From NCBI RefSeq assembly GCF_014174395.1, contig NZ_JABEQD010000004.1, positions 1 through 64,000 on the forward strand: DNA of 64,000 nt, in the 5' to 3' direction. The translations under genes and the position numbers were made by a program. The notes below the pieces were generated by a model. It made no database searches. It worked only from the letters and a program-made list of their open reading frames with translations, and had not been told where the DNA came from. Position 1 is the first letter of the stretch. Every line of letters starts with the position of its first letter. Shown piece by piece: positions 1 through 64,000 of the stretch. This stretch comes from Gluconacetobacter aggeris. Lineage in GTDB: Bacteria; Pseudomonadota; Alphaproteobacteria; Acetobacterales; Acetobacteraceae.

Positions 1-1
1 C

Positions 2-199
2 GAGGAATTGCTGGACGAGCTGAAAGGCGAGTTCACGATCGCGATCGTGACGCATAACATGCAGCAGGCGGCGCGCTGCGCGGATCGGGTGGCGTTCTTC
101 TACATGGGCGAACTGGTCGAGGTGGACAGTGCCGACCGCATGTTCACCGCCCCGCGCGAGCGGCGCACCCAGGATTACATCACCGGCCGGTTCGGCTGA
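2..199 (+). CDS. pstB: Phosphate ABC transporter ATP-binding protein, C-terminal part
   Basis: Only the last 65 codons are inside the window; the gene enters from the left edge. The visible part contains the H-loop region ([18 protein letters not shown]) and ends in YITGRFG, the very characteristic C-terminus of PstB, the cytoplasmic ATPase of the high-affinity PstSCAB phosphate importer. Walker A, signature and Walker B lie outside the window. The gene is followed after 25 bases by phoU in the same direction, the usual pst-phoU order, which supports the assignment. Regulation by PhoB is expected from the family, but the promoter is not visible here. Confidence 0.95.
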
Positions 200-224
200 G
201 TTCGGCGGGCAGGGGAGAGGCACC

Positions 225-923
225 ATGGTCAAGGAACAGGCGCACACCGTCAGCAGCTACGAGCAGCAGCTCTCGCAGTTGCGCGGAATGATGGTCGCCA
301 TGGGGCGGCTGGTCACACAGCAGACCGAACAGGCGGTTGCCGCCGTGGTGGAGGGCGATACCGAGGCCGGCCGGACGGCGCAGGCGCTCGACCCGCAGGT
401 GGACCAGTTGGAGCGCGATATCGAGACGCTGGCGATCCGCCTGCTGGCGCTGCGGGCGCCGATGGCGGGCGACCTGCGCGAGATCGTGGCGGCGATGAAG
501 ATTTCGGGCGACCTGGAGCGGATCGGCGATTGCGCGGCCAGCGTGGCCAAGCGCGCGCTGAAGGTCGATACCGTGCCGACCGATGTCCCGGCCGGGGCCC
601 TGCGCAGCATGGGGCGGCTGGTGCAGGAGAATCTGCGCCGGGCGGTCGATGCCATGAGCCAGCAGGACAGCGCGCGCGCGGTCGAGGTCTGGCAGTCGGA
701 CGCGGCGGTGGACGAGCTGTATACCGCCATGTTCCGCGAGCTGGTGACCTACATGATGGAGGACCCGCGTACGATCCGCTCCTGCACCCATCTGCTGTTC
801 ATCGCCAAGAACCTGGAGCGGATCGGCGACCACGCCACCAATATCGCCGAGCGCGTCTATTACGCCGCCACGGGTGAGATGCTGCCGACGGAAAGGCCGC
901 GCGGGGGTGCCTCCGTCCGTTAG
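225..923 (+). CDS. phoU: Phosphate signalling protein PhoU
   Basis: 232-residue cytoplasmic protein with two PhoU three-helix repeats. Each repeat carries the metal-binding signature: DLERIGD at about residues 96-102 and NLERIGD at about 196-202. PhoU links the Pst transporter to the PhoR sensor kinase and keeps the Pho regulon off when phosphate is sufficient. The ATG at 225 is preceded by a purine-rich GGGGAGAGG. The reading frame stays open further upstream into pstB, but the family start and the ribosome site favour 225. Length matches the family. It lies directly behind pstB and is probably cotranscribed with it. Confidence 0.96.
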   Translation: MVKEQAHTVSSYEQQLSQLRGMMVAMGRLVTQQTEQAVAAVVEGDTEAGRTAQALDPQVDQLERDIETLAIRLLALRAPMAGDLREIVAAMKISGDLERIGDCAASVAKRALKVDTVPTDVPAGALRSMGRLVQENLRRAVDAMSQQDSARAVEVWQSDAAVDELYTAMFRELVTYMMEDPRTIRSCTHLLFIAKNLERIGDHATNIAERVYYAATGEMLPTERPRGGASVR

Positions 924-1074
924 CGGACGACCCGCCTGCATGTCGGATGGCGGGGGCTGGCATGCTTACATTTCGTAGCACAAACGCCTGATTTCGAACC
1001 GGCTTTGCATGGTTAGATTTCATGGTTGGGCCGGGGGGCGACCCCGGGCCGGTTACGGAAATAGAGGCGCACAC

Positions 1075-1593
1075 ATGTTCAAGAAGACGATCCTGGCGGT
1101 GACGGTCCTGGCCGGCCTGTCGGCAACGGGGGCCCGGGCCCATGATATGTCGCCGCCGCCTTCCGGCCCGGGTTTCCATGGCGGCTGGAGAGCGCATCAT
1201 GGGCTGGAGGTCCTGGCCGGACTGAAGCTGACCCCGGCGCAGCACAAGCAGATCCATGCGATTTTGGCCGCCGCGCGCAAGGACAAGCGCGCGGACTGGA
1301 AGCAGGAAGGCGCGCTGCATGAGCAGATCCGCGACCTGCTGCTGACGCCCGGCCCGGTCGACCGGGCGAAGCTGACGTCGCTGACCCAGCAGATCGAAGC
1401 CCTGCATCAGGCCGCCATCGACAGCCGGCTGGACGTGGCGGTGAAGATCCATGACATCCTGACGCCGGAGCAACTGGCTGATGCGAAGGCACGCGAGGAC
1501 AAGATTCGTTCGCTGCACGAGCAGCTGGACGAGCTGACGGCACTGCCCCCGCCGCCGGCCAAGGGGGCGTCCAAGGAAGACGGCGAGGAATGA
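1075..1593 (+). CDS. Spy/CpxP-family periplasmic protein
   Basis: 172 residues with a clear signal peptide (MFKKTILAVTVLAGLSATGARA, cleavage expected after about residue 22). The mature part is helical and charged and holds two LTxxQ motifs, LTPAQ at about 52-56 and LTPEQ at about 129-133, the hallmark of the Spy/CpxP/CnrX superfamily of periplasmic chaperones and metal or envelope-stress sensors. A proline-rich, acidic tail ends the protein. The start is the ATG in front of the signal peptide; an upstream in-frame GTG at 1009 would add a non-signal extension and is less likely. It stands alone between phoU and ffh. Whether it acts as chaperone or sensor cannot be told from the sequence. Confidence 0.8.
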   Translation: MFKKTILAVTVLAGLSATGARAHDMSPPPSGPGFHGGWRAHHGLEVLAGLKLTPAQHKQIHAILAAARKDKRADWKQEGALHEQIRDLLLTPGPVDRAKLTSLTQQIEALHQAAIDSRLDVAVKIHDILTPEQLADAKAREDKIRSLHEQLDELTALPPPPAKGASKEDGEE

Positions 1594-1670
1594 GGCGCCC
1601 GGAATAAGACGGCCAGACAGTCGCGATTCCACCGGGGTGGCCACTCCCTGGCCGCTCCGGACCGGAATCG

Positions 1671-1699
1671 TTGACATCGGGAGGGGAGGGGCGTAAAGC
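1671..1699 (+). promoter_or_regulatory. Predicted sigma-70-type promoter of the ffh operon
   Basis: TTGACA at 1671-1676 matches the -35 consensus exactly; after a 17-base spacer TAAAGC at 1694-1699 is a reasonable -10. Transcription would begin near 1706, giving a leader of roughly 65 bases before the TTG start of ffh. Prediction from sequence only. Confidence 0.5.
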
Positions 1700-1772
1700 C
1701 TGCCCCGAAATCAGGACCGCCGCCTCGCGAGTGTTCGCGCAGTGGCGCGATATCTTTTGGGGTGAACGTCCT

Positions 1773-3158
1773 TTGTTCGAGGCGCTGTCAGGTAAGCTTT
1801 CCGGTGTGTTCGACGGCCTCGCCAAGCGCGGCGCACTGTCCGAGGCCGATGTGGCCGAGGCGATGCGCGAGGTGCGTCTGGCGATGCTGGACGCCGACGT
1901 GGCGCTGCCGGTCGTCAAGGACTTCGTCAACAAGGTCCGCGAGCGTGCCGTGGGGCATGAGGTGCTGGACAGCATCTCGCCCGGCCAGGCCGTCGCCAAG
2001 ATCGTCAATGACGCGCTGATCGACGCGCTGGGCGGCGCGGGCGCGGTACCGCTGAACCTGAATGCCGTCCCGCCGGTGCCGATCCTGATGGTCGGCCTGC
2101 AGGGCTCGGGCAAGACCACGACCTCGGGCAAGATCGCCCTGCGGCTGGCGACCCGCGAGCGCAGGAAGGTGCTGCTGGCCAGCCTGGATACCCAGCGCCC
2201 GGCCGCCCAGTTGCAGTTGCAGCAGCTTGCCGAGCGCGCCGGCGTGCCCTCGCTGCCGATCGTGCCCGGCCAGACGCCGGTCGAGATCGCGCGGCGGGCC
2301 ATGGATACCGGGCGGCGCGAAGGGTTCGACGTCGTTATCCTGGATACCGCCGGCCGCCTGTCGATCGACGAGGCGCTGATGAACGAGGTGCGGGAGATCC
2401 GCGCCGAGACGTCACCGGCCGAAACCCTGCTGGTCGTCGATGCGATGACCGGCCAGGATGCCGTCAATACCGCCCGTGCCTTCAACGAGGCCGTGGGCGT
2501 GACCGGCGTGGTCATGACCCGGATGGACGGCGATGCAAGAGGCGGCGCCGCGCTGTCGATGCGGGCCGTGACCGGCGCGCCGATCAAGCTGACCGGTTCG
2601 GGCGAGAAGCTGGACGCGCTGGAGGAATTCCATCCCGAGCGTGTGGCCGGCCGTATCCTGGGCCTGGGCGATATCGCCGGCCTGGTCGAGAAGGCCGCCG
2701 ATACCCTGGATCATGAAGAGAGCGAGAAGATCGCCCTCAAGATGATGCAGGGCAAGTTCGACCTGGACGACTATGCCGCGCAGATCCGCCAGATCGCGAA
2801 GATGGGCTCGCTGTCGGGGATTCTCGACATGCTGCCCGGCATGGGCAAGGTCAAGCAGGCGCTGGGCGACAAGGACCTGGATACCTCGGTCCTGAAGCGC
2901 CACCAGGCCATCATTTCGTCCATGACCCGGGCGGAGCGCAAGACGCCCGCCATCATCAAGGCGTCGCGCAAGAAGCGCATCGCCGCCGGGTCGGGCAGCA
3001 CTGTTCAGGACGTCAACCGGCTGCTGAAGCAGTTCGATGACATGTCCACGATGATGAAGCGGATCAACAAGCTCGGCATGAAAGGTCTCATGCGCCAGGG
3101 AATGTCCGCTCTCATGCCCAAGGGGCCGAAACCGCCCGGCGGCCGTCCGTTCGGCTGA
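1773..3158 (+). CDS. ffh: Signal recognition particle protein Ffh
   Basis: 461 residues if translation starts at the TTG at 1773, which gives the family N-terminus ([20 protein letters not shown]). GTPase NG domain: P-loop [10 protein letters not shown] at about 108-117, DTAGR at about 191-195, and [10 protein letters not shown] near 249-258 (TKLDGDARGG in most homologues). The methionine-rich M domain follows from about residue 330 and ends in a basic Gly/Pro tail; it binds 4.5S RNA and signal peptides. Ffh delivers nascent membrane and secreted proteins to FtsY. The frame is open upstream to 1671, but that extension has no homology-like features and overlaps the predicted promoter. First gene of the ffh-rpsP-rimM-trmD-rplS group. 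Confidence 0.96.
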
Positions 3159-3225
3159 CGCGATCGACCAGATCGTTTCGTCCCTGTCCGCATTCCGCAC
3201 GTTTTTATTTCGGAGAATTGCCTCA

Positions 3226-3573
3226 ATGAGCCTGAAGATCCGCCTCGCCCGCGCCGGCGCGAAGAAGCGCCCCTACTACCACATCGTGGTGGCCGACAGC
3301 CGTTCGCCGCGCGACGGCCGCTTCATCGAGAAGGTGGGCGCCTACAACCCGATGCTGCCGTCCGAGCATGCTGACCGCATCCGCCTGGTGAACGAGCGCA
3401 TCACGCACTGGCTGTCGCAGGGCGCCCTGCCGACCGACCGCGTTGCCCGCTTCCTGGGCAATGCCGGCCTGATCGCGAAGCCGGTCTATACCGAGCAGCC
3501 GAAGAAGTCCGCGCCGAAGAAGCGCGCGCAGGAGCGTGCCGCTGCTGCCGCCGCCGCTGCCGCCACGGCCTGA
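3226..3573 (+). CDS. rpsP: 30S ribosomal protein S16
   Basis: 115 residues. The N-terminus [20 protein letters not shown] and the following segment with [18 protein letters not shown] are diagnostic of bS16. The C-terminal tail is lysine/alanine-rich, typical of alphaproteobacterial S16. A GGAG ribosome site lies just upstream of the ATG. It sits between ffh and rimM in the conserved S16-RimM-TrmD-L19 order, and RimM binds S16 during 30S assembly. Confidence 0.97.
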
Positions 3574-3610
3574 GCCGACGCGCGGATAAGGGCACAGGTG
3601 GGCTGAACCG

Positions 3611-4174
3611 GTGGATCGCGATCGTATCCTGATGGGTGTGGTGGGGCGGCCGCATGGCGTGCGGGGGCTGGTGCGCGTGCACAGCTACGCCGCCGTGCCG
3701 GAAGACCTGACGTCCTATGGAACGCTGACCGACGACCGGGGACAGGTCTGGACCCTGCGCTGGCGCGGTGACGGCATTGCCGAACTCCGCGACGGGGCGG
3801 GCCAGCCTGTGGCAGGGCGAGAAGCCGCCCAGGCGCTGGTCAACCGCCGCCTGTATGTCGCGCGGGCCAGCCTGCCGGAGCCCGACCAGGACGAATTCTA
3901 TTTTGCCGACCTGATCGGCCTGGCGGTTCACGAGCAGGATGGCAGGTCGCTGGGGCGTGTCCTGGTCGTCCATGATTATGGTGCCGGGGTCAGCCTGGAG
4001 ATCGGCGGGGAGGGGCATGCGCCCCTGATCCTGCCCTTTACCCAGGCCTGTTTCCCGGTGATCGACGTCGCTGCCGGCCGGATCGAAGCGGTCCTGCCGG
4101 ACGAGGTCGAGGTGCAGGGCGACCTGTCGCCGGAGGGGGGCGATGTCTCCCCTGCCGTCGGGGGGGCGTCATGA
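3611..4174 (+). CDS. rimM: Ribosome maturation factor RimM
   Basis: 187 residues. The N-terminal RimM domain begins with [18 protein letters not shown], the family signature; the C-terminal PRC-barrel includes the segment around [11 protein letters not shown] (about residues 96-106) and the EVLLPF-like region (LILPFT). RimM assists late 30S assembly around S19 and S16. The GTG at 3611 is taken as start; an internal ATG at 3632 would remove the conserved beginning. The stop codon overlaps the start of trmD by four bases (ATGA), indicating translational coupling. The C-terminal tail (after about residue 165) is low-complexity and variable. Confidence 0.94.
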
Positions 4175-4917
4175 CCTGGCAGGCCACGATCCTGACCCTC
4201 TTCCCCGGCATGTTTCCCGGTCCGCTTGGCCAGTCTCTGGCCGGGCGGGCGCTGGAGGACGGGCTGTGGTCGCTCGATCTGCGCGACCTGCGGGACTATG
4301 GCCTGGGGCGGCATCGGACGGTGGACGATACGCCCTTCGGCGGCGGGGCGGGCATGGTCATGCGTCCGGATGTGGTGTCAGCCGCGATCCGCGACGTGGC
4401 GGCCGCCGGGCGCCCGGTGATCTATCCGACGCCCCGTGGGCGGTTGCTGCGCCAGGACGATGTCCGTCGCCTGACCGGCGGCCCCGGCGTGGTGGTGCTG
4501 TGCGGGCGCTACGAAGGGGTGGATGAGCGGGTGCTGGAGGCATGCGCCGTCGAGCAGGTCTCGATCGGCGATTATGTCCTCTCCGGCGGGGAGATGGCGG
4601 CCCTGGTGCTGCTGGATTCCTGCGTCCGGCTGATCCCCGGCGTCATGGGCTCGGACGCCAGCGGCACGGAGGAAAGCTTCTCCGACGGGCTGCTGGAATA
4701 TCCGCATTACACCAAGCCGGCGAGCTGGGAGGGGCGCGACGTGCCCGACATCCTGCTGTCCGGTCATCACGCCGCCATCGCAAGCTGGCGGCAGACTGAA
4801 TCCGAGACGGCGACCCGCGTCCGCCGGCCCGACCTCTGGGCCGCGTATCGGCGCCGCACCGGCCAAGACACGTCCGATCCGGTCAGCCATGCGGCTGATC
4901 CCGACCGGCTGCACTGA
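4171..4917 (+). CDS. trmD: tRNA (guanine-N1-)-methyltransferase TrmD
   Basis: 248 residues, the normal TrmD length. Trefoil-knot SPOUT enzyme that methylates G37 of tRNAs reading CNN/GGN codons with S-adenosylmethionine. Visible motifs: [14 protein letters not shown] at the N-terminus, [16 protein letters not shown] in the first third, [11 protein letters not shown] at about 111-121, and the knot motif [15 protein letters not shown] near residues 132-146. Overlaps rimM by four bases and is followed after 30 bases by rplS. Confidence 0.97.
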
Positions 4918-4947
4918 CTAGACTGTTTTGAAACGAGGAACCCGATC

Positions 4948-5328
4948 ATGAACATTATCCAGCAGTACGAGGCCGGTGAGATTGCCCGCCTCTCCGCCGA
5001 GCGTGCGGTCCCCGAATTCGGCCCCGGCGACACGGTCCGCGTGTCGGTCCGCGTCGTCGAAGGCGAGCGCAAGCGCGTCCAGGCCTATGAAGGCGTGGTG
5101 ATCGCCCGTTCGAACAAGGGGCTGAACAGCAACTTCACCGTGCGCAAGATCTCGAACGGCGAAGGCGTGGAGCGCGTGTTCCCGCTCTATGCCCCCACGA
5201 TCGCCGAGATCAAGGTCGTGCGCCGTGGTGCCGTGCGTCGTGCGAAGCTGTATTATCTGCGCGGCCGCCGCGGCAAGTCGGCGCGTATCGCCGAGCGCGC
5301 CCGCGAGACGGTGACGGCCACGGCCTGA
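4948..5328 (+). CDS. rplS: 50S ribosomal protein L19
   Basis: 126 residues. Segments such as [28 protein letters not shown] and [13 protein letters not shown] are diagnostic of bL19, which sits at the 30S-50S interface. GAGGAA ribosome site in front of the ATG. Last gene of the ffh-to-rplS group; a 150-base gap with weak hairpins separates it from leuC, so transcription may or may not read through. Confidence 0.97.
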
Positions 5329-5478
5329 TCACCATCCGATACCGCGATGCGTCGCCTCCGGCCACGGCCGATGGGTGGCGCATCGTCCTGATCCTACGGG
5401 TTCGTTCCTTCGCCGTCCGCGTGGCTTCGCGGATGGCGGGGCCGTTCCACGCCATGCCGTTCCGAAGGGGAAAGACCG

Positions 5479-6882
5479 ATGGCCGCACGCACGCTGTTCG
5501 ACAAGATCTGGGACAGTCATGTCGTGGAGCGGCTCGAGGACGGCACGGCCATTCTCTATATCGACCGGCACCTCGTGCATGAGGTGACGAGCCCGCAGGC
5601 GTTCGAGGGGCTGCGTATCAGCGGTCGCCGCCTGCGCCGGCCGGACGCCACCATCGCGGTGGTGGACCATAACGTGCCGACCTCCGACCGCACCCTGCCG
5701 ATCGAGGAGCCGGAAAGCCGCAACCAGATCGAGACGCTGGAGCGCAATGTCCGCGAATTCGGCGTGCCGTATTTCCCGCTTCTGTCGGAACGGCAGGGCA
5801 TCGTGCATGTGGTGGGGCCGGAGCAGGGGATTTCGCTGCCCGGCATGACCATCGTCTGCGGCGACAGCCATACCTCGACCCACGGCGCGATGGGCGCGCT
5901 GGCGTTCGGCATCGGCACGTCCGAGGTCGAGCATGTGATGGCGACCCAGACCCTGCTGCAGAAGCCCGCCCGCAACATGAAGGTGGTGGTCGAGGGCACG
6001 CTGGGCGCGGGGGTGACCGCCAAGGATGTGATGCTGGCCATCATCGGCACCATCGGCACCGCCGGCGGCACCGGCTATGTGATCGAATTCGCGGGTTCGA
6101 CGATTCGCGGGCTGGACATGGCCGGACGGATGACGATCTGCAACATGTCGATCGAGGCGGGAGCGCGCGCCGGGCTGGTGGCGCCGGACGAGACGACGTT
6201 CGACTACGTGCGCGGCCGGCCCTTCGCGCCGCAGGGCGAGGCGTTCGAGCAGGCGGTGGCCTACTGGAAGACGCTGGTGGCCGATGACGGTGCCCATTAC
6301 GACAAGGTCGTGGAACTGCGGGCCGAGGATATTCCGCCGGTCCTGACCTGGGGCACCAGCCCCGAGACGGTGATCCCGGTCTCCGGCACCGTGCCCGACC
6401 CGGCGGCGGAAAGCGACGGGGCGAAGCGCGCGCAGTTGCAGCGCATGCTCGACTATATGGGGCTGGAAGCCGGGCAGAAGATCGCCGGCGTGCCGGTCGA
6501 TGTCGTCTTCATCGGCTCCTGCACCAACAGCCGGATCGAGGATCTGCGCTCGGCGGCGTCGATCGTGGCGGGGCGGCATGTGGCGCCGGGCGTGCGGGCC
6601 ATGGTGGTGCCCGGATCGGGCATCGTGAAGGCGCAGGCCGAACGCGAGGGGCTGGACCGGGTCTTTCTCGATGCCGGTTTCGAATGGCGCGAGGCGGGAT
6701 GTTCGATGTGCCTGGGCATGAACCCCGACCGGCTGACGCCGGGGCAGCGCTGCGCTTCGACCTCCAACCGCAATTTCGAGGGGCGCCAGGGGCCGGGCGG
6801 GCGTACCCACCTGCTTTCGCCCGCGATGGCGGCGGCGGCGGCGGTGACGGGACATCTGACGGACGTGCGGGAGCTGATCTGA
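5479..6882 (+). CDS. leuC: 3-isopropylmalate dehydratase large subunit
   Basis: 467 residues, full length for LeuC. Aconitase-family enzyme that, with LeuD, isomerises 2-isopropylmalate to 3-isopropylmalate in leucine biosynthesis. The 4Fe-4S ligands are visible: a cysteine in [10 protein letters not shown] near residue 346 and two in [10 protein letters not shown] near residues 407 and 410. The substrate-binding stretch [20 protein letters not shown] lies near residues 130-149. AAGGGG-type ribosome site precedes the ATG. leuD follows after 3 bases, so the two subunits are cotranslated. Confidence 0.97.
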
Positions 6883-6885
6883 GCC

Positions 6886-7509
6886 ATGGATAAATTCACT
6901 GTCCTGACCGCGATCGCGGCGCCTCTGCCGGAAGCGAATATCGACACCGACAAGATCATTCCGGCGCGGTTCCTCAAGACCACCAAGCGATCCGGCCTGG
7001 GCGTGCATGCGTTCGATGGCATGCGCTACAATCAAGACGGGTCGGAGAAGCCGGATTTCGTGCTGAACCGGGAGCCCTATCGCAAGGCCGGCATCCTGAT
7101 CACCCATGACAATCTGGGCTGTGGTTCGTCGCGGGAGCATGCGCCCTGGGCGCTGCTGGATTTCGGCATCCGCTGCGTGATCGCGCCGTCATTCGCCGAT
7201 ATCTTCTTCAATAACTGCTTCAAGAACGGGATTCTGCCGATCCGCCTGCCGCGCGAGATCTGCGATGCGCTGATGGACGATGCGCGGCTGGGCGCCAATG
7301 GCCGGCTGACGGTCGATCTGGAGCGGCAGGTGGTCGTGCGGCCCGATGGCGAAGAGATCGGGTTCGAGATCGATCCGCTACGCAAGCATCTGCTGCTGGA
7401 AGGGCTGGACGATATCGGCCAGACCCTGCAGCACGAAGGCGCGATCAGCACGTTCGAGGCCACGCGCGGTCAGGCCCAGCCCTGGCAGACGCAAATCGTC
7501 ATCGACTGA
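6886..7509 (+). CDS. leuD: 3-isopropylmalate dehydratase small subunit
   Basis: 207 residues. The swivel-domain subunit of isopropylmalate isomerase: conserved [15 protein letters not shown] near residues 19-33, [13 protein letters not shown] near 83-95 and [13 protein letters not shown] near 107-119. Starts three bases after leuC and is followed by leuB after 45 bases. Confidence 0.97.
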
Positions 7510-7554
7510 CTATCGCGCCCTGCGCCGTCTATTTGTCACGACAGGAAACGAGAA

Positions 7555-8667
7555 ATGACCGTTACCAAGAAGCTCCTTGTCCTGCCCGGCGACGGGATCG
7601 GCCCCGAGGTGATGAACGAGGTCGCGCGGATCGTGGCGTGGATGGGCCGCAAGCGCGGCGTCGCCTTCGATATTTCCGAGGATCTGGTTGGTGGCGCGTC
7701 GCTTGCGGTGCATGGGGTGCCGATCCGTGACGAGGTGATCACGGCGGCCAAGGCCGCGGACGCGGTGCTGTTCGGCTCGGTCGGCGATCCGAAATGGGCG
7801 TCGGTCGGCTTCGATCTGCGGCCGGAGGTCGCGATCCTGAAGCTGCGGCAGGAACTGGGGCTGTTTGCCAACCTGCGCCCCGCGAAGCTGTTCGACGCGC
7901 TGGCCGAGGCCAGCACGCTGAAGCCCGAAGTGGTGGCCGGGCTGGACATCATGATCGTGCGTGAATCCGTGGGCGGGATCTATTTCGGCACGCCGCGCGG
8001 GATCGAGACGCTGCCCGATGGCAGCAAGCGCGGCATCAATACCGAAATCTACACCACGTCCGAGATCGAGCGCGTGGCGCGGGTCGCCTTCGACCTGGCG
8101 CGGCAGCGCGGCAACCGCGTCTGTTCGGTCGAGAAATGCAACGTGATGGAAAGCGGCCTGCTGTGGAAGGAGGTCGTGACCGCGCTGCATGCACGCGACT
8201 ATGCGGATGTGGAGCTGACCCACATGCTGGCCGACAATTGCGCCATGCAGCTGGTGCGCAATCCGCGCCAGTTCGACGTCATTGTGACCGGCAATCTGTT
8301 CGGCGACCTGCTGTCCGACCTGGCGTCGATGCTGACCGGCAGCCTGGGCATGCTGCCCTCGGCCACGCTGGGCGCGGTGGATGAGGAGGGGCGGCGTCCG
8401 GCGCTGTATGAACCGATCCATGGCAGCGCGCCCGATATCGCCGGCAAGGGAATCGCGAACCCGCTGGCGCAGATCCTCTCGTTTGCGATGCTGCTGCGCT
8501 ACTCCTTCGCAATGGAAGCCGAAGCTGCGCTGATCGAACAGGCGGTGGCCAATGTGCTGGCCAGCGGCCTGCGCACCGCCGATATCATGAGCCCCGGCAT
8601 GGCCCAGGTCGGTACCACCGTGATGGGCGAGGCCGTGGTGCGCGAACTGGACAAGCTGAACGGCTGA
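7555..8667 (+). CDS. leuB: 3-isopropylmalate dehydrogenase
   Basis: 370 residues. NAD-dependent oxidative decarboxylation of 3-isopropylmalate, third step of leucine synthesis. Motifs: [13 protein letters not shown] at the N-terminus, [10 protein letters not shown] in the substrate loop, [10 protein letters not shown], the metal-binding [16 protein letters not shown] and the NAD-binding [27 protein letters not shown] ribosome site in front of the ATG. Last gene of leuCDB, closed by the strong terminator at 8676-8709. Confidence 0.97.
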
Positions 8668-8675
8668 TCCGATCC

Positions 8676-8709
8676 GGCACTCGTCCCCCCGCTCGGGGGG
8701 ACGAGTGCC
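8676..8709 (+). terminator. Perfect 15-bp stem-loop after leuB
   Basis: GGCACTCGTCCCCCC (8676-8690), loop GCTC, then the exact complement (8695-8709). It begins eight bases after the leuB stop. There is no T run, but the very stable G+C-rich stem is typical of terminators in high-GC genomes. It separates the leucine operon from the peptidase gene. Confidence 0.75.
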
Positions 8710-8749
8710 GGGCTTCCCACGGGCTGGAACATCTGGAATGCTTCCGGCC

Positions 8750-10858
8750 ATGCGCTCGTTTCGAATCATCATCGCTGGATTTGCGATGCTGGCCACCATG
8801 CCGGCTGTCGCCTCTTCTTCTTCCGCGCCGCCCCCCGATGCCTTGTCCGAAGTGCGCGGCAAGGCCGCCTTGTCGTGGGTGGATGAGCAGAACCGGCGGA
8901 CCTTCGCGGGGCTGGAAGCCGATCCACGCTATCGCGTCTTTCATGATTCCGTGCTGCGGATCCGGCAGGATGCGCACCGCATACCGATGCCGACCTTCCT
9001 GGGCGGGGAAATCTTCAATTTTTGGCAGGACGCGGCCCATCCGCGCGGGATCTGGCGCGAAACGGCGCCGGAGCGCTTCGTGGCCGGGCATCCGCTGTGG
9101 ACCACCCGGCTGGATGTCGACGAACTGGCCCGGCGCGAGCATCGCAACTGGGTGTTTCAGGGCGCGGACTGTCTGGCGCCCGACGATTCGCCCTGTCTGA
9201 TCCAGCTTTCGGAAGGGGGCGAGGACGCGACGACCCTGCGTGAATTCGCCCCTCTGTCTGGCGGGTTCACGCCCGATGGTTTCCTGTTGCCCCACTCCAA
9301 GCAGACCGTGGCATGGGAAGATCGGGACACGCTGCTGGTGGCGCGCGACTGGGGTGATGGCCCGCGTGGCGTCTCTGGCGGGGCGATGACCCGTGCGGGG
9401 TATCCGTTCGTGGTGCGCCGCCTGCACCGGGGGCAGGCGCTGGATAGCGCGGTGGAGGTGATGCGCGGCCAGCGCGATGACGTGCTGGTGGCGCCGGTTG
9501 CGCTGGCCGACGGGGAGGGGCACCGGCTGGTGCTGATCCGTCGCGCCGTGACGTTCTTCGAGGATCGCTATAGCCTCGTGACCGACGGGGGCACGCGGGC
9601 GCTCGACCTGCCCGCGCGCATGGACCTGCATGGCCTGCTGGCCGGGCGGCTGATTCTGTCGGCCAATCAGGATTGGCAGTCGGGCGGCGTGAAGATTCCG
9701 GCCGGCAGCGTCATCGCCGTCGATCCGGATGGGCGCATGCCGGTCCAGCTCCTGTTTACGCCCGGCGCGCGTCAGGCGGTCGATGAAGTCGCGGTGACGG
9801 GGACGGGCGTGGTGATGACGGTGCTCGACTCGGTGCGCGGCCAGGGGTGGGTCTACCGGCCCGATGCAGCCGGTGGCTGGCATGGTACGCGGCTGAAGCT
9901 GCCCGACATGATGTCGGTCCATATCATGGATGCCGACCGTCGTTCGGGGCGGGCGTTTCTCTCGGTCTCGGGCTTCCTGACGCCGCAGCAGCTCTGGCTG
10001 GCCGACAGCACCGACGGCAGCGCGCGGAAGATCATGGAACTGCCTCCCCAGTTCGATTCGGCCGGGCTGGTGGTCGGGCAGGAATGGGCGGTTTCGAGCG
10101 ATGGGACGCGGATTCCCTATTTCATCGTGCATCGGGCGGATATGCGGTCCGATGGCAGCAATCCGACCCTGTTGACCGCTTATGGCGGATTCCAGCTCTC
10201 GTCATTGCCCGATTACGACCCGGTGGCGGGCAGGCTGTGGCTGGATCGGGGTGGTGTCTATGTCGTGGCCAATATCCGGGGCGGCGGCGAGTTCGGGCCG
10301 GCCTGGCACGAGGCGGGACGGATGGCCGGCCGCCAGCATGTCTTCGACGATTTCGCCGCCGTGGCGCGCGACCTGATCGCGCGAAAGATCACCGTGCCCG
10401 CCCATCTGGGGATTCGCGGGCGTTCGAATGGCGGGCTGTTGATGGGGGTGGAATTCACCCAGCATCCCGATCTGTGGGGGGCGGTGATCGTGGGGGTGCC
10501 ATTGCTGGACATGGAGCATTTCGAGACCATGGCTGCCGGGGCCTCGTGGGCCGGGGAGTATGGCAGCATGGCGGTACCGGAGCAGCGGACGTTCCTGGAA
10601 CGGATTTCGCCCCTGCGGGCGCTGCGTCCCGGGGTGCACTATCCCGAGCCGTTCATCTTTACCTCGACCCTCGATGACCGGGTGGGCCCGGTGCACGCGC
10701 GGCTGTTCGCGGCGCGGCTCCAGGCGCTCGGGGTACCCTTTCTGTATTACGAGGATACCGAAGGCGGCCATTCCGGGACGGTGAATGCGAGCGAGGTCGC
10801 GCGCGAGCGCGCGCTGGAGGCAGTGTATCTGAGCCGCCTGATGGATCGGGGCCACTGA
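8750..10858 (+). CDS. Exported prolyl oligopeptidase family serine peptidase (S9A)
   Basis: 702 residues from the ATG at 8750; ATG 8738 would add four residues and is equally possible. N-terminal signal peptide (RIIIAGFAMLATMPAVASS), then a seven-bladed beta-propeller (about 60-460) and a C-terminal alpha/beta-hydrolase domain. Catalytic triad visible: Ser about 559 in GRSNGG, Asp 642/643 in LDDRV, His about 674 in GGHSG. The family cleaves short peptides at or near proline. Its nearest homologues by architecture are periplasmic POP-like enzymes of alphaproteobacteria. It stands alone after the leu terminator. Start assignment is uncertain because neither ATG has a strong ribosome site. Confidence 0.88.
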   Translation: MRSFRIIIAGFAMLATMPAVASSSSAPPPDALSEVRGKAALSWVDEQNRRTFAGLEADPRYRVFHDSVLRIRQDAHRIPMPTFLGGEIFNFWQDAAHPRGIWRETAPERFVAGHPLWTTRLDVDELARREHRNWVFQGADCLAPDDSPCLIQLSEGGEDATTLREFAPLSGGFTPDGFLLPHSKQTVAWEDRDTLLVARDWGDGPRGVSGGAMTRAGYPFVVRRLHRGQALDSAVEVMRGQRDDVLVAPVALADGEGHRLVLIRRAVTFFEDRYSLVTDGGTRALDLPARMDLHGLLAGRLILSANQDWQSGGVKIPAGSVIAVDPDGRMPVQLLFTPGARQAVDEVAVTGTGVVMTVLDSVRGQGWVYRPDAAGGWHGTRLKLPDMMSVHIMDADRRSGRAFLSVSGFLTPQQLWLADSTDGSARKIMELPPQFDSAGLVVGQEWAVSSDGTRIPYFIVHRADMRSDGSNPTLLTAYGGFQLSSLPDYDPVAGRLWLDRGGVYVVANIRGGGEFGPAWHEAGRMAGRQHVFDDFAAVARDLIARKITVPAHLGIRGRSNGGLLMGVEFTQHPDLWGAVIVGVPLLDMEHFETMAAGASWAGEYGSMAVPEQRTFLERISPLRALRPGVHYPEPFIFTSTLDDRVGPVHARLFAARLQALGVPFLYYEDTEGGHSGTVNASEVARERALEAVYLSRLMDRGH

Positions 10859-10932
10859 GGCGAGTGTTTCTGGTCGCAGAAATAATCGCACATCAGGTGG
10901 CGTGGGAAAGTTCTGCGTGATACGCTGAGAGT

Positions 10933-11093
10933 GGCGTGTAGCAACGCTCTTTTGCATTGGGGCGGCCTCTCTGTCGGGCGGCCTGCCAAATATAACACCC
11001 GGACTTTGTCCAGCGGTGAACAGGGAGACCTGTTACCGTAGCGGGAATAGGCGGGACGTGCCTATGCCTCATGCAAACACGTTGCTAACCGCC
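10933..11093 (+). repeat. Structured repeat element, copy 1 (161 bp)
   Basis: Bounded by inverted ends GGCGTGTAGCAACG (10933-10946) and CGTTGCTAACCGCC (11080-11093). Contains the hairpin GGCCTCTC-TGTC-GGGCGGCC, the conserved core AATATAACACCCGGAC with the GGAC-TTT-GTCC hairpin, and GCGGTGAAC. Homology with copies 2 and 3 continues about 45 bases to the left and for CGACGCCAGGAGCGG to the right. In this copy no gene follows; the sequence passes directly into the region that lies behind the gene in copy 2. The strand given is that of the neighbouring genes; direction of transcription, if any, is unknown. Confidence 0.85.
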
Positions 11094-11163
11094 CGACGCC
11101 AGGAGCGGCCGGGACGCCGATTCCACGGGACGATCCGGGGAAGCGTCCAGACCTGAAAGCCGG

Positions 11164-11266
11164 CATGAAGAAAGTCGGCCTGTCGAGGGAATCCGGCTTT
11201 CCTGCGGGGATCGACGCGTGAGAGCGGATCGCAGAATCCTTGGCGCTCCAGATGCTTGCGCGCAAG
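11164..11266 (-). pseudogene. Degraded copy of rpsU terminator and 3' end (copy 1)
   Basis: Aligns base by base with the region downstream of and at the end of the real rpsU (12826-12920): CATGAAGAAAGTCGG, the terminator-like stem, CCTGCGGGGATCGACGC, GCGGATC and CGCTCCAG-TGCTTGCGC are shared, with substitutions and a two-base insertion at the stop codon. Only about ten final codons of S21 are represented, so nothing functional can be made. The copy ends abruptly where the flank of element copy 2 begins (CAAGGGCTGGTCACCC). Confidence 0.75.
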
Positions 11267-11320
11267 GGCTGGTCACCCTTCGGGGTGGCGTCGGAAAATC
11301 CTGTGTGATATCGTGAACAT

Positions 11321-11482
11321 GGCGTGTAGCAACGCTTTTTCCAAAGGGGTGGCCTCCTTGTCGGGTGGCCTGCCGAATATAACACCCGGACTATGTCCAG
11401 CGGTGAACGGGTTATGCTGTTTATCGTCACGGAAATAGGCAGGGCGTGCTTTTGCCCTTTTTGGAACACGTTGCTACCCGCC
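11321..11482 (+). repeat. Structured repeat element, copy 2 (162 bp)
   Basis: Inverted ends GGCGTGTAGCAACG (11321-11334) and CGTTGCTACCCGCC (11469-11482). Inside the ends a second paired stretch (left TTTTTCCAAA, right TTTTTGGAAC) continues the stem. Also present are GGCCTCCT-TGTC-GGGTGGCC, the conserved core AATATAACACCCGGAC, the GGAC-TAT-GTCC hairpin, and AGGGC-GTGCTTTT-GCCCT. A CACCC-TTC-GGGGTG hairpin lies about 35 bases upstream. The small gene at 11591 follows about 110 bases downstream, so the element could be its 5' leader. Confidence 0.85.
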
Positions 11483-11590
11483 CGACGCCAGGAGCGGCAC
11501 GCGGAGGCGTGCCCTTACCGTTGCGATGGCGTTCGGAATGAATGCGAACGGGATGGGTACGTGGTGCAGGATGAACCAGGCGAGTCGCCT

Positions 11591-11941
11591 ATGATGGCCC
11601 CTGCCATGGCTTCGGCCATGGTGCGGACCCATGGCAAGGACGCCATTGCCGTCGTCCGGCGTCATATCGCGCGCAGCCTGGAAGATAATCTGGTCGACGA
11701 TGTCGAATTCTGGCTGCGGGTCCGCGATCAGATCGAATGTCTGCAATGGAGCGCGACGTGGGCGGGGCAGGACCGGAGGCGGCCTGCCGCCGGGGACGGG
11801 CGGCCGGGCGAGGAGGTCGTGCTGGAGGCGTGGCTGAAGGAGACGCTGTGCCGGATGGCGGGATCGGCGGTGGATGAGCCGATTCCGGAGGCGCTTCTAC
11901 GGCTGGTCGGACTGCCGATTCCCGAAGGCGATCCGGAGTGA
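11591..11941 (+). CDS. Small helical protein of unknown function, paralogue A
   Basis: 116 residues from ATG 11591; an in-frame GTG pair at 11561/11564 would add nine or ten residues (VVQDEPGES) that are also conserved in paralogue B, so the true start may be upstream. No signal peptide or membrane segment. Conserved N-terminal half: ASAMVR, then VRRHIAR, LEDNL-DD-EFWLRVR and LQW; conserved C-terminal half: EE-VL-AWLK, RMAGS and DEPIPE-LLRL. The middle is variable. Many differences from paralogue B are at third codon positions within the conserved blocks, which argues for a translated gene under selection. I do not recognise the family and assign no function. Confidence 0.65.
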   Translation: MMAPAMASAMVRTHGKDAIAVVRRHIARSLEDNLVDDVEFWLRVRDQIECLQWSATWAGQDRRRPAAGDGRPGEEVVLEAWLKETLCRMAGSAVDEPIPEALLRLVGLPIPEGDPE

Positions 11942-11980
11942 CGGGGCCGTCCGGGACGCCGTCCCGGGATCGGGCCACGG

Positions 11981-12118
11981 CATGAAGAAAGCCGGTCTTC
12001 CGAGGCAAGTCGGCTTTCTTGCCGGGTTCGGCGCCTGAGAGCGCGGGGAGCTTTGCGTCGTGATGACGCCGCTTCATCTCGCGAAAGTTGCTTTCGGAGC
12101 AGGTGCTTGCACGCCAGG
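11981..12118 (-). pseudogene. Degraded and rearranged copy of rpsU terminator and coding fragments (copy 2)
   Basis: Begins like copy 1 (CATGAAGAAAGCCGG, GGCTTTC, GGCGCCTGA). Then comes a stretch matching the middle of rpsU: GACGCCGCTTCATCTCGCG at 12065-12083 corresponds to the real gene near 12993-13012. After that a second match to the extreme 3' end (CAGGTGCTTGCACGCC) appears out of order. It therefore carries an internal deletion and a rearrangement and cannot encode S21. It ends at the same junction as copy 1 (GGGG-TGATCACCC) where the flank of element copy 3 starts. Confidence 0.7.
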
Positions 12119-12171
12119 GGTGATCACCCTTCAGGGTGGCGCCGGAAAAACCCGCGTGATATCGTGAGAAT

Positions 12172-12335
12172 GGCGTGTAGCAACGCTTTTTCCAAAAGGG
12201 GTGGCCATCCCTGTCGGATGGCCTGCCGAATATAACACCCGGACCATGTCCAGCGGTGAACGGGTCGTGCTGTTTATCGTCATGGAGATAGGCAGGGCGT
12301 GCTTTTCGCCCTTCTGGAACACGTTTCTACCCGCC
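12172..12335 (+). repeat. Structured repeat element, copy 3 (164 bp)
   Basis: Left end GGCGTGTAGCAACG (12172-12185); right end CGTTTCTACCCGCC (12322-12335, one base decayed). It has the best central hairpin of the three: GGCCATCC, loop CTGTC, GGATGGCC (8 of 8 pairs). The inner stem is TTCCAAAAGGG against CCCTTCTGGAA. The core AATATAACACCCGGAC with GGAC-CAT-GTCC and the AGGGCG-TGCTTTT-CGCCCT hairpin are kept. The small gene at 12445 follows about 110 bases downstream, the same spacing as in copy 2. Confidence 0.85.
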
Positions 12336-12444
12336 CGACGCCAGGAGCGGTCGGGGAGGTGTGCCCTTGCCGTTACGCTGTCGTTGCGGAACGCATGCGG
12401 ATCGGGATGGCCACGTGGTGCAGGACGAACCAGGCGAATCGGTT

Positions 12445-12792
12445 ATGACGGCTCAGGCGATGGCGTCGGCCATGGTGCGGGTCTATGGCGAAAACGCCCT
12501 CGGCGCAGTCCGGCGCCATATCGCGCGCTGTCTTGAGGACAATCTGATCGACGATCTCGAGTTCTGGCTACGGGTGCGCAACCAGGTCGAGCATCTGCAA
12601 TGGAAGGAGATCCGGGGGGAGCGGAGCGGCAAGCGGCCGGCCGGGACCAGGCGATCGGGAGAAGAGATCGTGCTGGCGGCATGGTTGAAGGACGCACTCT
12701 CCAGGATGGCGGGATCGGTAGCGGACGAGCCCATCCCGGAGGAGCTTCTGCGGCTGCTCGATGCGCCGATGCCGCCGGACGATCCGAGCTGA
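12445..12792 (+). CDS. Small helical protein of unknown function, paralogue B
   Basis: 115 residues from ATG 12445; conserved in-frame GTG codons at 12415/12418 are possible earlier starts. Clearly homologous over its whole length to the protein at 11591-11941 (blocks ASAMVR, VRRHIAR, LEDNL-DD-EFWLRVR, LQW, RMAGS, DEPIPE-LLRL). The linker between the two halves differs and is basic here (RGERSGKRP). The gene converges on rpsU, whose terminator starts 36 bases after its stop codon. No recognised domain; cytoplasmic by sequence. Function unknown. Confidence 0.65.
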   Translation: MTAQAMASAMVRVYGENALGAVRRHIARCLEDNLIDDLEFWLRVRNQVEHLQWKEIRGERSGKRPAGTRRSGEEIVLAAWLKDALSRMAGSVADEPIPEELLRLLDAPMPPDDPS

Positions 12793-12828
12793 CGGGGGCG
12801 AGGAGGAGCCGCATCTGAATCAGGCATG

Positions 12829-12863
12829 AAAAAAGCCGGCTTCCCGAGGGGAAACCGGCTTTC
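12829..12863 (-). terminator. Rho-independent terminator of rpsU
   Basis: Read on the minus strand: AAAGCCGG-T-TTCCC, loop CTC, GGGAA-G-CCGGCTTTTTT. A 12-14 bp stem followed by six T residues, 28 bases after the rpsU stop. On the plus strand it may also stop transcription coming from paralogue B. This is the intact parent of the degraded copies at 11164 and 11981. Confidence 0.85.
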
Positions 12864-12890
12864 CTGCGGGGATCGACGCCTGATGGCGGA

Positions 12891-13094
12891 TCAGAACCCT
12901 TCGCGCTCCAGGCGCTTGCGCTCCATCTTGCGGGCGCGGCGCACGGCCTCGGCAGCCTCGCGCGCCTTGCGCTCGGAGGGCTTTTCGTAGTGGCGACGCA
13001 GCTTCATCTCGCGGAAGATGCCTTCACGCTGCATCTTCTTCTTGAGTGCCTTGAGAGCCTGGTCGACATTATTGTCGCGAACGAGAACCTGCAC
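12891..13094 (-). CDS. rpsU: 30S ribosomal protein S21
   Basis: 67 residues: [20 protein letters not shown] followed by the strongly basic helical segment [19 protein letters not shown], typical of bS21. S21 helps initiation by placing the anti-Shine-Dalgarno region. The gene is divergent from def and shares the 268-base region 13095-13362 with it. Its terminator and 3' end have been copied twice into the array to its left. Confidence 0.96.
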
Positions 13095-13362
13095 TTGGTC
13101 GCTAACTCCTGTTTGTGGCTGCCTTGGGGTTAACCACGAAAACCATGGATGGGATAACCGCCCAAGGCCCGGCCCTGCATGCGATTCCCGAATGGCGCGG
13201 AGCTATAACATGGGCCTTGCGCGAAATACAAATCATTCCGCCCGTTTCCTGTGGGGCGGGGGCGGACTATTTTACAGGTCCGCCTCGCGCCAGGCGCGGG
13301 GGTGGATGATTCCGTGAGGATTCCGGGCCGTGATGAGGCTGGACGGAGGATAGGCAGAGACC

Positions 13363-13893
13363 GTGACCTTGCTCAAGATCGCCCGGATGGGCCATCCCGT
13401 CCTGCTGCGTCGCGCGGACGACGTGCCGGACCCCACTGCGCCGGAGATCGGCCGGCTGATCGACGACATGATCGAGACGATGGAAGATGCGCGCGGCGCC
13501 GGCCTGGCGGCGCCGCAGGTCCATGTCTCGCAGCGGCTGTTCGTCTATCGGGTGCCGGCCGAGCGCAGTGCGGGGGAGGACGACCCGCCGCGCGAGGCCA
13601 GTGTGCTGATCAACCCGGTGCTGCGGCCGGTCGGTGACGAGATGGTGCTGCGGCCCGAGGGCTGCCTGTCGATTCCCGGCCTGCGGGGCATGGTGCCGCG
13701 CCATCTGCGTGTCGCCTATTCGGGCGTGGACCGGGCCGGCCGGCCGGTGCAGGGCGTGGCGACCGGTTTTCTGGCCAACGTGTTACAACATGAATACGAT
13801 CATCTGGACGGCATCCTGTACCCGATGCGGATGAAGGATCTGGGCCAGATGGGATTCGACGAGGAAATCGGGCGCTACGGGGTGCGGGGATGA
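13363..13893 (+). CDS. def: Peptide deformylase
   Basis: 176 residues from GTG 13363 (GGAGGATAGG upstream). All three deformylase motifs are present: GAGLAAPQV near residues 46-54, EGCLSIPG with metal-ligand Cys about 101, and QHEYDHLDG with metal-ligand His about 143 and 147 and catalytic Glu 144. It removes the formyl group from nascent proteins. The stop overlaps the start of the COQ9-family gene by four bases (ATGA), which begins a chain of overlapping genes. Confidence 0.95.
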   Translation: MTLLKIARMGHPVLLRRADDVPDPTAPEIGRLIDDMIETMEDARGAGLAAPQVHVSQRLFVYRVPAERSAGEDDPPREASVLINPVLRPVGDEMVLRPEGCLSIPGLRGMVPRHLRVAYSGVDRAGRPVQGVATGFLANVLQHEYDHLDGILYPMRMKDLGQMGFDEEIGRYGVRG

Positions 13894-14552
13894 ACGGGAT
13901 AGGCGCTATCGCGACGCTGGCGGGCCGGCTGGCCGGATGCGCTGTCGGCTGCGGGCGGCCGGGACGGCCGGAGCGCAGCCTGGCGCGGGATGAGGCGGTG
14001 AGCCGCCTGGGCGCGGTGGCGGGCGCGCGCGGATGGGGACTGGATGTCCTGCGGGATGTCGCCGGTCCGGATGCCGACCTGCTGTTTCCCGGCGGGTCGG
14101 CCGAACTGGTCGAAGCCTGGTGCGATCTTGGCGATCGGATCATGATCGATGCCGCGCGGGGGCTGGACGAGCCGCGCCTGGGGCGGCGGGTGCGCGCGGT
14201 CATCCTGTTGCGGCTGGGGGTGATCGCGCCGGATCGCGATGCGGTGCGCCGGGCGCTTGCCGTGCTGCTCGCTCCGGGCCATGCGGGCCTGCTGGCCCGG
14301 GTCATGGGCCGGACGGTCGATGCGATCTGGGAAGCCGCGGGGGACCATGCGACCGGCATGACCCGGCAGACCAAGCGGATGAGCCTGGGCACGATCTACG
14401 GCCAGGTGCTGCTGTTCTGGCTGGCGCGGGGGGATGACAGCGAGGCGGTAGCGGATTTCCTGGACCGGCGGCTGGCCGGGGTCGTGCGCCTGGGCCGGGC
14501 GAAGCAGGCCCTGCTGGCGCGGCTGCGGCCCGGACGGACCCAGGCCGCGTGA
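13890..14552 (+). CDS. COQ9 family protein (ubiquinone biosynthesis)
   Basis: 220 residues, helical. The C-terminal half has the COQ9 pattern: a tryptophan-containing DAIWEAAGD segment, then MTRQTKRMSLGTIYGQVLLFWLARGDDSEAVADFLDRRL in outline. COQ9 proteins are TetR-fold lipid-binding partners of the COQ7 hydroxylase in ubiquinone synthesis. In alphaproteobacteria they are single small cytoplasmic or membrane-associated proteins. The N-terminal 30 residues are unusually Gly/Arg-rich and may not be conserved. Overlaps def upstream and the MarR-type gene downstream by four bases each. Confidence 0.8.
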   Translation: MNGIGAIATLAGRLAGCAVGCGRPGRPERSLARDEAVSRLGAVAGARGWGLDVLRDVAGPDADLLFPGGSAELVEAWCDLGDRIMIDAARGLDEPRLGRRVRAVILLRLGVIAPDRDAVRRALAVLLAPGHAGLLARVMGRTVDAIWEAAGDHATGMTRQTKRMSLGTIYGQVLLFWLARGDDSEAVADFLDRRLAGVVRLGRAKQALLARLRPGRTQAA

Positions 14553-15088
14553 GCGAACAGAAGGCGCCGGGCCGGCGCCATGCCGCGGGCGCCGGCCTGC
14601 TGTTCCTGCGCGAGGAGGAAATGCGGCAGGCGCAGGAGCTGATGATGCTGGCGTGGCGGGATTTCGGCGGAGTGGTCGATCCGGTGCTGGAGACGCTGGG
14701 CCTGGGGCGGGCCCATCATCGCATCCTGCAGCTCGTCGGCCATCACCCGGGTATTGCCGTCGGCGCGCTGATCGATCTGCTGGGCATCACCAAGCAGAGC
14801 CTCGGGCGCGCGCTGACCGACCTGCAGTTGCGGGGCTATGTGGTGCAGGAAGTGGGGCGGCGGGACCGACGGCTGCGCCTGCTGTCGCTGACGGAGAACG
14901 GGGCGGCGGTGGAGCGGCAGCTTTTCGACCTGCAGCGGGAAAAACTGATGGGTGTGTATCGCGACGTGGGGGCTTCGGCGATCGATGGGTTTCGCCGGGT
15001 CGTGCAGGGGCTTATGGACGATCGGACGCGCCTGATACTCGAGGACGTGGCTGCGGCGGCGGAGCGGGCGCATCGTGGCGGAGCATAA
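14549..15088 (+). CDS. MarR family transcriptional regulator
   Basis: 179 residues. Winged helix-turn-helix in the middle (LGRAHHRILQLVGHH, then GALIDLLGITKQSLGRALTDL and RDRRLRLLSLTENG in outline), with flanking dimerisation helices. An extended N-terminal tail (about 20 residues, Arg/Ala-rich) precedes it. Probably a DNA-binding repressor that senses a small molecule; the ligand is unknown. Starts inside the COQ9-family gene and its end overlaps the response regulator, so it is very probably cotranscribed with the two-component system. Confidence 0.88.
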   Translation: MSEQKAPGRRHAAGAGLLFLREEEMRQAQELMMLAWRDFGGVVDPVLETLGLGRAHHRILQLVGHHPGIAVGALIDLLGITKQSLGRALTDLQLRGYVVQEVGRRDRRLRLLSLTENGAAVERQLFDLQREKLMGVYRDVGASAIDGFRRVVQGLMDDRTRLILEDVAAAAERAHRGGA

Positions 15089-15824
15089 GCCGGGACGGAC
15101 GATGATGGGACTTGACGGGCGGGACGGATCGGTGGCGGGAGCGCATATTCTGGTGGTAGATGACGATCCGCGCCTGCGGCGTCTGTTGCAACGCTACCTG
15201 ACCGAGCATGGGTTTCGTATCAGTGCGGCTTCGTCGGCCGCCGAGGCGCGACAGGTGCTGGGCTTCATGCAGCCCGACGCGATGGTGCTGGACGTGACGA
15301 TGCCCGGCGAGAACGGGCTGGCGCTGACCCGTGCCCTGCGGCAGGAGGGGCAGGATTTGCCGATTCTGCTGCTGACCGCGCGCGGCGAGCCCGAAGACCG
15401 GATCACGGGGCTGGAGGCGGGGGCCGACGATTATCTGGGCAAGCCGTTCGAGCCGCGCGAATTGCTGCTGCGGCTGAAGGCGCATCTGCGGCGTTTCGCG
15501 CCGCCCGCGCCGTCGGACAATCTGCGGGTGGTGCGGCTGGGCGGCCTGGAATTCGACCCGGCGCGCGGCCTGCTGTCCGGCCCGGAAGGCAGCGTGCACC
15601 TGACGGGTGGAGAGGTCGCGCTGCTGAGCGCGCTGGCGCGCCGCCCCAATGAAGTGCTGGGCCGGGACGAGATCGCCCGCCTGCTGGACATGGAGGAAAT
15701 CGGCGAACGCGCGGTGGACGTGCAGGTGACGCGCCTGCGCCGCCGGATCGAGCCCGACCCGCGCGAGCCGCGTTTTCTCCAGACCGTCCGCGGCAAGGGA
15801 TATGTGCTGAAGCCGGGCATGTGA
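15075..15824 (+). CDS. OmpR/PhoB-family response regulator
   Basis: 249 residues from GTG 15075 (overlaps the MarR gene by 14 bases); ATG 15102 would also keep the whole receiver domain. Receiver: acidic pair in ILVVDDDPRLRRL, phosphoacceptor Asp about 73 in MVLDVTMPGENG, Thr in LLLTARG and Lys in LGKPFEPRELLLRL. C-terminal winged helix (about 140-240) with LTGGEVALLSALARRPNEVLGRDEIARLL in outline and VRGKGYVL at the end. Partner of the kinase encoded next. Confidence 0.94.
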   Translation: MAEHKPGRTMMGLDGRDGSVAGAHILVVDDDPRLRRLLQRYLTEHGFRISAASSAAEARQVLGFMQPDAMVLDVTMPGENGLALTRALRQEGQDLPILLLTARGEPEDRITGLEAGADDYLGKPFEPRELLLRLKAHLRRFAPPAPSDNLRVVRLGGLEFDPARGLLSGPEGSVHLTGGEVALLSALARRPNEVLGRDEIARLLDMEEIGERAVDVQVTRLRRRIEPDPREPRFLQTVRGKGYVLKPGM

Positions 15825-15848
15825 GGGCAGGCGGGAAGGAGGCCATCC

Positions 15849-17243
15849 ATGGCGGTGGATGACAGGCCGCGGCAGGCGGGACGGTCCCGCTCCATGGCGG
15901 GGCTGTATCGCCGGATGGATCGGCCGGTGCGCCGGGTCCTGCCGCGCTCGCTGCTTGGGCGGATGCTGCTGATCGTGCTGATCCCGCTCCTGGTCACGCA
16001 GGGGATTTCGCTGGAGCTGTTCTACGGCAATTACCTCAAGGTCGTGTCGCGCCGCATGTCGGGCAGTGTCGCGGCGGATATCGTCCTGACCCTGGACCTG
16101 CTGAAACGCTATCAGGCGCCGGGGGACAGGGCCTGGATCATGAACCAGGCCCGGGTGCGCACCCAGTTGGACATGGATTGGGACCCCGGACAGCGCCTGG
16201 CGCGCACCGGGTCGACCCATGTGCTGGGCCCCATGGATGACGACCTGGCCTATGCGCTGGACAATTCGATCGGCCGGCCGTTCCATGTCGACTGGATCGG
16301 CGATCCGCAGACCGTACATATTCGTATCCAGATGCCCGACGGCGTGCTGGATGTCGGCGCGCCGCGCAAGCGGCTGGCCGTGGCGCCCATCTGGCTGTTC
16401 GTGGCCTGGGCGGTAGGGAGCACGTTCCTGCTGTTCACGATCGCCAGCCTGTTCATGCGCAACCAGATCCGCGCGATCCGCCGCCTGGCCCGGGCGGCGG
16501 AGCTGTTCGGCCTGGGGCGCGATATCGGGCCCATCCGGCCCGAGGGCGCGCAGGAGGTGCGCAAGGCGGCGGTCGCGTTCAACCGCATGCAGGAGCGTAT
16601 CTTCCGTTTCGTGGCGCAGCGCACGGCGGTGCTGGCCGGCGTGTCGCACGATCTGCGGACGCCGCTGACCCGCCTGCGCCTGTCGCTGGCGATGATCCCG
16701 CCGCAGGGCTCCATAGATGCCGCGCAGTTTCAGGCCGAGGTGACCGACATGGTCGGCGACATCGCGGAAATGGAGGGCATGATCGAAAGCTATCTGTCCT
16801 TCGCCCGGGGCGAGGGGGCGGAGACGCCGGTCGGGGTCGATATCGGCCAGATGCTGGACGAGGTGGCATCCGCCTTTCGCCGGGCGGGCGGGACGATCCT
16901 CTCCGTTTCGGTGCCCGAGGCGATCGAGGCTGTCCTGCGGCCGGGTGCGATCCGCCGCGTGCTGGACAATCTGCTGCAGAATGCGCGGCGGCATGGGGCA
17001 CGCGTGGCCCTGAGTGCCAGCCAGGACGAGCGTGGTGTGGTGATCTGCGTCGATGATGACGGGCCGGGCATCCCGCGCGACAGGATGGAGGCGGTCTTCC
17101 GCCCGTTCGAGAGCGGGCAGGACGGTGGGACCGGGCTGGGCCTGACCATCGCGCGCGATATCGTGCGCGCCCATGGCGGTGACATCGCCCTGCGGCGGAG
17201 CCGCCTTGGCGGCCTGCAGGTCCGGATCGTGCTGCCGGCGTAA
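15849..17243 (+). CDS. EnvZ-like sensor histidine kinase
   Basis: 464 residues, inner membrane. First transmembrane helix about 38-60, a periplasmic domain of roughly 115 residues, second helix about 176-203, then HAMP. Phosphorylated His about 267 in VSHDLRTPLTRLRL, N box RVLDNLLQNARRHG, G1 VDDDGPGIP and G2 GGTGLGLTIARDIV. The overall plan and pairing with an OmpR-type regulator match EnvZ-like osmo- or pH-sensing systems, but the periplasmic domain shows nothing that fixes the signal. Probable last gene of the def operon; a hairpin follows at 17292. Confidence 0.93.
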   Translation: MAVDDRPRQAGRSRSMAGLYRRMDRPVRRVLPRSLLGRMLLIVLIPLLVTQGISLELFYGNYLKVVSRRMSGSVAADIVLTLDLLKRYQAPGDRAWIMNQARVRTQLDMDWDPGQRLARTGSTHVLGPMDDDLAYALDNSIGRPFHVDWIGDPQTVHIRIQMPDGVLDVGAPRKRLAVAPIWLFVAWAVGSTFLLFTIASLFMRNQIRAIRRLARAAELFGLGRDIGPIRPEGAQEVRKAAVAFNRMQERIFRFVAQRTAVLAGVSHDLRTPLTRLRLSLAMIPPQGSIDAAQFQAEVTDMVGDIAEMEGMIESYLSFARGEGAETPVGVDIGQMLDEVASAFRRAGGTILSVSVPEAIEAVLRPGAIRRVLDNLLQNARRHGARVALSASQDERGVVICVDDDGPGIPRDRMEAVFRPFESGQDGGTGLGLTIARDIVRAHGGDIALRRSRLGGLQVRIVLPA

Positions 17244-17291
17244 GGTCGGTCAGACGCTGATCGAGCGGAGCGGCCGTGACGGCCGTGGACA

Positions 17292-17316
17292 CCGACGCGC
17301 GGGAAATGCGCGTCGG
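17292..17316. terminator. Hairpin between convergent kinase and bamE genes
   Basis: CCGACGCGC (17292-17300), loop GGGAAAT, GCGCGTCGG (17308-17316): nine perfect pairs. A second short inverted repeat (GCCGGC-AG-GCCGGC) follows directly. Because the genes on both sides point toward it, it probably serves as a two-way terminator. Confidence 0.6.
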
Positions 17317-17348
17317 ATCGCCGGCAGGCCGGCTTTGCAGGCAGATTT

Positions 17349-17912
17349 TTAGGGGAGGGTGTTACCCGAGCCGGCATGACCCGGACCGCTGTTGGAACTC
17401 ATCGGCCCGCTGCTGCCGCCGAATGTGCTGTTCATGTTGCTCAGCGGGTTGTAGCGGCCGACATTGCCCAGGATCTGCTGCAGGACATTGATCTTGGTGC
17501 CCGGGGTCGGGGTTGCACCGGGCGCCATGCTGGTGAAGCGCGCGTTGCTCTTGTCCAGGGTCTGCAGCGTGCGCAGCACGCCCTTGTCGTCGAAGCTCAG
17601 CACCACGACGTCCTGCGAGCGGACGGCCGGAAAATCCAGAGGCGCCGGCACCGTTCGCATGGAGATGTAGATCCATGTGTTGTCGTCGAACGTCGCATGG
17701 GTGGTGGGCGAGCCCAGCAGGTCCATCGCTTCGGCGCGGGTGCTGACGCCGGGCTTGAGCTGCTTGTAATCGTCGGGCTCGATCAGCGAGCCGCGCTGGC
17801 TCGGCCGGGGCGAGAAGATCGAGCAGCCGGATAGCAGCAGGCCCAGTCCCACGACCGCGCAAGGAAGAAGACGCCCGATCGGGCGGATGGTCGTGTCCGA
17901 AGATGACCGCAT
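17349..17912 (-). CDS. bamE: Outer membrane assembly lipoprotein BamE (SmpA/OmlA family)
   Basis: 187 residues. Lipoprotein signal peptide with lipobox LLLSGC, so Cys about 30 becomes the lipidated N-terminus. The SmpA/OmlA fold follows: Y-QLKPGVSTRAEAMDLLGSP in outline, then WIYIS, VVVLSFDDKGVL. A Gly/Ser/Asn-rich C-terminal tail of about 60 residues is longer than in enterobacterial BamE (about 113 residues). BamE is an accessory part of the BAM complex in the outer membrane. Divergent from the yceD-like gene. Confidence 0.88.
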   Translation of the reverse strand: MRSSSDTTIRPIGRLLPCAVVGLGLLLSGCSIFSPRPSQRGSLIEPDDYKQLKPGVSTRAEAMDLLGSPTTHATFDDNTWIYISMRTVPAPLDFPAVRSQDVVVLSFDDKGVLRTLQTLDKSNARFTSMAPGATPTPGTKINVLQQILGNVGRYNPLSNMNSTFGGSSGPMSSNSGPGHAGSGNTLP

Positions 17913-18079
17913 GGCCTGTGGGGCGTCCTGATCCGGGAAAAACTCTTCCGTCCGGTGCCCGATTGGGGTGGCGAAGTCAATTCTTCATCGCCATACAGGA
18001 AGCATTATCGGCATCGGGCGCGCGGATTACCGGGCCGCCACCGGGGCGGCAGCAGGACAGGATGCGGGAGCAGGACAGG

Positions 18080-18631
18080 ATGAAGACGGAATTTTCCCGC
18101 AAGCTCGCGGTTGGGCGAATCGGCGCGGCGGGTCGCGAGATGGAGATCGAGGCCGATGCGGCGGAGCGCGCGGCCCTGGCCCGCCGTTTCGGGCTGCCGG
18201 CCATCCACGCACTGTCCTGCCGCTATCGCCTGACGGTGGGCCGGCGGGAGGAGGTGCTGGCCGAAGGCTGGCTGGCGGCCGAGGTGGAGCAGGTATGCGT
18301 GCTGACGGCCGAGCCGTTCGTGAGCGTGCTGACCACGGAGGTCATCGCCCGCCTGGTGCCCGCCGAGCGGTTTCGCGAGGATGAGGAACTGGACCCCGAG
18401 GCGGTGGACGAGATCCCCTATGAGAACGATACGATCGACCTGGGCGAACTGACGGCGGAGGAGCTGTCGCTGGCGCTCGATCCCTATCCGCGCAGCCCGG
18501 GGGCCATGCTGCCCGACGAGATCGGGCATGTGGACGTGCCGCCCGCGAGTCCCGAGGCGGCGGAAGAGGCGGAAGAGGGGCGTCCGTCCCCTTTCGCCGG
18601 GCTGGCCGCACTGCGCAGGGGCAATGCATAA
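18080..18631 (+). CDS. YceD/DUF177 family protein
   Basis: 183 residues from ATG 18080. DUF177 pattern: LTVGRREEVLAEGWLAAEVEQVCVLTAEPF in outline (the C-x-x-T region), an acidic middle ending in DTIDLGELTAEELSLALDPYPR, then an acidic low-complexity tail. YceD proteins are encoded next to rpmF in most bacteria and are needed for normal 23S rRNA accumulation in the organisms studied. A direct repeat supplies a second, in-frame start with an identical ribosome site at 18062; both starts may be used. The gene is 152 bases upstream of rpmF. Confidence 0.88.
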   Translation: MKTEFSRKLAVGRIGAAGREMEIEADAAERAALARRFGLPAIHALSCRYRLTVGRREEVLAEGWLAAEVEQVCVLTAEPFVSVLTTEVIARLVPAERFREDEELDPEAVDEIPYENDTIDLGELTAEELSLALDPYPRSPGAMLPDEIGHVDVPPASPEAAEEAEEGRPSPFAGLAALRRGNA

Positions 18632-18783
18632 CGGAGGCATCAAGGTGCGTGCCGGGGGTACCGCGATGAGAAGATATCTTGCGAGTTCGCTTTCTTCCTG
18701 CTAGAGGCGCCCCCTCATTATCGATAACTGATCGGGTTCCAGCCGGGCCCGGTTAAGATCTCAGATCGGAGGGGCCCGGGCCC

Positions 18784-18987
18784 ATGGCTGTACCCAAAAG
18801 AAAAACCTCGCCGTCCCGTCGCGGCATGCGCCGCAGCCACGAGGCGCTGAGCGTGCAGGCATATGCCGAATGCGCGAATTGCGGCGAACTGAAGCGCCCG
18901 CATCATGTTTGCAGCCATTGCGGCCATTATGACGGCCGTGAGGTCGTTGCGGCTGGCAAGACGCTGAAGACCGCCGTCCGGGCCTGA
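18784..18987 (+). CDS. rpmF: 50S ribosomal protein L32
   Basis: 67 residues: [20 protein letters not shown] is the classical L32 start, and the zinc-finger cysteines are present (CANC and CSHC). GGAGG lies ten bases before the ATG. Located between the yceD-like gene and plsX, the standard order. Confidence 0.97.
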
Positions 18988-19108
18988 CCCGCGGCGCATG
19001 GCCGTGCGGATGCGATAGCGTGGCCCGCCGGGTGGCGGGCCGCGCTTTCCTGCGACACGATCCCGTGACGGCCTTGCGAATTTGGTGTTCACCCGGCAGA
19101 AGGCAGGC

Positions 19109-20206
19109 ATGAGCGAGACAGGTTCCTCTTTTTCCGGGGCAGAGCCCTTCACGCTGGCGATTGACGGCATGGGGGGGGACGGCGGTCCGGAAGTTGTGGT
19201 GGCCGGCCTGGCGATTGCTGCCGACAGGCACCCCGGCACACGGGTTCTGCTGATCGGGGACGAGCGCCGTCTGGCCGAGACGCTGGCCCGCCACCCCAAG
19301 GCCGCCGCGATCTGCACGGTGCGGCCTGCCGGCAGTGCCATCCCCATGGACATGAAGCCGACGGCCGCGCTGCGCGTGCGGGATTCGTCGATGCGGCTGG
19401 CAATGGATGCCGTGGCGCAGGGCGAGGCCCTGGGCGTGGTATCGGCCGGCAACAGCGGCGCGATGCTGGCGCTGGCCAAGATTGTCATCAAGACCCTTCC
19501 CGGTGTCTCCCGTCCTGCGATGGCGGCCATCAGCCCGACGCTGAAGGGCGATGTCGTGATGCTGGACCTGGGCGCCAATGTCGCCTGCGACGCGCGCAAC
19601 CTCGTCGAATTCGCGGTGATGGGCGAAGCCTTCGCCAAGGCGGTGCTGGGCCTGCCCGCGCCGACCATCGGCCTGCTGAATGTCGGGTCCGAAGAGGTGA
19701 AGGGCGACGAAAAGCTGCGCCAGGCAGCCGAGATCCTGCGCAACAGCCCCCTGGCGGCGCAGTTCCATGGCTTCGTCGAAGGACATGACATCACCGCCGG
19801 CACCACCGATGTGGTGGTGACCGACGGTTTTACCGGCAATGTCGCGCTGAAGACCGGCGAGGGCGCGCTGAAGATGGCGTTCGTCCTGCTGCGCCAGGTC
19901 TTCCGCTCGGGCCTGCTGGCCAAGCTGGGCTACCTGCTGGTGCGTCCGGGACTGGAGCGCATGCGCGAATGGCTGGACCCGCGCCGGTATAATGGCGCGG
20001 TATTCGTCGGCCTCAATGGTGTCGTGGTCAAATCGCATGGCGGGACTGACGCCGAAGGCTTTGCATCGGCGGTGGATGTTGCCATGGATATGGTGTCGCA
20101 CCGGTTCAACGAGAGCATAAGGGACCAGATCTCCCGATTGGAGACGCTGTCCGTCATGCGGCCGGGCATGGAAAAGGAACAGCCGGCGGTCGCAGCCGTA
20201 AGCTGA
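19109..20206 (+). CDS. plsX: Phosphate acyltransferase PlsX
   Basis: 365 residues from ATG 19109 (AGAAGGCAGG upstream). Family signatures: IDGMGGDGGPEVVVAG near the N-terminus, VSAGNSGAMLALAK, DLGANVACDARNLVEFAVMG and TDGFTGNVALKTGEG. PlsX makes acyl-phosphate from acyl-ACP for phospholipid synthesis, acting peripherally at the inner membrane. Followed after about 50 bases by fabH. An earlier in-frame start at 19082 lacks support. Confidence 0.95.
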   Translation: MSETGSSFSGAEPFTLAIDGMGGDGGPEVVVAGLAIAADRHPGTRVLLIGDERRLAETLARHPKAAAICTVRPAGSAIPMDMKPTAALRVRDSSMRLAMDAVAQGEALGVVSAGNSGAMLALAKIVIKTLPGVSRPAMAAISPTLKGDVVMLDLGANVACDARNLVEFAVMGEAFAKAVLGLPAPTIGLLNVGSEEVKGDEKLRQAAEILRNSPLAAQFHGFVEGHDITAGTTDVVVTDGFTGNVALKTGEGALKMAFVLLRQVFRSGLLAKLGYLLVRPGLERMREWLDPRRYNGAVFVGLNGVVVKSHGGTDAEGFASAVDVAMDMVSHRFNESIRDQISRLETLSVMRPGMEKEQPAVAAVS

Positions 20207-20259
20207 CCCGCCCCGCCGGGGCGGTGTGTCTCCATCGGGGGGCGAGGGCCGGGCTTGGA

Positions 20260-21237
20260 ATGATGGGAATGATGGCGAGACGTTCGCTGATGGTCGGGTT
20301 TGGCGGGTATCTGCCGGACCGGATCGTGACCAATGACGAGCTGGCGGCTCGCCTCGAGACTTCGGATGAATGGATCCGGGCCCGTACCGGGATCGGCCAG
20401 CGTCATATTGCCGGGCCGCAGGATACTGCCGTCAGCATGGCGGCGGCCGCCGCGAGGCAGGCGCTGGATTATGCCGGCATGGCGGCGGCGGATGTCGGTG
20501 CCGTCATCGTTGCGACCAGTACGCCGGACCAGGCCTTTCCAGCCACTGCTGTCCGGGTGCAGGCCGAGCTGGGAATGCGCGGCGGCTTCGGCTTCGATAT
20601 CGCGGCGGCGTGTTCGGGCTTTATCTATGCGCTGACCGTGGCCGACTCGCTGATCCGCAGCGGCCAGACGGATTCGGTCCTGGTGATCGGCAGCGAAGTC
20701 TATTCGCGCATTCTCGACTGGTCGGATCGCGGCACCTGCGTGCTGTTCGGCGACGGCGCGGGCGCGGTGCTGCTGAAGGCCGGGGATGCCGCGCAGCCGG
20801 CCGGCATTCTGTCCACGCATCTGCATTCGGACGGCACGACGGGCGACCTGCTCTATGTCGATGGCGCGGTGGGGCTGCGGGAGCAGTCCGGTTTCCTGCG
20901 CATGCAGGGGCGCGACGTGTTCCGCCACGCGGTGGCCAAGCTGTCATCCTCGGTGGACGAGGTGCTGCAGGCCAATGGCCTGGCCTATGCCGACGTGTCG
21001 TGGCTGGTGCCGCATCAGGCCAATCTGCGGATTATCGAGGCTGTCGCCCGCAAGCTGGAACTGCCGCCCGAGCGCGTGGTGGTGACGGTCGACAAGCATG
21101 CCAATACCTCGGCGGCGTCGATCCCGCTGGCGATGAACGAGGCCGTGCGCGACGGGCGCATCCGCAAGGGCGACCTGGTGCTGATGGAAGCGCTGGGTGG
21201 CGGCCTGACCTGGGGATCGGCTCTGGCGCGGATCTAG
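20260..21237 (+). CDS. fabH: 3-oxoacyl-ACP synthase III
   Basis: 325 residues from ATG 20260; ATG codons at 20263, 20269 and 20272 are close alternatives. It starts fatty-acid elongation by condensing acetyl-CoA with malonyl-ACP. The thiolase-fold catalytic triad is intact: Cys about 118 in AAACSGFIYAL, His about 252 in VPHQANLRI, and Asn about 282 in KHANTSAAS. Length and motifs are normal. Ends at a long hairpin (21237-21296), which separates it from ihfA. Confidence 0.95.
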   Translation: MMGMMARRSLMVGFGGYLPDRIVTNDELAARLETSDEWIRARTGIGQRHIAGPQDTAVSMAAAAARQALDYAGMAAADVGAVIVATSTPDQAFPATAVRVQAELGMRGGFGFDIAAACSGFIYALTVADSLIRSGQTDSVLVIGSEVYSRILDWSDRGTCVLFGDGAGAVLLKAGDAAQPAGILSTHLHSDGTTGDLLYVDGAVGLREQSGFLRMQGRDVFRHAVAKLSSSVDEVLQANGLAYADVSWLVPHQANLRIIEAVARKLELPPERVVVTVDKHANTSAASIPLAMNEAVRDGRIRKGDLVLMEALGGGLTWGSALARI

Positions 21238-21296
21238 GAGGCTGGCCGGGAATGCGTGCCGGCGGCGATCCGGCGCGCGTTTCCCGGTCTGCCTCC
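21237..21296 (+). terminator. Long hairpin after fabH
   Basis: GGAGGC-TGG-CCGGGAA at the left pairs with TTCCCGG-TCT-GCCTCC at the right, with a small inner stem (GCCGG-CGGCGAT-CCGGC). It starts within the fabH stop codon. A second hairpin, GGCCCCC...GGGGGCC, follows near 21300-21328. No T run. Confidence 0.6.
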
Positions 21297-21383
21297 ACGG
21301 CCCCCACGCTATCGGGGAGGGGGCCCCTATGATGGCTTGCCGGGCACCGAACGTGAAAAAATAGTGCGGCTTAACGCATTGAA

Positions 21384-21411
21384 TTGACGCGTCCTCGTCG
21401 CATGCCATAGT
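21384..21411 (+). promoter_or_regulatory. Predicted promoter of ihfA, possibly giving a leaderless mRNA
   Basis: TTGACG (21384-21389) and CATAGT (21406-21411) with a 16-base spacer resemble a sigma-70 promoter. The expected start site, six to nine bases after the -10, falls at 21418-21420, and the ATG of ihfA is at 21420. No Shine-Dalgarno sequence is seen. Confidence 0.5.
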
Positions 21412-21419
21412 TTTGCGGC

Positions 21420-21737
21420 ATGAGCACCGTGACCCGCGCCAGTCTGGCAGAGCATATTTATAGTCAGGTCGGACTCTCCCGTAATGAGTCGGCCGACCTT
21501 CTCGAACATGTGCTCGAGCGCGTCGCGAAGGAACTTGAGGGCGGGAATACCGTCAAAATCAGCGGATTCGGGACGTTCTCCGTCCGCCAGAAGGGGCGCC
21601 GGACCGGCCGTAATCCGAAGACGGGCGTGGAAGTGCCGATCCTGCCGCGATCGGTCCTGGTCTTCCGCCCCAGCCAGCTTCTGCGGGCGCGCGTGAATGG
21701 CCGGCAGGTCGATGGCATCGAGGATGACGGTGAATGA
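21420..21737 (+). CDS. ihfA: Integration host factor subunit alpha
   Basis: 105 residues, HU/IHF fold. Contains [33 protein letters not shown] in outline; the beta-arm RNPKTG is the DNA-bending tip. IHF bends DNA at specific sites in replication, recombination and transcription. The gene overlaps the following MerR-type gene by four bases, an arrangement common in alphaproteobacteria and gammaproteobacteria (ihfA-merR). Confidence 0.95.
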
Positions 21738-22426
21738 GCATTCTCGGCACCGGGCAGGAGGAGTGGCCGGATTCCGGCATGCCGGAGCCCGGCGAGGGGG
21801 CCGATCCCCACGTGCTCGATGACGCGGCCGGTGCCGGCCGCCTGAAGAAGGCGCCCCATGCGTTCCGCACCATCAGCGAAGTGGCGGACGAGCTGCATGT
21901 GCCGCAGCATGTGCTGCGCTTCTGGGAGACGCGGTTCAGCCAGGTTCGCCCGCTGAAGCGGGGCGGTGGCAGGCGCTATTATCGTCCTGACGATATCGAA
22001 TTGCTGCGCCGGATCTCGGACCTGCTCTATGTGCAGGGCTACACGATCAAGGGGGTGCAGCGCATGCTGCGCGAGGGCGGAGACGGCGGTGCACCCTATG
22101 GCGCGACGCCCGCCGAGGCGGCGGAAGAGCTTGATCTGGTGCCTCACGATTCGCCGGTCGCCGCCGGGGAGCCGGTAGCTGACGCCGCGCCTGTGGCGGT
22201 GGAGCCGGTGGATGCCGGCATTGTGGTGGAAAGCGTGGTCGAATCGGTCGTGGTCGTGACGGCGGAGGCCGAATCGGCTGAGCCGGCTCCTGCGATTCCG
22301 GTTGAGGAAACGGCCGCAGACTCTTCGGAGATCGAGCGAATCCATCGCGAGAACCTGATCCTGAAGGACAGTCTGCGCGGGATTCTGGTGGAATTGCAGG
22401 CCCTGAGGCGGCTGATTCCGGTCTGA
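21734..22426 (+). CDS. MerR family transcriptional regulator
   Basis: 230 residues. MerR winged helix: [25 protein letters not shown] in outline, then [19 protein letters not shown] and [11 protein letters not shown] long acidic Ala/Val/Glu-rich linker (about 125-200) leads to a short C-terminal helix ([14 protein letters not shown]). No metal-binding cysteines are seen, so it is not a classical metal sensor. This conserved ihfA-linked type is usually annotated as MerR without a known ligand. Coupled to ihfA by a four-base overlap. Confidence 0.88.
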
Positions 22427-22509
22427 ACCGGATTTGGTGCCAGATTGGTGGCACTCATGGGTTGCGGAGTATGGCGCGCGCTGCTACACGGCGTGTCGTC
22501 GCAGACGGA

Positions 22510-22583
22510 CGGGCAGTAGCGCAGCCTGGTAGCGCATCAGTCTGGGGGACTGGGGGTCGTGGGTTCGAATCCCGCCTGCCCGA
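22510..22583 (+). tRNA. tRNA-Pro (anticodon GGG)
   Basis: Full cloverleaf: acceptor CGGGCAG/CTGCCCG, D stem GCGC/GCGC, anticodon stem TCAGT/ACTGG with loop CTGGGGG giving anticodon GGG (22544-22546), T arm GTGGG-TTCGAAT-CCCGC, and discriminator A. The CCA end is not encoded. It reads CCC codons, frequent in this high-GC genome. No integrated element or repeat of the 3' end is seen downstream. Confidence 0.95.
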
Positions 22584-22668
22584 TATTCCCGTCTGCGACC
22601 ATTTCCCTTTGTAAAATCGATGGATAGATGGCGCGGGGCCGATTTACGCCGGCTTGGCGCCGGCCGGT

Positions 22669-23838
22669 TCAGCCCAGGCTTGGGTCCGGCAGGTCGTCGA
22701 TCTCCTCGCGCTCGGCGCGCGTGGGGTCCTGGATGCGGTCGCGCGTCCAGTTGCGCCAGATCAGGTGCAGGACCGACATGATGGCGGGCCCGATGAACAG
22801 GCCCAGCAGGCTCCAGCTCTCCACCCCGCCCAGAATGCTGACCAGGACCCACAGGAAGGGCATCTGGGTCGATCCGCCGATCAGCGCGGGCCGGACGAAA
22901 TGGTCGGCGAAGAAGATGACGGCCATGCCCAGGCAGAAGATGACGAGGGCGGCGATGACCGTCCCTTTGACCAGCAGGGCCAGCGCGACCAGCGTGACGG
23001 CGATGACGGCGCAGAACGGGATCATGGCCGCCACGGCGGTGAAGACGCCGAACAGGAACGGGTGCTGGGCGCCGGCGATCAGGTAGGCGACGCCCATCAG
23101 CGCGCCTTCGCCCAGACCCACCAGCACCAGCCCGGCGACCGTGCCGTGGATCGAGGCCACGATCTGCTCGGCGATGGTCTCGCCCCGCTTGCCGAAGGCC
23201 CGGCGCGAGACCACCAGGCATTGGCGGGTCACCACGTCGCCATCCTTCAGCAGGAAGAACAGGGTGAGGATGGTGAAGATGAACAGCAGGCCGCGATGGA
23301 AGACCTGCGTCCCCACCTGCTGCGTCATGCGCACGCTGCGTCCGATATTGAACGAATGCAGCAGTTCCGAGACATCCTCCGGGTCCTGCAGATGCTGCTG
23401 CCACCAGTTGGTGATGGCCGAGGCGCCGGCGGGCAGGCGGCGGAGCCAGCCCGGCACCGGCACGCCCGAATGGCGCGCGATGTCGGCCCAGTTCAGGACG
23501 CCCTGGGCCTCGCGCCCGGCCTCCAGCGCGAACAGGCCCATCGGGATCAGGAAGATGAGGGCGATTGCGGTGGTGAACAGTAGCGGCAGGGTGATGCCGC
23601 CGGGCCGGAACTTCCAGCGATCGCGGATGGTGACATAGGGCGGCCATGCCGCGATGGCGAAGATGACGCCCCAGATCAGCGACGGCAGGAACCCCCGGAC
23701 CGTATAGAGCCCCAGGGCAACGAAGGATGTGGCCAGCAGCCCGCGGGCGATGCGCTGCACCTTGTGGCGTTCGCGCATCTGGCGGAACGGCGACCGGTCC
23801 ATGGGGGGGACGATCGCGGGGCTGGCGTGGTCCGTCAT
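22669..23838 (-). CDS. AI-2E family (PF01594) membrane transporter
   Basis: 389 residues from ATG 23838; AAAGGA lies five bases upstream of it, while the adjacent ATG at 23841 is too close to that site. Multi-span membrane protein with about eight predicted helices, among them RGLLATSFVALGLYTVRGFLPSLIW in outline and the C-terminal GGVESWSLLGLFIGPAIMS, typical of the family. Members include exporters of signalling molecules and Na+(Li+)/H+ antiporters, so the substrate is not predictable. Encoded directly downstream of ptrB (20 bases), probably one transcript. Confidence 0.85.
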   Translation of the reverse strand: MTDHASPAIVPPMDRSPFRQMRERHKVQRIARGLLATSFVALGLYTVRGFLPSLIWGVIFAIAAWPPYVTIRDRWKFRPGGITLPLLFTTAIALIFLIPMGLFALEAGREAQGVLNWADIARHSGVPVPGWLRRLPAGASAITNWWQQHLQDPEDVSELLHSFNIGRSVRMTQQVGTQVFHRGLLFIFTILTLFFLLKDGDVVTRQCLVVSRRAFGKRGETIAEQIVASIHGTVAGLVLVGLGEGALMGVAYLIAGAQHPFLFGVFTAVAAMIPFCAVIAVTLVALALLVKGTVIAALVIFCLGMAVIFFADHFVRPALIGGSTQMPFLWVLVSILGGVESWSLLGLFIGPAIMSVLHLIWRNWTRDRIQDPTRAEREEIDDLPDPSLG

Positions 23839-23858
23839 CATGATCCTTTGCTCGGGCG

Positions 23859-25937
23859 TCACGGCAGCTTCGTGCCATCCGCTGCCCAGATGGCGAAGGC
23901 CTGAATCAGGGCGGCCTCCTTCAGCGCGTCGAAGCGGCCCGACGCGCCGCCATGGCCGGCTTCCATATTGATGCGCAGCATGATGGGGCGGGGAGAAAGG
24001 GTATGGTCCCGCAGGCGGGCCACCCATTTGGCCGGCTCCCAATAGGTCACGCGCGGGTCCGACAGGCCGCCGATGGCCAGGATGGCGGGGTAGGGGCGCG
24101 GGCCCACCTGTTCGTAGGCGGCGTAGCCGGCGATCAGGTCATAGGCTTCCGGGTCCTCCAGCGGATTGCCCCATTCCGGCCATTCCGGCGGTGTCAGGGG
24201 CAGGCTGGTGTCCGACATGGTGTTCAGTTCGTCCACGAAGGGTACCACCGCCACGATGCCGGCGAACAGGTCGGGGCGCATGTTGGCGATCGCGCCCATG
24301 ACCATGCCGCCGGCCGAGCGGCCGTCGCCGACGATCCGCCCGGCGCGGGTGAAGCCGGTGGCGACCAGATGTTCGGCGCAGGCGATGAAATCGGTGAAGC
24401 TGTTGGGCTTGTTGCGCCCGCGTCCGCCGAGGAACCAGTTCCAGCCTTTCTCCGACCCGCCCCGCACATGGGCGATGGCGTAGAACCAGCCCCGGTCCAC
24501 CAGGCTGAAGACACCGGTGGAGAAGGTGGGCTCGATCGCATGGCCATAGGAGCCATAGCCGTAGAGCAGCAGCGGGGCGGCGCTGTCCAGCGCCGTGTCG
24601 TGTCGCCCCAGCACGGTAATGGGGATTTCGGTGCCGTCGGGGGCGGTGGCGGTCAGGCGCCAGCTTCGATACTGCGCGGGATCATGGCCCGACGGGATCT
24701 CCTGGCTTTTCAGCAGGTGGCGGCTCCGGCTGTGCATGTCGTAGGCGTACCATTGCCGTGGCGTGGTCGGCGACTGGTAGACGTAGCGCAGTTCGGTCGT
24801 GTCGTATTCGTAGGAGCCCGAGAAGGACAGCACATAGGCGTCCTCGTCGGAGGAGAGCACATGGTCCACGCCGTCCGTGGGGCGGATCACCAGTGCCGTA
24901 TTGGCATCGCGGCGCTCGCGCCAGACCAGGTGGCCGGCGAAGGCGACGCAGTCGGTGATGTAGCGGCCGGGCTCGTGGGGCACCAGGTCGCGCCAGTTTT
25001 CCCGTGACAGGGCGGTGTCGGGCGTTTCCATCAGCTTGAAATCGACCGCGCCGTCGGCGTTGGTCAGGATCGCGAACCGGTCGCCCCAGTGGCTGAGCGT
25101 ATAGAGGACGCCGCTGCGGCGGGGCGCGACGCAGGCGGGTTCGGCCTCGGGGCGTGCGCCGGGGATCAGCCAGGATTCGGACGTGTCCTGGTTGCTGGCG
25201 GAGATGACGATCCACCGTCCGGAGCGGCTGGCCTCGACCCCGATGAAGAAGCCCGGATCGGATTCCTGATAGACCAGCACGTCCGCGTCGGAGCCGATGC
25301 GGCGGCGATAGATCCGCGTCGGACGGCCGTGCGCGTCGCGCCAGGTCCAGAACAGGTATTGCGCATCGGGCGAGAAGGCGAAATTGCCGCTGCAGCTTTC
25401 GATGGCCGGCCCGACCGGCGCGCCGCTGGCGATGTCGCGGATGATGACGCGATAGACTTCGGAGCCCTGATTGTCTTCCGCATGGGCGAACAGGCGGTGG
25501 TCGGGGCTGTGCGTCGCGGCGGCGACGGCGAAATAATCGTGGCCCTGTGCCGCGCGCTCGACATCGAGCAGGATGATCTCCTCATCCGGCCGCCCGGCCG
25601 GATGGCGGGCGTGGATGGGGTGCTGGGCGCCGGTATTGTAGCGCATGTAATAGCGCCAGGGGCCGTGCGGCAGGGCGGGATAGGTTTCGTCCTCGCGGAT
25701 GCGGCCGCGCATCTCGGCGACGATGGTGGCCTGCAAGGCCTCGGTCGGCGCCAGGATGGCGGCGGTATAGGCGTTTTCGGCCCGCAGGTGGGTGGCGATG
25801 TCCGCGCGCAGCAGGGATGGGTCGCGCAGCACGGCCTGCCAGTTCTCGTCCTTCATCCAGCCATATTCGTCCACGCGCACGCGGCCGAGCTGGGTGATCG
25901 TCTGGGGCTCCTTGCGGGCGACCGGGGCGGTGGTCAT
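23859..25937 (-). CDS. ptrB: Oligopeptidase B (protease II), S9A family
   Basis: 692 residues from ATG 25937, with GGAGAGAG just upstream. No signal peptide, so cytoplasmic. N-terminal beta-propeller and C-terminal hydrolase. Ser about 541 in GDGRSAGGMVMGA, Asp in LSDPRVTYWEPAKW and His in EAGHGGASGRF form the triad. The ending EAGHGGASGR and the RGGSEKGW region point to oligopeptidase B rather than prolyl oligopeptidase; such enzymes cut peptides after basic residues. Length is normal. Confidence 0.9.
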   Translation of the reverse strand: MTTAPVARKEPQTITQLGRVRVDEYGWMKDENWQAVLRDPSLLRADIATHLRAENAYTAAILAPTEALQATIVAEMRGRIREDETYPALPHGPWRYYMRYNTGAQHPIHARHPAGRPDEEIILLDVERAAQGHDYFAVAAATHSPDHRLFAHAEDNQGSEVYRVIIRDIASGAPVGPAIESCSGNFAFSPDAQYLFWTWRDAHGRPTRIYRRRIGSDADVLVYQESDPGFFIGVEASRSGRWIVISASNQDTSESWLIPGARPEAEPACVAPRRSGVLYTLSHWGDRFAILTNADGAVDFKLMETPDTALSRENWRDLVPHEPGRYITDCVAFAGHLVWRERRDANTALVIRPTDGVDHVLSSDEDAYVLSFSGSYEYDTTELRYVYQSPTTPRQWYAYDMHSRSRHLLKSQEIPSGHDPAQYRSWRLTATAPDGTEIPITVLGRHDTALDSAAPLLLYGYGSYGHAIEPTFSTGVFSLVDRGWFYAIAHVRGGSEKGWNWFLGGRGRNKPNSFTDFIACAEHLVATGFTRAGRIVGDGRSAGGMVMGAIANMRPDLFAGIVAVVPFVDELNTMSDTSLPLTPPEWPEWGNPLEDPEAYDLIAGYAAYEQVGPRPYPAILAIGGLSDPRVTYWEPAKWVARLRDHTLSPRPIMLRINMEAGHGGASGRFDALKEAALIQAFAIWAADGTKLP

Positions 25938-26128
25938 CGTCTCTCTCCATCGCTGTCCGACCGGAAGCCGGGACCAGCCGCGACCATACAAGACCGCCTG
26001 TGGAAGGGACAGAGGGGGACGCGACAGACGGGTGCATTGCCGCTGGCGGGCGTCGCGCGGGACCGTCAGAACCTGCCCGGAAATGTGGCCCGCCGGATCG
26101 CCACCAGCGCGCATGTCCAGGCAGGTTC

Positions 26129-26569
26129 TCAGAAAGCCTGGCAGTCGGCGCGGATGACCAGTCCGACGGATTGCTGCTGGAAGGCGCGGCGATACTCCGC
26201 GCGGATGGCGTCCAGTCTGACGGCGAGGTCCGGGGTATCGGCCTCGGCGGCAATCCAGACGATGCGCGATGGTTCGGAGGTGACCTGCTGGCTGGTCCGG
26301 TCCCGCCATTGGCCGCTGGCCTGGAACACGCTCAGCCCGTCGGGAAAGCGTGGCGTGACCGACCGGGCCAGGAAATCGTGCCATTGCGCATCGGTGACCG
26401 GGCTTCCGTCAGGGCGGGTCCGGCCGAACAGCAGCGAGATTTCGATCCCCGGCCGGGCGCCGAATCGCGCGCACGCCGGGGCGCCGGTCGCCAGCCTGTC
26501 AGGGGGTGCCGGCGCGCAGGCGGCCAGCGTGAGCGATGCCGCCAGAAGGCCTGCCGCCGCTGCCCGCAT
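26129..26569 (-). CDS. DUF3574 lipoprotein
   Basis: 146 residues. Signal peptide with lipobox LTLAAC, then the DUF3574 core: ISLLFGRTRPDG, VTDAQWHDFL, VTPRFPDGLSVFQASGQWRD and FQQQSVGLVIRADCQAF in outline. The fold resembles a small ferredoxin-like domain; function unknown. Its ATG shares one base with the stop of the NUDIX gene (TGATG), so the two are translationally coupled. Confidence 0.82.
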   Translation of the reverse strand: MRAAAAGLLAASLTLAACAPAPPDRLATGAPACARFGARPGIEISLLFGRTRPDGSPVTDAQWHDFLARSVTPRFPDGLSVFQASGQWRDRTSQQVTSEPSRIVWIAAEADTPDLAVRLDAIRAEYRRAFQQQSVGLVIRADCQAF

Positions 26570-27420
26570 CAGGCGAAGGCCGGATTGTCCAGCCCGGACA
26601 GTCCCGCGCGCAGGCGGTGCCCATCCGGACTGTCGGGATCGATCAGCCCGTGGCGGAGGAACAGGTCGATCAGCACCAGATTGACGTTGAACTTGAACGC
26701 GTCGCCTTCCCGCACGATCCGCCAGGCTTCATGCAGGGGCATCAGCGTGAAGAATTCGACCTCGCCATCGGTGGGGACGGGCTTGAAATCGGGCGGCAGG
26801 TCCAGCTCGTAGCAATGCAGCACGTCGCGGCGCAGCCCTTCGGGCCGCTCCATGGCGTAGCGGATGGTGGCCGTCGGCGTGGCGCGGGCGATGAGGGCGG
26901 GGGCGATGCCGGCTTCCTCGGCCGCCTCCTTTTCCAGCGCCTGGCGGGGCGTGTGGCCGGCGGGAATGCCGCCGGCGACCAGATGGTCCAGCTTGCCCGG
27001 GTCCAGGCGCTTGTTCATGGCGCGGCGGCCCACCCACAGATGCAGCCCGTCCGGGCGCCGGACCAGCCCGTTCATGTGCACGCCATGGGCGATCAGCCCG
27101 AACAGGGGCAGGGCGCCCCGGTCGATGCGTGCGATGGGCGGCCCCTCCGCGGTGGGGGCGACGTCGAACAGTTCGTGGTGGGAGCGGTAGACGCCGTCGG
27201 CGGCCAGCGCCTCGCCCAGCCCTTCCAGCCGGGTGGGGTCGTCCAGCACCAGCGCGCCGTCCTGCCGGTGCAGGCCGCGCCGTTCCAGCTCGGGCACCAG
27301 GGCGGGCGCGATCCAGCCGGCCCGGGCATTCCCAAGGCGGAAGGGGGTGCGGTCGCCGGGCAGGCGCGCGGTGTTGCAGGAATCGAGATGCCGGATGAAG
27401 GGGGCGGCGTCCGATGACAT
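26569..27420 (-). CDS. NUDIX hydrolase with N-terminal DUF4743-like domain
   Basis: 283 residues from ATG 27420. N-terminal domain of about 120 residues, then GLVRRPDGLHLWVGRRAMNKRLDPGKLDHLVAGG in outline and a NUDIX helix GGIPAGHTPRQALEKEAAEE. Compared with the consensus GX5EX7REUXEEXGU, the first Glu is His and the Arg is Lys, while the catalytic EAAEE glutamates stay. This layout is that of the fungal and proteobacterial proteins related to thiamine pyrophosphokinase-associated NUDIX enzymes. Substrate unknown. Coupled to the DUF3574 lipoprotein gene. Confidence 0.83.
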   Translation of the reverse strand: MSSDAAPFIRHLDSCNTARLPGDRTPFRLGNARAGWIAPALVPELERRGLHRQDGALVLDDPTRLEGLGEALAADGVYRSHHELFDVAPTAEGPPIARIDRGALPLFGLIAHGVHMNGLVRRPDGLHLWVGRRAMNKRLDPGKLDHLVAGGIPAGHTPRQALEKEAAEEAGIAPALIARATPTATIRYAMERPEGLRRDVLHCYELDLPPDFKPVPTDGEVEFFTLMPLHEAWRIVREGDAFKFNVNLVLIDLFLRHGLIDPDSPDGHRLRAGLSGLDNPAFA

Positions 27421-27547
27421 GCCGGTCTGCTCCTTGTGCGTGGGGATGGCATACCGGGTGGCAAAGAGTGTGACAATCCTGCCGCGCCAGCGGTGCGAGC
27501 GGGGCTGGCGGTTTGCAAATTCGTCCTCGCATGCCACATCCAGTGGC

Positions 27548-29428
27548 ATGACACCGCCCTCATCCTCCGCCCGGGCCGCGCTGGAGCGCCCCGTGCATGC
27601 GACCCTGCGCGCCCTGCTGCCTTATCTCTGGCCTCGTCACGATTTCGGCACCCGTGCGCGGGTGGTGGGCGCCTGCCTGCTGCTGGTCGCCGCCAAGATC
27701 GCGACGATCGCCGTGCCTTATGTCTACAGCCTGGTGGTCGATGCGCTGCATCGTTCCCCCGGCGGCGCGGATGGTTCCGGCGGCATGAATGAAATGACGG
27801 TGCCGATGGCGCTGATCGTGGGATACGGGACGCTGCGGCTGATGTCGGCGGGGATGGGGGAGTGGCGCGATGCGCTGTTCGCCCCGGTGCGCTTTCATAT
27901 CAGCAGCGTGGCGGCGGTGCGCAGTTTCCGCCACATGCATGCGCTGTCGCTGCGCTTTCACCTCGACCGCCAGTCTGGCGGCGTGACGCGGGCGATCGCG
28001 CGGGGAACCGAGGCGATCGAGACCATCCTGCGGGTGGGCGTGTTCAACATCGTGCCGACGCTGATCGAGGCGCTGATGGTGATTGTGGTGATCTGGCGCC
28101 TGTTCGACTGGCGCTATGCGGCGATCATGCTGCTGGCTGTCGTCGCCTATGTCGCCTTCACGATCAGCTTCACCTCCTGGCGGATCGGCATTCGCCGCGA
28201 GATGAACGAGATCAACAGCGAGGCGAGCTGGAAGGCGCTGGACAGTCTGCTGAACTACGAGACGGTCAAGTATTTCGGCAATGAGGAGCATGAGAGCCGC
28301 CGGTATGAAGAGACGCAGAGCCGCTACGAACGCGCGGCGGTCAAGACCCAGCTTTCGCTCAACGGGCTGAATTTCGGCCAGGCGGCGATCATCGCCGTGA
28401 CGCTGACGGTGGTGATGCTGCTGGCGGCGCATGATGTGGGGCAGGGGCGCCTGACGGTGGGGCGGTTCGTGCTGGTCAACACCTATCTGATGCAGCTCTA
28501 CCTGCCGCTCAATTTCCTCGGCAGCATCTATTCGTCGCTGCGTACCTCGCTGGTGGATCTGGAGCAGATGTTCCGGCTGATGGAGGAGGCGCCCGACGTG
28601 AAGGACCGGCCGGATGCCATCGGCCTGCCGGCGCGGCTGGACGAGGCGCCGGCGGCGGCGATCCGCTTCGAGCATGTGCGGTTCGGCTATCGGGCCGATC
28701 GCGAGATCCTGCACGATGTCAGCTTCAGCGTGCCGGCCGGCGGGCGGGTGGCCATTGTCGGCCCGACCGGGGCTGGCAAATCGACCATCAGCCGGCTGCT
28801 GTTCCGCTTCTATGACGTGACGTCGGGGCGGGTCGTGGTCGACGGGCATGACGTGCGCGACTATCACCAGGCCGCGCTGCGGGCCGCGATCGGCGTGGTG
28901 CCGCAGGATACGGTGCTGTTCAACGACACGATCGGCTACAATATCGCCTATGGCCGGCGCGGGGCGTCGCAGGACGAGATCGAGCATGCGGCGCGGCTGG
29001 CGCAGATCCATGATTTCATCGTCAGCCTGCCGGACGGCTATGCGACCCGGGTGGGCGAGCGGGGGCTGAAACTGTCGGGCGGCGAGAAGCAGCGCGTGGC
29101 CATTGCCCGGACCATCCTGAAGAATCCGCGCATCCTGATCCTGGACGAGGCCACCAGCGCGCTGGACACCCATACCGAGCAGGAGATCCAGGTGGCGCTG
29201 CGCACGGTTTCGGCGGAGCGGACGACCGTGATCATCGCCCATCGGCTCTCCACCGTGATCGACGCGGATGAAATCCTTGTGATGGGGGATGGCGTGATCA
29301 AGGAGCGCGGCACCCATCGCAGCCTGCTGGCCCGCGACGGACTCTATGCCGGCATGTGGGCCGCCCAGGCCGAGGAGCGTGGCGAGGATGCCGGCCACGC
29401 GGCGGTGGGGGCTGGTCTTCCGGCCTGA
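27548..29428 (+). CDS. Atm1/HMT1-type ABC exporter (fused membrane and ATPase domains)
   Basis: 626 residues from ATG 27548. Six-helix membrane domain (about 40-340) with the segment YETVKYFGNEEHE characteristic of the ATM1 branch. The nucleotide-binding domain has Walker A GPTGAGKST (Lys about 411), signature LSGGEKQRVAIAR, Walker B ILILDEATSALD and H-loop IIAHRLST. In alphaproteobacteria and mitochondria such homodimers export glutathione-linked sulfur or metal species that support iron-sulfur and metal homeostasis. Divergent from the NUDIX gene with a 127-base gap. Confidence 0.92.
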   Translation: MTPPSSSARAALERPVHATLRALLPYLWPRHDFGTRARVVGACLLLVAAKIATIAVPYVYSLVVDALHRSPGGADGSGGMNEMTVPMALIVGYGTLRLMSAGMGEWRDALFAPVRFHISSVAAVRSFRHMHALSLRFHLDRQSGGVTRAIARGTEAIETILRVGVFNIVPTLIEALMVIVVIWRLFDWRYAAIMLLAVVAYVAFTISFTSWRIGIRREMNEINSEASWKALDSLLNYETVKYFGNEEHESRRYEETQSRYERAAVKTQLSLNGLNFGQAAIIAVTLTVVMLLAAHDVGQGRLTVGRFVLVNTYLMQLYLPLNFLGSIYSSLRTSLVDLEQMFRLMEEAPDVKDRPDAIGLPARLDEAPAAAIRFEHVRFGYRADREILHDVSFSVPAGGRVAIVGPTGAGKSTISRLLFRFYDVTSGRVVVDGHDVRDYHQAALRAAIGVVPQDTVLFNDTIGYNIAYGRRGASQDEIEHAARLAQIHDFIVSLPDGYATRVGERGLKLSGGEKQRVAIARTILKNPRILILDEATSALDTHTEQEIQVALRTVSAERTTVIIAHRLSTVIDADEILVMGDGVIKERGTHRSLLARDGLYAGMWAAQAEERGEDAGHAAVGAGLPA

Positions 29429-29514
29429 ACGGGGGCACGGTGCGGCCCGGCCGCGTCCCCCGGGGCGCAGTGACAGGCGCGGCTTGAGACGCGCATGACG
29501 AGGGAGAGGATGAG

Positions 29515-29796
29515 ATGGCGGAGACGGACGGCGAAGGACCCGCGCTGGGCCAGGACGGATCGGTGCCCGAGGAACTGAGCCATTGCGGGGCGGTGGTCGA
29601 CAAGGCCATCGAATACATGCTGGGCGAGAAGCTGCCGCCGATCGCCATCGCGTCGGCGCTGCTGGGCGGCTCGCTGGGCCTGCTGTCGCGCACCATGGAC
29701 CAGGGGACGATGCTGGCGATGCTGGAAAACGCCATCCACAGCGTGCGTTCCGGCGACCTGCACCCCGACCGTGACAAGGTCGCGCGCCCCGAGTAA
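29515..29796 (+). CDS. Small conserved-looking protein of unknown function
   Basis: 93 residues with a good ribosome site (GGGAGAGGATGAG upstream). Acidic N-terminus, then a helical segment CGAVVDKAIEYMLGEKLPP, a small hydrophobic stretch IAIASALLGGSLGLLSR that is too short and polar to be a sure membrane anchor, and MLENAIHSVRSG. I do not recognise a family. Codon use is like the neighbours. Located between the Atm1-type exporter and rpmB; no function assigned. Confidence 0.65.
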   Translation: MAETDGEGPALGQDGSVPEELSHCGAVVDKAIEYMLGEKLPPIAIASALLGGSLGLLSRTMDQGTMLAMLENAIHSVRSGDLHPDRDKVARPE

Positions 29797-29947
29797 GGGG
29801 AAGGGCCGGAAGGGGATTCGGGCGAAAACGCCACGAATCGTGCCTTTCGGCTTGACTGGGCGCGGTACCTTGGCCATAAGCCGCGCCTAATCTTGACGAT
29901 CGTTGCCGGGCATTATGCCTCGGCCCCAGTTATCCGAGGATGATACC

Positions 29948-30250
29948 ATGTCTCGCCGTTGCCAGATCACGGGCAAGGGCGTGCTGACGGGAAATAACGT
30001 CAGCCACGCCAACAACAAGAGCCGCCGCCGCTACCTGCCGAACCTGCAGGAGACGTCCCTGCTGTCCGATATCCTGGGCAGCGCGGTGCGCCTGCGCCTG
30101 AGCACCAACGGCATCCGCACGGTCGAGCATAACGGTGGCCTGGACGCGTTCCTGCTGTCGACGCCGAACCGCAAGCTGCCCGTCGAGGCGCAGGCGCTGA
30201 AGCGCCGCATCCTGCGTGCCCAGGAAAAGAAGGCCGCGACGGCAGCCTGA
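29948..30250 (+). CDS. rpmB: 50S ribosomal protein L28
   Basis: 100 residues from ATG 29948: [20 protein letters not shown] is the L28 start, followed by [13 protein letters not shown]. The C-terminal half ([20 protein letters not shown]) is the longer alphaproteobacterial type. The CxxC zinc pair of other L28 proteins is absent; a single Cys remains. Confidence 0.96.
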
Positions 30251-30262
30251 AGGTCCTGTGCC

Positions 30263-30294
30263 GGTCCGGCCGGGTTTTTCGGTCGGGCCGGGCT
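30263..30294 (+). terminator. Hairpin after rpmB
   Basis: GGTCCGGCC (30263-30271) pairs with GGCCGGGCT (30286-30294), two of nine pairs being G-T, around a loop containing TTTTTC. It lies 13 bases after the rpmB stop. The remaining 158 bases before fusA hold another small hairpin (CCTGAC-GCAT-GTCAGG at 30309-30324) and no gene. Confidence 0.5.
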
Positions 30295-30452
30295 TGCATG
30301 TCTCAGGTGCCTGACGCATGTCAGGGCCATCTGTCTATTCAGCCGGTCCGCATCTTCCTCGACCCCGGTGATGGGGTGGGGGGCTTCCGGCTCCGACAGG
30401 CGCGAGGGGAAAGGTTCCGTTCGCGCCTGAATTGTTTTGTGGAGGTTCCCCC

Positions 30453-32540
30453 GTGTCTGAAAAGTCCGATCTTTCACTGATCCGTAATATCGGCATCACC
30501 GCGCATATCGATGCCGGCAAGACCACGACCACCGAGCGGATCCTGTATTACACCGGCGTGTCGCACAAGATCGGTGAAGTCCACGAGGGCAACACCACGA
30601 CCGACTATATGGACCAGGAGCGTGAGCGCGGCATCACGATCACCTCGGCCGCCGTGACCTGCGAGTGGAACGACCACCGCATCAACATCATCGACACCCC
30701 GGGCCACATCGACTTCAACATCGAGGTGAACCGCTCGCTGCGCGTGCTCGACGGTGCGGTGTTCATCATCGAGGGCGTGGCCGGCGTGCAGCCGCAGTCC
30801 GAGACGAACTGGCGCCTGGCCGACCGCTACAACGTGCCGCGCATCATCTTCATCAACAAGCTGGACCGCACCGGCGCCGACTTCTACCGCGCGTTCGACA
30901 CGCTGAAGGAGAAGCTGGACATCGTCGCGATCCCGCTGCAGTTGCCGATCGGGACCGAGGAAAACTTCATCGGTGTCGTCGACCTGGTCGAGATGCGTGC
31001 GATCATCTGGGAAGGCGGCGAGCTGGGGGCGAAGTTCCATTATGCCGAGATCCCGGCCGAGTTGAAGGAAAAGGCCGACGAGGCCCGCCAGGAGCTGCTG
31101 GACACGGCGCTGGCCGTCGACAACGCGGCGATGGAAGAATATTTCGAGAAGGGTGAAGTCGACGTCGCCACCCTGAAGCGCTGCATCAAGAAGGGCACGA
31201 TCTCTGGCGAATTCCGCCCCGTGCTGTGCGGCACGGCCTTCAAGAACAAGGGCGTGCAGCCGCTGCTGGACGCGGTGATCGACTACCTGCCGGCGCCGGA
31301 CGACGTCGAGGGCATTCGTATCGCGCCGCCCGAGGGTGAGGATGTCGACGAGAACGCGCTGCCGATCATCCCGGTCGATCCGGACGGCAAGTTCGCCGGC
31401 CTGGCGTTCAAGATCATCAACGACAAGTACGGCACCCTGACCTTCGTGCGCGTCTATCGTGGCGTGCTGCGTTCGGGCGACAGCGTCCTGAACACCACGA
31501 AGGACCACAAGGAGCGTATCGGCCGTATCTTCCAGATGCACGCCGACAAGCGTCAGGAAGTGAAGGAAGTCCACGCCGGTGATATCGCCGCGTTCGTGGG
31601 CCTGAAGGACACGCAGACGGGTGACACGCTGGCCGACCCGGCCGATCCGGTGGTGCTGGAGCGCATGAGCTTCCCGGTGCCGGTGATCGACATTTCGGTC
31701 GAGCCGAAGACGAAGGACGGGGTCGAGAAGATGACCCTGGCGCTGCAGAAGCTGGCGGGTGAAGATCCCTCGCTGCGTCTGAAGACCGACCAGGAAACCG
31801 GCCAGACCATCCTGTCGGGCATGGGCGAGCTGCATCTGGACATCATCATCGACCGCCTGCGCCGCGAATATGGCGTGGACGCGAATATCGGCGCGCCGCA
31901 GGTGGCCTATCGCGAGACGATCACCCAGACGCATGTCGAGACCTACACCCACAAGAAGCAGTCGGGTGGTTCGGGCCAGTTCGCCGAAGTGAAGATCGAG
32001 TTCGCGCCGCTGGAGCGGAACGAGGAGATCCAGTTCGAGAACAAGGTCGTCGGCGGCACCGTGCCGAAGGAATATATTCCGGCGGTCGAAAAGGGCATCC
32101 GCATGCAGTCCAGCACGGGCGTGCTGGCGGGCTTCCCGACCGTGGACTTCAAGTTCACGCTGCTGGACGGCAAGTACCATGACGTCGACTCCTCGGCGCT
32201 GGCGTTCGAAATCGCCGCCAAGGCCTGCTTCCGCGAAGGCATGAAGAAGGCCGGCCCGGTGATCCTGGAGCCGATCATGGATGTCGAGATCACGACGCCG
32301 AACGACCATGTCGGCGACGTGGTGGGCGACCTGAACCGTCGTCGCGGCATGATCCAGAATCAGGAGAGCTCGGGCTCGACCGTCATGGTCCGCGCGCTGG
32401 TGCCGCTGAAGGAAATGTTCGGCTACATCTCGCACCTGCGTTCGATCACGAAGGGCCGTGCGTCCTTCACGATGCAGTTCCATCACTACGACCCGGTGCC
32501 GCGCAACGTGGCCGAAGAGATCGTGGCCAAGTCGGCCTGA
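30453..32540 (+). CDS. fusA: Elongation factor G
   Basis: 695 residues from GTG 30453, with GGAGG eight bases upstream (an in-frame TTG at 30432 has no such site). GTPase motifs AHIDAGKT (residues 17-24), DTPGHIDF and NKLDRTG; the switch region [11 protein letters not shown] and the C-terminal domains are complete. EF-G moves tRNAs and mRNA through the ribosome. The gene is separated from the str operon genes (rpsL, rpsG, tuf), none of which are near here, so this may be a stand-alone or additional fusA copy. Confidence 0.95.
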
Positions 32541-32596
32541 TTTCGACCGGATTGGACGAATGGCCGCCCCGCAAGGGGCGGCCCGGATTGCCGACG

Positions 32597-32628
32597 AACC
32601 CCGCCCATGTGGCGGGGTTTGTTGTTTT
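32597..32628 (+). terminator. Rho-independent terminator of fusA
   Basis: AACCCCGCC (32597-32605), loop CATGT, GGCGGGGTT (32611-32619), then TGTTGTTTT. A second hairpin with a GCAA tetraloop (GGCCGCCCC/GGGGCGGCC, 32562-32583) lies just before it. Both are also downstream of the convergent gene at 32689. Confidence 0.85.
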
Positions 32629-32688
32629 GGGGGCATTGGCTGCCGGAAGAACGGGCCGGGTCATGTTCTCCGACGATATAAAGACAAA

Positions 32689-33126
32689 TCAGACAATGTA
32701 TTCGATGTGATCCTTCAGGGCGCTGTCCGGCGTTTTTGTGAGATCTTTTCTGATGACCCCGATGATCTTCGCCTTCGTCTCCGGTTTCAGGTGGCTGGTG
32801 ATGCTGGCATTGCTGTGCGATGGGGCGATGACCAGAAGCTTTTCATAGGCCTGATCCCATTCGTTGATCTGTCTGGCGACAAACTTCCCGAAGGACTCCA
32901 TTTCCAGCCTGTGGCGGTCATGGTGTGGATTGAGGGCATGATGGGCGGTCGAACCGGTGTGGTACGTGGCCCCCGGTGCGTCATCGCCCAGGTCGGACGT
33001 TCGCTGATGGGCGGTGAGCGCATCGAAGGATGCGACGGTATGCAGAGCATGATTTTCGGCCGGTTGCACGAAACGGGCATGCTCCCCATCCGCGATGACG
33101 ATAAGAGTACCATGCCTGGCGGTCAT
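32689..33126 (-). CDS. Host attachment family protein (PF10116-like)
   Basis: 145 residues, cytoplasmic. TLIVIADGEHARFV at the N-terminus, a histidine-rich loop (about 55-72), then SFGKFVARQINEWDQAYEKLLVIAPS and a C-terminal GVIRKDLTKTPDSALKDHIEYI in outline. This is the family annotated as protein required for attachment to host cells, related to archaeal peptide-release-factor-like (baeRF) folds. The real biochemical role is not established. First of the stress-type cluster; it points away from the site-2 protease gene. Confidence 0.8.
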   Translation of the reverse strand: MTARHGTLIVIADGEHARFVQPAENHALHTVASFDALTAHQRTSDLGDDAPGATYHTGSTAHHALNPHHDRHRLEMESFGKFVARQINEWDQAYEKLLVIAPSHSNASITSHLKPETKAKIIGVIRKDLTKTPDSALKDHIEYIV

Positions 33127-33325
33127 TTTCTTCGATCCTCATGAAAGCGGGCCCGTGCCCTGCGAGACATGCGGACAGGCGGGTGGGGGAACAATAGGCC
33201 TCCGGACTCTGTGATGGCGGGTCGGGGGGATGTGTCGGCCCCATGCGCGGCCCCCCGGCGAACTTATGCCGCGCGCCCGTGTTAACCCTGCGCGTGCGGC
33301 ACGCGTCGCGCATCGAGGGCATGGT

Positions 33326-34435
33326 ATGACCTGGTCCATCCCGATCGGCAGGTTTTACGGTACGACCGTTCGCCTTCACGTCACCTTCCTGCTCTTTCTG
33401 GTCTGGATTGGTGCGGCCTATGGCATGCAATCCGGGATGCAGGCGGCGATTGAGGGCGTTCTGCTCATTCTTGCCGTGTTCGCCTGTGTCGTTCTGCATG
33501 AATTCGGCCATGTGCTTGTCGCGCGCCGGTATGGCGTGCGCACGCCGGACATAACGCTCCTGCCCATCGGCGGGGTCGCCCGGATGACGCACATTCCCGA
33601 ACAGCCGACGCAGGAACTGGCGATCGCCCTGGCGGGCCCGGCGGTGAATCTCGTGATCGCCGCGATCCTGTTCGGGGTCACGCGTACCGTGCCCCATCTG
33701 TCCGGTGTCGATTTCCAGGACCCGGGCGTCGGGCTGATACCCCGATTGTCGAGCATCAACCTGTTTCTGGCCGTCTTCAACCTGATCCCGGCCTTTCCCA
33801 TGGATGGCGGGCGGGTTCTGCGGGCCTTGCTGGGCTATCGGATGGGTTATGCGCGGGCGACCCAGCTTGCCGCGTCGGTCGGTCAGGGGATCGCCTTTCT
33901 GTTTGGATTTCTGGGGCTGATGGGCAATCCGATGCTGCTGTTCATTGCCCTTTTCGTCTATCTGGGCGCCGCCGGCGAAGCGCAGGGTGCGCTGTTCCGG
34001 CAGTTGGCGCATGGCATGATCGTGGCTGACGTCATGACCACGCGTCTGGAGACGCTGTCGCCCGACAGCCGGATGGATGAGGCGGCGCTGAGGATGATTC
34101 ATACGCCACAGCAGGAATTTCCGGTTGTGGATGGCCAGGGCAGGCTCCGTGGCCTGCTGACGCACGCGACCATCCTGCAGGCCATGCATGCCGGCAAGGC
34201 GGACGCGATGGCCGCGGATGTCATGGTGCCCGATATTGCCTGCCTGCCCCCCTACCAGACGGTGGATGAGGCGCTGCGTCTGCTGGAGGAAAATCAGGTG
34301 CCGGCGATCGGCGTGAATGATGCGCAGGGACGTTTCATCGGCCTGATTTCCCGGGCGAATATAGGCGAGATCATGACGATCCATATTCTGCGGGACAAGA
34401 ACCGTCCGGCATCGCCTCTTCCGCTGTCCCGATAG
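33326..34435 (+). CDS. Site-2 protease family membrane metalloprotease with CBS pair
   Basis: 369 residues from ATG 33326 (GAGGG seven bases upstream). Rhomboid-like set of about six membrane helices; zinc motif HEFGH at 58-62 and the third ligand Asp about 160 in NLIPAFPMDGGRVLR. Two CBS domains (about 230-350) follow: VADVMTTRLETLSPDSRMDEAA and ADVMVPDIACLPPYQTVDEALRLLEE in outline. S2P-CBS proteins cut membrane-bound substrates, often anti-sigma factors; CBS domains usually bind adenine nucleotides. The substrate is unknown here; no anti-sigma gene is adjacent. Confidence 0.9.
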   Translation: MTWSIPIGRFYGTTVRLHVTFLLFLVWIGAAYGMQSGMQAAIEGVLLILAVFACVVLHEFGHVLVARRYGVRTPDITLLPIGGVARMTHIPEQPTQELAIALAGPAVNLVIAAILFGVTRTVPHLSGVDFQDPGVGLIPRLSSINLFLAVFNLIPAFPMDGGRVLRALLGYRMGYARATQLAASVGQGIAFLFGFLGLMGNPMLLFIALFVYLGAAGEAQGALFRQLAHGMIVADVMTTRLETLSPDSRMDEAALRMIHTPQQEFPVVDGQGRLRGLLTHATILQAMHAGKADAMAADVMVPDIACLPPYQTVDEALRLLEENQVPAIGVNDAQGRFIGLISRANIGEIMTIHILRDKNRPASPLPLSR

Positions 34436-34497
34436 GGCTGCGGCCCGGTCGTCCCGCGATGTGGGGGAGGCCGGGTCGCGCATCGTGGCTTGCCCTG

Positions 34498-35034
34498 TCA
34501 GGCATGTTTGACGGGGATGATCTGCTCGTTCTTCTGGGCTTCGGGGGTCTTGGGCATGGTGATCGTCAGGAGCCCATTATCGAACGTGGCGTCGATCTTC
34601 GTCGTATCGACGCCCTCGGGGATCGGCAACGACCTCATGAATGAGCCGAAGCGGCGTTCCGAGTAATGATAGTTCTTTTGCTCGTCCTCGCGTTGTTCGC
34701 ATTTTTCGCCGCAAATGCTCAGGACCCCTCCGGAAAGCTTAATTTCCAGATTCTTCTCGTCTATGCCGGGCAATTCCGCGACGACGTCATAGGCATCGTC
34801 CTTTTCCACCACGGAGATCGCCGGAACGACATTGAATGCGTCCTCGCGCGGCCAAAGACGGTCGAGACCGGGGATGCGGCTTGCCGGACGGCGCAATACG
34901 GTCGAGCGGAAATCGTCGAAGAGACGGTCGAATTCCCATCGCAGCGTATCCAGTGCTGAGCCTGAAGGCGAGCGGGCTACGGGCGCGCCTGTTGTCGTTT
35001 CCGTTTTTTCCTGCGTTTTTTCGAGGCTTGCCAT
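34498..35034 (-). CDS. Hsp20 family small heat shock protein
   Basis: 178 residues from ATG 35034, with AGGAG seven bases upstream (earlier in-frame ATG codons lack such a site). An N-terminal region with LRWEFDRLFDDF is followed by an alpha-crystallin domain: VPAISVVEKDDAYDVVAELPGIDEKNLEIKL in outline, GVLSICGEK and RSLPIPEGVDTTKIDATFDNGLLTITMPK, and finally an I-x-V type tail (IIPVKHA). ATP-independent holdase for unfolded proteins. No clear ROSE, FourU or CIRCE element in the 181-base upstream region. Confidence 0.92.
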   Translation of the reverse strand: MASLEKTQEKTETTTGAPVARSPSGSALDTLRWEFDRLFDDFRSTVLRRPASRIPGLDRLWPREDAFNVVPAISVVEKDDAYDVVAELPGIDEKNLEIKLSGGVLSICGEKCEQREDEQKNYHYSERRFGSFMRSLPIPEGVDTTKIDATFDNGLLTITMPKTPEAQKNEQIIPVKHA

Positions 35035-35215
35035 GATCATTCTCCTGTTCGCTGCATTTTTCCCGTCTTGAGGCATTGCGCCCGGAGCGCCTGGGGCGTT
35101 GGGCGTATGACTGAGCTGGTTCCGAACGCGGTATGCTCAAGGGGCGGTTCGAAAAATTCATGATTTTGGTTGATGGAAAATCAGATGGCATCGGAATGCC
35201 GGCTTGCTTCTCCTG

Positions 35216-35890
35216 TCAGGCGGTTCCGGTGCGGTCGTGGGCCTGGGCGAGCAGCCGGATGATGTCGGCATCCTCGACCTGCGGGAAGTCCTGATAATAG
35301 GCGCCCACGGCAAAGAACGATTGCGGTTGCAGCAGGCAGACGATCTGATCGCATTCGCGGCGGAGTGTCGCGATACTGTCGGCAGGCGCCACGGGTACGG
35401 CCAGCACCAGGCGGGCCGGGTGATTTCTCCGCAGCGCGCGAAGGGCGGCCCGCATCGTGCCGCCGGTCGCGATCCCGTCATCGACCACGATCACGACGCG
35501 GCCAGTGACCGGCACCGGCTGCCGGTCCGGCGTATACAGGCGACGTTGCCGGTCGATTTCGGCACATTGCCGGTTCACGATGTCCCGGATCGTTTCCGCG
35601 CTGATGCCCGAAACCCGCACATAGGCTTCATCGAGCACGATTTGTGGATCGGCGCCGTCCACGACCGCGCCGAAACCGTATTCTTCCTGACCCGGACTGC
35701 CGATCTTGCGCACGAACAGCAGGTCCATATCCGCATCCAGCGCCTTTGCGACCTCGAACGCGACCGGCACGCCGCCGCGCGGGAGCGCCAGAACCAGGGG
35801 ATGGGCGGTGGCCAGGGGGAGAAGGGCCGCGCCCAGCGCCCGCCCGGCCTCCTGCCTGTCTCTGAAGAGTATGGAGCGATCTGACGGCAT
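35216..35890 (-). CDS. Phosphoribosyltransferase family protein
   Basis: 224 residues. Starts with FRDRQEAGRALGAALLPL, then LALPRGGVPVAFEVAKAL, and the PRPP-binding loop VVIVVDDGIATGGTMRAAL near residues 132-150. The family is often annotated as a predicted phosphoribosyltransferase and commonly lies next to, or is fused with, erythromycin-esterase-like or dienelactone-hydrolase domains. Here the esterase-like gene lies just beyond, 32 bases away and upstream in the same direction, so the pair is probably one transcript. Substrate unknown. Confidence 0.85.
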   Translation of the reverse strand: MPSDRSILFRDRQEAGRALGAALLPLATAHPLVLALPRGGVPVAFEVAKALDADMDLLFVRKIGSPGQEEYGFGAVVDGADPQIVLDEAYVRVSGISAETIRDIVNRQCAEIDRQRRLYTPDRQPVPVTGRVVIVVDDGIATGGTMRAALRALRRNHPARLVLAVPVAPADSIATLRRECDQIVCLLQPQSFFAVGAYYQDFPQVEDADIIRLLAQAHDRTGTA

Positions 35891-35922
35891 GGTGCCCTCT
35901 TGCTCGCAACGGGTTCAGGTCT

Positions 35923-37266
35923 CTAGAGGCCGAAGGGCCATGTTTCAGGAATGCCCTGCGGGTGCGCGTGGCCCAGAGGCGTGACGGCCCTTGTCTGTTC
36001 GAACCAGACCCAGGCATCGAACTGTTCGGCGAGGGAGGATTCGAAATAATGGCTGGAGAGTTCGCTTTCCGGACGATAGATCACCCCGATCGCCCGTTCG
36101 CGCAGAGGCGCGCGCAGATGTCCGCGCAATGTCGAACGGCCGTGTCGCCAATCCGTCAGCGTCCGGGGCAATCCGGCGCGCACGAACGCATGTTCGTAAC
36201 TGTCCGGCCGGGCCGGGCGTACGGTCTTGATTTCCAGCTCGCCGTCCCAGTCGCTGGCAGCCGCTACGGTGCCGCGATCGGTGCTGAAGCCGAGCAGGAT
36301 GGCTTCGTCGCCATGCGCCATGCGACAGAGTTCGCCGATATTGAATTGTCCTTCCCATCCCATCGTGGTCGCGGCGGCATTGCCCACGTGCGAATTATGG
36401 GCCCATACCACCGCCTTGGCCGCATCGCCCCGATGGGCGAGCAGGGCCTGAAGCGTTCCGAACATATGCCGGTCACGCAGGTTCCAGCTTTCGTTCGCGC
36501 CTCGGTACATGATCCGGTAATATTGCTCCGCCGCCCGCACGATCCGCGCGTTCTGCGCCGCATCGAACCAGGCTTCTCCATCATGCTGAAGGTAGCGGAG
36601 GCGGTTGCGCAGCAGATCGCGCAACTGCGCGACCACGGCGTCTTCGGAGGCGCTGTGCGTCTGCCGGCCGGCCGCCCTGCCGTAAAGGGCCGGATTATGC
36701 TGCCATTGCACGAGACGGGCATAGCGCTGCCGCGCCGACGCGGCCGCCTCGGGGTCGACCTTGTCGAGATAGGCCAGGACGGCGTGAATGGATTCATCCA
36801 GGCTGTAGATATCGAGGCCATGGAACGAGACCCGTCTTTCGCCAGGCAGGGGCTCGTTATGATGATGGAGCCAGCGGACGAAGGCCGCCACCTCCTCGTT
36901 GCGCCACATCCATGTGGGAAAGCGTGTAAAGGACGGGTTTCGCCAGGGACGGGGCGCATGATGGCGCACGTAATCGTCGATCCGGCTGCCGTCGGGCCAG
37001 TCGGCCTCGACCGCGACGATGGTAAAGCCGTGATGTTCGATCAGCCTGCGGGTGATGGCGGCCCGCGCGCGATAGAATTCCGACGTGCCATGGGTGGCTT
37101 CGCCCAGCAGCACGACCCGGGCGTCGGCGAAGCGATCGAAAAACGCGCCGAAGGACTCGGGCTCCTCCAGCGGGGGCAGGGGCTCCGATTGCTCACGCAG
37201 GGCCGTGACGAGCGCCTCGGGGATCTTGTGACTGCCCGTGGCGTGAAAGGGCGGTTCGACGATCAT
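35923..37266 (-). CDS. Erythromycin esterase-like protein
   Basis: 447 residues from ATG 37266 (GGGGA upstream); ATG 37302 and 37281 are weaker alternatives. Contains VVLLGEATHGTSEF with Glu 56 and His 59, and VAVEADW with Glu 87; the 56-to-87 spacing equals that of the catalytic Glu43 and Glu74 of EreB, and a later AHNSHVGNA supplies the conserved His. Related proteins (EreA/EreB/succinoglycan-biosynthesis type) use water for ester or ring opening. This one lies in a stress cluster with a phosphoribosyltransferase, so a macrolide-resistance role should not be assumed. Confidence 0.85.
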   Translation of the reverse strand: MIVEPPFHATGSHKIPEALVTALREQSEPLPPLEEPESFGAFFDRFADARVVLLGEATHGTSEFYRARAAITRRLIEHHGFTIVAVEADWPDGSRIDDYVRHHAPRPWRNPSFTRFPTWMWRNEEVAAFVRWLHHHNEPLPGERRVSFHGLDIYSLDESIHAVLAYLDKVDPEAAASARQRYARLVQWQHNPALYGRAAGRQTHSASEDAVVAQLRDLLRNRLRYLQHDGEAWFDAAQNARIVRAAEQYYRIMYRGANESWNLRDRHMFGTLQALLAHRGDAAKAVVWAHNSHVGNAAATTMGWEGQFNIGELCRMAHGDEAILLGFSTDRGTVAAASDWDGELEIKTVRPARPDSYEHAFVRAGLPRTLTDWRHGRSTLRGHLRAPLRERAIGVIYRPESELSSHYFESSLAEQFDAWVWFEQTRAVTPLGHAHPQGIPETWPFGL

Positions 37267-37569
37267 GGATGTCGTCCCCATTGAGGTCCGCGCGCCCGGC
37301 ATGTGCCAAATCGCGCGACGCCATTGGAAATGGGACGCGCCGCGTCATCCTGCAGGAGGGACGTTTTTCACGAAATGGAGAGGTTGGCCGCCGCGCATGA
37401 TGGTGGCCTGTCACGGCGGGGGCTTCTTTGCCCTGACCCATCCGTGCATTATCTGTATCTATCGGCAGGGTCGTTACCATGCCGCCACATTACTGCGGCC
37501 GCCTTATCGGCTGGCTGACCGAATAGTCCTGCGGGTTTGTTTCTGCGTTGGAATGCCGGATGGAGATAA

Positions 37570-37599
37570 GCTTCCGCCTCTCCGTGGAGAGGCGGAAGC
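37570..37599 (-). terminator. Perfect 14-bp stem-loop after the proline-rich lipoprotein gene
   Basis: GCTTCCGCCTCTCC (37570-37583), two-base loop, GGAGAGGCGGAAGC (37586-37599). Starts 33 bases after the stop of the lipoprotein gene on the minus strand. The 365-base stretch 37267-37631 otherwise holds no convincing gene. Confidence 0.7.
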
Positions 37600-37631
37600 C
37601 CAGACAAGCCAGATCGTTGAAAATGACAGGC

Positions 37632-37829
37632 TTAGCCGCGTGCCGGCGGAACGGGCGGCGGCGGCGGGGGAGGTGGCGGCGGCGGAGGAGGAGCTTCGAC
37701 CGGCGCAGGCGGCGGCGGGGGCTTGTCTTCGGCACACGCCGCCAGAAGCACCACAGGCAGCGCTGCGGCAACCATAGCGACCGCACGCAGACGCTTACGA
37801 CGGGACAATGTTTCAGAAACCGCGAACAT
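37632..37829 (-). CDS. Small proline-rich lipoprotein
   Basis: 65 residues from ATG 37829, with GGAGG close upstream. Signal peptide RLRAVAMVAAALPVVLLAAC with lipobox LLAAC. The mature part is almost only proline with a few Ala, Val, Glu and Lys residues (two runs of six or more prolines), ending in PPARG. Such tails act as stiff spacers in the periplasm, but no partner is visible. Divergent from the L,D-transpeptidase gene; the AT-richer gap between them may hold both promoters. Could also be a chance frame; the ribosome site and lipobox argue for a gene. Confidence 0.6.
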   Translation of the reverse strand: MFAVSETLSRRKRLRAVAMVAAALPVVLLAACAEDKPPPPPAPVEAPPPPPPPPPPPPPVPPARG

Positions 37830-37985
37830 CAGGCACCTCCCAATTGGAATTTCAGAAGATAACGGGTAATTAGCAGCACCTCTTGACAAAAAGTCAAACT
37901 ACTATTTGCGTGATCCGCGACGATTTTGGAGTCATGTTTCGTGCGGGTACCATGGTGTACGGTCAGGTCAGGTCGGCAGACGTCA

Positions 37986-39404
37986 ATGACCCTCGTTCGG
38001 TCGCAGATCTCCACCCGCGGCACGGTCGTGCGCAGCCTGCTCGGCCTCGCCGTGACATGCGCGCTTGCGGCGTGTGGCACGAATCCGGAGCATGCCAATA
38101 CCGAACTCGGCAATCTGATCGATAGCACGCCGCAACTGACTGTCGCCGGAGAACCGGTGAATGTCGTGCTGCTGCGGCGTTTCTACGCGCGCCATGATTT
38201 CGAGCCCGTATGGACAGCTCGGCAGGCAGAGGCGAGTTCACTCCTGAAGGCCGTGCTGCGTGCCGGAGAGAACGGTCTCGACCCTGAATTGTTCCATGCC
38301 GGTCTGCTGCGGCAGGGGACAAATTTATCGCCGCTTGATCGCGAATTGCTACTGTCCGATGCTTTCCTGTCATATGGCGACGCCCTGGCCCGGGGGGCCG
38401 TGCCCGTGGAACGCCGGAAAGACGATGAGGCGCTGACGCCGGAACCGGTTGACGTGGCCGCCAGGCTCGATGCCGCGATCGACAGCCCCGATCCGGCGGC
38501 AGCCATTGACGGGCTGGCGCCATCGACACCGACCTATCGGGCGTTGCGCCAGGCGTTGCGCACATGCCGCCGATCCCCCGCGGGCCGCGACAGCGGTGAG
38601 GCGGGGTGCTTGCGCAAGATCGCGGTGAATCTCGAACGTCAACGCTGGCTGCCGCGATCCCTGCCGCCAGATCGTGTGCTGGTCAATGTGGCCGAGGAAA
38701 GACTGGTCCTTTATCGGGCCGATCGGCCGGTCTTTTCCACGCGGGTCATTGTCGGCCAGGATGTGGAACGTAACCAGAGTCCTGAATTTCATGCCCTGAT
38801 CGATGCAAGCCTGTATAATCCGCCATGGGTTGTTCCGAGCGATATCGTGGAACGGGAGATTCTGCCGAAGATCCGCCGCGACCCCGATTATCTGGCGCGG
38901 AACAAGATGGTCATGCTTGCCAATGGCGAAATAGAGCAGCGAGCGGGACCCGATGCGGGGCTCGGACTGATCATGTTCGACATGCCCAATCGGTTCGATG
39001 TCTATCTGCACGATACGCCGGATCAGGATCTCTTCAAGCGCGATAACCGTCGCATCAGCCATGGATGCATCCGGGTACAGAACCCCCGCGACTTCGCCGC
39101 CCTGCTGATGCGGCAGCCGCTCGACGTGATCAATCAGGGGATCGCGAAGGGCACGACCACGCGCAATGCGCTACCCGTGCCCGTGCCCGTATTCGTGGTC
39201 TATCTGACCGCGCTTCCGGATGCTGACGGGGTCTTGCAATTCCATCCGGATTTCTACAATCGCGATGCTGAAATCTGGCGACAACTGAAGAGACGGCCAT
39301 ACGGGCGGCATCCTGAGGCCCAGGCGGATAATCGCCGGGCGTCTTCAACGGGGCTGCTGGCGGCCCTGGAGGGGCCGGGATCGCCGGTCGGCAGGGCCTT
39401 TTGA
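37986..39404 (+). CDS. L,D-transpeptidase (YcbB/LdtD-like) lipoprotein
   Basis: 472 residues from ATG 37986. Lipoprotein signal with ALAACG (Cys about 30). The N-terminal region with FEPVWTARQAEASSLL resembles the family's substrate-scaffold domain. The YkuD domain follows: RVLVNVAEERLVLYRADRPVFSTRVIVGQ in outline, and the catalytic ISHGCIRVQNPRDFA with Cys about 361 and His about 359. It forms 3-3 cross-links or attaches proteins to peptidoglycan in the periplasm. Single gene, no obvious operon partner. Confidence 0.9.
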   Translation: MTLVRSQISTRGTVVRSLLGLAVTCALAACGTNPEHANTELGNLIDSTPQLTVAGEPVNVVLLRRFYARHDFEPVWTARQAEASSLLKAVLRAGENGLDPELFHAGLLRQGTNLSPLDRELLLSDAFLSYGDALARGAVPVERRKDDEALTPEPVDVAARLDAAIDSPDPAAAIDGLAPSTPTYRALRQALRTCRRSPAGRDSGEAGCLRKIAVNLERQRWLPRSLPPDRVLVNVAEERLVLYRADRPVFSTRVIVGQDVERNQSPEFHALIDASLYNPPWVVPSDIVEREILPKIRRDPDYLARNKMVMLANGEIEQRAGPDAGLGLIMFDMPNRFDVYLHDTPDQDLFKRDNRRISHGCIRVQNPRDFAALLMRQPLDVINQGIAKGTTTRNALPVPVPVFVVYLTALPDADGVLQFHPDFYNRDAEIWRQLKRRPYGRHPEAQADNRRASSTGLLAALEGPGSPVGRAF

Positions 39405-39557
39405 AAAAGACCGGATGTTCAGGGGTTTCGAGGCCCGTGAGCGGGCTTGCCTGTCATGCCGGATGCCCTGGGATCGACGGCTAACCATCGCGCGGCCCCG
39501 ATCCAATGGTCTGCCCCGTCCCGATGAGAGATCCGGACGGGGCAGAGGTAGGATTGT

Positions 39558-41768
39558 TCAGGCGCCCGTCTGTTCCAGAGCGGATGCGCCCTGGCTTTCC
39601 GCCGCCTGCGCCTTGGCGACGCGGCGCCAGCGGTGCAGGGTCGGCTCGGTATAGCCGTTGGGCTGGGTGGCGCCGGTGAAGACCAGTTCGGCCGCCGCGC
39701 GGAAGGCCGGGCCGTCGGGATTGTCGGCCAGCGGGCGGTAGCCTTCCTCGCCCCGGTTCTGCGCGTCGACGATGGCGGCCATGCGCGTCATCGACGTGCG
39801 GACATCCTCTTCCGAGATCACGCCGTGGCGCAGCCAGTTGGCGACATGCTGCGAGGAGATGCGCAGCGTCGCGCGGTCTTCCATCAGGCCGACATCGTTG
39901 ATGTCCGGCACCTTGGAGCAGCCGATCCCCATATCCACCCACCGCACCACATAGCCCAGGATGCCTTGCAGGTTATTGTCCAGCTCCGCCCGACGTTCGG
40001 CCGCCGACCAGGTGATCTGGCGGGCCAGCGGCAGCGTCAGCAGCGACTGCAATGAAGCCGGCGCCGTGCTCTCCAGCCGCGTCTGCACCGCGCGGACATC
40101 GACAAAATGATAGTGCAGGGCATGCAATGTCGCCGCCGTGGGCGAGGGCACCCATGCCGTGTTCGCACCCGCGCGGGGGTGGGCGATCTTCTGGTCCATC
40201 ATGTCGGCCATGCGGTCCGGCATCGCCCACATGCCCTTGCCGATCTGCGCGCGATCCTTCAGGCCGCAGGCCAGGCCGATGGCGACGTTGCGCTGCTCGT
40301 AGGCGGTCATCCACGGTTCGGCGCGCATTTCGCCCTTCCGTACCACCGGGCCGGCCTGCATGCTGTAATGGATCTCGTCGCCCGTGCGGTCGAGGAAGCC
40401 GGTATTGATGAACACCACGCGGTTGCGCGCGGCATGGATGCAGGAGGCCAGGTTGGCGCTGGTGCGCCGTTCCTCGTCCATGATGCCCATCTTGATCGTG
40501 TTGGGCGGCAGGTCCAGCAATTGCTCGACGCGATCGAACAGGGCGTTGGACAGCGCGACTTCCTCCCCGCCATGCATCTTCGGCTTGACGATGTAGATCG
40601 AGCCGGTGCGGCTGTTGATGGTCGGCGCGTTGCCGCGCAGATCGTGCAGCGCGATGGCTGCGGTGATCGCGGCGTCCAGCACGCCTTCGGGGATGGCGTG
40701 GCCGGTGCTGTCCACCACCGCGTCGGTGAACATGTGGTGCCCGACATTGCGCACCAGCATCAGGCTGCGCCCCGACAGCACCAGCGACGTGCCGTCGGGC
40801 GCGGTGTAGCGGCGGTCGGGCGCCAGTTGCCGCTCCACCATCCGCCCGCCCTTGGGGAAGGAGGCTGTGAGCGTGCCCTTCATCAGGCCCAGCCAGTTGC
40901 GATAGACCAGGATCTTGTCCGCGACGTCGACGGCCGAGACGCTGTCCTCGCAATCCATGATGGTGGTCAGCGCGGATTCCGCGATCACGTCCGCGATGCC
41001 GGCGCGATCGCGGCTGCCGATGGGCGATGCGGGATCGAAGCGCAGTTCGATATGCAGCCCGTGATTGCGCAGCACGATCGCATCCGGCGCCTCTTCCGCG
41101 CCCTGGAAGCCCGCGAACTGGGCGGGGCGGCGCAGTTCGACCGGCTGGGCAATGCCGTCGAGGGTCGCGAACAGGCGCCCGTCGGCGACGTGATAGCGGG
41201 TGGCATCGGCATGGCTGCCCTGGGACAGGGGCGTGATTTCATCCAGAATCAGCCGCACGCGCCGGATCACCTGCGCGCCGCGCTGTTCGTCATAGCCGCG
41301 CGCCGGTATGCCGGACGGGCCGAACGGCTCGGCATCCGTGCCGTAGAACGCATCGTACAGGCTGCCCCAGCGTGCGTTGGCGGCGTTGAGCGCGTAGCGG
41401 GCATTGGTGACGGGGACCACCAGTTGCGGACCCGCGACATGCGCGATTTCGGCATCGACATCGCGGGTCGTGATCTCGAAATGGGACGGCTGGGGCTCCA
41501 GGTAACCGGTTGTCCGCAGCACGCGGATCTGGCCATCGATATCCGCCGGATCGAAACCCGGGGCGGTCAGCAACTGGTCCACGGCCTGTTGAAGCAGCCG
41601 GCGCCGCGCCAGTGCGTTCAGCACCTTGGGCGTGAACTGCGCGACGATGTCGGACAGGCCGGCCCAGAACCGGTCGGGGGCGATGCCGGTCCCGGGCAGG
41701 ACCTCGTTCGTGACGAATTCATCGAGGGCGTGATCGACTTGAATCTGACCAATCGTGCGGCGGGACAT
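39558..41768 (-). CDS. glcB: Malate synthase G
   Basis: 736 residues, the size of the monomeric G isoform. Recognisable stretches: IMDCEDSVSAVDVADKILVYRNWLGLMKGT, GRSLMLVRNVGHHMFTDAV, NSRTGSIYIVKPKMHGGEEVALS and the C-terminal VRWVDMGIGCSKVPDINDVGLMEDRATLRIS (all in outline). It condenses glyoxylate with acetyl-CoA to malate. No isocitrate lyase gene is in the window. Divergent from the RamB/ScfR-type regulator across a 343-base region with candidate operators. Confidence 0.95.
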   Translation of the reverse strand: MSRRTIGQIQVDHALDEFVTNEVLPGTGIAPDRFWAGLSDIVAQFTPKVLNALARRRLLQQAVDQLLTAPGFDPADIDGQIRVLRTTGYLEPQPSHFEITTRDVDAEIAHVAGPQLVVPVTNARYALNAANARWGSLYDAFYGTDAEPFGPSGIPARGYDEQRGAQVIRRVRLILDEITPLSQGSHADATRYHVADGRLFATLDGIAQPVELRRPAQFAGFQGAEEAPDAIVLRNHGLHIELRFDPASPIGSRDRAGIADVIAESALTTIMDCEDSVSAVDVADKILVYRNWLGLMKGTLTASFPKGGRMVERQLAPDRRYTAPDGTSLVLSGRSLMLVRNVGHHMFTDAVVDSTGHAIPEGVLDAAITAAIALHDLRGNAPTINSRTGSIYIVKPKMHGGEEVALSNALFDRVEQLLDLPPNTIKMGIMDEERRTSANLASCIHAARNRVVFINTGFLDRTGDEIHYSMQAGPVVRKGEMRAEPWMTAYEQRNVAIGLACGLKDRAQIGKGMWAMPDRMADMMDQKIAHPRAGANTAWVPSPTAATLHALHYHFVDVRAVQTRLESTAPASLQSLLTLPLARQITWSAAERRAELDNNLQGILGYVVRWVDMGIGCSKVPDINDVGLMEDRATLRISSQHVANWLRHGVISEEDVRTSMTRMAAIVDAQNRGEEGYRPLADNPDGPAFRAAAELVFTGATQPNGYTEPTLHRWRRVAKAQAAESQGASALEQTGA

Positions 41769-42058
41769 GGCGGTTCCCCTTGATAGGATGGTTCGGACCG
41801 GGTCGGGCCCGGCTTGTTCTCTGTTCAGAATGCGGTCATGCCGGTTGGGGGGCGGACATGGAGCGGGCCGCGGGACCGAAGGGGCGCCCGGGCATCATGC
41901 ATCGGCCGCAGGCCGGTGGCGTGGTTCCGATCGGCCTTGGCCATGGCGATGGATTCGACGTGCATTGACGAATCTTCCTCTTCGATCATCCTGTGCCGTC
42001 AGTTAAGGAGAGCCGGGAAGTCGACGCCAGACAAAAGAAGACGCCAAGACATGAATGG

Positions 42059-42108
42059 TGTAAAACCATTTACATACTGATCTGTGTATTTGTAAAAACG
42101 GGTAAATA
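42059..42108 (+). promoter_or_regulatory. Candidate operators between glcB and the short-chain-acyl regulator
   Basis: TGTAAA-ACCA-TTTACA (42059-42074) is a perfect inverted repeat, and 15 bases further TTTGTAAAAACGGGTAAATA (42089-42108) carries two more TGTAAA/GTAAAT half-sites. They lie directly before the regulator ATG (42112). A+T-rich TTT(G/A)CAAA-like sites are known targets of RamB-type regulators; these are similar, not identical. The rest of the 343-base gap (41769-42058) holds no gene. Confidence 0.5.
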
Positions 42109-42111
42109 AGC

Positions 42112-43554
42112 ATGTCCTCGACCCGCATCGGTCGTATCATCCGCAGGCTTCGGACCGAACGGTCCCTGTCGCAGCAGGCGCTGGCGGTAAGGCTGGGCAT
42201 TTCGCCCAGCTATCTCAACCTGATCGAGCACGATCAGCGCAGCGTGACGGCGTCGCTGCTGATCAAGCTGACGCGGGCGCTGGATGTCTCGATCGAGGCG
42301 CTGTCGGGCGTGGACGAGCAGCGGATGGAGGGGCTGCTGCACCAGGCGCTGTCCGATCCGCTGCTGGGGGCGCATGGCGTGCCGGCGCAGGAAATCGCGG
42401 CGCTGGCGGCGCAGCCCGAGGCGGCACGCGCGGTGCTGACGCTGCACCAGGCGTTCCGGGCCGCCCATCATGACGCAACAAGGCTGATGCTGCCGACGGG
42501 CACGCGCGTCATCCTGCCGCAGGACGAGGCGCGGCTGGTCTATGACGAGCGGCTGAACCATTTTCCCCAACTGGAAGAGGTGGCGGAGCAGGTGCGCGCG
42601 GACATGGCGCGGACGGCCCGCCTGCCGGATGGCGAGGGTGTAGCGCCGTCGGAAAGCAACCACATGATCGCGACCCGGTTGCGCCAGCATCACGGCATCG
42701 TGGTGCGCATCACGGCGCTGGACGGGGCGTTCCGCCGCTATGACCCGGACAGCCGGCTGCTGCTGCTGTCCGACCTGCTGCCTCGGGAAAGCCGGGGATT
42801 CCAACTGGCCTTTCAACTGATGCTGCTGGAAGGGCGGGAGGTGATCGAGGCGCTGCTGCACGAGATCGCGCCCAGCACGCAGGATGCCCGCATCGTGATC
42901 CAGATCGGTCTGGTGAACTATGCCGCCGCCGCTTTGTTGATGCCCTATTCGCCCTTTCTGGCGGCGGCGGCGGGGCTGCGCTACGACCTGGACCTGCTTT
43001 CGGCGCGGTTCGGCGTGTCGTACCAGCAGGCGGCGCAGCGCCTGTCGACATTGCAGAAGCCGGGCGAGCGGGGGGTGCCGTTCTTCTTCGTGCGCACCGA
43101 TCCGGCCGGCAATATCACCAAGAGCTTTTCCGCCTGCGGTTTTCCGGTGGCCCGGCAGGGACATTCCTGCCCGCAATGGAATGCCAATACCTGTTTTGCC
43201 ACGCCCGGCGTGACGCAGGCGCAGGTGGCCCAGTTTACCGACGGGCGGACGTTCCTGTGCTTCGCGCGGACGGTGTCGGGCATTTCGACCGGCTGGAACG
43301 ACGTGCAGCCGGTCCATGCCATCGCCATGGGGTGCGATATTACCCGCGCCTCGGAAATCGTGTATTCCGACCGGCTGAATCTGCAGGCGCCGGCCATTCC
43401 CGTCGGCATTTCCTGTCATCTATGCGACTGGACCGAATGCCGGTCGCGCGCGCATCCGCCGCTGCATCATCGCCTGGCGCTGGACATCAACCGGCGGGAT
43501 GCGCTGCCGTTTACGCTCGATACCGGGCCGGAACGCCCGAACGGAGGAGGGTGA
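42112..43554 (+). CDS. RamB/ScfR-type XRE family regulator of short-chain acyl-CoA metabolism
   Basis: 480 residues. N-terminal XRE helix-turn-helix (residues 1-65: LRTERSLSQQALAVRLGISPSYLNLIEHDQR in outline). The middle is an IrrE/DUF955-like domain with degenerate metal residues (HEIAPSTQDARI), and the C-terminal DUF2083 domain has cysteines (SCPQWN, CDWTEC). Proteins of this plan (RamB of Corynebacterium, ScfR/MccR of alphaproteobacteria) control acetate, propionate and glyoxylate-shunt genes. Lies between glcB and the acetyl-CoA synthetase gene, which supports that role. Confidence 0.88.
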   Translation: MSSTRIGRIIRRLRTERSLSQQALAVRLGISPSYLNLIEHDQRSVTASLLIKLTRALDVSIEALSGVDEQRMEGLLHQALSDPLLGAHGVPAQEIAALAAQPEAARAVLTLHQAFRAAHHDATRLMLPTGTRVILPQDEARLVYDERLNHFPQLEEVAEQVRADMARTARLPDGEGVAPSESNHMIATRLRQHHGIVVRITALDGAFRRYDPDSRLLLLSDLLPRESRGFQLAFQLMLLEGREVIEALLHEIAPSTQDARIVIQIGLVNYAAAALLMPYSPFLAAAAGLRYDLDLLSARFGVSYQQAAQRLSTLQKPGERGVPFFFVRTDPAGNITKSFSACGFPVARQGHSCPQWNANTCFATPGVTQAQVAQFTDGRTFLCFARTVSGISTGWNDVQPVHAIAMGCDITRASEIVYSDRLNLQAPAIPVGISCHLCDWTECRSRAHPPLHHRLALDINRRDALPFTLDTGPERPNGGG

Positions 43555-43666
43555 CCCGACGGAACGGATGCGCTCACGGTGATAGAGCCTGTACCCACTC
43601 CTCGGACAACATTTCCGGTCTGGCTCTGAAATGGGGCTCGTGCAGCGGAGATGAATTCTCTATATT

Positions 43667-43684
43667 GGGAAATGTACATTCCCC
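43667..43684 (+). promoter_or_regulatory. Palindrome in the acetyl-CoA synthetase promoter region
   Basis: GGGAAATGTACATTCCCC: eight of nine pairs match around a central TGTACA. It lies 52 bases before the GTG start. TATATT just upstream (43661-43666) could be a -10 hexamer, so a bound protein would sit over the transcription start. The sequence differs from the glcB-side operators, so a second regulator may act here. Confidence 0.45.
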
Positions 43685-43735
43685 CAACCAAGAAATCGGC
43701 ATTCGAACCGATCAGACAGGCGGATTGAAAATACA

Positions 43736-45673
43736 GTGTCAGACAAAGAAATTTTCCAGATTCCACCGTCCTTCGCCGCGCAGGCCGGCGTCGATGGTGG
43801 CCGCCTGCGTCAGATGACCGGCGCCGCCGCGCGCGATCCGGAACAATTCTGGCTCGGCGAGGCGGGGCGTCTGGACTGGACGCAGCGCCCGACGGTCGCA
43901 TCCGGCTCGTCCTTCGCGGGCGATGTGTCGATCCGCTGGTTCGCGGATGGCCGGCTGAATGCCAGCGTCAACTGCCTGGACCGCCATCTGGCCGAGCGGG
44001 GCGAGCAGATCGCCCTGATCTGGCAGGGGCAGGAGGCGGCGCAGGTCGAGCGCCTGACCTATCGCGCGCTGCACGAGCGCGTCTGCCGGATGGCCAATGT
44101 GCTGCGCGGGCTGGGAGTCGGCAAGGGCGACCGGGTGGCGATCCATCTGCCCATGGTGGTCGAGGGCGTGGTGGCGATGCTGGCCTGCGCGCGGATCGGC
44201 GCCCTGCATGTGGTGCTGTTCGGCGGGTTTTCGGCCGAGGGGCTGGCCGACCGGCTGAACGATAGCGAGGCGGTGGCGGTGATCACTGCCGACGAGGCGC
44301 GGCGCGGGCCCAAGCGGATCGCGTTGAAGACGGTGATGGACGAGGCCCTGGCGCGGGGCGTGCCCAGCGTGCGCCATATGCTGGTGCTGGCCGTGACCGG
44401 CCTGGACGTGCCGATGCAGGAGGGGCGCGACCTGGCGCTGGCCCCGCTGCTGGCGCAGGCGGCGCCCGATTGCCCGGCGGCGGAGATGGAGGCCGAGGAC
44501 CCGCTGTTCCTGCTCTATACCTCCGGCAGTACCGGCAAGCCCAAGGGCATGGTCCACTCCACCGGTGGTTACATGGTCTGGGCCTCGTTCACCCACGAGC
44601 TGGTCTTCGACCATCGGGCGGGGGATGTGTTCTGGTGCACGGCCGATATCAGCTGGATCACCGGGCACACTTATGTGGTCTACGGGCCGCTGGCCAATGG
44701 CGGCACGGTCCTGCTGTTCGAGGGCCTGCCGTCCTATCCCGCGCCGGGGCGGTGGTGGGAGGTGATCGACACCCACAAGGTCACGACCTTCTATACCGCA
44801 CCCACGGCGATTCGCTCGCTGATGCGTGACGACGATGCGGTGGTGAAGCGCCATGCGCTGGACAGCCTGCGCCTTCTGGGCAGTGTGGGCGAGCCGATCA
44901 GCCCCGACGCCTGGGTGTGGTTCCACGAGGCTGTCGGACGGGGGCGCTGCCCGGTCGTCGATACCTGGTGGCAGACCGAGACGGGCGGCATCCTGATCGC
45001 CCCGGTGCCCGGCGCGGTGCCGCAGAAGCCCGGTTCCGCCACCCTGCCGCTGCCCGGCGTGGAGGCCGTGCTGCTGACGGACAAGGGCGAACTGATCGAA
45101 GGCGAAGGGGAGGGCTGCCTGTGCATCGCCCGCTCCTGGCCCGGCCAGGCGCGCACTATCTGGGGTGGTCACGAACGGTTCCGCCATACCTATTTCAGCT
45201 TCAGCCCCGGCTATTATTTCTCGGGCGACGGGGCGCGGCGGGATGCCGATGGCTATTACTGGATCACCGGGCGCATCGATGACGTGATCAACGTCTCGGG
45301 CCATCGGATCGGCACCGCCGAGGTCGAGGATGTGGTGGCGACCGACCATCGCTTCGTCGAATGCGCGGCGGTCGGCGTGCCGCACGATATCAAGGGGCAG
45401 GGGCTGGTCGTGTTCGCGGTGGCGCGCGATGCGTCCGTGCCGGACCTGGCCGAGGCCGCTTCGCTGGCCGTGACCAAGGGGATCGGGCGCTATGCGGTGC
45501 CCGAACGGGTCTATCTGGTGCCCGACCTGCCCAAGACCCGATCGGGCAAGATCGTGCGGCGGCTGCTGCGCAAGATCGCCTGCCATGAACTGGAGGGGCT
45601 GGGCGACCTGTCGACGCTGGCCGACGCGACGATCGTGGACCGGTTGATCGCGGTGGTCGGGCCGGCGAAATGA
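43736..45673 (+). CDS. acsA: Acetyl-CoA synthetase
   Basis: 645 residues from GTG 43736. ANL-family adenylating enzyme: LFLLYTSGSTGKPKGMVHSTGGY near residues 256-278, WCTADISWITGHTYVVYGPL, the A5 motif DTWWQTETGG near residues 407-416, and the acylation-site Lys about 605 in KTRSGKIVRR. Activates acetate to acetyl-CoA via acetyl-AMP. A propionate preference cannot be excluded. Followed by a 12-bp terminator. In acetic acid bacteria this enzyme matters for re-use of acetate after the main oxidation phase. Confidence 0.92.
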   Translation: MSDKEIFQIPPSFAAQAGVDGGRLRQMTGAAARDPEQFWLGEAGRLDWTQRPTVASGSSFAGDVSIRWFADGRLNASVNCLDRHLAERGEQIALIWQGQEAAQVERLTYRALHERVCRMANVLRGLGVGKGDRVAIHLPMVVEGVVAMLACARIGALHVVLFGGFSAEGLADRLNDSEAVAVITADEARRGPKRIALKTVMDEALARGVPSVRHMLVLAVTGLDVPMQEGRDLALAPLLAQAAPDCPAAEMEAEDPLFLLYTSGSTGKPKGMVHSTGGYMVWASFTHELVFDHRAGDVFWCTADISWITGHTYVVYGPLANGGTVLLFEGLPSYPAPGRWWEVIDTHKVTTFYTAPTAIRSLMRDDDAVVKRHALDSLRLLGSVGEPISPDAWVWFHEAVGRGRCPVVDTWWQTETGGILIAPVPGAVPQKPGSATLPLPGVEAVLLTDKGELIEGEGEGCLCIARSWPGQARTIWGGHERFRHTYFSFSPGYYFSGDGARRDADGYYWITGRIDDVINVSGHRIGTAEVEDVVATDHRFVECAAVGVPHDIKGQGLVVFAVARDASVPDLAEAASLAVTKGIGRYAVPERVYLVPDLPKTRSGKIVRRLLRKIACHELEGLGDLSTLADATIVDRLIAVVGPAK

Positions 45674-45679
45674 GTGCGT

Positions 45680-45707
45680 GCGGCGGGCGGGACATCCCGC
45701 CCGCCGC
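45680..45707 (+). terminator. 12-bp perfect stem-loop after acsA
   Basis: GCGGCGGGCGGG (45680-45691), loop ACAT, CCCGCCCGCCGC (45696-45707); it starts seven bases after the stop codon. No T run. A 163-base gap before the next gene otherwise holds only a 25-codon basic frame at 45738 that is probably chance. Confidence 0.75.
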
Positions 45708-45836
45708 GATCCTGTTTCCGTCGGCGCCCCCATGCGCATGAAAGCTCGACTCAAGGCCGTTTATGGCCGGCGCCTTGGGAAATTCGAGGGTTTCCGCCGC
45801 GCGGATCGGTGACGGCCTGGCATGGGGAGGAAAACG

Positions 45837-46652
45837 ATGCGGTGCCGGTGGGGATTTGTTGTGCTGGCCTGTCTGGTCCTGGCCGGTGCCTGCGGACGGC
45901 CGGGCGAGGCCGTGGCGCGGATGGTGACGCGGCCCGTTACCTGGACCCAGGACGGTGTGCGGTTCGATAGCGTGCTGATCTATGACGATGCGGTTTCGGG
46001 CCATCGGCCGGGGCTGGTCATGGTGCCCAACTGGCATGGGGTGAATGCGATCGCCATCGACAAGGCGCGGATGATCGCGGGGCATGATTATGTCATCCTG
46101 CTGGCCGACCTGTATGGCGCCTCCATTCGCCCCGCCGACGATGCGCAGGCCAAGGCGGCGGTGAAGCCGCTGATGGCCGACCGGGCGCTGCTGCGGCGAC
46201 GGATGGCGCGGGCGCTGGCGGAATTGCGGGGGCAGGCGGCATCGGCGCCGATCGATCTCTCGCGTCTGGCGGCCATCGGCTTCTGTTTCGGCGGCACGGC
46301 GGTGCTGGACCTGGCGCGCAGCGGGGCGGATGTGCGGGCGGTGATCTCGTTCCATGGCGATCTCGCCACCGACGACCCGTCTCTGGCGCGGGGTATCCGG
46401 GCTTCGGTGCTGGTCATGAACGGGGCGGACGATCAGTGGACGATGCCCGACCTGCCGGCTTTTCTGCGGGAAATGAGCCAGACGCCCACCGCGTGGCAGT
46501 TCGTGGCGATCGGGCACGCGGTGCATTGCTTCACCGAGACCGAGGCGACCGGCTCCAGTGGCATGTGCCGGTATAATGAAGATGCGGCCCGGCGATCCTA
46601 TGAGCTGATGCGCGGCTGGCTGGCGACGCATTTCACGGAGACGCGGCCGTGA
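45837..46652 (+). CDS. Exported dienelactone hydrolase family protein
   Basis: 271 residues from ATG 45837, with GGGGAGGAAAA just upstream. Signal peptide with ALAGAC-like segment (LVLAGACGRPG), so secreted or possibly a lipoprotein. Alpha/beta-hydrolase: nucleophile Cys about 150 in GFCFGGTAVLD, Asp about 198/199 in NGADDQW and His about 230 in GHAVHCF. Cys as nucleophile is characteristic of dienelactone hydrolases. Natural substrate unknown. The following gene begins four bases before its end. Confidence 0.85.
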   Translation: MRCRWGFVVLACLVLAGACGRPGEAVARMVTRPVTWTQDGVRFDSVLIYDDAVSGHRPGLVMVPNWHGVNAIAIDKARMIAGHDYVILLADLYGASIRPADDAQAKAAVKPLMADRALLRRRMARALAELRGQAASAPIDLSRLAAIGFCFGGTAVLDLARSGADVRAVISFHGDLATDDPSLARGIRASVLVMNGADDQWTMPDLPAFLREMSQTPTAWQFVAIGHAVHCFTETEATGSSGMCRYNEDAARRSYELMRGWLATHFTETRP

Positions 46653-47134
46653 GGGCGAAGCCGTCGCGGCGGTATGGGCTGGCCCTGATGGTGGGGCTGG
46701 CGCTGCTGCCCTGGCGGTCGGCTGCGTGGGCGCAGGGATATCGTCCCGGTATTCCGCCGGGGGGATTCCTGCCGGGTGGGATCGTGCCGGGGGACAGCGT
46801 GGCATCGGCGGCCGATCGGGCGCGGCGGCGGATGGAGGCGGAGACGGCGATCCGCCAGCAGGACCTTGCCGCCCGGACGCGTCAGCAGCAGGCGATCGCG
46901 CGCGATCGTGCGGCGCTGGATGCGTCTCGGGGCCAGCGCGGTGCGTCGTCCCCCGCGACGCCGGAACAATGGCGACGCGAGCAGGCATTGCAGAACGACA
47001 TCGACCGGCGGATCGCGGTGCAGCGCCGGGGCGTGACCGTCACGCCGACCGGGCCGGGGGCCTGGATCGTGCGTGACGGGGAAGGTGCGACCCAGGGTGT
47101 GTGCCGGGAGATCGGCGGTGTTCTGACCTGTTGA
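46649..47134 (+). CDS. Exported protein of unknown function
   Basis: 161 residues from GTG 46649, which overlaps the hydrolase stop (GTGA). Signal peptide RYGLALMVGLALLPWRSAAWA. The mature part begins with a Gly/Pro-rich stretch (GYRPGIPPGGFLPGG), then a long charged, Arg/Gln/Ala-rich region predicted to be helical or coiled-coil, ending in PTGPGAWIVRDGEG and a C-terminal Cys. I do not recognise a family. The overlap suggests it is made together with the hydrolase. Confidence 0.65.
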   Translation: MRAKPSRRYGLALMVGLALLPWRSAAWAQGYRPGIPPGGFLPGGIVPGDSVASAADRARRRMEAETAIRQQDLAARTRQQQAIARDRAALDASRGQRGASSPATPEQWRREQALQNDIDRRIAVQRRGVTVTPTGPGAWIVRDGEGATQGVCREIGGVLTC

Positions 47135-47149
47135 GGGGCGGCGGGTGCC

Positions 47150-48658
47150 TTATGGCGGCCAACCGGTTCGGGCAGGTGGGGCGTCATGGCGGTTCCACCA
47201 GCCGCCGCCGAGTGACTGGAACAGGCCGGCCGTGTCGGACAGGCGCGCCGCGCGGGCCTGGGCGAGGGTGAGGCGGGCCTGGAGCGTGGTCTGGGTGGCC
47301 ATCAGCATCTCCACCCGCGAGGCGTCGCCATAGGTCACGCGTGCCCGGGCGATGTCGAGGCCGCGCGTGGCCGCGCGTTCGGCATTGCTGTCGGCGACCA
47401 GGGCGGTGGCATCGGCGCTGACGGCGTTCAGGCTGTCCGTGACGTCCTGGACGGCGGCGACGACGGCGGCGCGATATTGGGCGGCGGCCTGCTCATATTG
47501 CGCGCGGGCCGCGCGTTCCTGATGCATCAACTGGCCGCCCTGGAAGAGGGGCTGGGAGACCATGCCCGCGATCATCCACTGGCCGTAGCCGGGGACGAAC
47601 ATCTGGCCGATCGAAGCCGCCGCCAGGCCCGGCGTGGCGCTGAGTTGCAGGTTGGGCAGCCGGTTGGCGATCGCGACGCCGACCTGCGCGCAGGCGGCGT
47701 GCCAGCCGGCCTCGGCGACCTTGACGTCCGGCCGTTGGTCGATCAGCCGGGCGGGGATGCTGACGGGCAGGTCCTGGGGCAGGGTGAAGCCGTCGAGCGT
47801 GAAATCCGGCGTCGGGTCGTCGGGCATGTCGCCGGCCAGGGCCGCGATCTGGTCATGCTGCTGCGACAATTGCTGGCGCAGCGGGACCAGCATCGCCTCG
47901 TCCTGCGCAAGCTGGGCACGCTGCACCGCCAGATCGGCCTCGGCCATCTGTCCCAGGGCCATCTGGCGCGTTGCGGAGTCCAGGATCTGGTGCTGGCTGG
48001 CGATCAGTTCCTGCACCGTGTCGACCTGTGCGCGCAGGGCGGCATAGCCGATCGCCGCCTGGACCAGCTCGCCGGTCAGGGACAGGTAGGCGGCTTCGAG
48101 CTGGTAGCGTTCGGCGTCGCGCTGGGCGCCCGACGCCTCGATGCCGCGGCGCAATCCGCCCCAGATATCGGCCTGGTAGGAGATGTTCAACTGTGCCGTG
48201 TGAACGGTATAGAGCCAGCTATTGCTGTTCGGCACGGCCGAATAAGTGCGCGATGTCTTGAAGCGCGCCGGATTGAAGCTGGCCGAGATGCTCGGATAGA
48301 GGACTCCCGCCTGGGCGGCGCGATTTTCCTGCGCCACGCGCAACGCATGGCGCGCGGCGTCCAGGTTCGGGCTGTTGGCCAGCGCGTGCCGGACCAGCCG
48401 GTCCAGTGCCGGAGAGCGGAACAGTTCCCACCATTGGGCGGGGATATCCGCGCCGGGATGGAAGATCTGGGCCTGCCCGTCGGCGCCCGCCACGCTGTCG
48501 GTGCGGGTGGGGCGCCCGGCCTGCGCGAAATCCGTGGCCGGGGCCGACGGGTGGTGGAAGTTCGGCCCGACCGCGCATCCGCCCAGATCCGCCAGCATGG
48601 CGAGCAGGCTCGCACCGCACAGCAGGTGCCGCCACGGGCGGCTGGATGCGGCGGTCAT
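47150..48658 (-). CDS. NodT-family outer membrane efflux lipoprotein
   Basis: 502 residues from ATG 48658. Lipobox LADLGGC (Cys about 28), then VGPNFHHPSAPA, the usual NodT beginning, and two outer-membrane-efflux repeats of long helices. It forms the trimeric TolC-like exit channel of the pump encoded upstream in the same transcript. Its start overlaps the stop of the RND gene by four bases (ATGA). Confidence 0.92.
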   Translation of the reverse strand: MTAASSRPWRHLLCGASLLAMLADLGGCAVGPNFHHPSAPATDFAQAGRPTRTDSVAGADGQAQIFHPGADIPAQWWELFRSPALDRLVRHALANSPNLDAARHALRVAQENRAAQAGVLYPSISASFNPARFKTSRTYSAVPNSNSWLYTVHTAQLNISYQADIWGGLRRGIEASGAQRDAERYQLEAAYLSLTGELVQAAIGYAALRAQVDTVQELIASQHQILDSATRQMALGQMAEADLAVQRAQLAQDEAMLVPLRQQLSQQHDQIAALAGDMPDDPTPDFTLDGFTLPQDLPVSIPARLIDQRPDVKVAEAGWHAACAQVGVAIANRLPNLQLSATPGLAAASIGQMFVPGYGQWMIAGMVSQPLFQGGQLMHQERAARAQYEQAAAQYRAAVVAAVQDVTDSLNAVSADATALVADSNAERAATRGLDIARARVTYGDASRVEMLMATQTTLQARLTLAQARAARLSDTAGLFQSLGGGWWNRHDAPPARTGWPP

Positions 48659-51600
48659 GTCAGGTCTCCCTTCCGGCGTGGCGCGCGGCGGGCGTACCAG
48701 GCTTCCATCTCGCAATAATAGGTGGGCAGGATGAACAGCGTCAGCAGGGTGGCGATGCCCAACCCGCCGACGACGACCGTGGCCAGTCCGCGCTGGACAT
48801 CGGTGCCGATGCCCGTGGCCAGGGCCGCGGGCAGCATGCCCATGCTGGCGACGGTCGCCGTCATCAGCACGGGGCGGAACCGTTCGCCGGCCCCCTCCAG
48901 CACCGCATCGCGCAGGGGCATGCCTTCGTCGCGCAGCCGGTTGATGGCCGAGATCATGATGATGCCGTTCTGGATCGCGACGCCGAACAGGGCGATGAAG
49001 CCGACGGCGGTGGCGATGTTCAGCGTCTCGCCGCGCAGGTTCAGGGCCACCAGGCCGCCCAGGGTTGCCATGGGCACCACCGCCAGCACCAGTAGCGCCT
49101 GGCGCAGGCATCCGAACTGGCCGAACAGCAATATCAGCATCACCGCGAACATGATGGCCAGCGCGATGCTCAGCCGGGCCTGGGCGCGTTCTTCCTGCTG
49201 GAAGGTGCCGGCCCATTCCAGCCGGTATCGGGCGGCGTCGAAATGTACCTGGCCTGCGATGCGGGCCTGGGCGTCGGCGAGATACTGCGACAGCGGGCGC
49301 TGGCCGTTATCGACGCGGATCGTGATCTGCCGATGGTTCATCTCGTGCGCGATATTGGCCTCGCCGGTCTGGAGCGAGACGTGGGCGACCAGTCCGAGCG
49401 GGATGCGTGCGCCGTTCAGGCCCGTCAGCGGAATCTGGCGGATGGCGGACAGATTGTTGTTCAGCCGCCGTTGCATGTGCGCGGTCATGGCGTAGATGCG
49501 GTCGCCCACATAGACCTGTCCGACCGGGGCGTCGCCGACCATGTTCTGGACCACGTTCATGATGTCGGTGCCGCTGACGCCATAGCGTGCCGCTGCCGCG
49601 CGGTCGACCGTCACGTCCAGTTGCGGGATTTCGGGTTCCTGGAAGATCGAGGCGTCGGCGGTGCCGGGCACCTGATGCAGGATGTCCACGATATGGGTGC
49701 CGATCCGGCGCAGTTCCTTCAGGTCGTCGCCATAGACGCGCAGCACCAGCGGGCTGTGCGCGCCGCCGACCAGATCGTTCATGTTGTCGGCGATCGGCTG
49801 GCTGATGCCGAAGCTGATGCCGGGGATCTGCGCCAGCCGGTCATGCAGGCGGCTGATGAATTTTACGCGGGTTTCGCTGTGCGGCCAGGTCGCATAGGGG
49901 GTGAGGCCCACCGGGGCCTCGATATGCGAGGGGCTCCACGGATCGGTGCCCGAATCGTTGCGGCCGATCTGCGTGGCCACGTAGCTGGTCTCGGGGAAGG
50001 CGCGGATCGCGTCGCGGATCTCGTCGGCCATCGCGCTGGCCTTTTCCAGGGACAGGCCCGAGGGAAGCTGGATCTGCAGCCACAGCGAGCCTTCATCGAG
50101 GTCCGGCAGGAACTCGCGCCCCGTGCGCGCACCCAGCCACACCACGAGGCAGAAGGCGACCGCCCCGGCCAGGTAGGCGGCCCAGGGCCGGTCCACCATG
50201 TGGCCCAGCCCCCTGCGATAGGCATGGTGCAGCTTTTCCAGCGGCACGTTGTGATACAGGCGGTGCGGCTTGCGCATCGCCAGATAGGCCAGCGCGGGTG
50301 TCAGGGTCGTTGCGCAGAGCAGCGCGCCGAGCAGGGCGAAGCTGACGGTGAAGGCCATCGGCCGGAACAGCCGGCCCTCGGCGCCTTCGAAGGCGAAGAG
50401 CGGGCCGTAGGCGATGACGATGATCAGGGTCGCGAAGACGATCGCGCGGCCGACATGCCGGGTCACGGCGAGGATATCGCCCTCGTCCATCCTGTGGTCG
50501 GGATGGTCCTCGCGAATGCGCAGGATGGCCTCGGTCACCACGATGGCGCCGTCCACGATCACGCCGAAATCGATGGCGCCGAGCGAAAACAGGTTGGCCG
50601 GCATGTGCAGCAGGTGCATGAGCACGAAGACCGTGGCCAGGGCCAGCGGAATGGTGACGGCGGCGACGATGGCGCTGCGCGGGCTGCCCAGGAACAGGAC
50701 CAGGATCAGGAACACCAGGCCCACGCCCTCGATCACCGTGTGCGTGACCTTGTCGGTCGTGGTCCGCACCAGGCTGTCGCGGTCGATGATGGGCACGATC
50801 CTGACGCCGGACGAGGCAAGCTGGGCCTGAAGCCGCGCGACCGTGTCGTGCAGATCGTGCAGCACCAGCGACGGGTTCTGCCCGCTGAGCATCGTGACGA
50901 TGCCCTCGATCGTGTCCGGATTGCCGTTCAGGCCCAGGATGCCCTCGCGCACCTGGTGTCCGAGCTGCAGGTCGCCCAGGTCGCGGATCAGGACCGGCAC
51001 GCCGTTGCGCTGGGTCACGGCGATGGCGCCCATGTCGGCGAGCGTATGGACCATGCCGACGCCGCGCACGATGTAGGATTGGTCGCCCCGCGTGACGCGG
51101 CCGCCGCCGGCATTGGCGTTGTTGGCCTGCAATGCCGCGATCACGTCGTTGACGCCGACGCTGTAGCGGAACAGGGCCTGCGGATCGAGGACGATCTGGT
51201 ACTCGATGGTGAAGCCGCCGAAATTGTTGACCGCCGCGACGCCCGGGACCTGCATCAGTGCCGGAATGACGATCCATTTCTGGATATCGGACAGTTCCAT
51301 CAGATTCCGGCCGTCGGATTCCAGCGTGTAGCGATAGATTTCGCCCGACGGCCCGGTGATCGGCCCCAGCGAGGGGACGACGCCAGTGGGCAGTGTCGCC
51401 TGCGCAAGCTGTTCCGAAACATGCTGGCGCGCCGCGTAGACATCGGTGCCGTCACGGAAGATCAGGGTGATCAGCGACAGGCCGAAGGTCGAGCTGGAGC
51501 GGCTGTCCACCAGTCCCGGCGTGCTGGCCAGCAGCCGTTCCAGCGGGATCGTGACTTCCTGCTCGATTTCCTCGGCCGCCAGGCCCGGGACCTGGGTCGT

Positions 51601-51747
51601 GACCTGGACGTTGACCGCGCCCAGATCGGGATAGGCTTCGACCGGGATCAGGTGCCACGCGATCGCCCCCAGGGCGGTCAGGATCATCATGGCGGCAAAG
51701 ACGATGCGTCGCTGCCGCAGGCAGGTGGCGATAAAGCGGTTAATCAT
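48655..51747 (-). CDS. Heavy-metal-type RND efflux pump, inner membrane subunit
   Basis: 1030 residues, twelve predicted membrane helices and two large periplasmic loops. Starts with MINRFIATCLRQRRIVF. In helix 4 the sequence DFGVIVDGAIVVTEA places Asp 393, Asp 399 and Glu 406, matching in spacing the proton-relay residues Asp402, Asp408 and Glu415 of CzcA; the Asn after the Glu is Ala here. This points to the divalent-metal rather than the Cu/Ag branch, but substrate remains unproven. Overlaps both neighbours, so the three pump genes form one operon. Confidence 0.9.
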   Translation of the reverse strand: MINRFIATCLRQRRIVFAAMMILTALGAIAWHLIPVEAYPDLGAVNVQVTTQVPGLAAEEIEQEVTIPLERLLASTPGLVDSRSSSTFGLSLITLIFRDGTDVYAARQHVSEQLAQATLPTGVVPSLGPITGPSGEIYRYTLESDGRNLMELSDIQKWIVIPALMQVPGVAAVNNFGGFTIEYQIVLDPQALFRYSVGVNDVIAALQANNANAGGGRVTRGDQSYIVRGVGMVHTLADMGAIAVTQRNGVPVLIRDLGDLQLGHQVREGILGLNGNPDTIEGIVTMLSGQNPSLVLHDLHDTVARLQAQLASSGVRIVPIIDRDSLVRTTTDKVTHTVIEGVGLVFLILVLFLGSPRSAIVAAVTIPLALATVFVLMHLLHMPANLFSLGAIDFGVIVDGAIVVTEAILRIREDHPDHRMDEGDILAVTRHVGRAIVFATLIIVIAYGPLFAFEGAEGRLFRPMAFTVSFALLGALLCATTLTPALAYLAMRKPHRLYHNVPLEKLHHAYRRGLGHMVDRPWAAYLAGAVAFCLVVWLGARTGREFLPDLDEGSLWLQIQLPSGLSLEKASAMADEIRDAIRAFPETSYVATQIGRNDSGTDPWSPSHIEAPVGLTPYATWPHSETRVKFISRLHDRLAQIPGISFGISQPIADNMNDLVGGAHSPLVLRVYGDDLKELRRIGTHIVDILHQVPGTADASIFQEPEIPQLDVTVDRAAAARYGVSGTDIMNVVQNMVGDAPVGQVYVGDRIYAMTAHMQRRLNNNLSAIRQIPLTGLNGARIPLGLVAHVSLQTGEANIAHEMNHRQITIRVDNGQRPLSQYLADAQARIAGQVHFDAARYRLEWAGTFQQEERAQARLSIALAIMFAVMLILLFGQFGCLRQALLVLAVVPMATLGGLVALNLRGETLNIATAVGFIALFGVAIQNGIIMISAINRLRDEGMPLRDAVLEGAGERFRPVLMTATVASMGMLPAALATGIGTDVQRGLATVVVGGLGIATLLTLFILPTYYCEMEAWYARRAPRRKGDLT

Positions 51748-52936
51748 CGTTCAGCAGCACCGCGCCCTGGGTCACGACGCGATCGCCGGCCGACAGGCCG
51801 GAGATGACCCCGCACAGATCGCCGTCGTCATAGATGATCTCGATCGCGCGCCGCCTGTAGACATGGGGCGCGACCTCGACGAACACCGTAACGGCATCGT
51901 TGTTCATCAGCAGTGCCGATTGCGGGACCATGATGCGCGGGGGCTGCGGGGTCAGGATGGTCACGGTTGCGAACATGCCGGGCTTCAGCATGCCGTCATC
52001 ATTGGCCAGCACCACCCGTGCCTGCAGCGTGCGGGTATCGGCACGCAGTACGGGCTCGATCGCGGCGATGGTGCCATGCGCCGTCCGATCCGGCAGGGCA
52101 GGGACGGCGATGTCGACCCGCTGCCCCACATGGATCGCATCCGCCAGGTTTTCCGGCACGGCGGCGACGGCCCAGACCTGCTGCGTGCCGGTGAGCGTCA
52201 TCAGCGGCGCCGTCGGGTCGGTGACGAACGCGCCGGCACCGGTATTGACCGCCGACACCATGCCGTCGATCGGTGCGGTCAGCCTGATCACGCCGCCTTC
52301 TCCGGGCTGGGCGTGCAGGGCGGCCAGGCGTGCGGTGGCACGATCATCTTCCGCCTGGGCCTGGAGCCAGGCGTTGCGGGCGGATTCCACATCGCGCGTG
52401 GCGGCCCCGCCGGCACTGGCGACGCCCTGCGCGCGGACCAGGGCGCGGCGGGCATAGTCCAGCGCGGCGCGGGCCTTCGCGGCATCGGCCGTGGCCAGGG
52501 CCATGTCGCCCGATGCCAGTTCGGCCAGGACCTGGCCGCGGGTCACGCGGTCGCCGGCGGACACGGGCAGGCTGACGATGGCGCCGGCCACCGGCGTCAT
52601 CACGGAAAGCGACTGCGACGGCTCGGCCCTGATCTCGCCCGGGACGGGAATCGTGCGGCTGGGCGATACGAGCGTCACGGGCGTTACCGACAGGCGCGCG
52701 GCCAGAGGAGAATCCGGCGCAACCGTCAACTGGCCATGGTCGTTACGGACCATGGCGGCGTCGACAGCCATGGCGGAGGAGACGGCCCCGAGAAGCAGGG
52801 TACACATCACGGCCCCCGCCGCGACCAGGTGCGCGGCCGGGTGGCGTGTGGGGGCCACGATACCGGAAACACGCGTCGGCACCCAGGTGGAGCGGTTTGG
52901 CGGACAGTCTCTTATCAGGGGCGCGGTCTGGTGCAT
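51740..52936 (-). CDS. RND efflux periplasmic adaptor (HlyD/CusB-type)
   Basis: 398 residues from ATG 52936; ATG 52807 would give 355 residues and puts a signal peptide (MCTLLLGAVSSAMA) right at the N-terminus, so either start is possible. Lipoyl-like halves around TPVAGAIVSLPVSAGDRVTRGQVLAEL and IDGMVSAVNTGAGAFVTDPTAPL (in outline), an alpha-hairpin between them, then beta-barrel and membrane-proximal domains. First gene of the pump operon, overlapping the RND gene by eight bases. No metal-binding His/Met-rich N-terminus is seen. Confidence 0.87.
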   Translation of the reverse strand: MHQTAPLIRDCPPNRSTWVPTRVSGIVAPTRHPAAHLVAAGAVMCTLLLGAVSSAMAVDAAMVRNDHGQLTVAPDSPLAARLSVTPVTLVSPSRTIPVPGEIRAEPSQSLSVMTPVAGAIVSLPVSAGDRVTRGQVLAELASGDMALATADAAKARAALDYARRALVRAQGVASAGGAATRDVESARNAWLQAQAEDDRATARLAALHAQPGEGGVIRLTAPIDGMVSAVNTGAGAFVTDPTAPLMTLTGTQQVWAVAAVPENLADAIHVGQRVDIAVPALPDRTAHGTIAAIEPVLRADTRTLQARVVLANDDGMLKPGMFATVTILTPQPPRIMVPQSALLMNNDAVTVFVEVAPHVYRRRAIEIIYDDGDLCGVISGLSAGDRVVTQGAVLLNDD

Positions 52937-53724
52937 GGGCCTGAGCCTGAGATCTTGGCAGAGAAGGCGGGAGCTGATCCCTCGAAGGGGGAACGGGCCG
53001 GGACCGCTTCTGTACAAGAATATGGAATTACGGGGAAAAGAGGGCCGTTTCGGGAGGGGGTGATCCGGCGGTTGCGTCTCCTGACATCCTGGCCGGATAC
53101 CGGATCGGGGGGCGTGCAGGGATGGAGGGCGTGCATCCTCGTGGCGTATGGCGCGATCCGGGCCCATCGGGCCACGACACCGTGGGCAGCCACTAGCGAT
53201 GATCCGAATCATTGTCCATGGGGGCGCGGCAAGGGCCGCGTCGTCGGTGCGTGAGGTCCGGGCAGGTGTGAAGCGCGGCCGGTGGCGGGCATCGGAACGG
53301 CTTGCTGGCCGGTTTGGATCTGGGGCGGGGGAAGTAAAAAAAGGACATAAAAACATTTGTCTGCATCACGTCAGGCACGGTTTTCGCTTTTGCTCGGGCC
53401 GATCCGGCCGAGGCGCGCGGCCAGGAGGGACGGGCACGACAGGCAGTCTGGCGGTCGAATAAATATTACAAACTTTTTCAAAAACATAACAGCAAAATGA
53501 TCGTTATTTAATATTGTTCCGCGAGAGAATGCGGAATCCGCATTTGTCATGAAAATTTCACATCCCTTTTCCGTAATCTTCCGAAAAAGGCTTTCGCCCG
53601 ATACGGCCGGCCGCGGGAGGCCCGCGTGACGGAGGATGGATTTCATGTCATTGCAGAATGTGATTGCCGGGCAATGCGTCCCGGCGCGGCCTGCGATTTC
53701 CCGAAATTCTGAAAGGTTGTCCAT
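52937..53724. other. 788-bp intergenic region without a convincing gene
   Basis: Lies between the divergent pump operon and the M61 peptidase gene. The left 400 bases are G+C-rich. From about 53330 to 53600 the DNA becomes clearly A+T-rich, with runs such as AAAAAAGGACATAAAAAC and AATAAATATTAC. A near-palindrome ATGCGGA-A-TCCGCAT occurs at 53529-53543. Promoters for both directions are likely; no small ORF here has a credible ribosome site and composition. Confidence 0.6.
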
Positions 53725-55701
53725 TTGCGTCCGCTTTCCAAACGCATTCTCGCCCTTTCCCTGTCCACGGCCCTGGCCACCGTCAGCCTGACGGGGCTCT
53801 CGCCGCGCGCGCGGGCGGCCGACAGCCAGCCGCAGCCTCTGGCACTGCCGGATTCCATTCCGGCACCGCGTGACGTGCCGTTCGGCGGCACCATCCGGCT
53901 GTCGGTCGATGCCACCGACCTGGCGCGGCATATCATGACCGTGCATGAGACCGTGCCGGTGCCGGCCGCGCTGGCGGCGACCGGCGGGGACCTGCCGCTG
54001 TTCTACCCGATGTGGCTGCCGGGCGACCATTCGCCGACCGGCTCGCTCGACCAGTTCGGCGGCCTGGTCGTCAAGGCCGGCGGTGCGACGATCGACTGGG
54101 TGCGCGACAGCGTGACGGTCAGCGCGTTCCATATGCATGTGCCCAAGGGGGTGCATGCGCTGGATGTGTCGTTCCAGCTTCTGTCGCCCGTCTCGCCCGA
54201 GGAAGGGCGCGTGGTGATGACGCCCGGGATCGTGAACGTGCAGTGGAACCAGGTGGCGCTGTACCCGGCCGGGTATTTCACGCGCCAGATTCCGGTGGAA
54301 GCCAGCCTGCGCCTGCCCCGTGGCTGGCAGTACGGGACGGCGCTGCGTGCGCAATCCGCGGCGGGCGATGTCGTGACCTTCAAGCCGGTGCCGTTCAATA
54401 CGCTGGTGGATTCCCCGCTGTTCGCCGGGCGGTATTTCCGCCGCATCGACCTGGCGCCGGGGGCCGCCGTGCCGGTGACGCTGAACCTGGTGGCGGACAA
54501 GCCGGGGGAACTGGAGGCGACCGAGGCGCAGATCGGCGTGCATCGTGCGCTGGTGACGCAGGCGAACCTGCTGTACGGCTCGCACCATTACGACCATTAC
54601 GATTTCCTGCTGGCGCTGACCGAGGAGTTGGGGCGGATCGGGCTGGAGCACCACCAGTCCAGCGAAAACAGCGGTCCGCGCGGCTATTTTACGGACTGGG
54701 ACAAGACGTTCGCGGCGCGCGACCTGCTGGCGCATGAATATACCCATTCGTGGAACGGCAAATATCGCCGGCCGGCCGATTTGTGGGCGCCGAACTTCAA
54801 CACGCCCCAGCGCGGGTCGGGCCTGTGGGTCTATGAAGGGCAGACCCAGTATTGGGGCTATGTGCTGGCGGCGCGTTCGGGCCTGATGACGGTGCCGCAG
54901 GTGACCGAGGCGCTGGCCGAGGTGGCGGCGATGTATGACACGAGGCGCGGACGCACCTGGCGGCCGCTGCTGGACACGACGAACGACCCGGTGATCGCAC
55001 GGCGCGCGCCGCTGTCGTGGCGGAGCTGGCAGCGGAGCGAGGATTATTATTCGGAAGGGCAACTGGTCTGGCTGGATGCCGATACGCTGATCCGCCAGCT
55101 TTCGGGCGGCAGGCATTCGCTGGATGATGTCGCCCGCCACTTCTTCGGCACCAATGACGGCAGCTTCGTGACCAGCACGTATGAATTCGACGACGTGGTG
55201 AAGGCGCTGAACGACATCCAGCCTTATGACTGGGCCACGTTCCTGCACCAGCGGCTGGACAGGACGTCGGAGCATGCGCCGCTGGACGGATTGACGCGCG
55301 GGGGCTACCGGCTGGTCTATACCGAGAAGCCGAACGAATATGTCACGTCGGTTGCCTCCATGCGCCATGTGACGGATTTCAGCTTCTCGCTGGGCATCAT
55401 GCTCGGCAAGGGCGGCACGCTGGCCAATGTCGAATGGGGCAGCCCCGCCTGGCAGGCCGGGATGACCCGCGATGCCAAGCTGGTCGCAGTGAATGGCGAG
55501 GCGTATGACCCCGACGTGCTGCGTGATGCGGTCGTCGAGGCGAAGGACGCACATGCCGCGCCGATCGCGCTGCTGTTGCAGGAAGGCGATCGTTACGTGA
55601 CGGTGTCGGTCCCCTATCATGGCGGGCTGCGCTACCCGCATCTGGAGCGCATCGAGGGCAAGCCCGACATGCTGGCCGATATCCTGGCGGCGCGTCACTG
55701 A
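53725..55701 (+). CDS. M61 family glycyl aminopeptidase with PDZ domain, exported
   Basis: 658 residues from TTG 53725 (GAAAGG ten bases upstream). Signal peptide LALSLSTALATVSLTGLSPRARA. The M61 domain has zinc motif HEYTHSWNGK with His 337, Glu 338 and His 341, then GLWVYEGQTQYWGYVLAARSG in outline, and a C-terminal PDZ-like domain (about 560-640: GKGGTLANVEWGSPAWQAGM). Family members remove N-terminal Gly or Ala in the periplasm. Not obviously in an operon. Confidence 0.9.
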   Translation: MRPLSKRILALSLSTALATVSLTGLSPRARAADSQPQPLALPDSIPAPRDVPFGGTIRLSVDATDLARHIMTVHETVPVPAALAATGGDLPLFYPMWLPGDHSPTGSLDQFGGLVVKAGGATIDWVRDSVTVSAFHMHVPKGVHALDVSFQLLSPVSPEEGRVVMTPGIVNVQWNQVALYPAGYFTRQIPVEASLRLPRGWQYGTALRAQSAAGDVVTFKPVPFNTLVDSPLFAGRYFRRIDLAPGAAVPVTLNLVADKPGELEATEAQIGVHRALVTQANLLYGSHHYDHYDFLLALTEELGRIGLEHHQSSENSGPRGYFTDWDKTFAARDLLAHEYTHSWNGKYRRPADLWAPNFNTPQRGSGLWVYEGQTQYWGYVLAARSGLMTVPQVTEALAEVAAMYDTRRGRTWRPLLDTTNDPVIARRAPLSWRSWQRSEDYYSEGQLVWLDADTLIRQLSGGRHSLDDVARHFFGTNDGSFVTSTYEFDDVVKALNDIQPYDWATFLHQRLDRTSEHAPLDGLTRGGYRLVYTEKPNEYVTSVASMRHVTDFSFSLGIMLGKGGTLANVEWGSPAWQAGMTRDAKLVAVNGEAYDPDVLRDAVVEAKDAHAAPIALLLQEGDRYVTVSVPYHGGLRYPHLERIEGKPDMLADILAARH

Positions 55702-55787
55702 AGAGCCGGGGCGGGATCTGGTGGGCGAGGTGCTGATGCGCGTGCGTTCCTGTCTCCCGCCCCGGTCTGGGGCGATCGGGTCCTGAC

Positions 55788-56414
55788 ATGCGCCCGACCC
55801 TGGCTTCGGTCGTCCTGGTTGCCGACCTGACGGGTACGGTGGTGTTCGCCGCCGAGGGGGCGATGGTCGCCTCGGCGCGGCATCTCGACCTGTTCGGCAT
55901 CATGGTGCTGGCCTGCGTGGTCGCGCTGGGCGGCGGCATGATCCGCGACGTGCTGATCGGCGCCGTGCCGCCCAGCGCGATCCGGGACTGGCGCTATCCG
56001 GCGCTGGCCTTCCTGGCCGGTCTGGTGGTGTTCGTCCTGCCGCCGGCCCTGCGGCTTGCGCCGGGAGGACCCGTGCTGGCGGGGCTGGATGCCGCCGGCC
56101 TGTCGCTGTTTGCCGTTGCGGGGGCCGAGAAGGCCCTGTCGCGCGGGGTCGGGCCGCTGGGCGCGGCCCTGATGGGCATGGTGACCGGCGTGGGCGGCGG
56201 CGTGATGCGCGACCTGCTGCTGGCGCGCGTGCCGCTGATCCTGGTGTCCGACATCTATGCCACGGCGGCCCTGGCTGGTGCCGCGGTGGTCGTCGCCTGC
56301 CGGCGGCTGGCGGTGCCGGTGGCCTGGGGGGCGGTTGCGGGCGGGCTGGTCTGCTTCGGCCTGCGGCTGGCGGCCCTGCGGTATGGCTGGAACCTGCCGG
56401 GCGCCATGCGCTGA
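55788..56414 (+). CDS. TRIC cation channel family protein (UPF0126/YicG type)
   Basis: 208 residues, about seven membrane helices in two related halves. The two family signatures are visible: ALGGGMIRDVLIG near residues 44-56 and GVGGGVMRDLLLARVP near 131-146. Bacterial relatives form trimeric cation channels; the physiological role is unsettled. Followed by the anion-binding protein gene after 51 bases. Confidence 0.9.
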   Translation: MRPTLASVVLVADLTGTVVFAAEGAMVASARHLDLFGIMVLACVVALGGGMIRDVLIGAVPPSAIRDWRYPALAFLAGLVVFVLPPALRLAPGGPVLAGLDAAGLSLFAVAGAEKALSRGVGPLGAALMGMVTGVGGGVMRDLLLARVPLILVSDIYATAALAGAAVVVACRRLAVPVAWGAVAGGLVCFGLRLAALRYGWNLPGAMR

Positions 56415-56465
56415 CAAATCCATGCCGGGTGCTATGCTGTATCCTGCAAGAATGCGGGGGAGAGC

Positions 56466-57320
56466 ATGCGACGTCGGACGATGCTGCTGGGGGCGGCGAT
56501 GCTGCCCGCGCCTGCCTGGGCACGGGGCGGCCGAACGGTGGACGTGCTGTATGCGGGATCGCTGCTGAACCTGATGGAGCGTGGGATCGGGCCGGCTTTC
56601 GATGCGACCGGTGACGATATCTTTCGCGGCTATGCCGGCGGGTCGGGGGCTTTGGTCAACCAGATCCGCGGCGGGCTGCGGCGTGGCGATGTCTTCATCA
56701 GCGCCGATCCGGCCCTGAACGACCGGCTGGGGGCGGCGCAGGGCAACTGGGTACGCTGGTATATCGTGTTTGCGCGTTCGCCGCTGGTGATCGGCTACAA
56801 CCCACGGAGTTCCTTCGTCGATGCGTTGCGGACGCGGCCCTGGTACGAGGTCCTGCAACAGCCCGGCATCCGCATCGGCCGGACCGATCCGGTGCTGGAC
56901 CCGAAAGGGGCGCTGACGGTGCGCATGCTCCGGCAGGCCGAGGAATTCTATCACCAGCCCGGCCTTGCGGATCGGATCATGGGTATCGGCGCGGCCGGGC
57001 AGGTGCGGCCGGAAGAAAATCTGATCGGGCGCCTGCAATCCGGGCAGATCGATATCGGTTTCTTCTACGCGATGGAGACCGCCGACCTGCATATTCCCAC
57101 CATTGCCCTGCCGCCGGCGCTTTCGCTCGCGGCGCGTTATTCGGTCACGATCCTGCGGAATGCGCCGAACCCGGAGGGAGCGGCACGGTTCGTCGCTTTC
57201 CTGCTGGGGGAGGCGGGGGGCGCGATCATGCGGCAGCATGGGCTGGAGAAGGTGGCGCCGGTCCTGGCTGGGGATGACGCGGCGATGCCCGCGCTGCTGC
57301 GGCCGCTGATCCATTCCTGA
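56466..57320 (+). CDS. Molybdate/tungstate-type ABC substrate-binding protein
   Basis: 284 residues. Twin-Arg-like N-terminus (MRRRTMLLGAAMLPAPAWA) then a periplasmic type II binding protein: VDVLYAGSLLNLMERGIGPAF, GGSGALVNQIRGGLRRGDVFISAD and RTDPVLDPKGALTVRML in outline. The beginning resembles WtpA/ModA-like proteins, which bind oxyanions such as tungstate or molybdate; sulfate cannot be excluded. It is followed 10 bases later by the fused permease-ATPase, so the two genes make a complete importer. Confidence 0.82.
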   Translation: MRRRTMLLGAAMLPAPAWARGGRTVDVLYAGSLLNLMERGIGPAFDATGDDIFRGYAGGSGALVNQIRGGLRRGDVFISADPALNDRLGAAQGNWVRWYIVFARSPLVIGYNPRSSFVDALRTRPWYEVLQQPGIRIGRTDPVLDPKGALTVRMLRQAEEFYHQPGLADRIMGIGAAGQVRPEENLIGRLQSGQIDIGFFYAMETADLHIPTIALPPALSLAARYSVTILRNAPNPEGAARFVAFLLGEAGGAIMRQHGLEKVAPVLAGDDAAMPALLRPLIHS

Positions 57321-57330
57321 CGGGCCGGCG

Positions 57331-59160
57331 ATGCGGCGGATGCCCGGTGCCGTCAGGGTTCTGGCCTGTCTCCTCGGCCTGTGGCTGCTGGCGCCGTTCG
57401 TCGCGGGCCTGCTGCGGCTGGGCGATGCGGACTGGTCGGGGGTGGATCGCACGGCCCTGGCCCGCGCCGCCGGTGTGTCCGTGGCCAGTGCCAGCCTGGC
57501 GACCCTGCTGATCGGGCTGTTCGGTATTCCGCTGGGTTATGTACTGGCGCGCGGACGGGGCTGGTGGACGGCATGGCTGGGCGGGGTGGTGCAGTTGCCG
57601 CTTGCCCTGCCGCCCCTGGCCGGCGGGGTGCTGCTGCTGTTCCTGCTGGGCTATGGCGGGCCGCTGGGCGCGCTGGGTTTGAGCGAGCATTTCGCCGGCA
57701 TCGTCGCGGCGGAGATGTTCGTGGCCTCGCCCTTCCTGATCATCGCCGCGCGCTCGGCCTTCGCGGCGATCGATCCGGCGCTGGAGGATGTGGCGGCGAC
57801 GCTGGGGCACCGGCCGGGCACCATCTTCCGTCGTGTGAGCCTGCCATTGGCGTGGCGGCCGATCCTGGCCGGGCTGGTCCTGGCGTGGCTGAGGGCCTTC
57901 GGCGAGTTCGGCGCGACGGTGATGCTGGCCTATCATCCTTATTCTCTGCCGGTCTTCACCTATGTCGCGTTCGGCGAGGCCGGGTTGCCGTCCATGCTGC
58001 CGGTGCTGGCGCCGACCCTGGTGCTGGCCGCGCTGGCGATGGCGGTGGGGCACTGGCTGGCGCGGCCCGTCGCCCGTGGTGCCGTGCCCCGGACAGGCCC
58101 GCTGCCGCCCCTGATTGATCGGGCGGTGGCCGAGGCACCGCCGCGTCACCTGATGCTGGCGCTTCGCCGCGATTTGCCGGGCTTTACCCTCGATGTGCGT
58201 CTGGACAGCCGGGCGCGGCGCATCGCCATTCTCGGGCCATCCGGATCGGGAAAATCGATGACCCTGCGGGCGATTGCCGGGTTGGAGGAAAGGGCGGGGG
58301 CGCAGGTTCGGCTGGATGGCCGCGATCTGTCGCCGCTGCCGCCGGAGCAGCGTGCCGTCGCCTATGTGCCGCAGGGTTATGCGCTGCCGCCGCATCTGAC
58401 GGTCGCGCGACAGGTCAGGTTCGCGGTGGATTGCGTGCCCGACCGGGCGGCGGCGTGGATGGCGGCGCTGGGGCTGGAGGATCTGGCGGGGCGTTATCCG
58501 GACGCGCTTTCGCCCGGCCAGCGTCAGCGTGTGGCGCTGGCCCGTGCGTTCGCGCGGCGCAATGTGGATCTGGTGCTGCTGGACGAACCGTTTTCCGCGC
58601 TCGATGCGCCGTTGCGCGCGCGGCTGCGGCGAGAGGTGCTGGCCGTGCTGCGGGGCATGCAGGTGCTGACGGTGCTGGTGACGCATGACCCGGCCGAAGC
58701 ACTGGCGATGGCCGAGGACGTCGTGCTGCTGGATGGCGGGCGCGTCATCCGCGCCGGGTCGGCCGCCGCCGTGTTCGCCCGGCCGGGCAGCGAACTGGCC
58801 GCCCGCCTGCTGGGGGCGGAGGCGATCGGCGATGGTGTGGTGCGGCCGGACGGACGGATCGATGTCGGGCAGGGCGTGGCATTGCAGGTTCGGCACCCGG
58901 ATGGCGAGCGGGCAGACCTGCCGCCGCCGGGCGCGCGCGTGCGCTGGTCGGCGCGGCCCTATCAGATCCGGCCGGCGGAGGAGGGGGCCTATCCGGCGCG
59001 TATCCTGTGGCGCGGGCCGATACAGGACGGCCAGCGCCCGATGCGGCTGCTTCTGGGCGATGCCGAACTGGAGATCCTGGCCGATCCATCCTGCATGGCG
59101 GAGGGAGCGTGCCGGGTGGATATCGACCCGGCCTGCCTCCAGGTCTGGCCGGTGGCGTAA
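57331..59160 (+). CDS. Fused ABC permease and ATPase for oxyanion import (ModB-ModC-like)
   Basis: 609 residues, one chain. Residues 1-255: five or six membrane helices with the permease EAA motif (LEDVAATLGHRPGTIFRRVSLPL). Residues about 270-500: ATPase with Walker A GPSGSGKS (302-309, Lys 308), signature LSPGQRQRVALARAF (a Pro in place of the usual Gly) and Walker B LVLLDEPFSALD. The C-terminal 90 residues look like a TOBE-type anion-sensing domain. ModB and ModC are usually separate proteins; here no internal stop or start with a ribosome site divides them. Confidence 0.85.
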   Translation: MRRMPGAVRVLACLLGLWLLAPFVAGLLRLGDADWSGVDRTALARAAGVSVASASLATLLIGLFGIPLGYVLARGRGWWTAWLGGVVQLPLALPPLAGGVLLLFLLGYGGPLGALGLSEHFAGIVAAEMFVASPFLIIAARSAFAAIDPALEDVAATLGHRPGTIFRRVSLPLAWRPILAGLVLAWLRAFGEFGATVMLAYHPYSLPVFTYVAFGEAGLPSMLPVLAPTLVLAALAMAVGHWLARPVARGAVPRTGPLPPLIDRAVAEAPPRHLMLALRRDLPGFTLDVRLDSRARRIAILGPSGSGKSMTLRAIAGLEERAGAQVRLDGRDLSPLPPEQRAVAYVPQGYALPPHLTVARQVRFAVDCVPDRAAAWMAALGLEDLAGRYPDALSPGQRQRVALARAFARRNVDLVLLDEPFSALDAPLRARLRREVLAVLRGMQVLTVLVTHDPAEALAMAEDVVLLDGGRVIRAGSAAAVFARPGSELAARLLGAEAIGDGVVRPDGRIDVGQGVALQVRHPDGERADLPPPGARVRWSARPYQIRPAEEGAYPARILWRGPIQDGQRPMRLLLGDAELEILADPSCMAEGACRVDIDPACLQVWPVA

Positions 59161-59171
59161 GGACCTGTCCC

Positions 59172-60602
59172 TCAGATGATGCCGGCGTCGCCGCTCGTGG
59201 GGTCGTGGATGCCGTCGCGTACGATATGGAGCGCCCGTTCCAGGCCCGAATGGTCTTCCGGGGCGCCGAGGCAGATCCGGAGGCCGGAATCGGCCTCGCG
59301 CGATACGGCGCAGGCTTCGGGCGGCGTGAGTTCCACGCCTGCGCGCAGGGCGTGGTTGAGGGTGCGCTGGGCGGCCAGCGGGGAGAGCGGCACCCAGACA
59401 TGGGGCGAGCGTATCGCGCCCGGCATGTCCATGGCCTGTCCCAGGATCCGGCGGGCCATGGCCAGCCGCGCGGCGGTTTCGGCCTGCACCGCGTCGGCCA
59501 CGGCATCGGCGGTGCCGTCCGCCACCCAGCGGGCGAAGACCAGGCCGCCGAGCGCGGGCGGGCAATAGCCCAGCGCGCGGATGCCGCGCATGATCCGCTC
59601 GCGCGCCACATTGGGCGGCAGGGTCACGAAGCCCAGGCGGAAGCCCGGACAGATCCCCTTGGAAATGCTGGCGAGATAGAGCGTGCGCTCGGGCGCGATG
59701 GTCGCGATCGGCGGCGGACGGTCGGCCGGATCGGCATAGGTGTAATAGGCATCGTCCTCGAAGATCGTCAGGTCGTGCTGGCGGGCGATCCGCGCGATGT
59801 CCTGCCGGCGGGACAGGCTCATGGTCCGGGTCGTCGGGTTTTGCAGGGTCGGCACCGTGAACAGCACGCGCGCCCGGGTCTCGGCGGCGGCGCGCTCCAG
59901 CGCGGCGGGGATCAGCCCCTGTTCGTCCATCGCCACGCCGCGCAATGTCAGGCCCAGATGTTCGGCGGCCGTGCGCGCGCCGTAGAAGGTCGCGGCCTCG
60001 CACAGCACCGTGTCGCCCGGCCGGCAGAGCGAGGAAAGCACCAGCGCGATCGCGTGCTGCCCGCCATTGCACTGGATCAGGTCGGCCGGATCGCAGGCAA
60101 GGCCGTGCCGGCGCGCCAGCCACGCCGCGCCGGCCTCGCGCACCGAACGCAGGCCGGTGCCCTGGATGTACTGCACGGCGGGCTCCAGCAGCCCGGTGGC
60201 CGCCAGGTCCGCCACTGCGCGTTCCAGCATCCGGGACAATCCGACACGCGGGGGGACGTTGCAGCGCAGGTCGATGGTGGCCGCCTGCGGGGCGGGGGCG
60301 GATGGCGCGGGATCGAAGCTGGTCGCGATCGCGATGTCCGGACTCGCACCCCGGATGAAGGAGCCGCGGCCGACATGGGCCAGCAGAAGGCCGCGCCGCT
60401 CGGCCTCGGCATAGGCCTTGGTCACCGTGCCGACGCTGAGTCCGAGCGCATAGGCAAGGTCGCGCTGGGGCGGCAGGCGGCTGCCGGCGGGTAGAAGCCC
60501 CGATGCGATATCCCGCTCCATCGCGTCGACCAGCCGGTGATAGAGCGGGCCGGGCGGGGGCGGAATGTCGGGGCGCCAGTGAGGGGTCATGCGGCCTGCC
60601 AT
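59172..60602 (-). CDS. MocR-type GntR regulator with aminotransferase domain
   Basis: 476 residues. N-terminal GntR winged helix (about 15-85: ERDIASGLLPAGSRLPPQRDLAYALGLSVGTV in outline) joined to a fold-type I aminotransferase-like domain with the pyridoxal-phosphate Lys about 315 in SISKGICPGFRLGF. Such proteins (PdxR, TauR, GabR) sense amino compounds through PLP and usually regulate divergent genes, here the UrcA-family and PhzF-like genes. Ends 12 bases from the convergent transporter gene. Confidence 0.92.
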   Translation of the reverse strand: MAGRMTPHWRPDIPPPPGPLYHRLVDAMERDIASGLLPAGSRLPPQRDLAYALGLSVGTVTKAYAEAERRGLLLAHVGRGSFIRGASPDIAIATSFDPAPSAPAPQAATIDLRCNVPPRVGLSRMLERAVADLAATGLLEPAVQYIQGTGLRSVREAGAAWLARRHGLACDPADLIQCNGGQHAIALVLSSLCRPGDTVLCEAATFYGARTAAEHLGLTLRGVAMDEQGLIPAALERAAAETRARVLFTVPTLQNPTTRTMSLSRRQDIARIARQHDLTIFEDDAYYTYADPADRPPPIATIAPERTLYLASISKGICPGFRLGFVTLPPNVARERIMRGIRALGYCPPALGGLVFARWVADGTADAVADAVQAETAARLAMARRILGQAMDMPGAIRSPHVWVPLSPLAAQRTLNHALRAGVELTPPEACAVSREADSGLRICLGAPEDHSGLERALHIVRDGIHDPTSGDAGII

Positions 60603-60689
60603 GGGAATGGGTCTGATTGATATATGACAATATAACGATTGACCGTCGAATGTCCTAGAATAAAACTACAGAAACGAAGAGAAAAGTTG

Positions 60690-60707
60690 AATTGTAATAG
60701 TACAATT
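60690..60707 (+). promoter_or_regulatory. Palindrome in the MocR/UrcA intergenic region
   Basis: AATTGTA-ATAG-TACAATT: seven perfect pairs with a four-base spacer, within an A+T-rich 286-base divergent region (60603-60888). It is a plausible operator or core promoter of the MocR-type regulator or its target. MocR sites are often direct repeats, so another regulator is possible. Confidence 0.4.
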
Positions 60708-60888
60708 TTTGGGATTGTCCTGCATGCCGGGGAAAGGATGCCTCGGCGGGGACGGACTCTTCGTGCTGAAAAGAGGATGATTGATGATGGTCATCATGGG
60801 AAAGGCGACGGGGGCAGCCCGGAAGCGGGCCCGGCCGTTCCGGCTGTCCGGGTCGAACGGGATCTGGAATCATGTCGAGGGGGCGGGG

Positions 60889-61215
60889 ATGGGGCTGGTC
60901 ATCGCCCTCGGCCTGATCCTGCTGCTGGCGGTGCATGGGCCGGCAAACGGCCAGGACGTGCCGACGGACAAAACGGATGCGGTGCGGGTGGCCTACGACG
61001 GTGCCGACCTGCGCGACGCGGCGCATGCGCGTGGGTTGCTGGCGCGGCTGGATCATGCCGCGCTGGTGGCGTGCGGCGACGATCGGGCCAGCCTGGACGC
61101 ACTGCGTGCCGCCATCGGGCGGTCGGATTGCCGGCAACAGGCACTGGCGCAGGCTGTGGCGCGGATCGGAGCACCGATGCTGAGCGCCGCGTTGCACGAT
61201 GCGCCGCCGGCCTGA
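60889..61215 (+). CDS. UrcA family protein, exported
   Basis: 108 residues from ATG 60889 (GAGGGGGCGGGG directly upstream), giving signal peptide MGLVIALGLILLLAVHGPANG. The frame is open further up to 60781, and a longer N-terminus of 35 residues is possible. Mature part shows the UrcA pattern: VRVAYDGADLRDAAHARGLLARLDHAALVACG in outline, a second Cys in SDCRQQALAQAVARI, and APMLSAALHD. UrcA proteins have two conserved cysteines, probably a disulfide, and unknown function. Confidence 0.75.
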   Translation: MGLVIALGLILLLAVHGPANGQDVPTDKTDAVRVAYDGADLRDAAHARGLLARLDHAALVACGDDRASLDALRAAIGRSDCRQQALAQAVARIGAPMLSAALHDAPPA

Positions 61216-61266
61216 CGGAGCCGGCGCATGAGCATGAACGAACGGGATGATGTGGAGAAACGGAAG

Positions 61267-62109
61267 ATGACGACATACGCCTTTCATCAGGTCGATGTCT
61301 TCGCGGCCGCGCCGTTGAAGGGCAATCCGCTGGCCGTTGTCGCGGGAGCGGATGGGCTGGATGATGCGCAGATGGCGGCCCTTGCGAACTGGATGAATCT
61401 CAGCGAGACGACGTTCCTGCTGAAGCCCACGGTGTCCGGCGTCGACTACCGGGTGCGGATCTTCACGCCGGAGGAGGAACTGCCGTTCGCCGGGCATCCC
61501 ACGCTGGGATCGTGCCATGTCTGGCTGGCCATGGGGGGCGTGCCGCAGGGGCGCGACGTGGTGCAGCAATGCGGTGCCGGGCTGGTGACGGTGCGGCGCG
61601 ATGGCGATGGATTGGCCTTCGCCGCCCCGCCGCTGCGTCGCGCGGGGCCGGTCGATGCGTCGGACCTGGAAGCCGTCACCCGGATTCTGGGGCTGTCCAT
61701 GGATCGGGTGGTGGCTGCGAACTGGGTCGATAACGGTCCCGGCTGGCTGGCCCTGATGCTGCGCGATCGGGCGGAGTTGCTGGCGCTTCGGCCTGACCTG
61801 CGGGCCCTGGGTGGCTGGCGCGTCGGCTTGGTCGCACCATGGGACGCGGCGCGGGATGGTGATGCGGCACGGTTCGAGGTCCGGGCCTTTATCGGTGGGG
61901 AGGCGGGTTTCGAGGACCCTGTGACCGGCAGTCTGAATGCGGGATTGGCGAAATGGCTGATCGGTGCCGGCCTGGCCCCGCACGCCTATATCGCCAGCCA
62001 GGGGACCGTGCTGGGACGGATGGGGCGGGTCCGGGTGACGCAGGACGGGGGTGGCATCTGGATCGGTGGTGAGGCCGTGACCCGGATCAGCGGGCAGGTC
62101 GTGCTGTAA
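61267..62109 (+). CDS. PhzF family isomerase-like protein
   Basis: 280 residues from ATG 61267 (GGAG and GGAAG upstream). FHQVDVFAAAPLKGNPLAVV at the N-terminus, catalytic-type Glu 47 in NLSETTFLL, PFAGHPTLGS, and the C-terminal DPVTGSLNAGLAKWL are the family marks of the diaminopimelate-epimerase fold. PhzF in phenazine producers isomerises dihydro-3-hydroxyanthranilate, but no other phenazine genes are near, so the substrate is unknown. Followed by a strong hairpin. Confidence 0.9.
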   Translation: MTTYAFHQVDVFAAAPLKGNPLAVVAGADGLDDAQMAALANWMNLSETTFLLKPTVSGVDYRVRIFTPEEELPFAGHPTLGSCHVWLAMGGVPQGRDVVQQCGAGLVTVRRDGDGLAFAAPPLRRAGPVDASDLEAVTRILGLSMDRVVAANWVDNGPGWLALMLRDRAELLALRPDLRALGGWRVGLVAPWDAARDGDAARFEVRAFIGGEAGFEDPVTGSLNAGLAKWLIGAGLAPHAYIASQGTVLGRMGRVRVTQDGGGIWIGGEAVTRISGQVVL

Positions 62110-62134
62110 CCATGTTCCTGTGAAAGACGATTTT

Positions 62135-62162
62135 GCAAAGTCACCCTGCCGGGTGGCTTTGC
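62135..62162 (+). terminator. Terminator-like hairpin after the PhzF gene
   Basis: GCAAAGTCACCC, loop TGCC, GGGTGGCTTTGC: twelve pairs (one G-T), 25 bases after the stop. No T run follows. Confidence 0.65.
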
Positions 62163-62177
62163 GGATGGTCCCGTAGA

Positions 62178-62241
62178 GAGGCGTTTCAAAAGCTTCGATG
62201 GTGAGTGGAAGCGTGGCTGGCGGGGCTTTTGAAACAGCCTC
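62178..62241. repeat. Inverted-repeat hairpin, possible mobile-element remnant
   Basis: GAGGCGTTTCAAAAGC (62178-62193) and GCTTTTGAAACAGCCTC (62225-62241) are complementary except for one extra base, enclosing 31 bases. The right arm ends exactly at the stop codon of the LysE-type gene. The shape is that of a solo inverted-repeat or MITE remnant, but it could equally be a two-way terminator. Confidence 0.5.
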
Positions 62242-62868
62242 TTATTTCGGCTCGTGCAGCAGCAGCACGCAGCCGAACAGGATGAACAGGGCGCCGCTGG
62301 TCCGCTGCATGCGCCGGCGCCAGGTGGCGCGGGACAGCACCGCGGCCAGCCGGGCGCCGCTGCCGGCATAGACCATGTACCACAGGATCTCGACCACCGC
62401 CGAGGTGGCGACCAGCAACGCATATTGCGGGGCCTGCGGGGCGGCAGGGTTGACGAATTGCGGCAGGAAGGACGCCGCGAAGACGATGGCCTTGGGATTG
62501 CTGGCCCCGACCAGGAACGAGGTGCGCAGCGAGGCATGCCACGCCAGCGGCGGCATGACGGCGCCTTCCGCCCCTGCCGCGGGCGCATGCGACAGCCAGC
62601 CGCGCACGCCAAGCTGGATCAGGTAGAAGGCACCGGCGAATTTCAGGATGGTGAACAGCAGTGGCGACGCCGCCAGCACGGCGCTGAGGCCCAGGGCCGA
62701 GGCCGCCATCAGCGCGACCAGCGACAGCAGGCAGCCCGCCATGTCGGGAATGGTCCGCCGCACCCCGTAGCGGATGCTGGCGGTCATGATATGCGTCATG
62801 TTCGGCCCCGGAATGGCCGACAGCAGGAACACGGCGTTCAGGTAGAGAAGCCACGATTGCAGCGTCAT
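62242..62868 (-). CDS. LysE/RhtB family amino-acid exporter
   Basis: 208 residues from ATG 62868. About six membrane helices: LNAVFLLSAIPGPNMTHIMTASIRYGVRR in outline is the RhtB-type start, GCLLSLVALMAASALGLSAVL follows, and NPKAIVFAASFLPQFV is the NPK motif. Members export homoserine, threonine, lysine or related amino acids. The threonine aldolase gene lies 14 bases upstream in the same direction, so they are probably one transcript. The MocR-type regulator nearby is a natural candidate controller, which is inference. Confidence 0.9.
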   Translation of the reverse strand: MTLQSWLLYLNAVFLLSAIPGPNMTHIMTASIRYGVRRTIPDMAGCLLSLVALMAASALGLSAVLAASPLLFTILKFAGAFYLIQLGVRGWLSHAPAAGAEGAVMPPLAWHASLRTSFLVGASNPKAIVFAASFLPQFVNPAAPQAPQYALLVATSAVVEILWYMVYAGSGARLAAVLSRATWRRRMQRTSGALFILFGCVLLLHEPK

Positions 62869-62882
62869 GTCGGGGCCCGGGC

Positions 62883-63926
62883 CTATGCCGCGTCGGCGGT
62901 GGCGAGCGCGCGCAGGTCGGCCACCAGCGCGTCGATGCGGGCGATTTCGGAATCCCACGCGAACATGAAGCGGGCGCTGCCGCCGATGAAGGTGTAGAAC
63001 CGCCAGCCGCGCGCGTGCAGCCCGCCGATCAGGGCCGGCGGCAGTTTCAGGAACACGCCATTGGCTTCGACCGGGAACATGATCTCGACCTCGGGCAATC
63101 CCTCGACCTGTTCCGCGAAGTGGCGGGCGCAGGCATTGGCATGGGCGGCATGGGTGCGCCACGCGCCGGTTTCGAACATCACGGCCCAGGGGGCGGACAG
63201 GAAACGCATCTTGGAGGCCAGTTGTCCGGCCTGCTTGCAGCGATAGTCGAACCCTTCGGCCAGCGCGCGGTCGAAGAAGATCACGGCCTCGCCGATCGCC
63301 ATGCCGTTCTTGGTGCCGCCGAAGCTCATCACGTCGACGCCGGCCTGCCAGGTCATCTCGGCGGGCGCGCAGCCCAGCGTTTCGACCGCGTTGGCGAAGC
63401 GCGCGCCATCCATGTGCAGCCGCAGCCCCAGTTCGCGGCAGGTGGCGGAAATCGCGCGGATTTCGTTCAGGCTGTAGACCTGCCCGGTTTCGGTCGGCTG
63501 GGTGATGGTGACGGCCTTGGGACGCGGGAAATGGATGTCGGTGCGGCCCAGCACGAAGGCGCGGATGGTCTCCGGCGTCAGCTTGCCGTTGGTGGTGCGG
63601 CCGACCAGGATCTTGGCGCCGTTCGAGAAGAATTCCGGCGCCCCGCACTCGTCGGTTTCGACATGGGCGATATCGGCGGCGATGATGCTTTCGTACGACT
63701 GGCACAGCGATGCAAGCGCCAGCGAATTGGCGGCCGTGCCGTTGAAGACGAAGAACAGCTCGCAATCGGTTTCGAATGTCCGGCGGAAGGCGTCGGCGGC
63801 GCGCAGCGTCCACGGATCGTCGCCATAGGCGGGGGCGGAGCCGCGATTGGCCTCTTCCATCGCCCGCAGGGCTTCGGGACAGATGCCGGCATAATTGTCG
63901 CTGGCGAATTGCTGTGTATGGGGCAT
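62883..63926 (-). CDS. ltaE: Low-specificity threonine aldolase
   Basis: 347 residues. Fold-type I PLP enzyme with FVFNGTAANSLALASLCQ near residues 58-75, HMDGARFANAVETLG, and the PLP-binding Lys about 206 in SFGGTKNGMAIGEAV. Cleaves threonine or allo-threonine to glycine and acetaldehyde; related enzymes act on other beta-hydroxy amino acids. It precedes the LysE/RhtB exporter. The 74 bases beyond its start, to the right edge, hold no further gene. Confidence 0.92.
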   Translation of the reverse strand: MPHTQQFASDNYAGICPEALRAMEEANRGSAPAYGDDPWTLRAADAFRRTFETDCELFFVFNGTAANSLALASLCQSYESIIAADIAHVETDECGAPEFFSNGAKILVGRTTNGKLTPETIRAFVLGRTDIHFPRPKAVTITQPTETGQVYSLNEIRAISATCRELGLRLHMDGARFANAVETLGCAPAEMTWQAGVDVMSFGGTKNGMAIGEAVIFFDRALAEGFDYRCKQAGQLASKMRFLSAPWAVMFETGAWRTHAAHANACARHFAEQVEGLPEVEIMFPVEANGVFLKLPPALIGGLHARGWRFYTFIGGSARFMFAWDSEIARIDALVADLRALATADAA

Positions 63927-64000
63927 CGCGATCGCGGCCTTTCCTCGCTTGCTACAGGCACCACGAGGATCGATGACACGAGGTAGCGGTCCGTTTTTTG

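Follow-up and report, generated by a model that had tools for sequence, protein, structure and literature searches.

The window, that is, the whole stretch of 64,000 nt from Gluconacetobacter aggeris that was analysed, contains three copies of an element of about 175 nt, all on the + strand: copy 1 at 10932-11105 (from the left arm to just beyond an RCCA tail), copy 2 at 11320-11494 and copy 3 at 12171-12347. An ORF of about 115 aa lies behind copies 2 and 3, and none lies behind copy 1. The ORF after copy 2 (11591-11941, + strand, 116 aa, start codon chosen by eye) resembles the one after copy 3 and has no Pfam match, and the ORF after copy 3 (12445-12792, + strand, 115 aa) has a weak match to NepR close to its C-terminal part of the reading frame, at its end (PF18557, E 0.0035, 17.4 bits against a cut-off of 25.7). 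An intact rpsU gene is found at 12891-13094 on the - strand, and its identity was confirmed by Pfam Ribosomal_S21. The repeated units hold ends of this neighbouring gene and resemble tandem duplicates; sequences resembling the rpsU 3' end at 11232-11261 and 12041-12095, within these tandem units, suggest how the units were duplicated.

Generally, the element is not confined to the window. The G. aggeris genome has 8 copies, 3 in the window and 5 beyond it. A DNA-level search found the element in 11 of 60 genomes including its own (10 of the 59 other related genomes), all in one genus, and in 10 plasmid records (9 from Komagataeibacter and 1 from Gluconacetobacter), while copy 3 had no DNA-level match in 50,697 phage records.

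The arms of the element are an a1b1/b'a' antisense pair, whose pairing crosses a conserved stem called P1. The left and right arms read CTTTTGCATTGGGG and CTCATGCAAACACG in copy 1, TTTTTCCAAAGGGG and CCCTTTTTGGAACACG in copy 2, and TTTTTCCAAAAGGGG and CCCTTCTGGAACACG in copy 3. In copy 1, a1 (10938-10946) pairs with a' (11078-11088) and sits in a short hairpin (10933-10948) that is also terminator-like, and b1 (10948-10962) pairs with b' (11066-11077), so the antisense strand as a whole spans 11066-11088. Arm pairing likewise places the left arm of copy 2 at 11326-11349 (a1 11326-11334, b1 11336-11349) and its antisense strand at 11455-11477 (b' 11455-11466, a' 11467-11477). The left arm of copy 3 is at 12177-12201 (a1 12177-12185, b1 12187-12201) and its antisense strand, located through the copy alignment, at 12308-12330 (b' 12308-12319, a' 12320-12330); in this copy neither a:a' nor P1 is free of mismatches.

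The initial annotation had claimed that both arms changed jointly with pairing kept, and this was confirmed with more homologues, by permutation and by column count alike. We collected 30 distinct copies in 14 clusters and permuted the left against the right arms of one representative per cluster; it turned out that 0 of 100,000 permutations reached the cognate duplex energy, the representatives being treated as independent though they are related. For the outer helix, both sides change in 6 of 9 pairs, and 92.3% of cells are paired. By duplex energy, 21 of the 30 copies have no better partner among the 30 right arms than their own (ties allowed); the own arm ranks 2nd for copy 1 and 6th for copy 3. 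The a1/a' pair has turned over repeatedly among the 30 copies, for instance GTAGCAACG/CGTTGCTAC, GTGATAACG/CGTTATCAC, TTAGCAACG/CGTTGCTAA, TTGGCAGCG/CGCTGCCAA and more. The exceptions are L011 and L014, where the left arm misfits the right arm, and L021, where it is missing. The left part of L011 and L014 looks as if replaced.

The P1 stem is formed by GTCGGGNGG with CCGCCCGAC, and 99.6% of its cells are paired but nearly invariant. One P1 pair is U-G in 28 of 30 copies, and G-U wobbles are retained in the stems. The 5' strand of P1 is at 10973-10981 in copy 1 (paired with 11089-11097), at 11360-11368 in copy 2 (by column count) and at 12213-12221 in copy 3 (by copy alignment, with one A-C mismatch), and the 3' strand together with GCCA is at 11089-11101, 11478-11490 (by copy alignment and column count) and 12331-12343 (by copy alignment), respectively. 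GCCA follows P1 in all 30 window-class copies, and the tail GACGCCAGG is invariant in 30 of 30. The core, said before to be nearly unchanged, is indeed so: AATATAACACCC is identical in the three window copies (10989-11000, where it corresponds to AAUACAAuACCC of RF02221, and, by comparison of the three copies, 11376-11387 and 12229-12240), and many core columns are unchanged in 30 of 30 copies. Besides, a GGAC-NNN-GTCC hairpin does vary in its loop alone in the three window copies, as noted earlier, and both sides of its stem change in L018, L024 and L032. The central GGCC hairpin of the initial annotation did not hold up as a family-wide feature and was rejected, since the 3' half of this hairpin (GTCGGGNGG) serves P1 as 5' strand, and the relatives L018, L032 and L044 do not retain the 5' half. 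Because P1 and the outer helix cross, they are either mutually exclusive or form a pseudoknot; in single-sequence folding the full-length window copies fold into a rod (a1b1:b'a'), and their cores alone fold into P1.

Upstream of the element, a -10-like motif may mark a promoter. In copy 1 it is TGATACGCT at 10918-10926, 14 nt 5' of the element, and under the same TGnTA reading, made post hoc, it is TGATATCGT in both copy 2 (11306-11314) and copy 3 (12157-12165), all on the + strand. TGnTA occurs 14-15 nt 5' of the element in 24 of 30 copies, a spacing read post hoc; at the preset interval of 16-18 nt, the only one covered by the shuffle control, it occurs in 0 of 30. A strict sigma-70 scan of 10850-12900 gave no promoter.

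We compared the element with the Rfam family sRNA-Xcc1 (RF02221), and the covariance model matched end to end (positions 1-87) in all three window copies. The scores are 29.9 bits for copy 1 (10973-11105), 19.4 bits for copy 2 and 19.3 bits for copy 3, below the gathering cut-off of 53 bits and thus short of the threshold for membership. The sRNA-Xcc1 core AAUACAA-ACCCG / GGGAAUA between P1 and P2 is present in the window copies (L006-L008 were also aligned). At E<=10 the 8 element copies are the only matches of the model in the genome (E 2.4e-4 to 2.07; 150 of 290 first-look candidates scored), the best copy reaching 35.8 bits, again below the cut-off. Among 14 control genomes, 2 have matches at E<=10, none above the cut-off. 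In Acetobacteraceae, 12 of 150 genomes including its own have matches at E<=0.01, 2 of them above the cut-off, and longer forms resembling the window class are found in other genera of this family. Across the phylum, matches at E<=1e-6 occur in 44 of 398 genomes, 39 of them above the cut-off. The core pattern was found in 104 stretches of viral contigs and in at least 118 stretches of named genomes, and the genera among the matches listed include Xanthomonas, Lysobacter, Rhodanobacter, Pectobacterium, Komagataeibacter and Acetobacter.

The window class and sRNA-Xcc1 have in common P1, P2, the core AAUACAA-ACCCG ... GGGAAAUA, the antisense-strand hairpin, the tail after P1 and several copies per genome; for example, five neighbouring sRNA-Xcc1 copies are described in Xylella (PMC12189769). 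In contrast to sRNA-Xcc1, the window class has a middle that is 35-50 nt longer, scores under the Rfam cut-off and precedes NepR-like, GST or cupin genes. It also lacks the T-run hairpin that most relatives carry between a1b1 and the core, and has instead the a1 hairpin itself followed by T's, which is terminator-like in copy 1. The founder of the family is an 88-nt sRNA with a single Northern band, confirmed by RACE (PMC2996969). Whether the element is a folded RNA or a DNA hairpin had been left open by the initial annotation, and the core shared with this family, the covariation of the arms and the kept G-U wobbles support the former. The repeated element is thus very probably a real folded RNA and a divergent relative of sRNA-Xcc1.

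For the wider family, we drew 30 RF02221 loci, at most one per genome, from the phylum-wide matches, and a pattern set of 59 non-redundant loci from 177 oriented places in 184 loci (viral L086-L189 and genome L195-L274, the latter being part of the at least 118 genome stretches). In the 30 RF02221 loci, b'a' lies 5' of the 3' side of P1 and tends to complement an upstream pair of sites, where a1 occupies the loop of a hairpin and b1 follows; often a second pair, a2b2, stands just 5' of the start codon, and there b2 overlaps the Shine-Dalgarno sequence or lies close to it. We compared cognate with swapped strands. For these loci b'a' fits its own upstream 170 nt with z -11.1 (0 of 100,000; rank 1 in 13 of 30) and its own downstream 70 nt with z -8.4 (0 of 100,000; rank 1 in 10 of 30). 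For the 59 pattern loci the values are z -18.1 upstream (0 of 100,000; top 5% in 26 of 59, top half in 56 of 59) and z -8.7 downstream (0 of 100,000; top 5% in 17 of 59, top half in 46 of 59). The cognate ranks in both sets indicate that the upstream site is widespread and that the downstream site exists in part of the family. NCCA follows P1 in 32 of the 59 loci, and 45 of 59 have five T in a row in the 85 nt preceding the core. In the loci that were read, this T-run is mostly preceded by a hairpin that lies between a1b1 and the core. This T-run hairpin is a possible attenuator, which could possibly be controlled by the mature RNA binding a1b1.

For the genes behind the element, we ran Pfam on 20 downstream proteins (19 from a set of 40, and the L006 gene), which were picked by eye, so that the counts are not a rate. 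The cut-offs were passed by Bro-N (4), KilA-N (1), P22_AR_N (1), Rha (4), ANT (1), SymE (2) and SHOCT (1), that is, 11 of the 20 proteins have a domain of the phage antirepressor type above the cut-off. The L071 protein has a Bro-N match below the cut-off, and 5 of the 20 have no Pfam match at E<=0.01; in L060 and L071 the tested ORF begins more than 100 nt past the element, behind a shorter ORF. A full circuit is found in the sister copy L006 of the same genome, where TTGGCA stands in the upstream hairpin and again in a downstream hairpin, which is followed by b2 and then by the ATG of a 51-aa ORF; this small gene lies near 116,630 of its contig. The downstream rank of the own strand of L006 is 1 of 44, and L018, L024 and L044 also have rank 1. 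An IMG/VR contig (L121), which also has host-like genes, carries the same circuit and gene as L006. The 51-aa ORF behind these two complete circuits reads LFKAKIVLxNGSxQEV..., and the L006 protein has no Pfam match. Beside the L121 element, an ORF at 4761-5573 on the opposite strand is IS transposase-like by eye.

The antirepressor gene ant is the target of the C4 RNA of phage P1. Like C4 of phages P1 and P7 (RF01695; c4-a1b1; c4-2, RF02944), the sRNA-Xcc1 family has an upstream a1b1, an antisense a'/b' and b over the ribosome-binding site; the c4-a1b1 motif is listed in a table of PMC2864571. Antirepressor genes, the targets of C4, are candidate targets in the sRNA-Xcc1 family too, and processing at P1 by RNase P, as in C4, is predicted for this family. 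In C4 RNA, which RNase P cuts at P1, the b' loop covers part of the ribosome-binding site, and specificity comes from the a' loop (PMC5320573). RNase P RNA pairs with 3' RCCA (PMC12710915), and P1 of the sRNA-Xcc1 family often ends in RCCA, as RNase P substrates do. In contrast to phage C4, the family has a different core, and no C4 or c4-2 model matches at the element: the Rfam C4 models had no match up to E 10 in 10850-12900, and in sets of 6, 12 and 15 loci neither RF01695 nor RF02944 matched the element at E<=1. Membership in Rfam C4 was therefore rejected. A single c4-2 match in L065 lies away from the element. By its layout the sRNA-Xcc1 family would work like C4, by analogy and not by a match to the C4 models. 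The C4-derived Group 1 sRNAs of Acinetobacter baumannii likewise have many copies per genome and varied a' specificity (PMC5320573), and the authors of that paper consider them co-opted; they match Rfam C4, whereas our element matches sRNA-Xcc1. SymE/SymR offers another comparison, as symE genes also stand behind some sRNA-Xcc1 members (Pfam; PMC12444791), with the difference, pointed out in that paper, that SymR of E. coli is encoded in cis to symE and sRNA-Xcc1 is located upstream of it.

The reading that we prefer, and think fairly likely with its full mechanism, is that the product of the element is an antisense RNA of the C4 type belonging to the sRNA-Xcc1 family. Transcription would start at the left arm, as the conserved -10-like motif hints, and the transcript would carry in order a1, b1, the core, b'a' and the 3' side of P1 together with RCCA. 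RNase P would cut at the 5' base of P1 (just 5' of 10973 in copy 1), as suggested by the RCCA, the C4 precedent and the start of the Rfam model at P1 (87 positions long, against 88 nt by RACE). The cut would free an RNA of about 130 nt with the b'a' strand, which could block translation by pairing with a target that consists of a2, in the loop of a hairpin, and b2, which covers the Shine-Dalgarno sequence or lies close to it; in the complete circuits a2b2 stands just 5' of the next gene. As the a1b1:b'a' rod competes with P1, the rod probably represents a form that is uncut or self-blocked, or else a1b1 serves the mature RNA as a feedback site. The pairings, the family resemblance, the gene neighbours and the RCCA were computed; the promoter, the cut by RNase P, the action in trans, the block of translation and any feedback on a1b1 are inferred.

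For the window copies themselves, we searched the cognate a2b2 and found none within 220 nt downstream (ranks 22 of 43, 21 of 43 and 21 of 44), nor was a clear one seen in the 1.2-1.3 kb downstream of 10 loci. A wider downstream scan ranked copy 2 as 1 of 30 (682 nt away) and L028 as 2 of 30 (114 nt), neither with the a2b2 layout; in the 220-nt comparison the own strand of L028 came first of 44, at a place inside its ORF. Two specificities were searched in the own genome with strict a-gap-b patterns; apart from one stray place, each pattern matched only the arms of one element, and the backward control patterns gave 4 and 1 matches. The window copies keep the a1b1:b'a' pairing. Their subgroup precedes a small protein and a NepR-like tail, either fused or as a second ORF, and among relatives one NepR match passes the Pfam cut-off (31.5 against 25.7 bits) and another is just under it (25.6). 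Both ORFs are present in L047 and L053 from other genera, and the first ORF alone in L048 and L049. Small proteins with a NepR-like tail (window 11591-11941 and 12445-12792; L028, L029, L047, L053) thus form a family that goes with the element across several acetic acid bacterial genera, some of them fused and some as two ORFs. The element also precedes glutathione S-transferase genes in three genomes (L015, L017, L030) and a cupin gene in L021, and Pfam confirms one of the former and the cupin. For 8 representatives of the NepR-associated subgroup, only 1 of 40,320 orders, the true one, reaches the cognate arm sum, so the arm pairing appears to be under selection even in this subgroup without a2b2. 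With no a2b2 found, the window copies would have some target in trans, or only a choice between rod and P1 in cis, for the genes behind copies 2 and 3.

The latter is the best surviving alternative, in which the element is a cis-acting leader only, with rod and P1 as two transcript states that set the gene behind and with no small RNA acting in trans. It would account for the unit of element and small gene that recurs in other genera (L047, L048, L049, L053), for arms that covary within the small-gene group though no a2b2 was found there, and for the folding of full-length copies as rods and of their cores as P1. We take it as possible but rather unlikely, because the family founder is an 88-nt RNA with a single Northern band (PMC2996969), the downstream a2b2 signal holds across the family overall, and copy 1 has no small gene to control. 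More doubtful still, indeed improbable, is a decaying relic, a former phage-type antisense unit that was duplicated in tandem and is functionless in the window now: copy 1 without a gene, the mismatches of copy 3 in a:a' and P1 and the rpsU ends in the units are what such decay could leave, but both arms turn over jointly across divergent copies, and the GACGCCAGG tail and many core columns are unchanged in 30 of 30. An attC-like, MITE or repeat element that moves or folds as single-stranded DNA would suit the dispersed copies, also on plasmids, the sRNA-Xcc1 in Xanthomonas integron cassettes (PMC12444791) and the transposase-like ORF adjoining the L121 element, but it is very improbable and was rejected for the kept G-U pairs and the RNA family match, all the more as the family has a mapped transcript (PMC2996969), inspection of the ORF list by eye showed nothing transposase-like around the window copies, and no feature specific to a DNA hairpin was found at the element.

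Returning to the antisense RNA of the C4 type, what would be new is a C4-like antisense design on the sRNA-Xcc1 core, with a long form in acetic acid bacteria. A link between sRNA-Xcc1 and C4 was not found in the open-licence literature searched, where, in the text available, one annotation table has both in separate rows. A much wider reading is speculative, and we regard it as unlikely when its parts are taken jointly: the whole sRNA-Xcc1 family would be a second lineage of C4-type antisense regulators processed by RNase P, and hosts would keep diversified sets of a'/b' (8 here) that have been domesticated, silencing genes of incoming phages that carry a matching a2b2 or controlling NepR-like stress regulators.

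In conclusion, the antisense-switch signature suggests a job for sRNA-Xcc1, a small-RNA family previously without one, which has been tied to regulators of plant pathogens and to vesicles, with targets that are predictions in the available text of these papers (PMC2996969, PMC12189769). If the family is C4-like, the first target would be the adjacent gene, such as an antirepressor or SymE, the RNA would be produced by RNase P, and the prediction of targets should begin from a'/b'. If true, this would provide a rule that can be tested in a large family, which occurs on viral contigs and plasmids, and might connect an antisense RNA of the phage type with stress genes of the NepR type.
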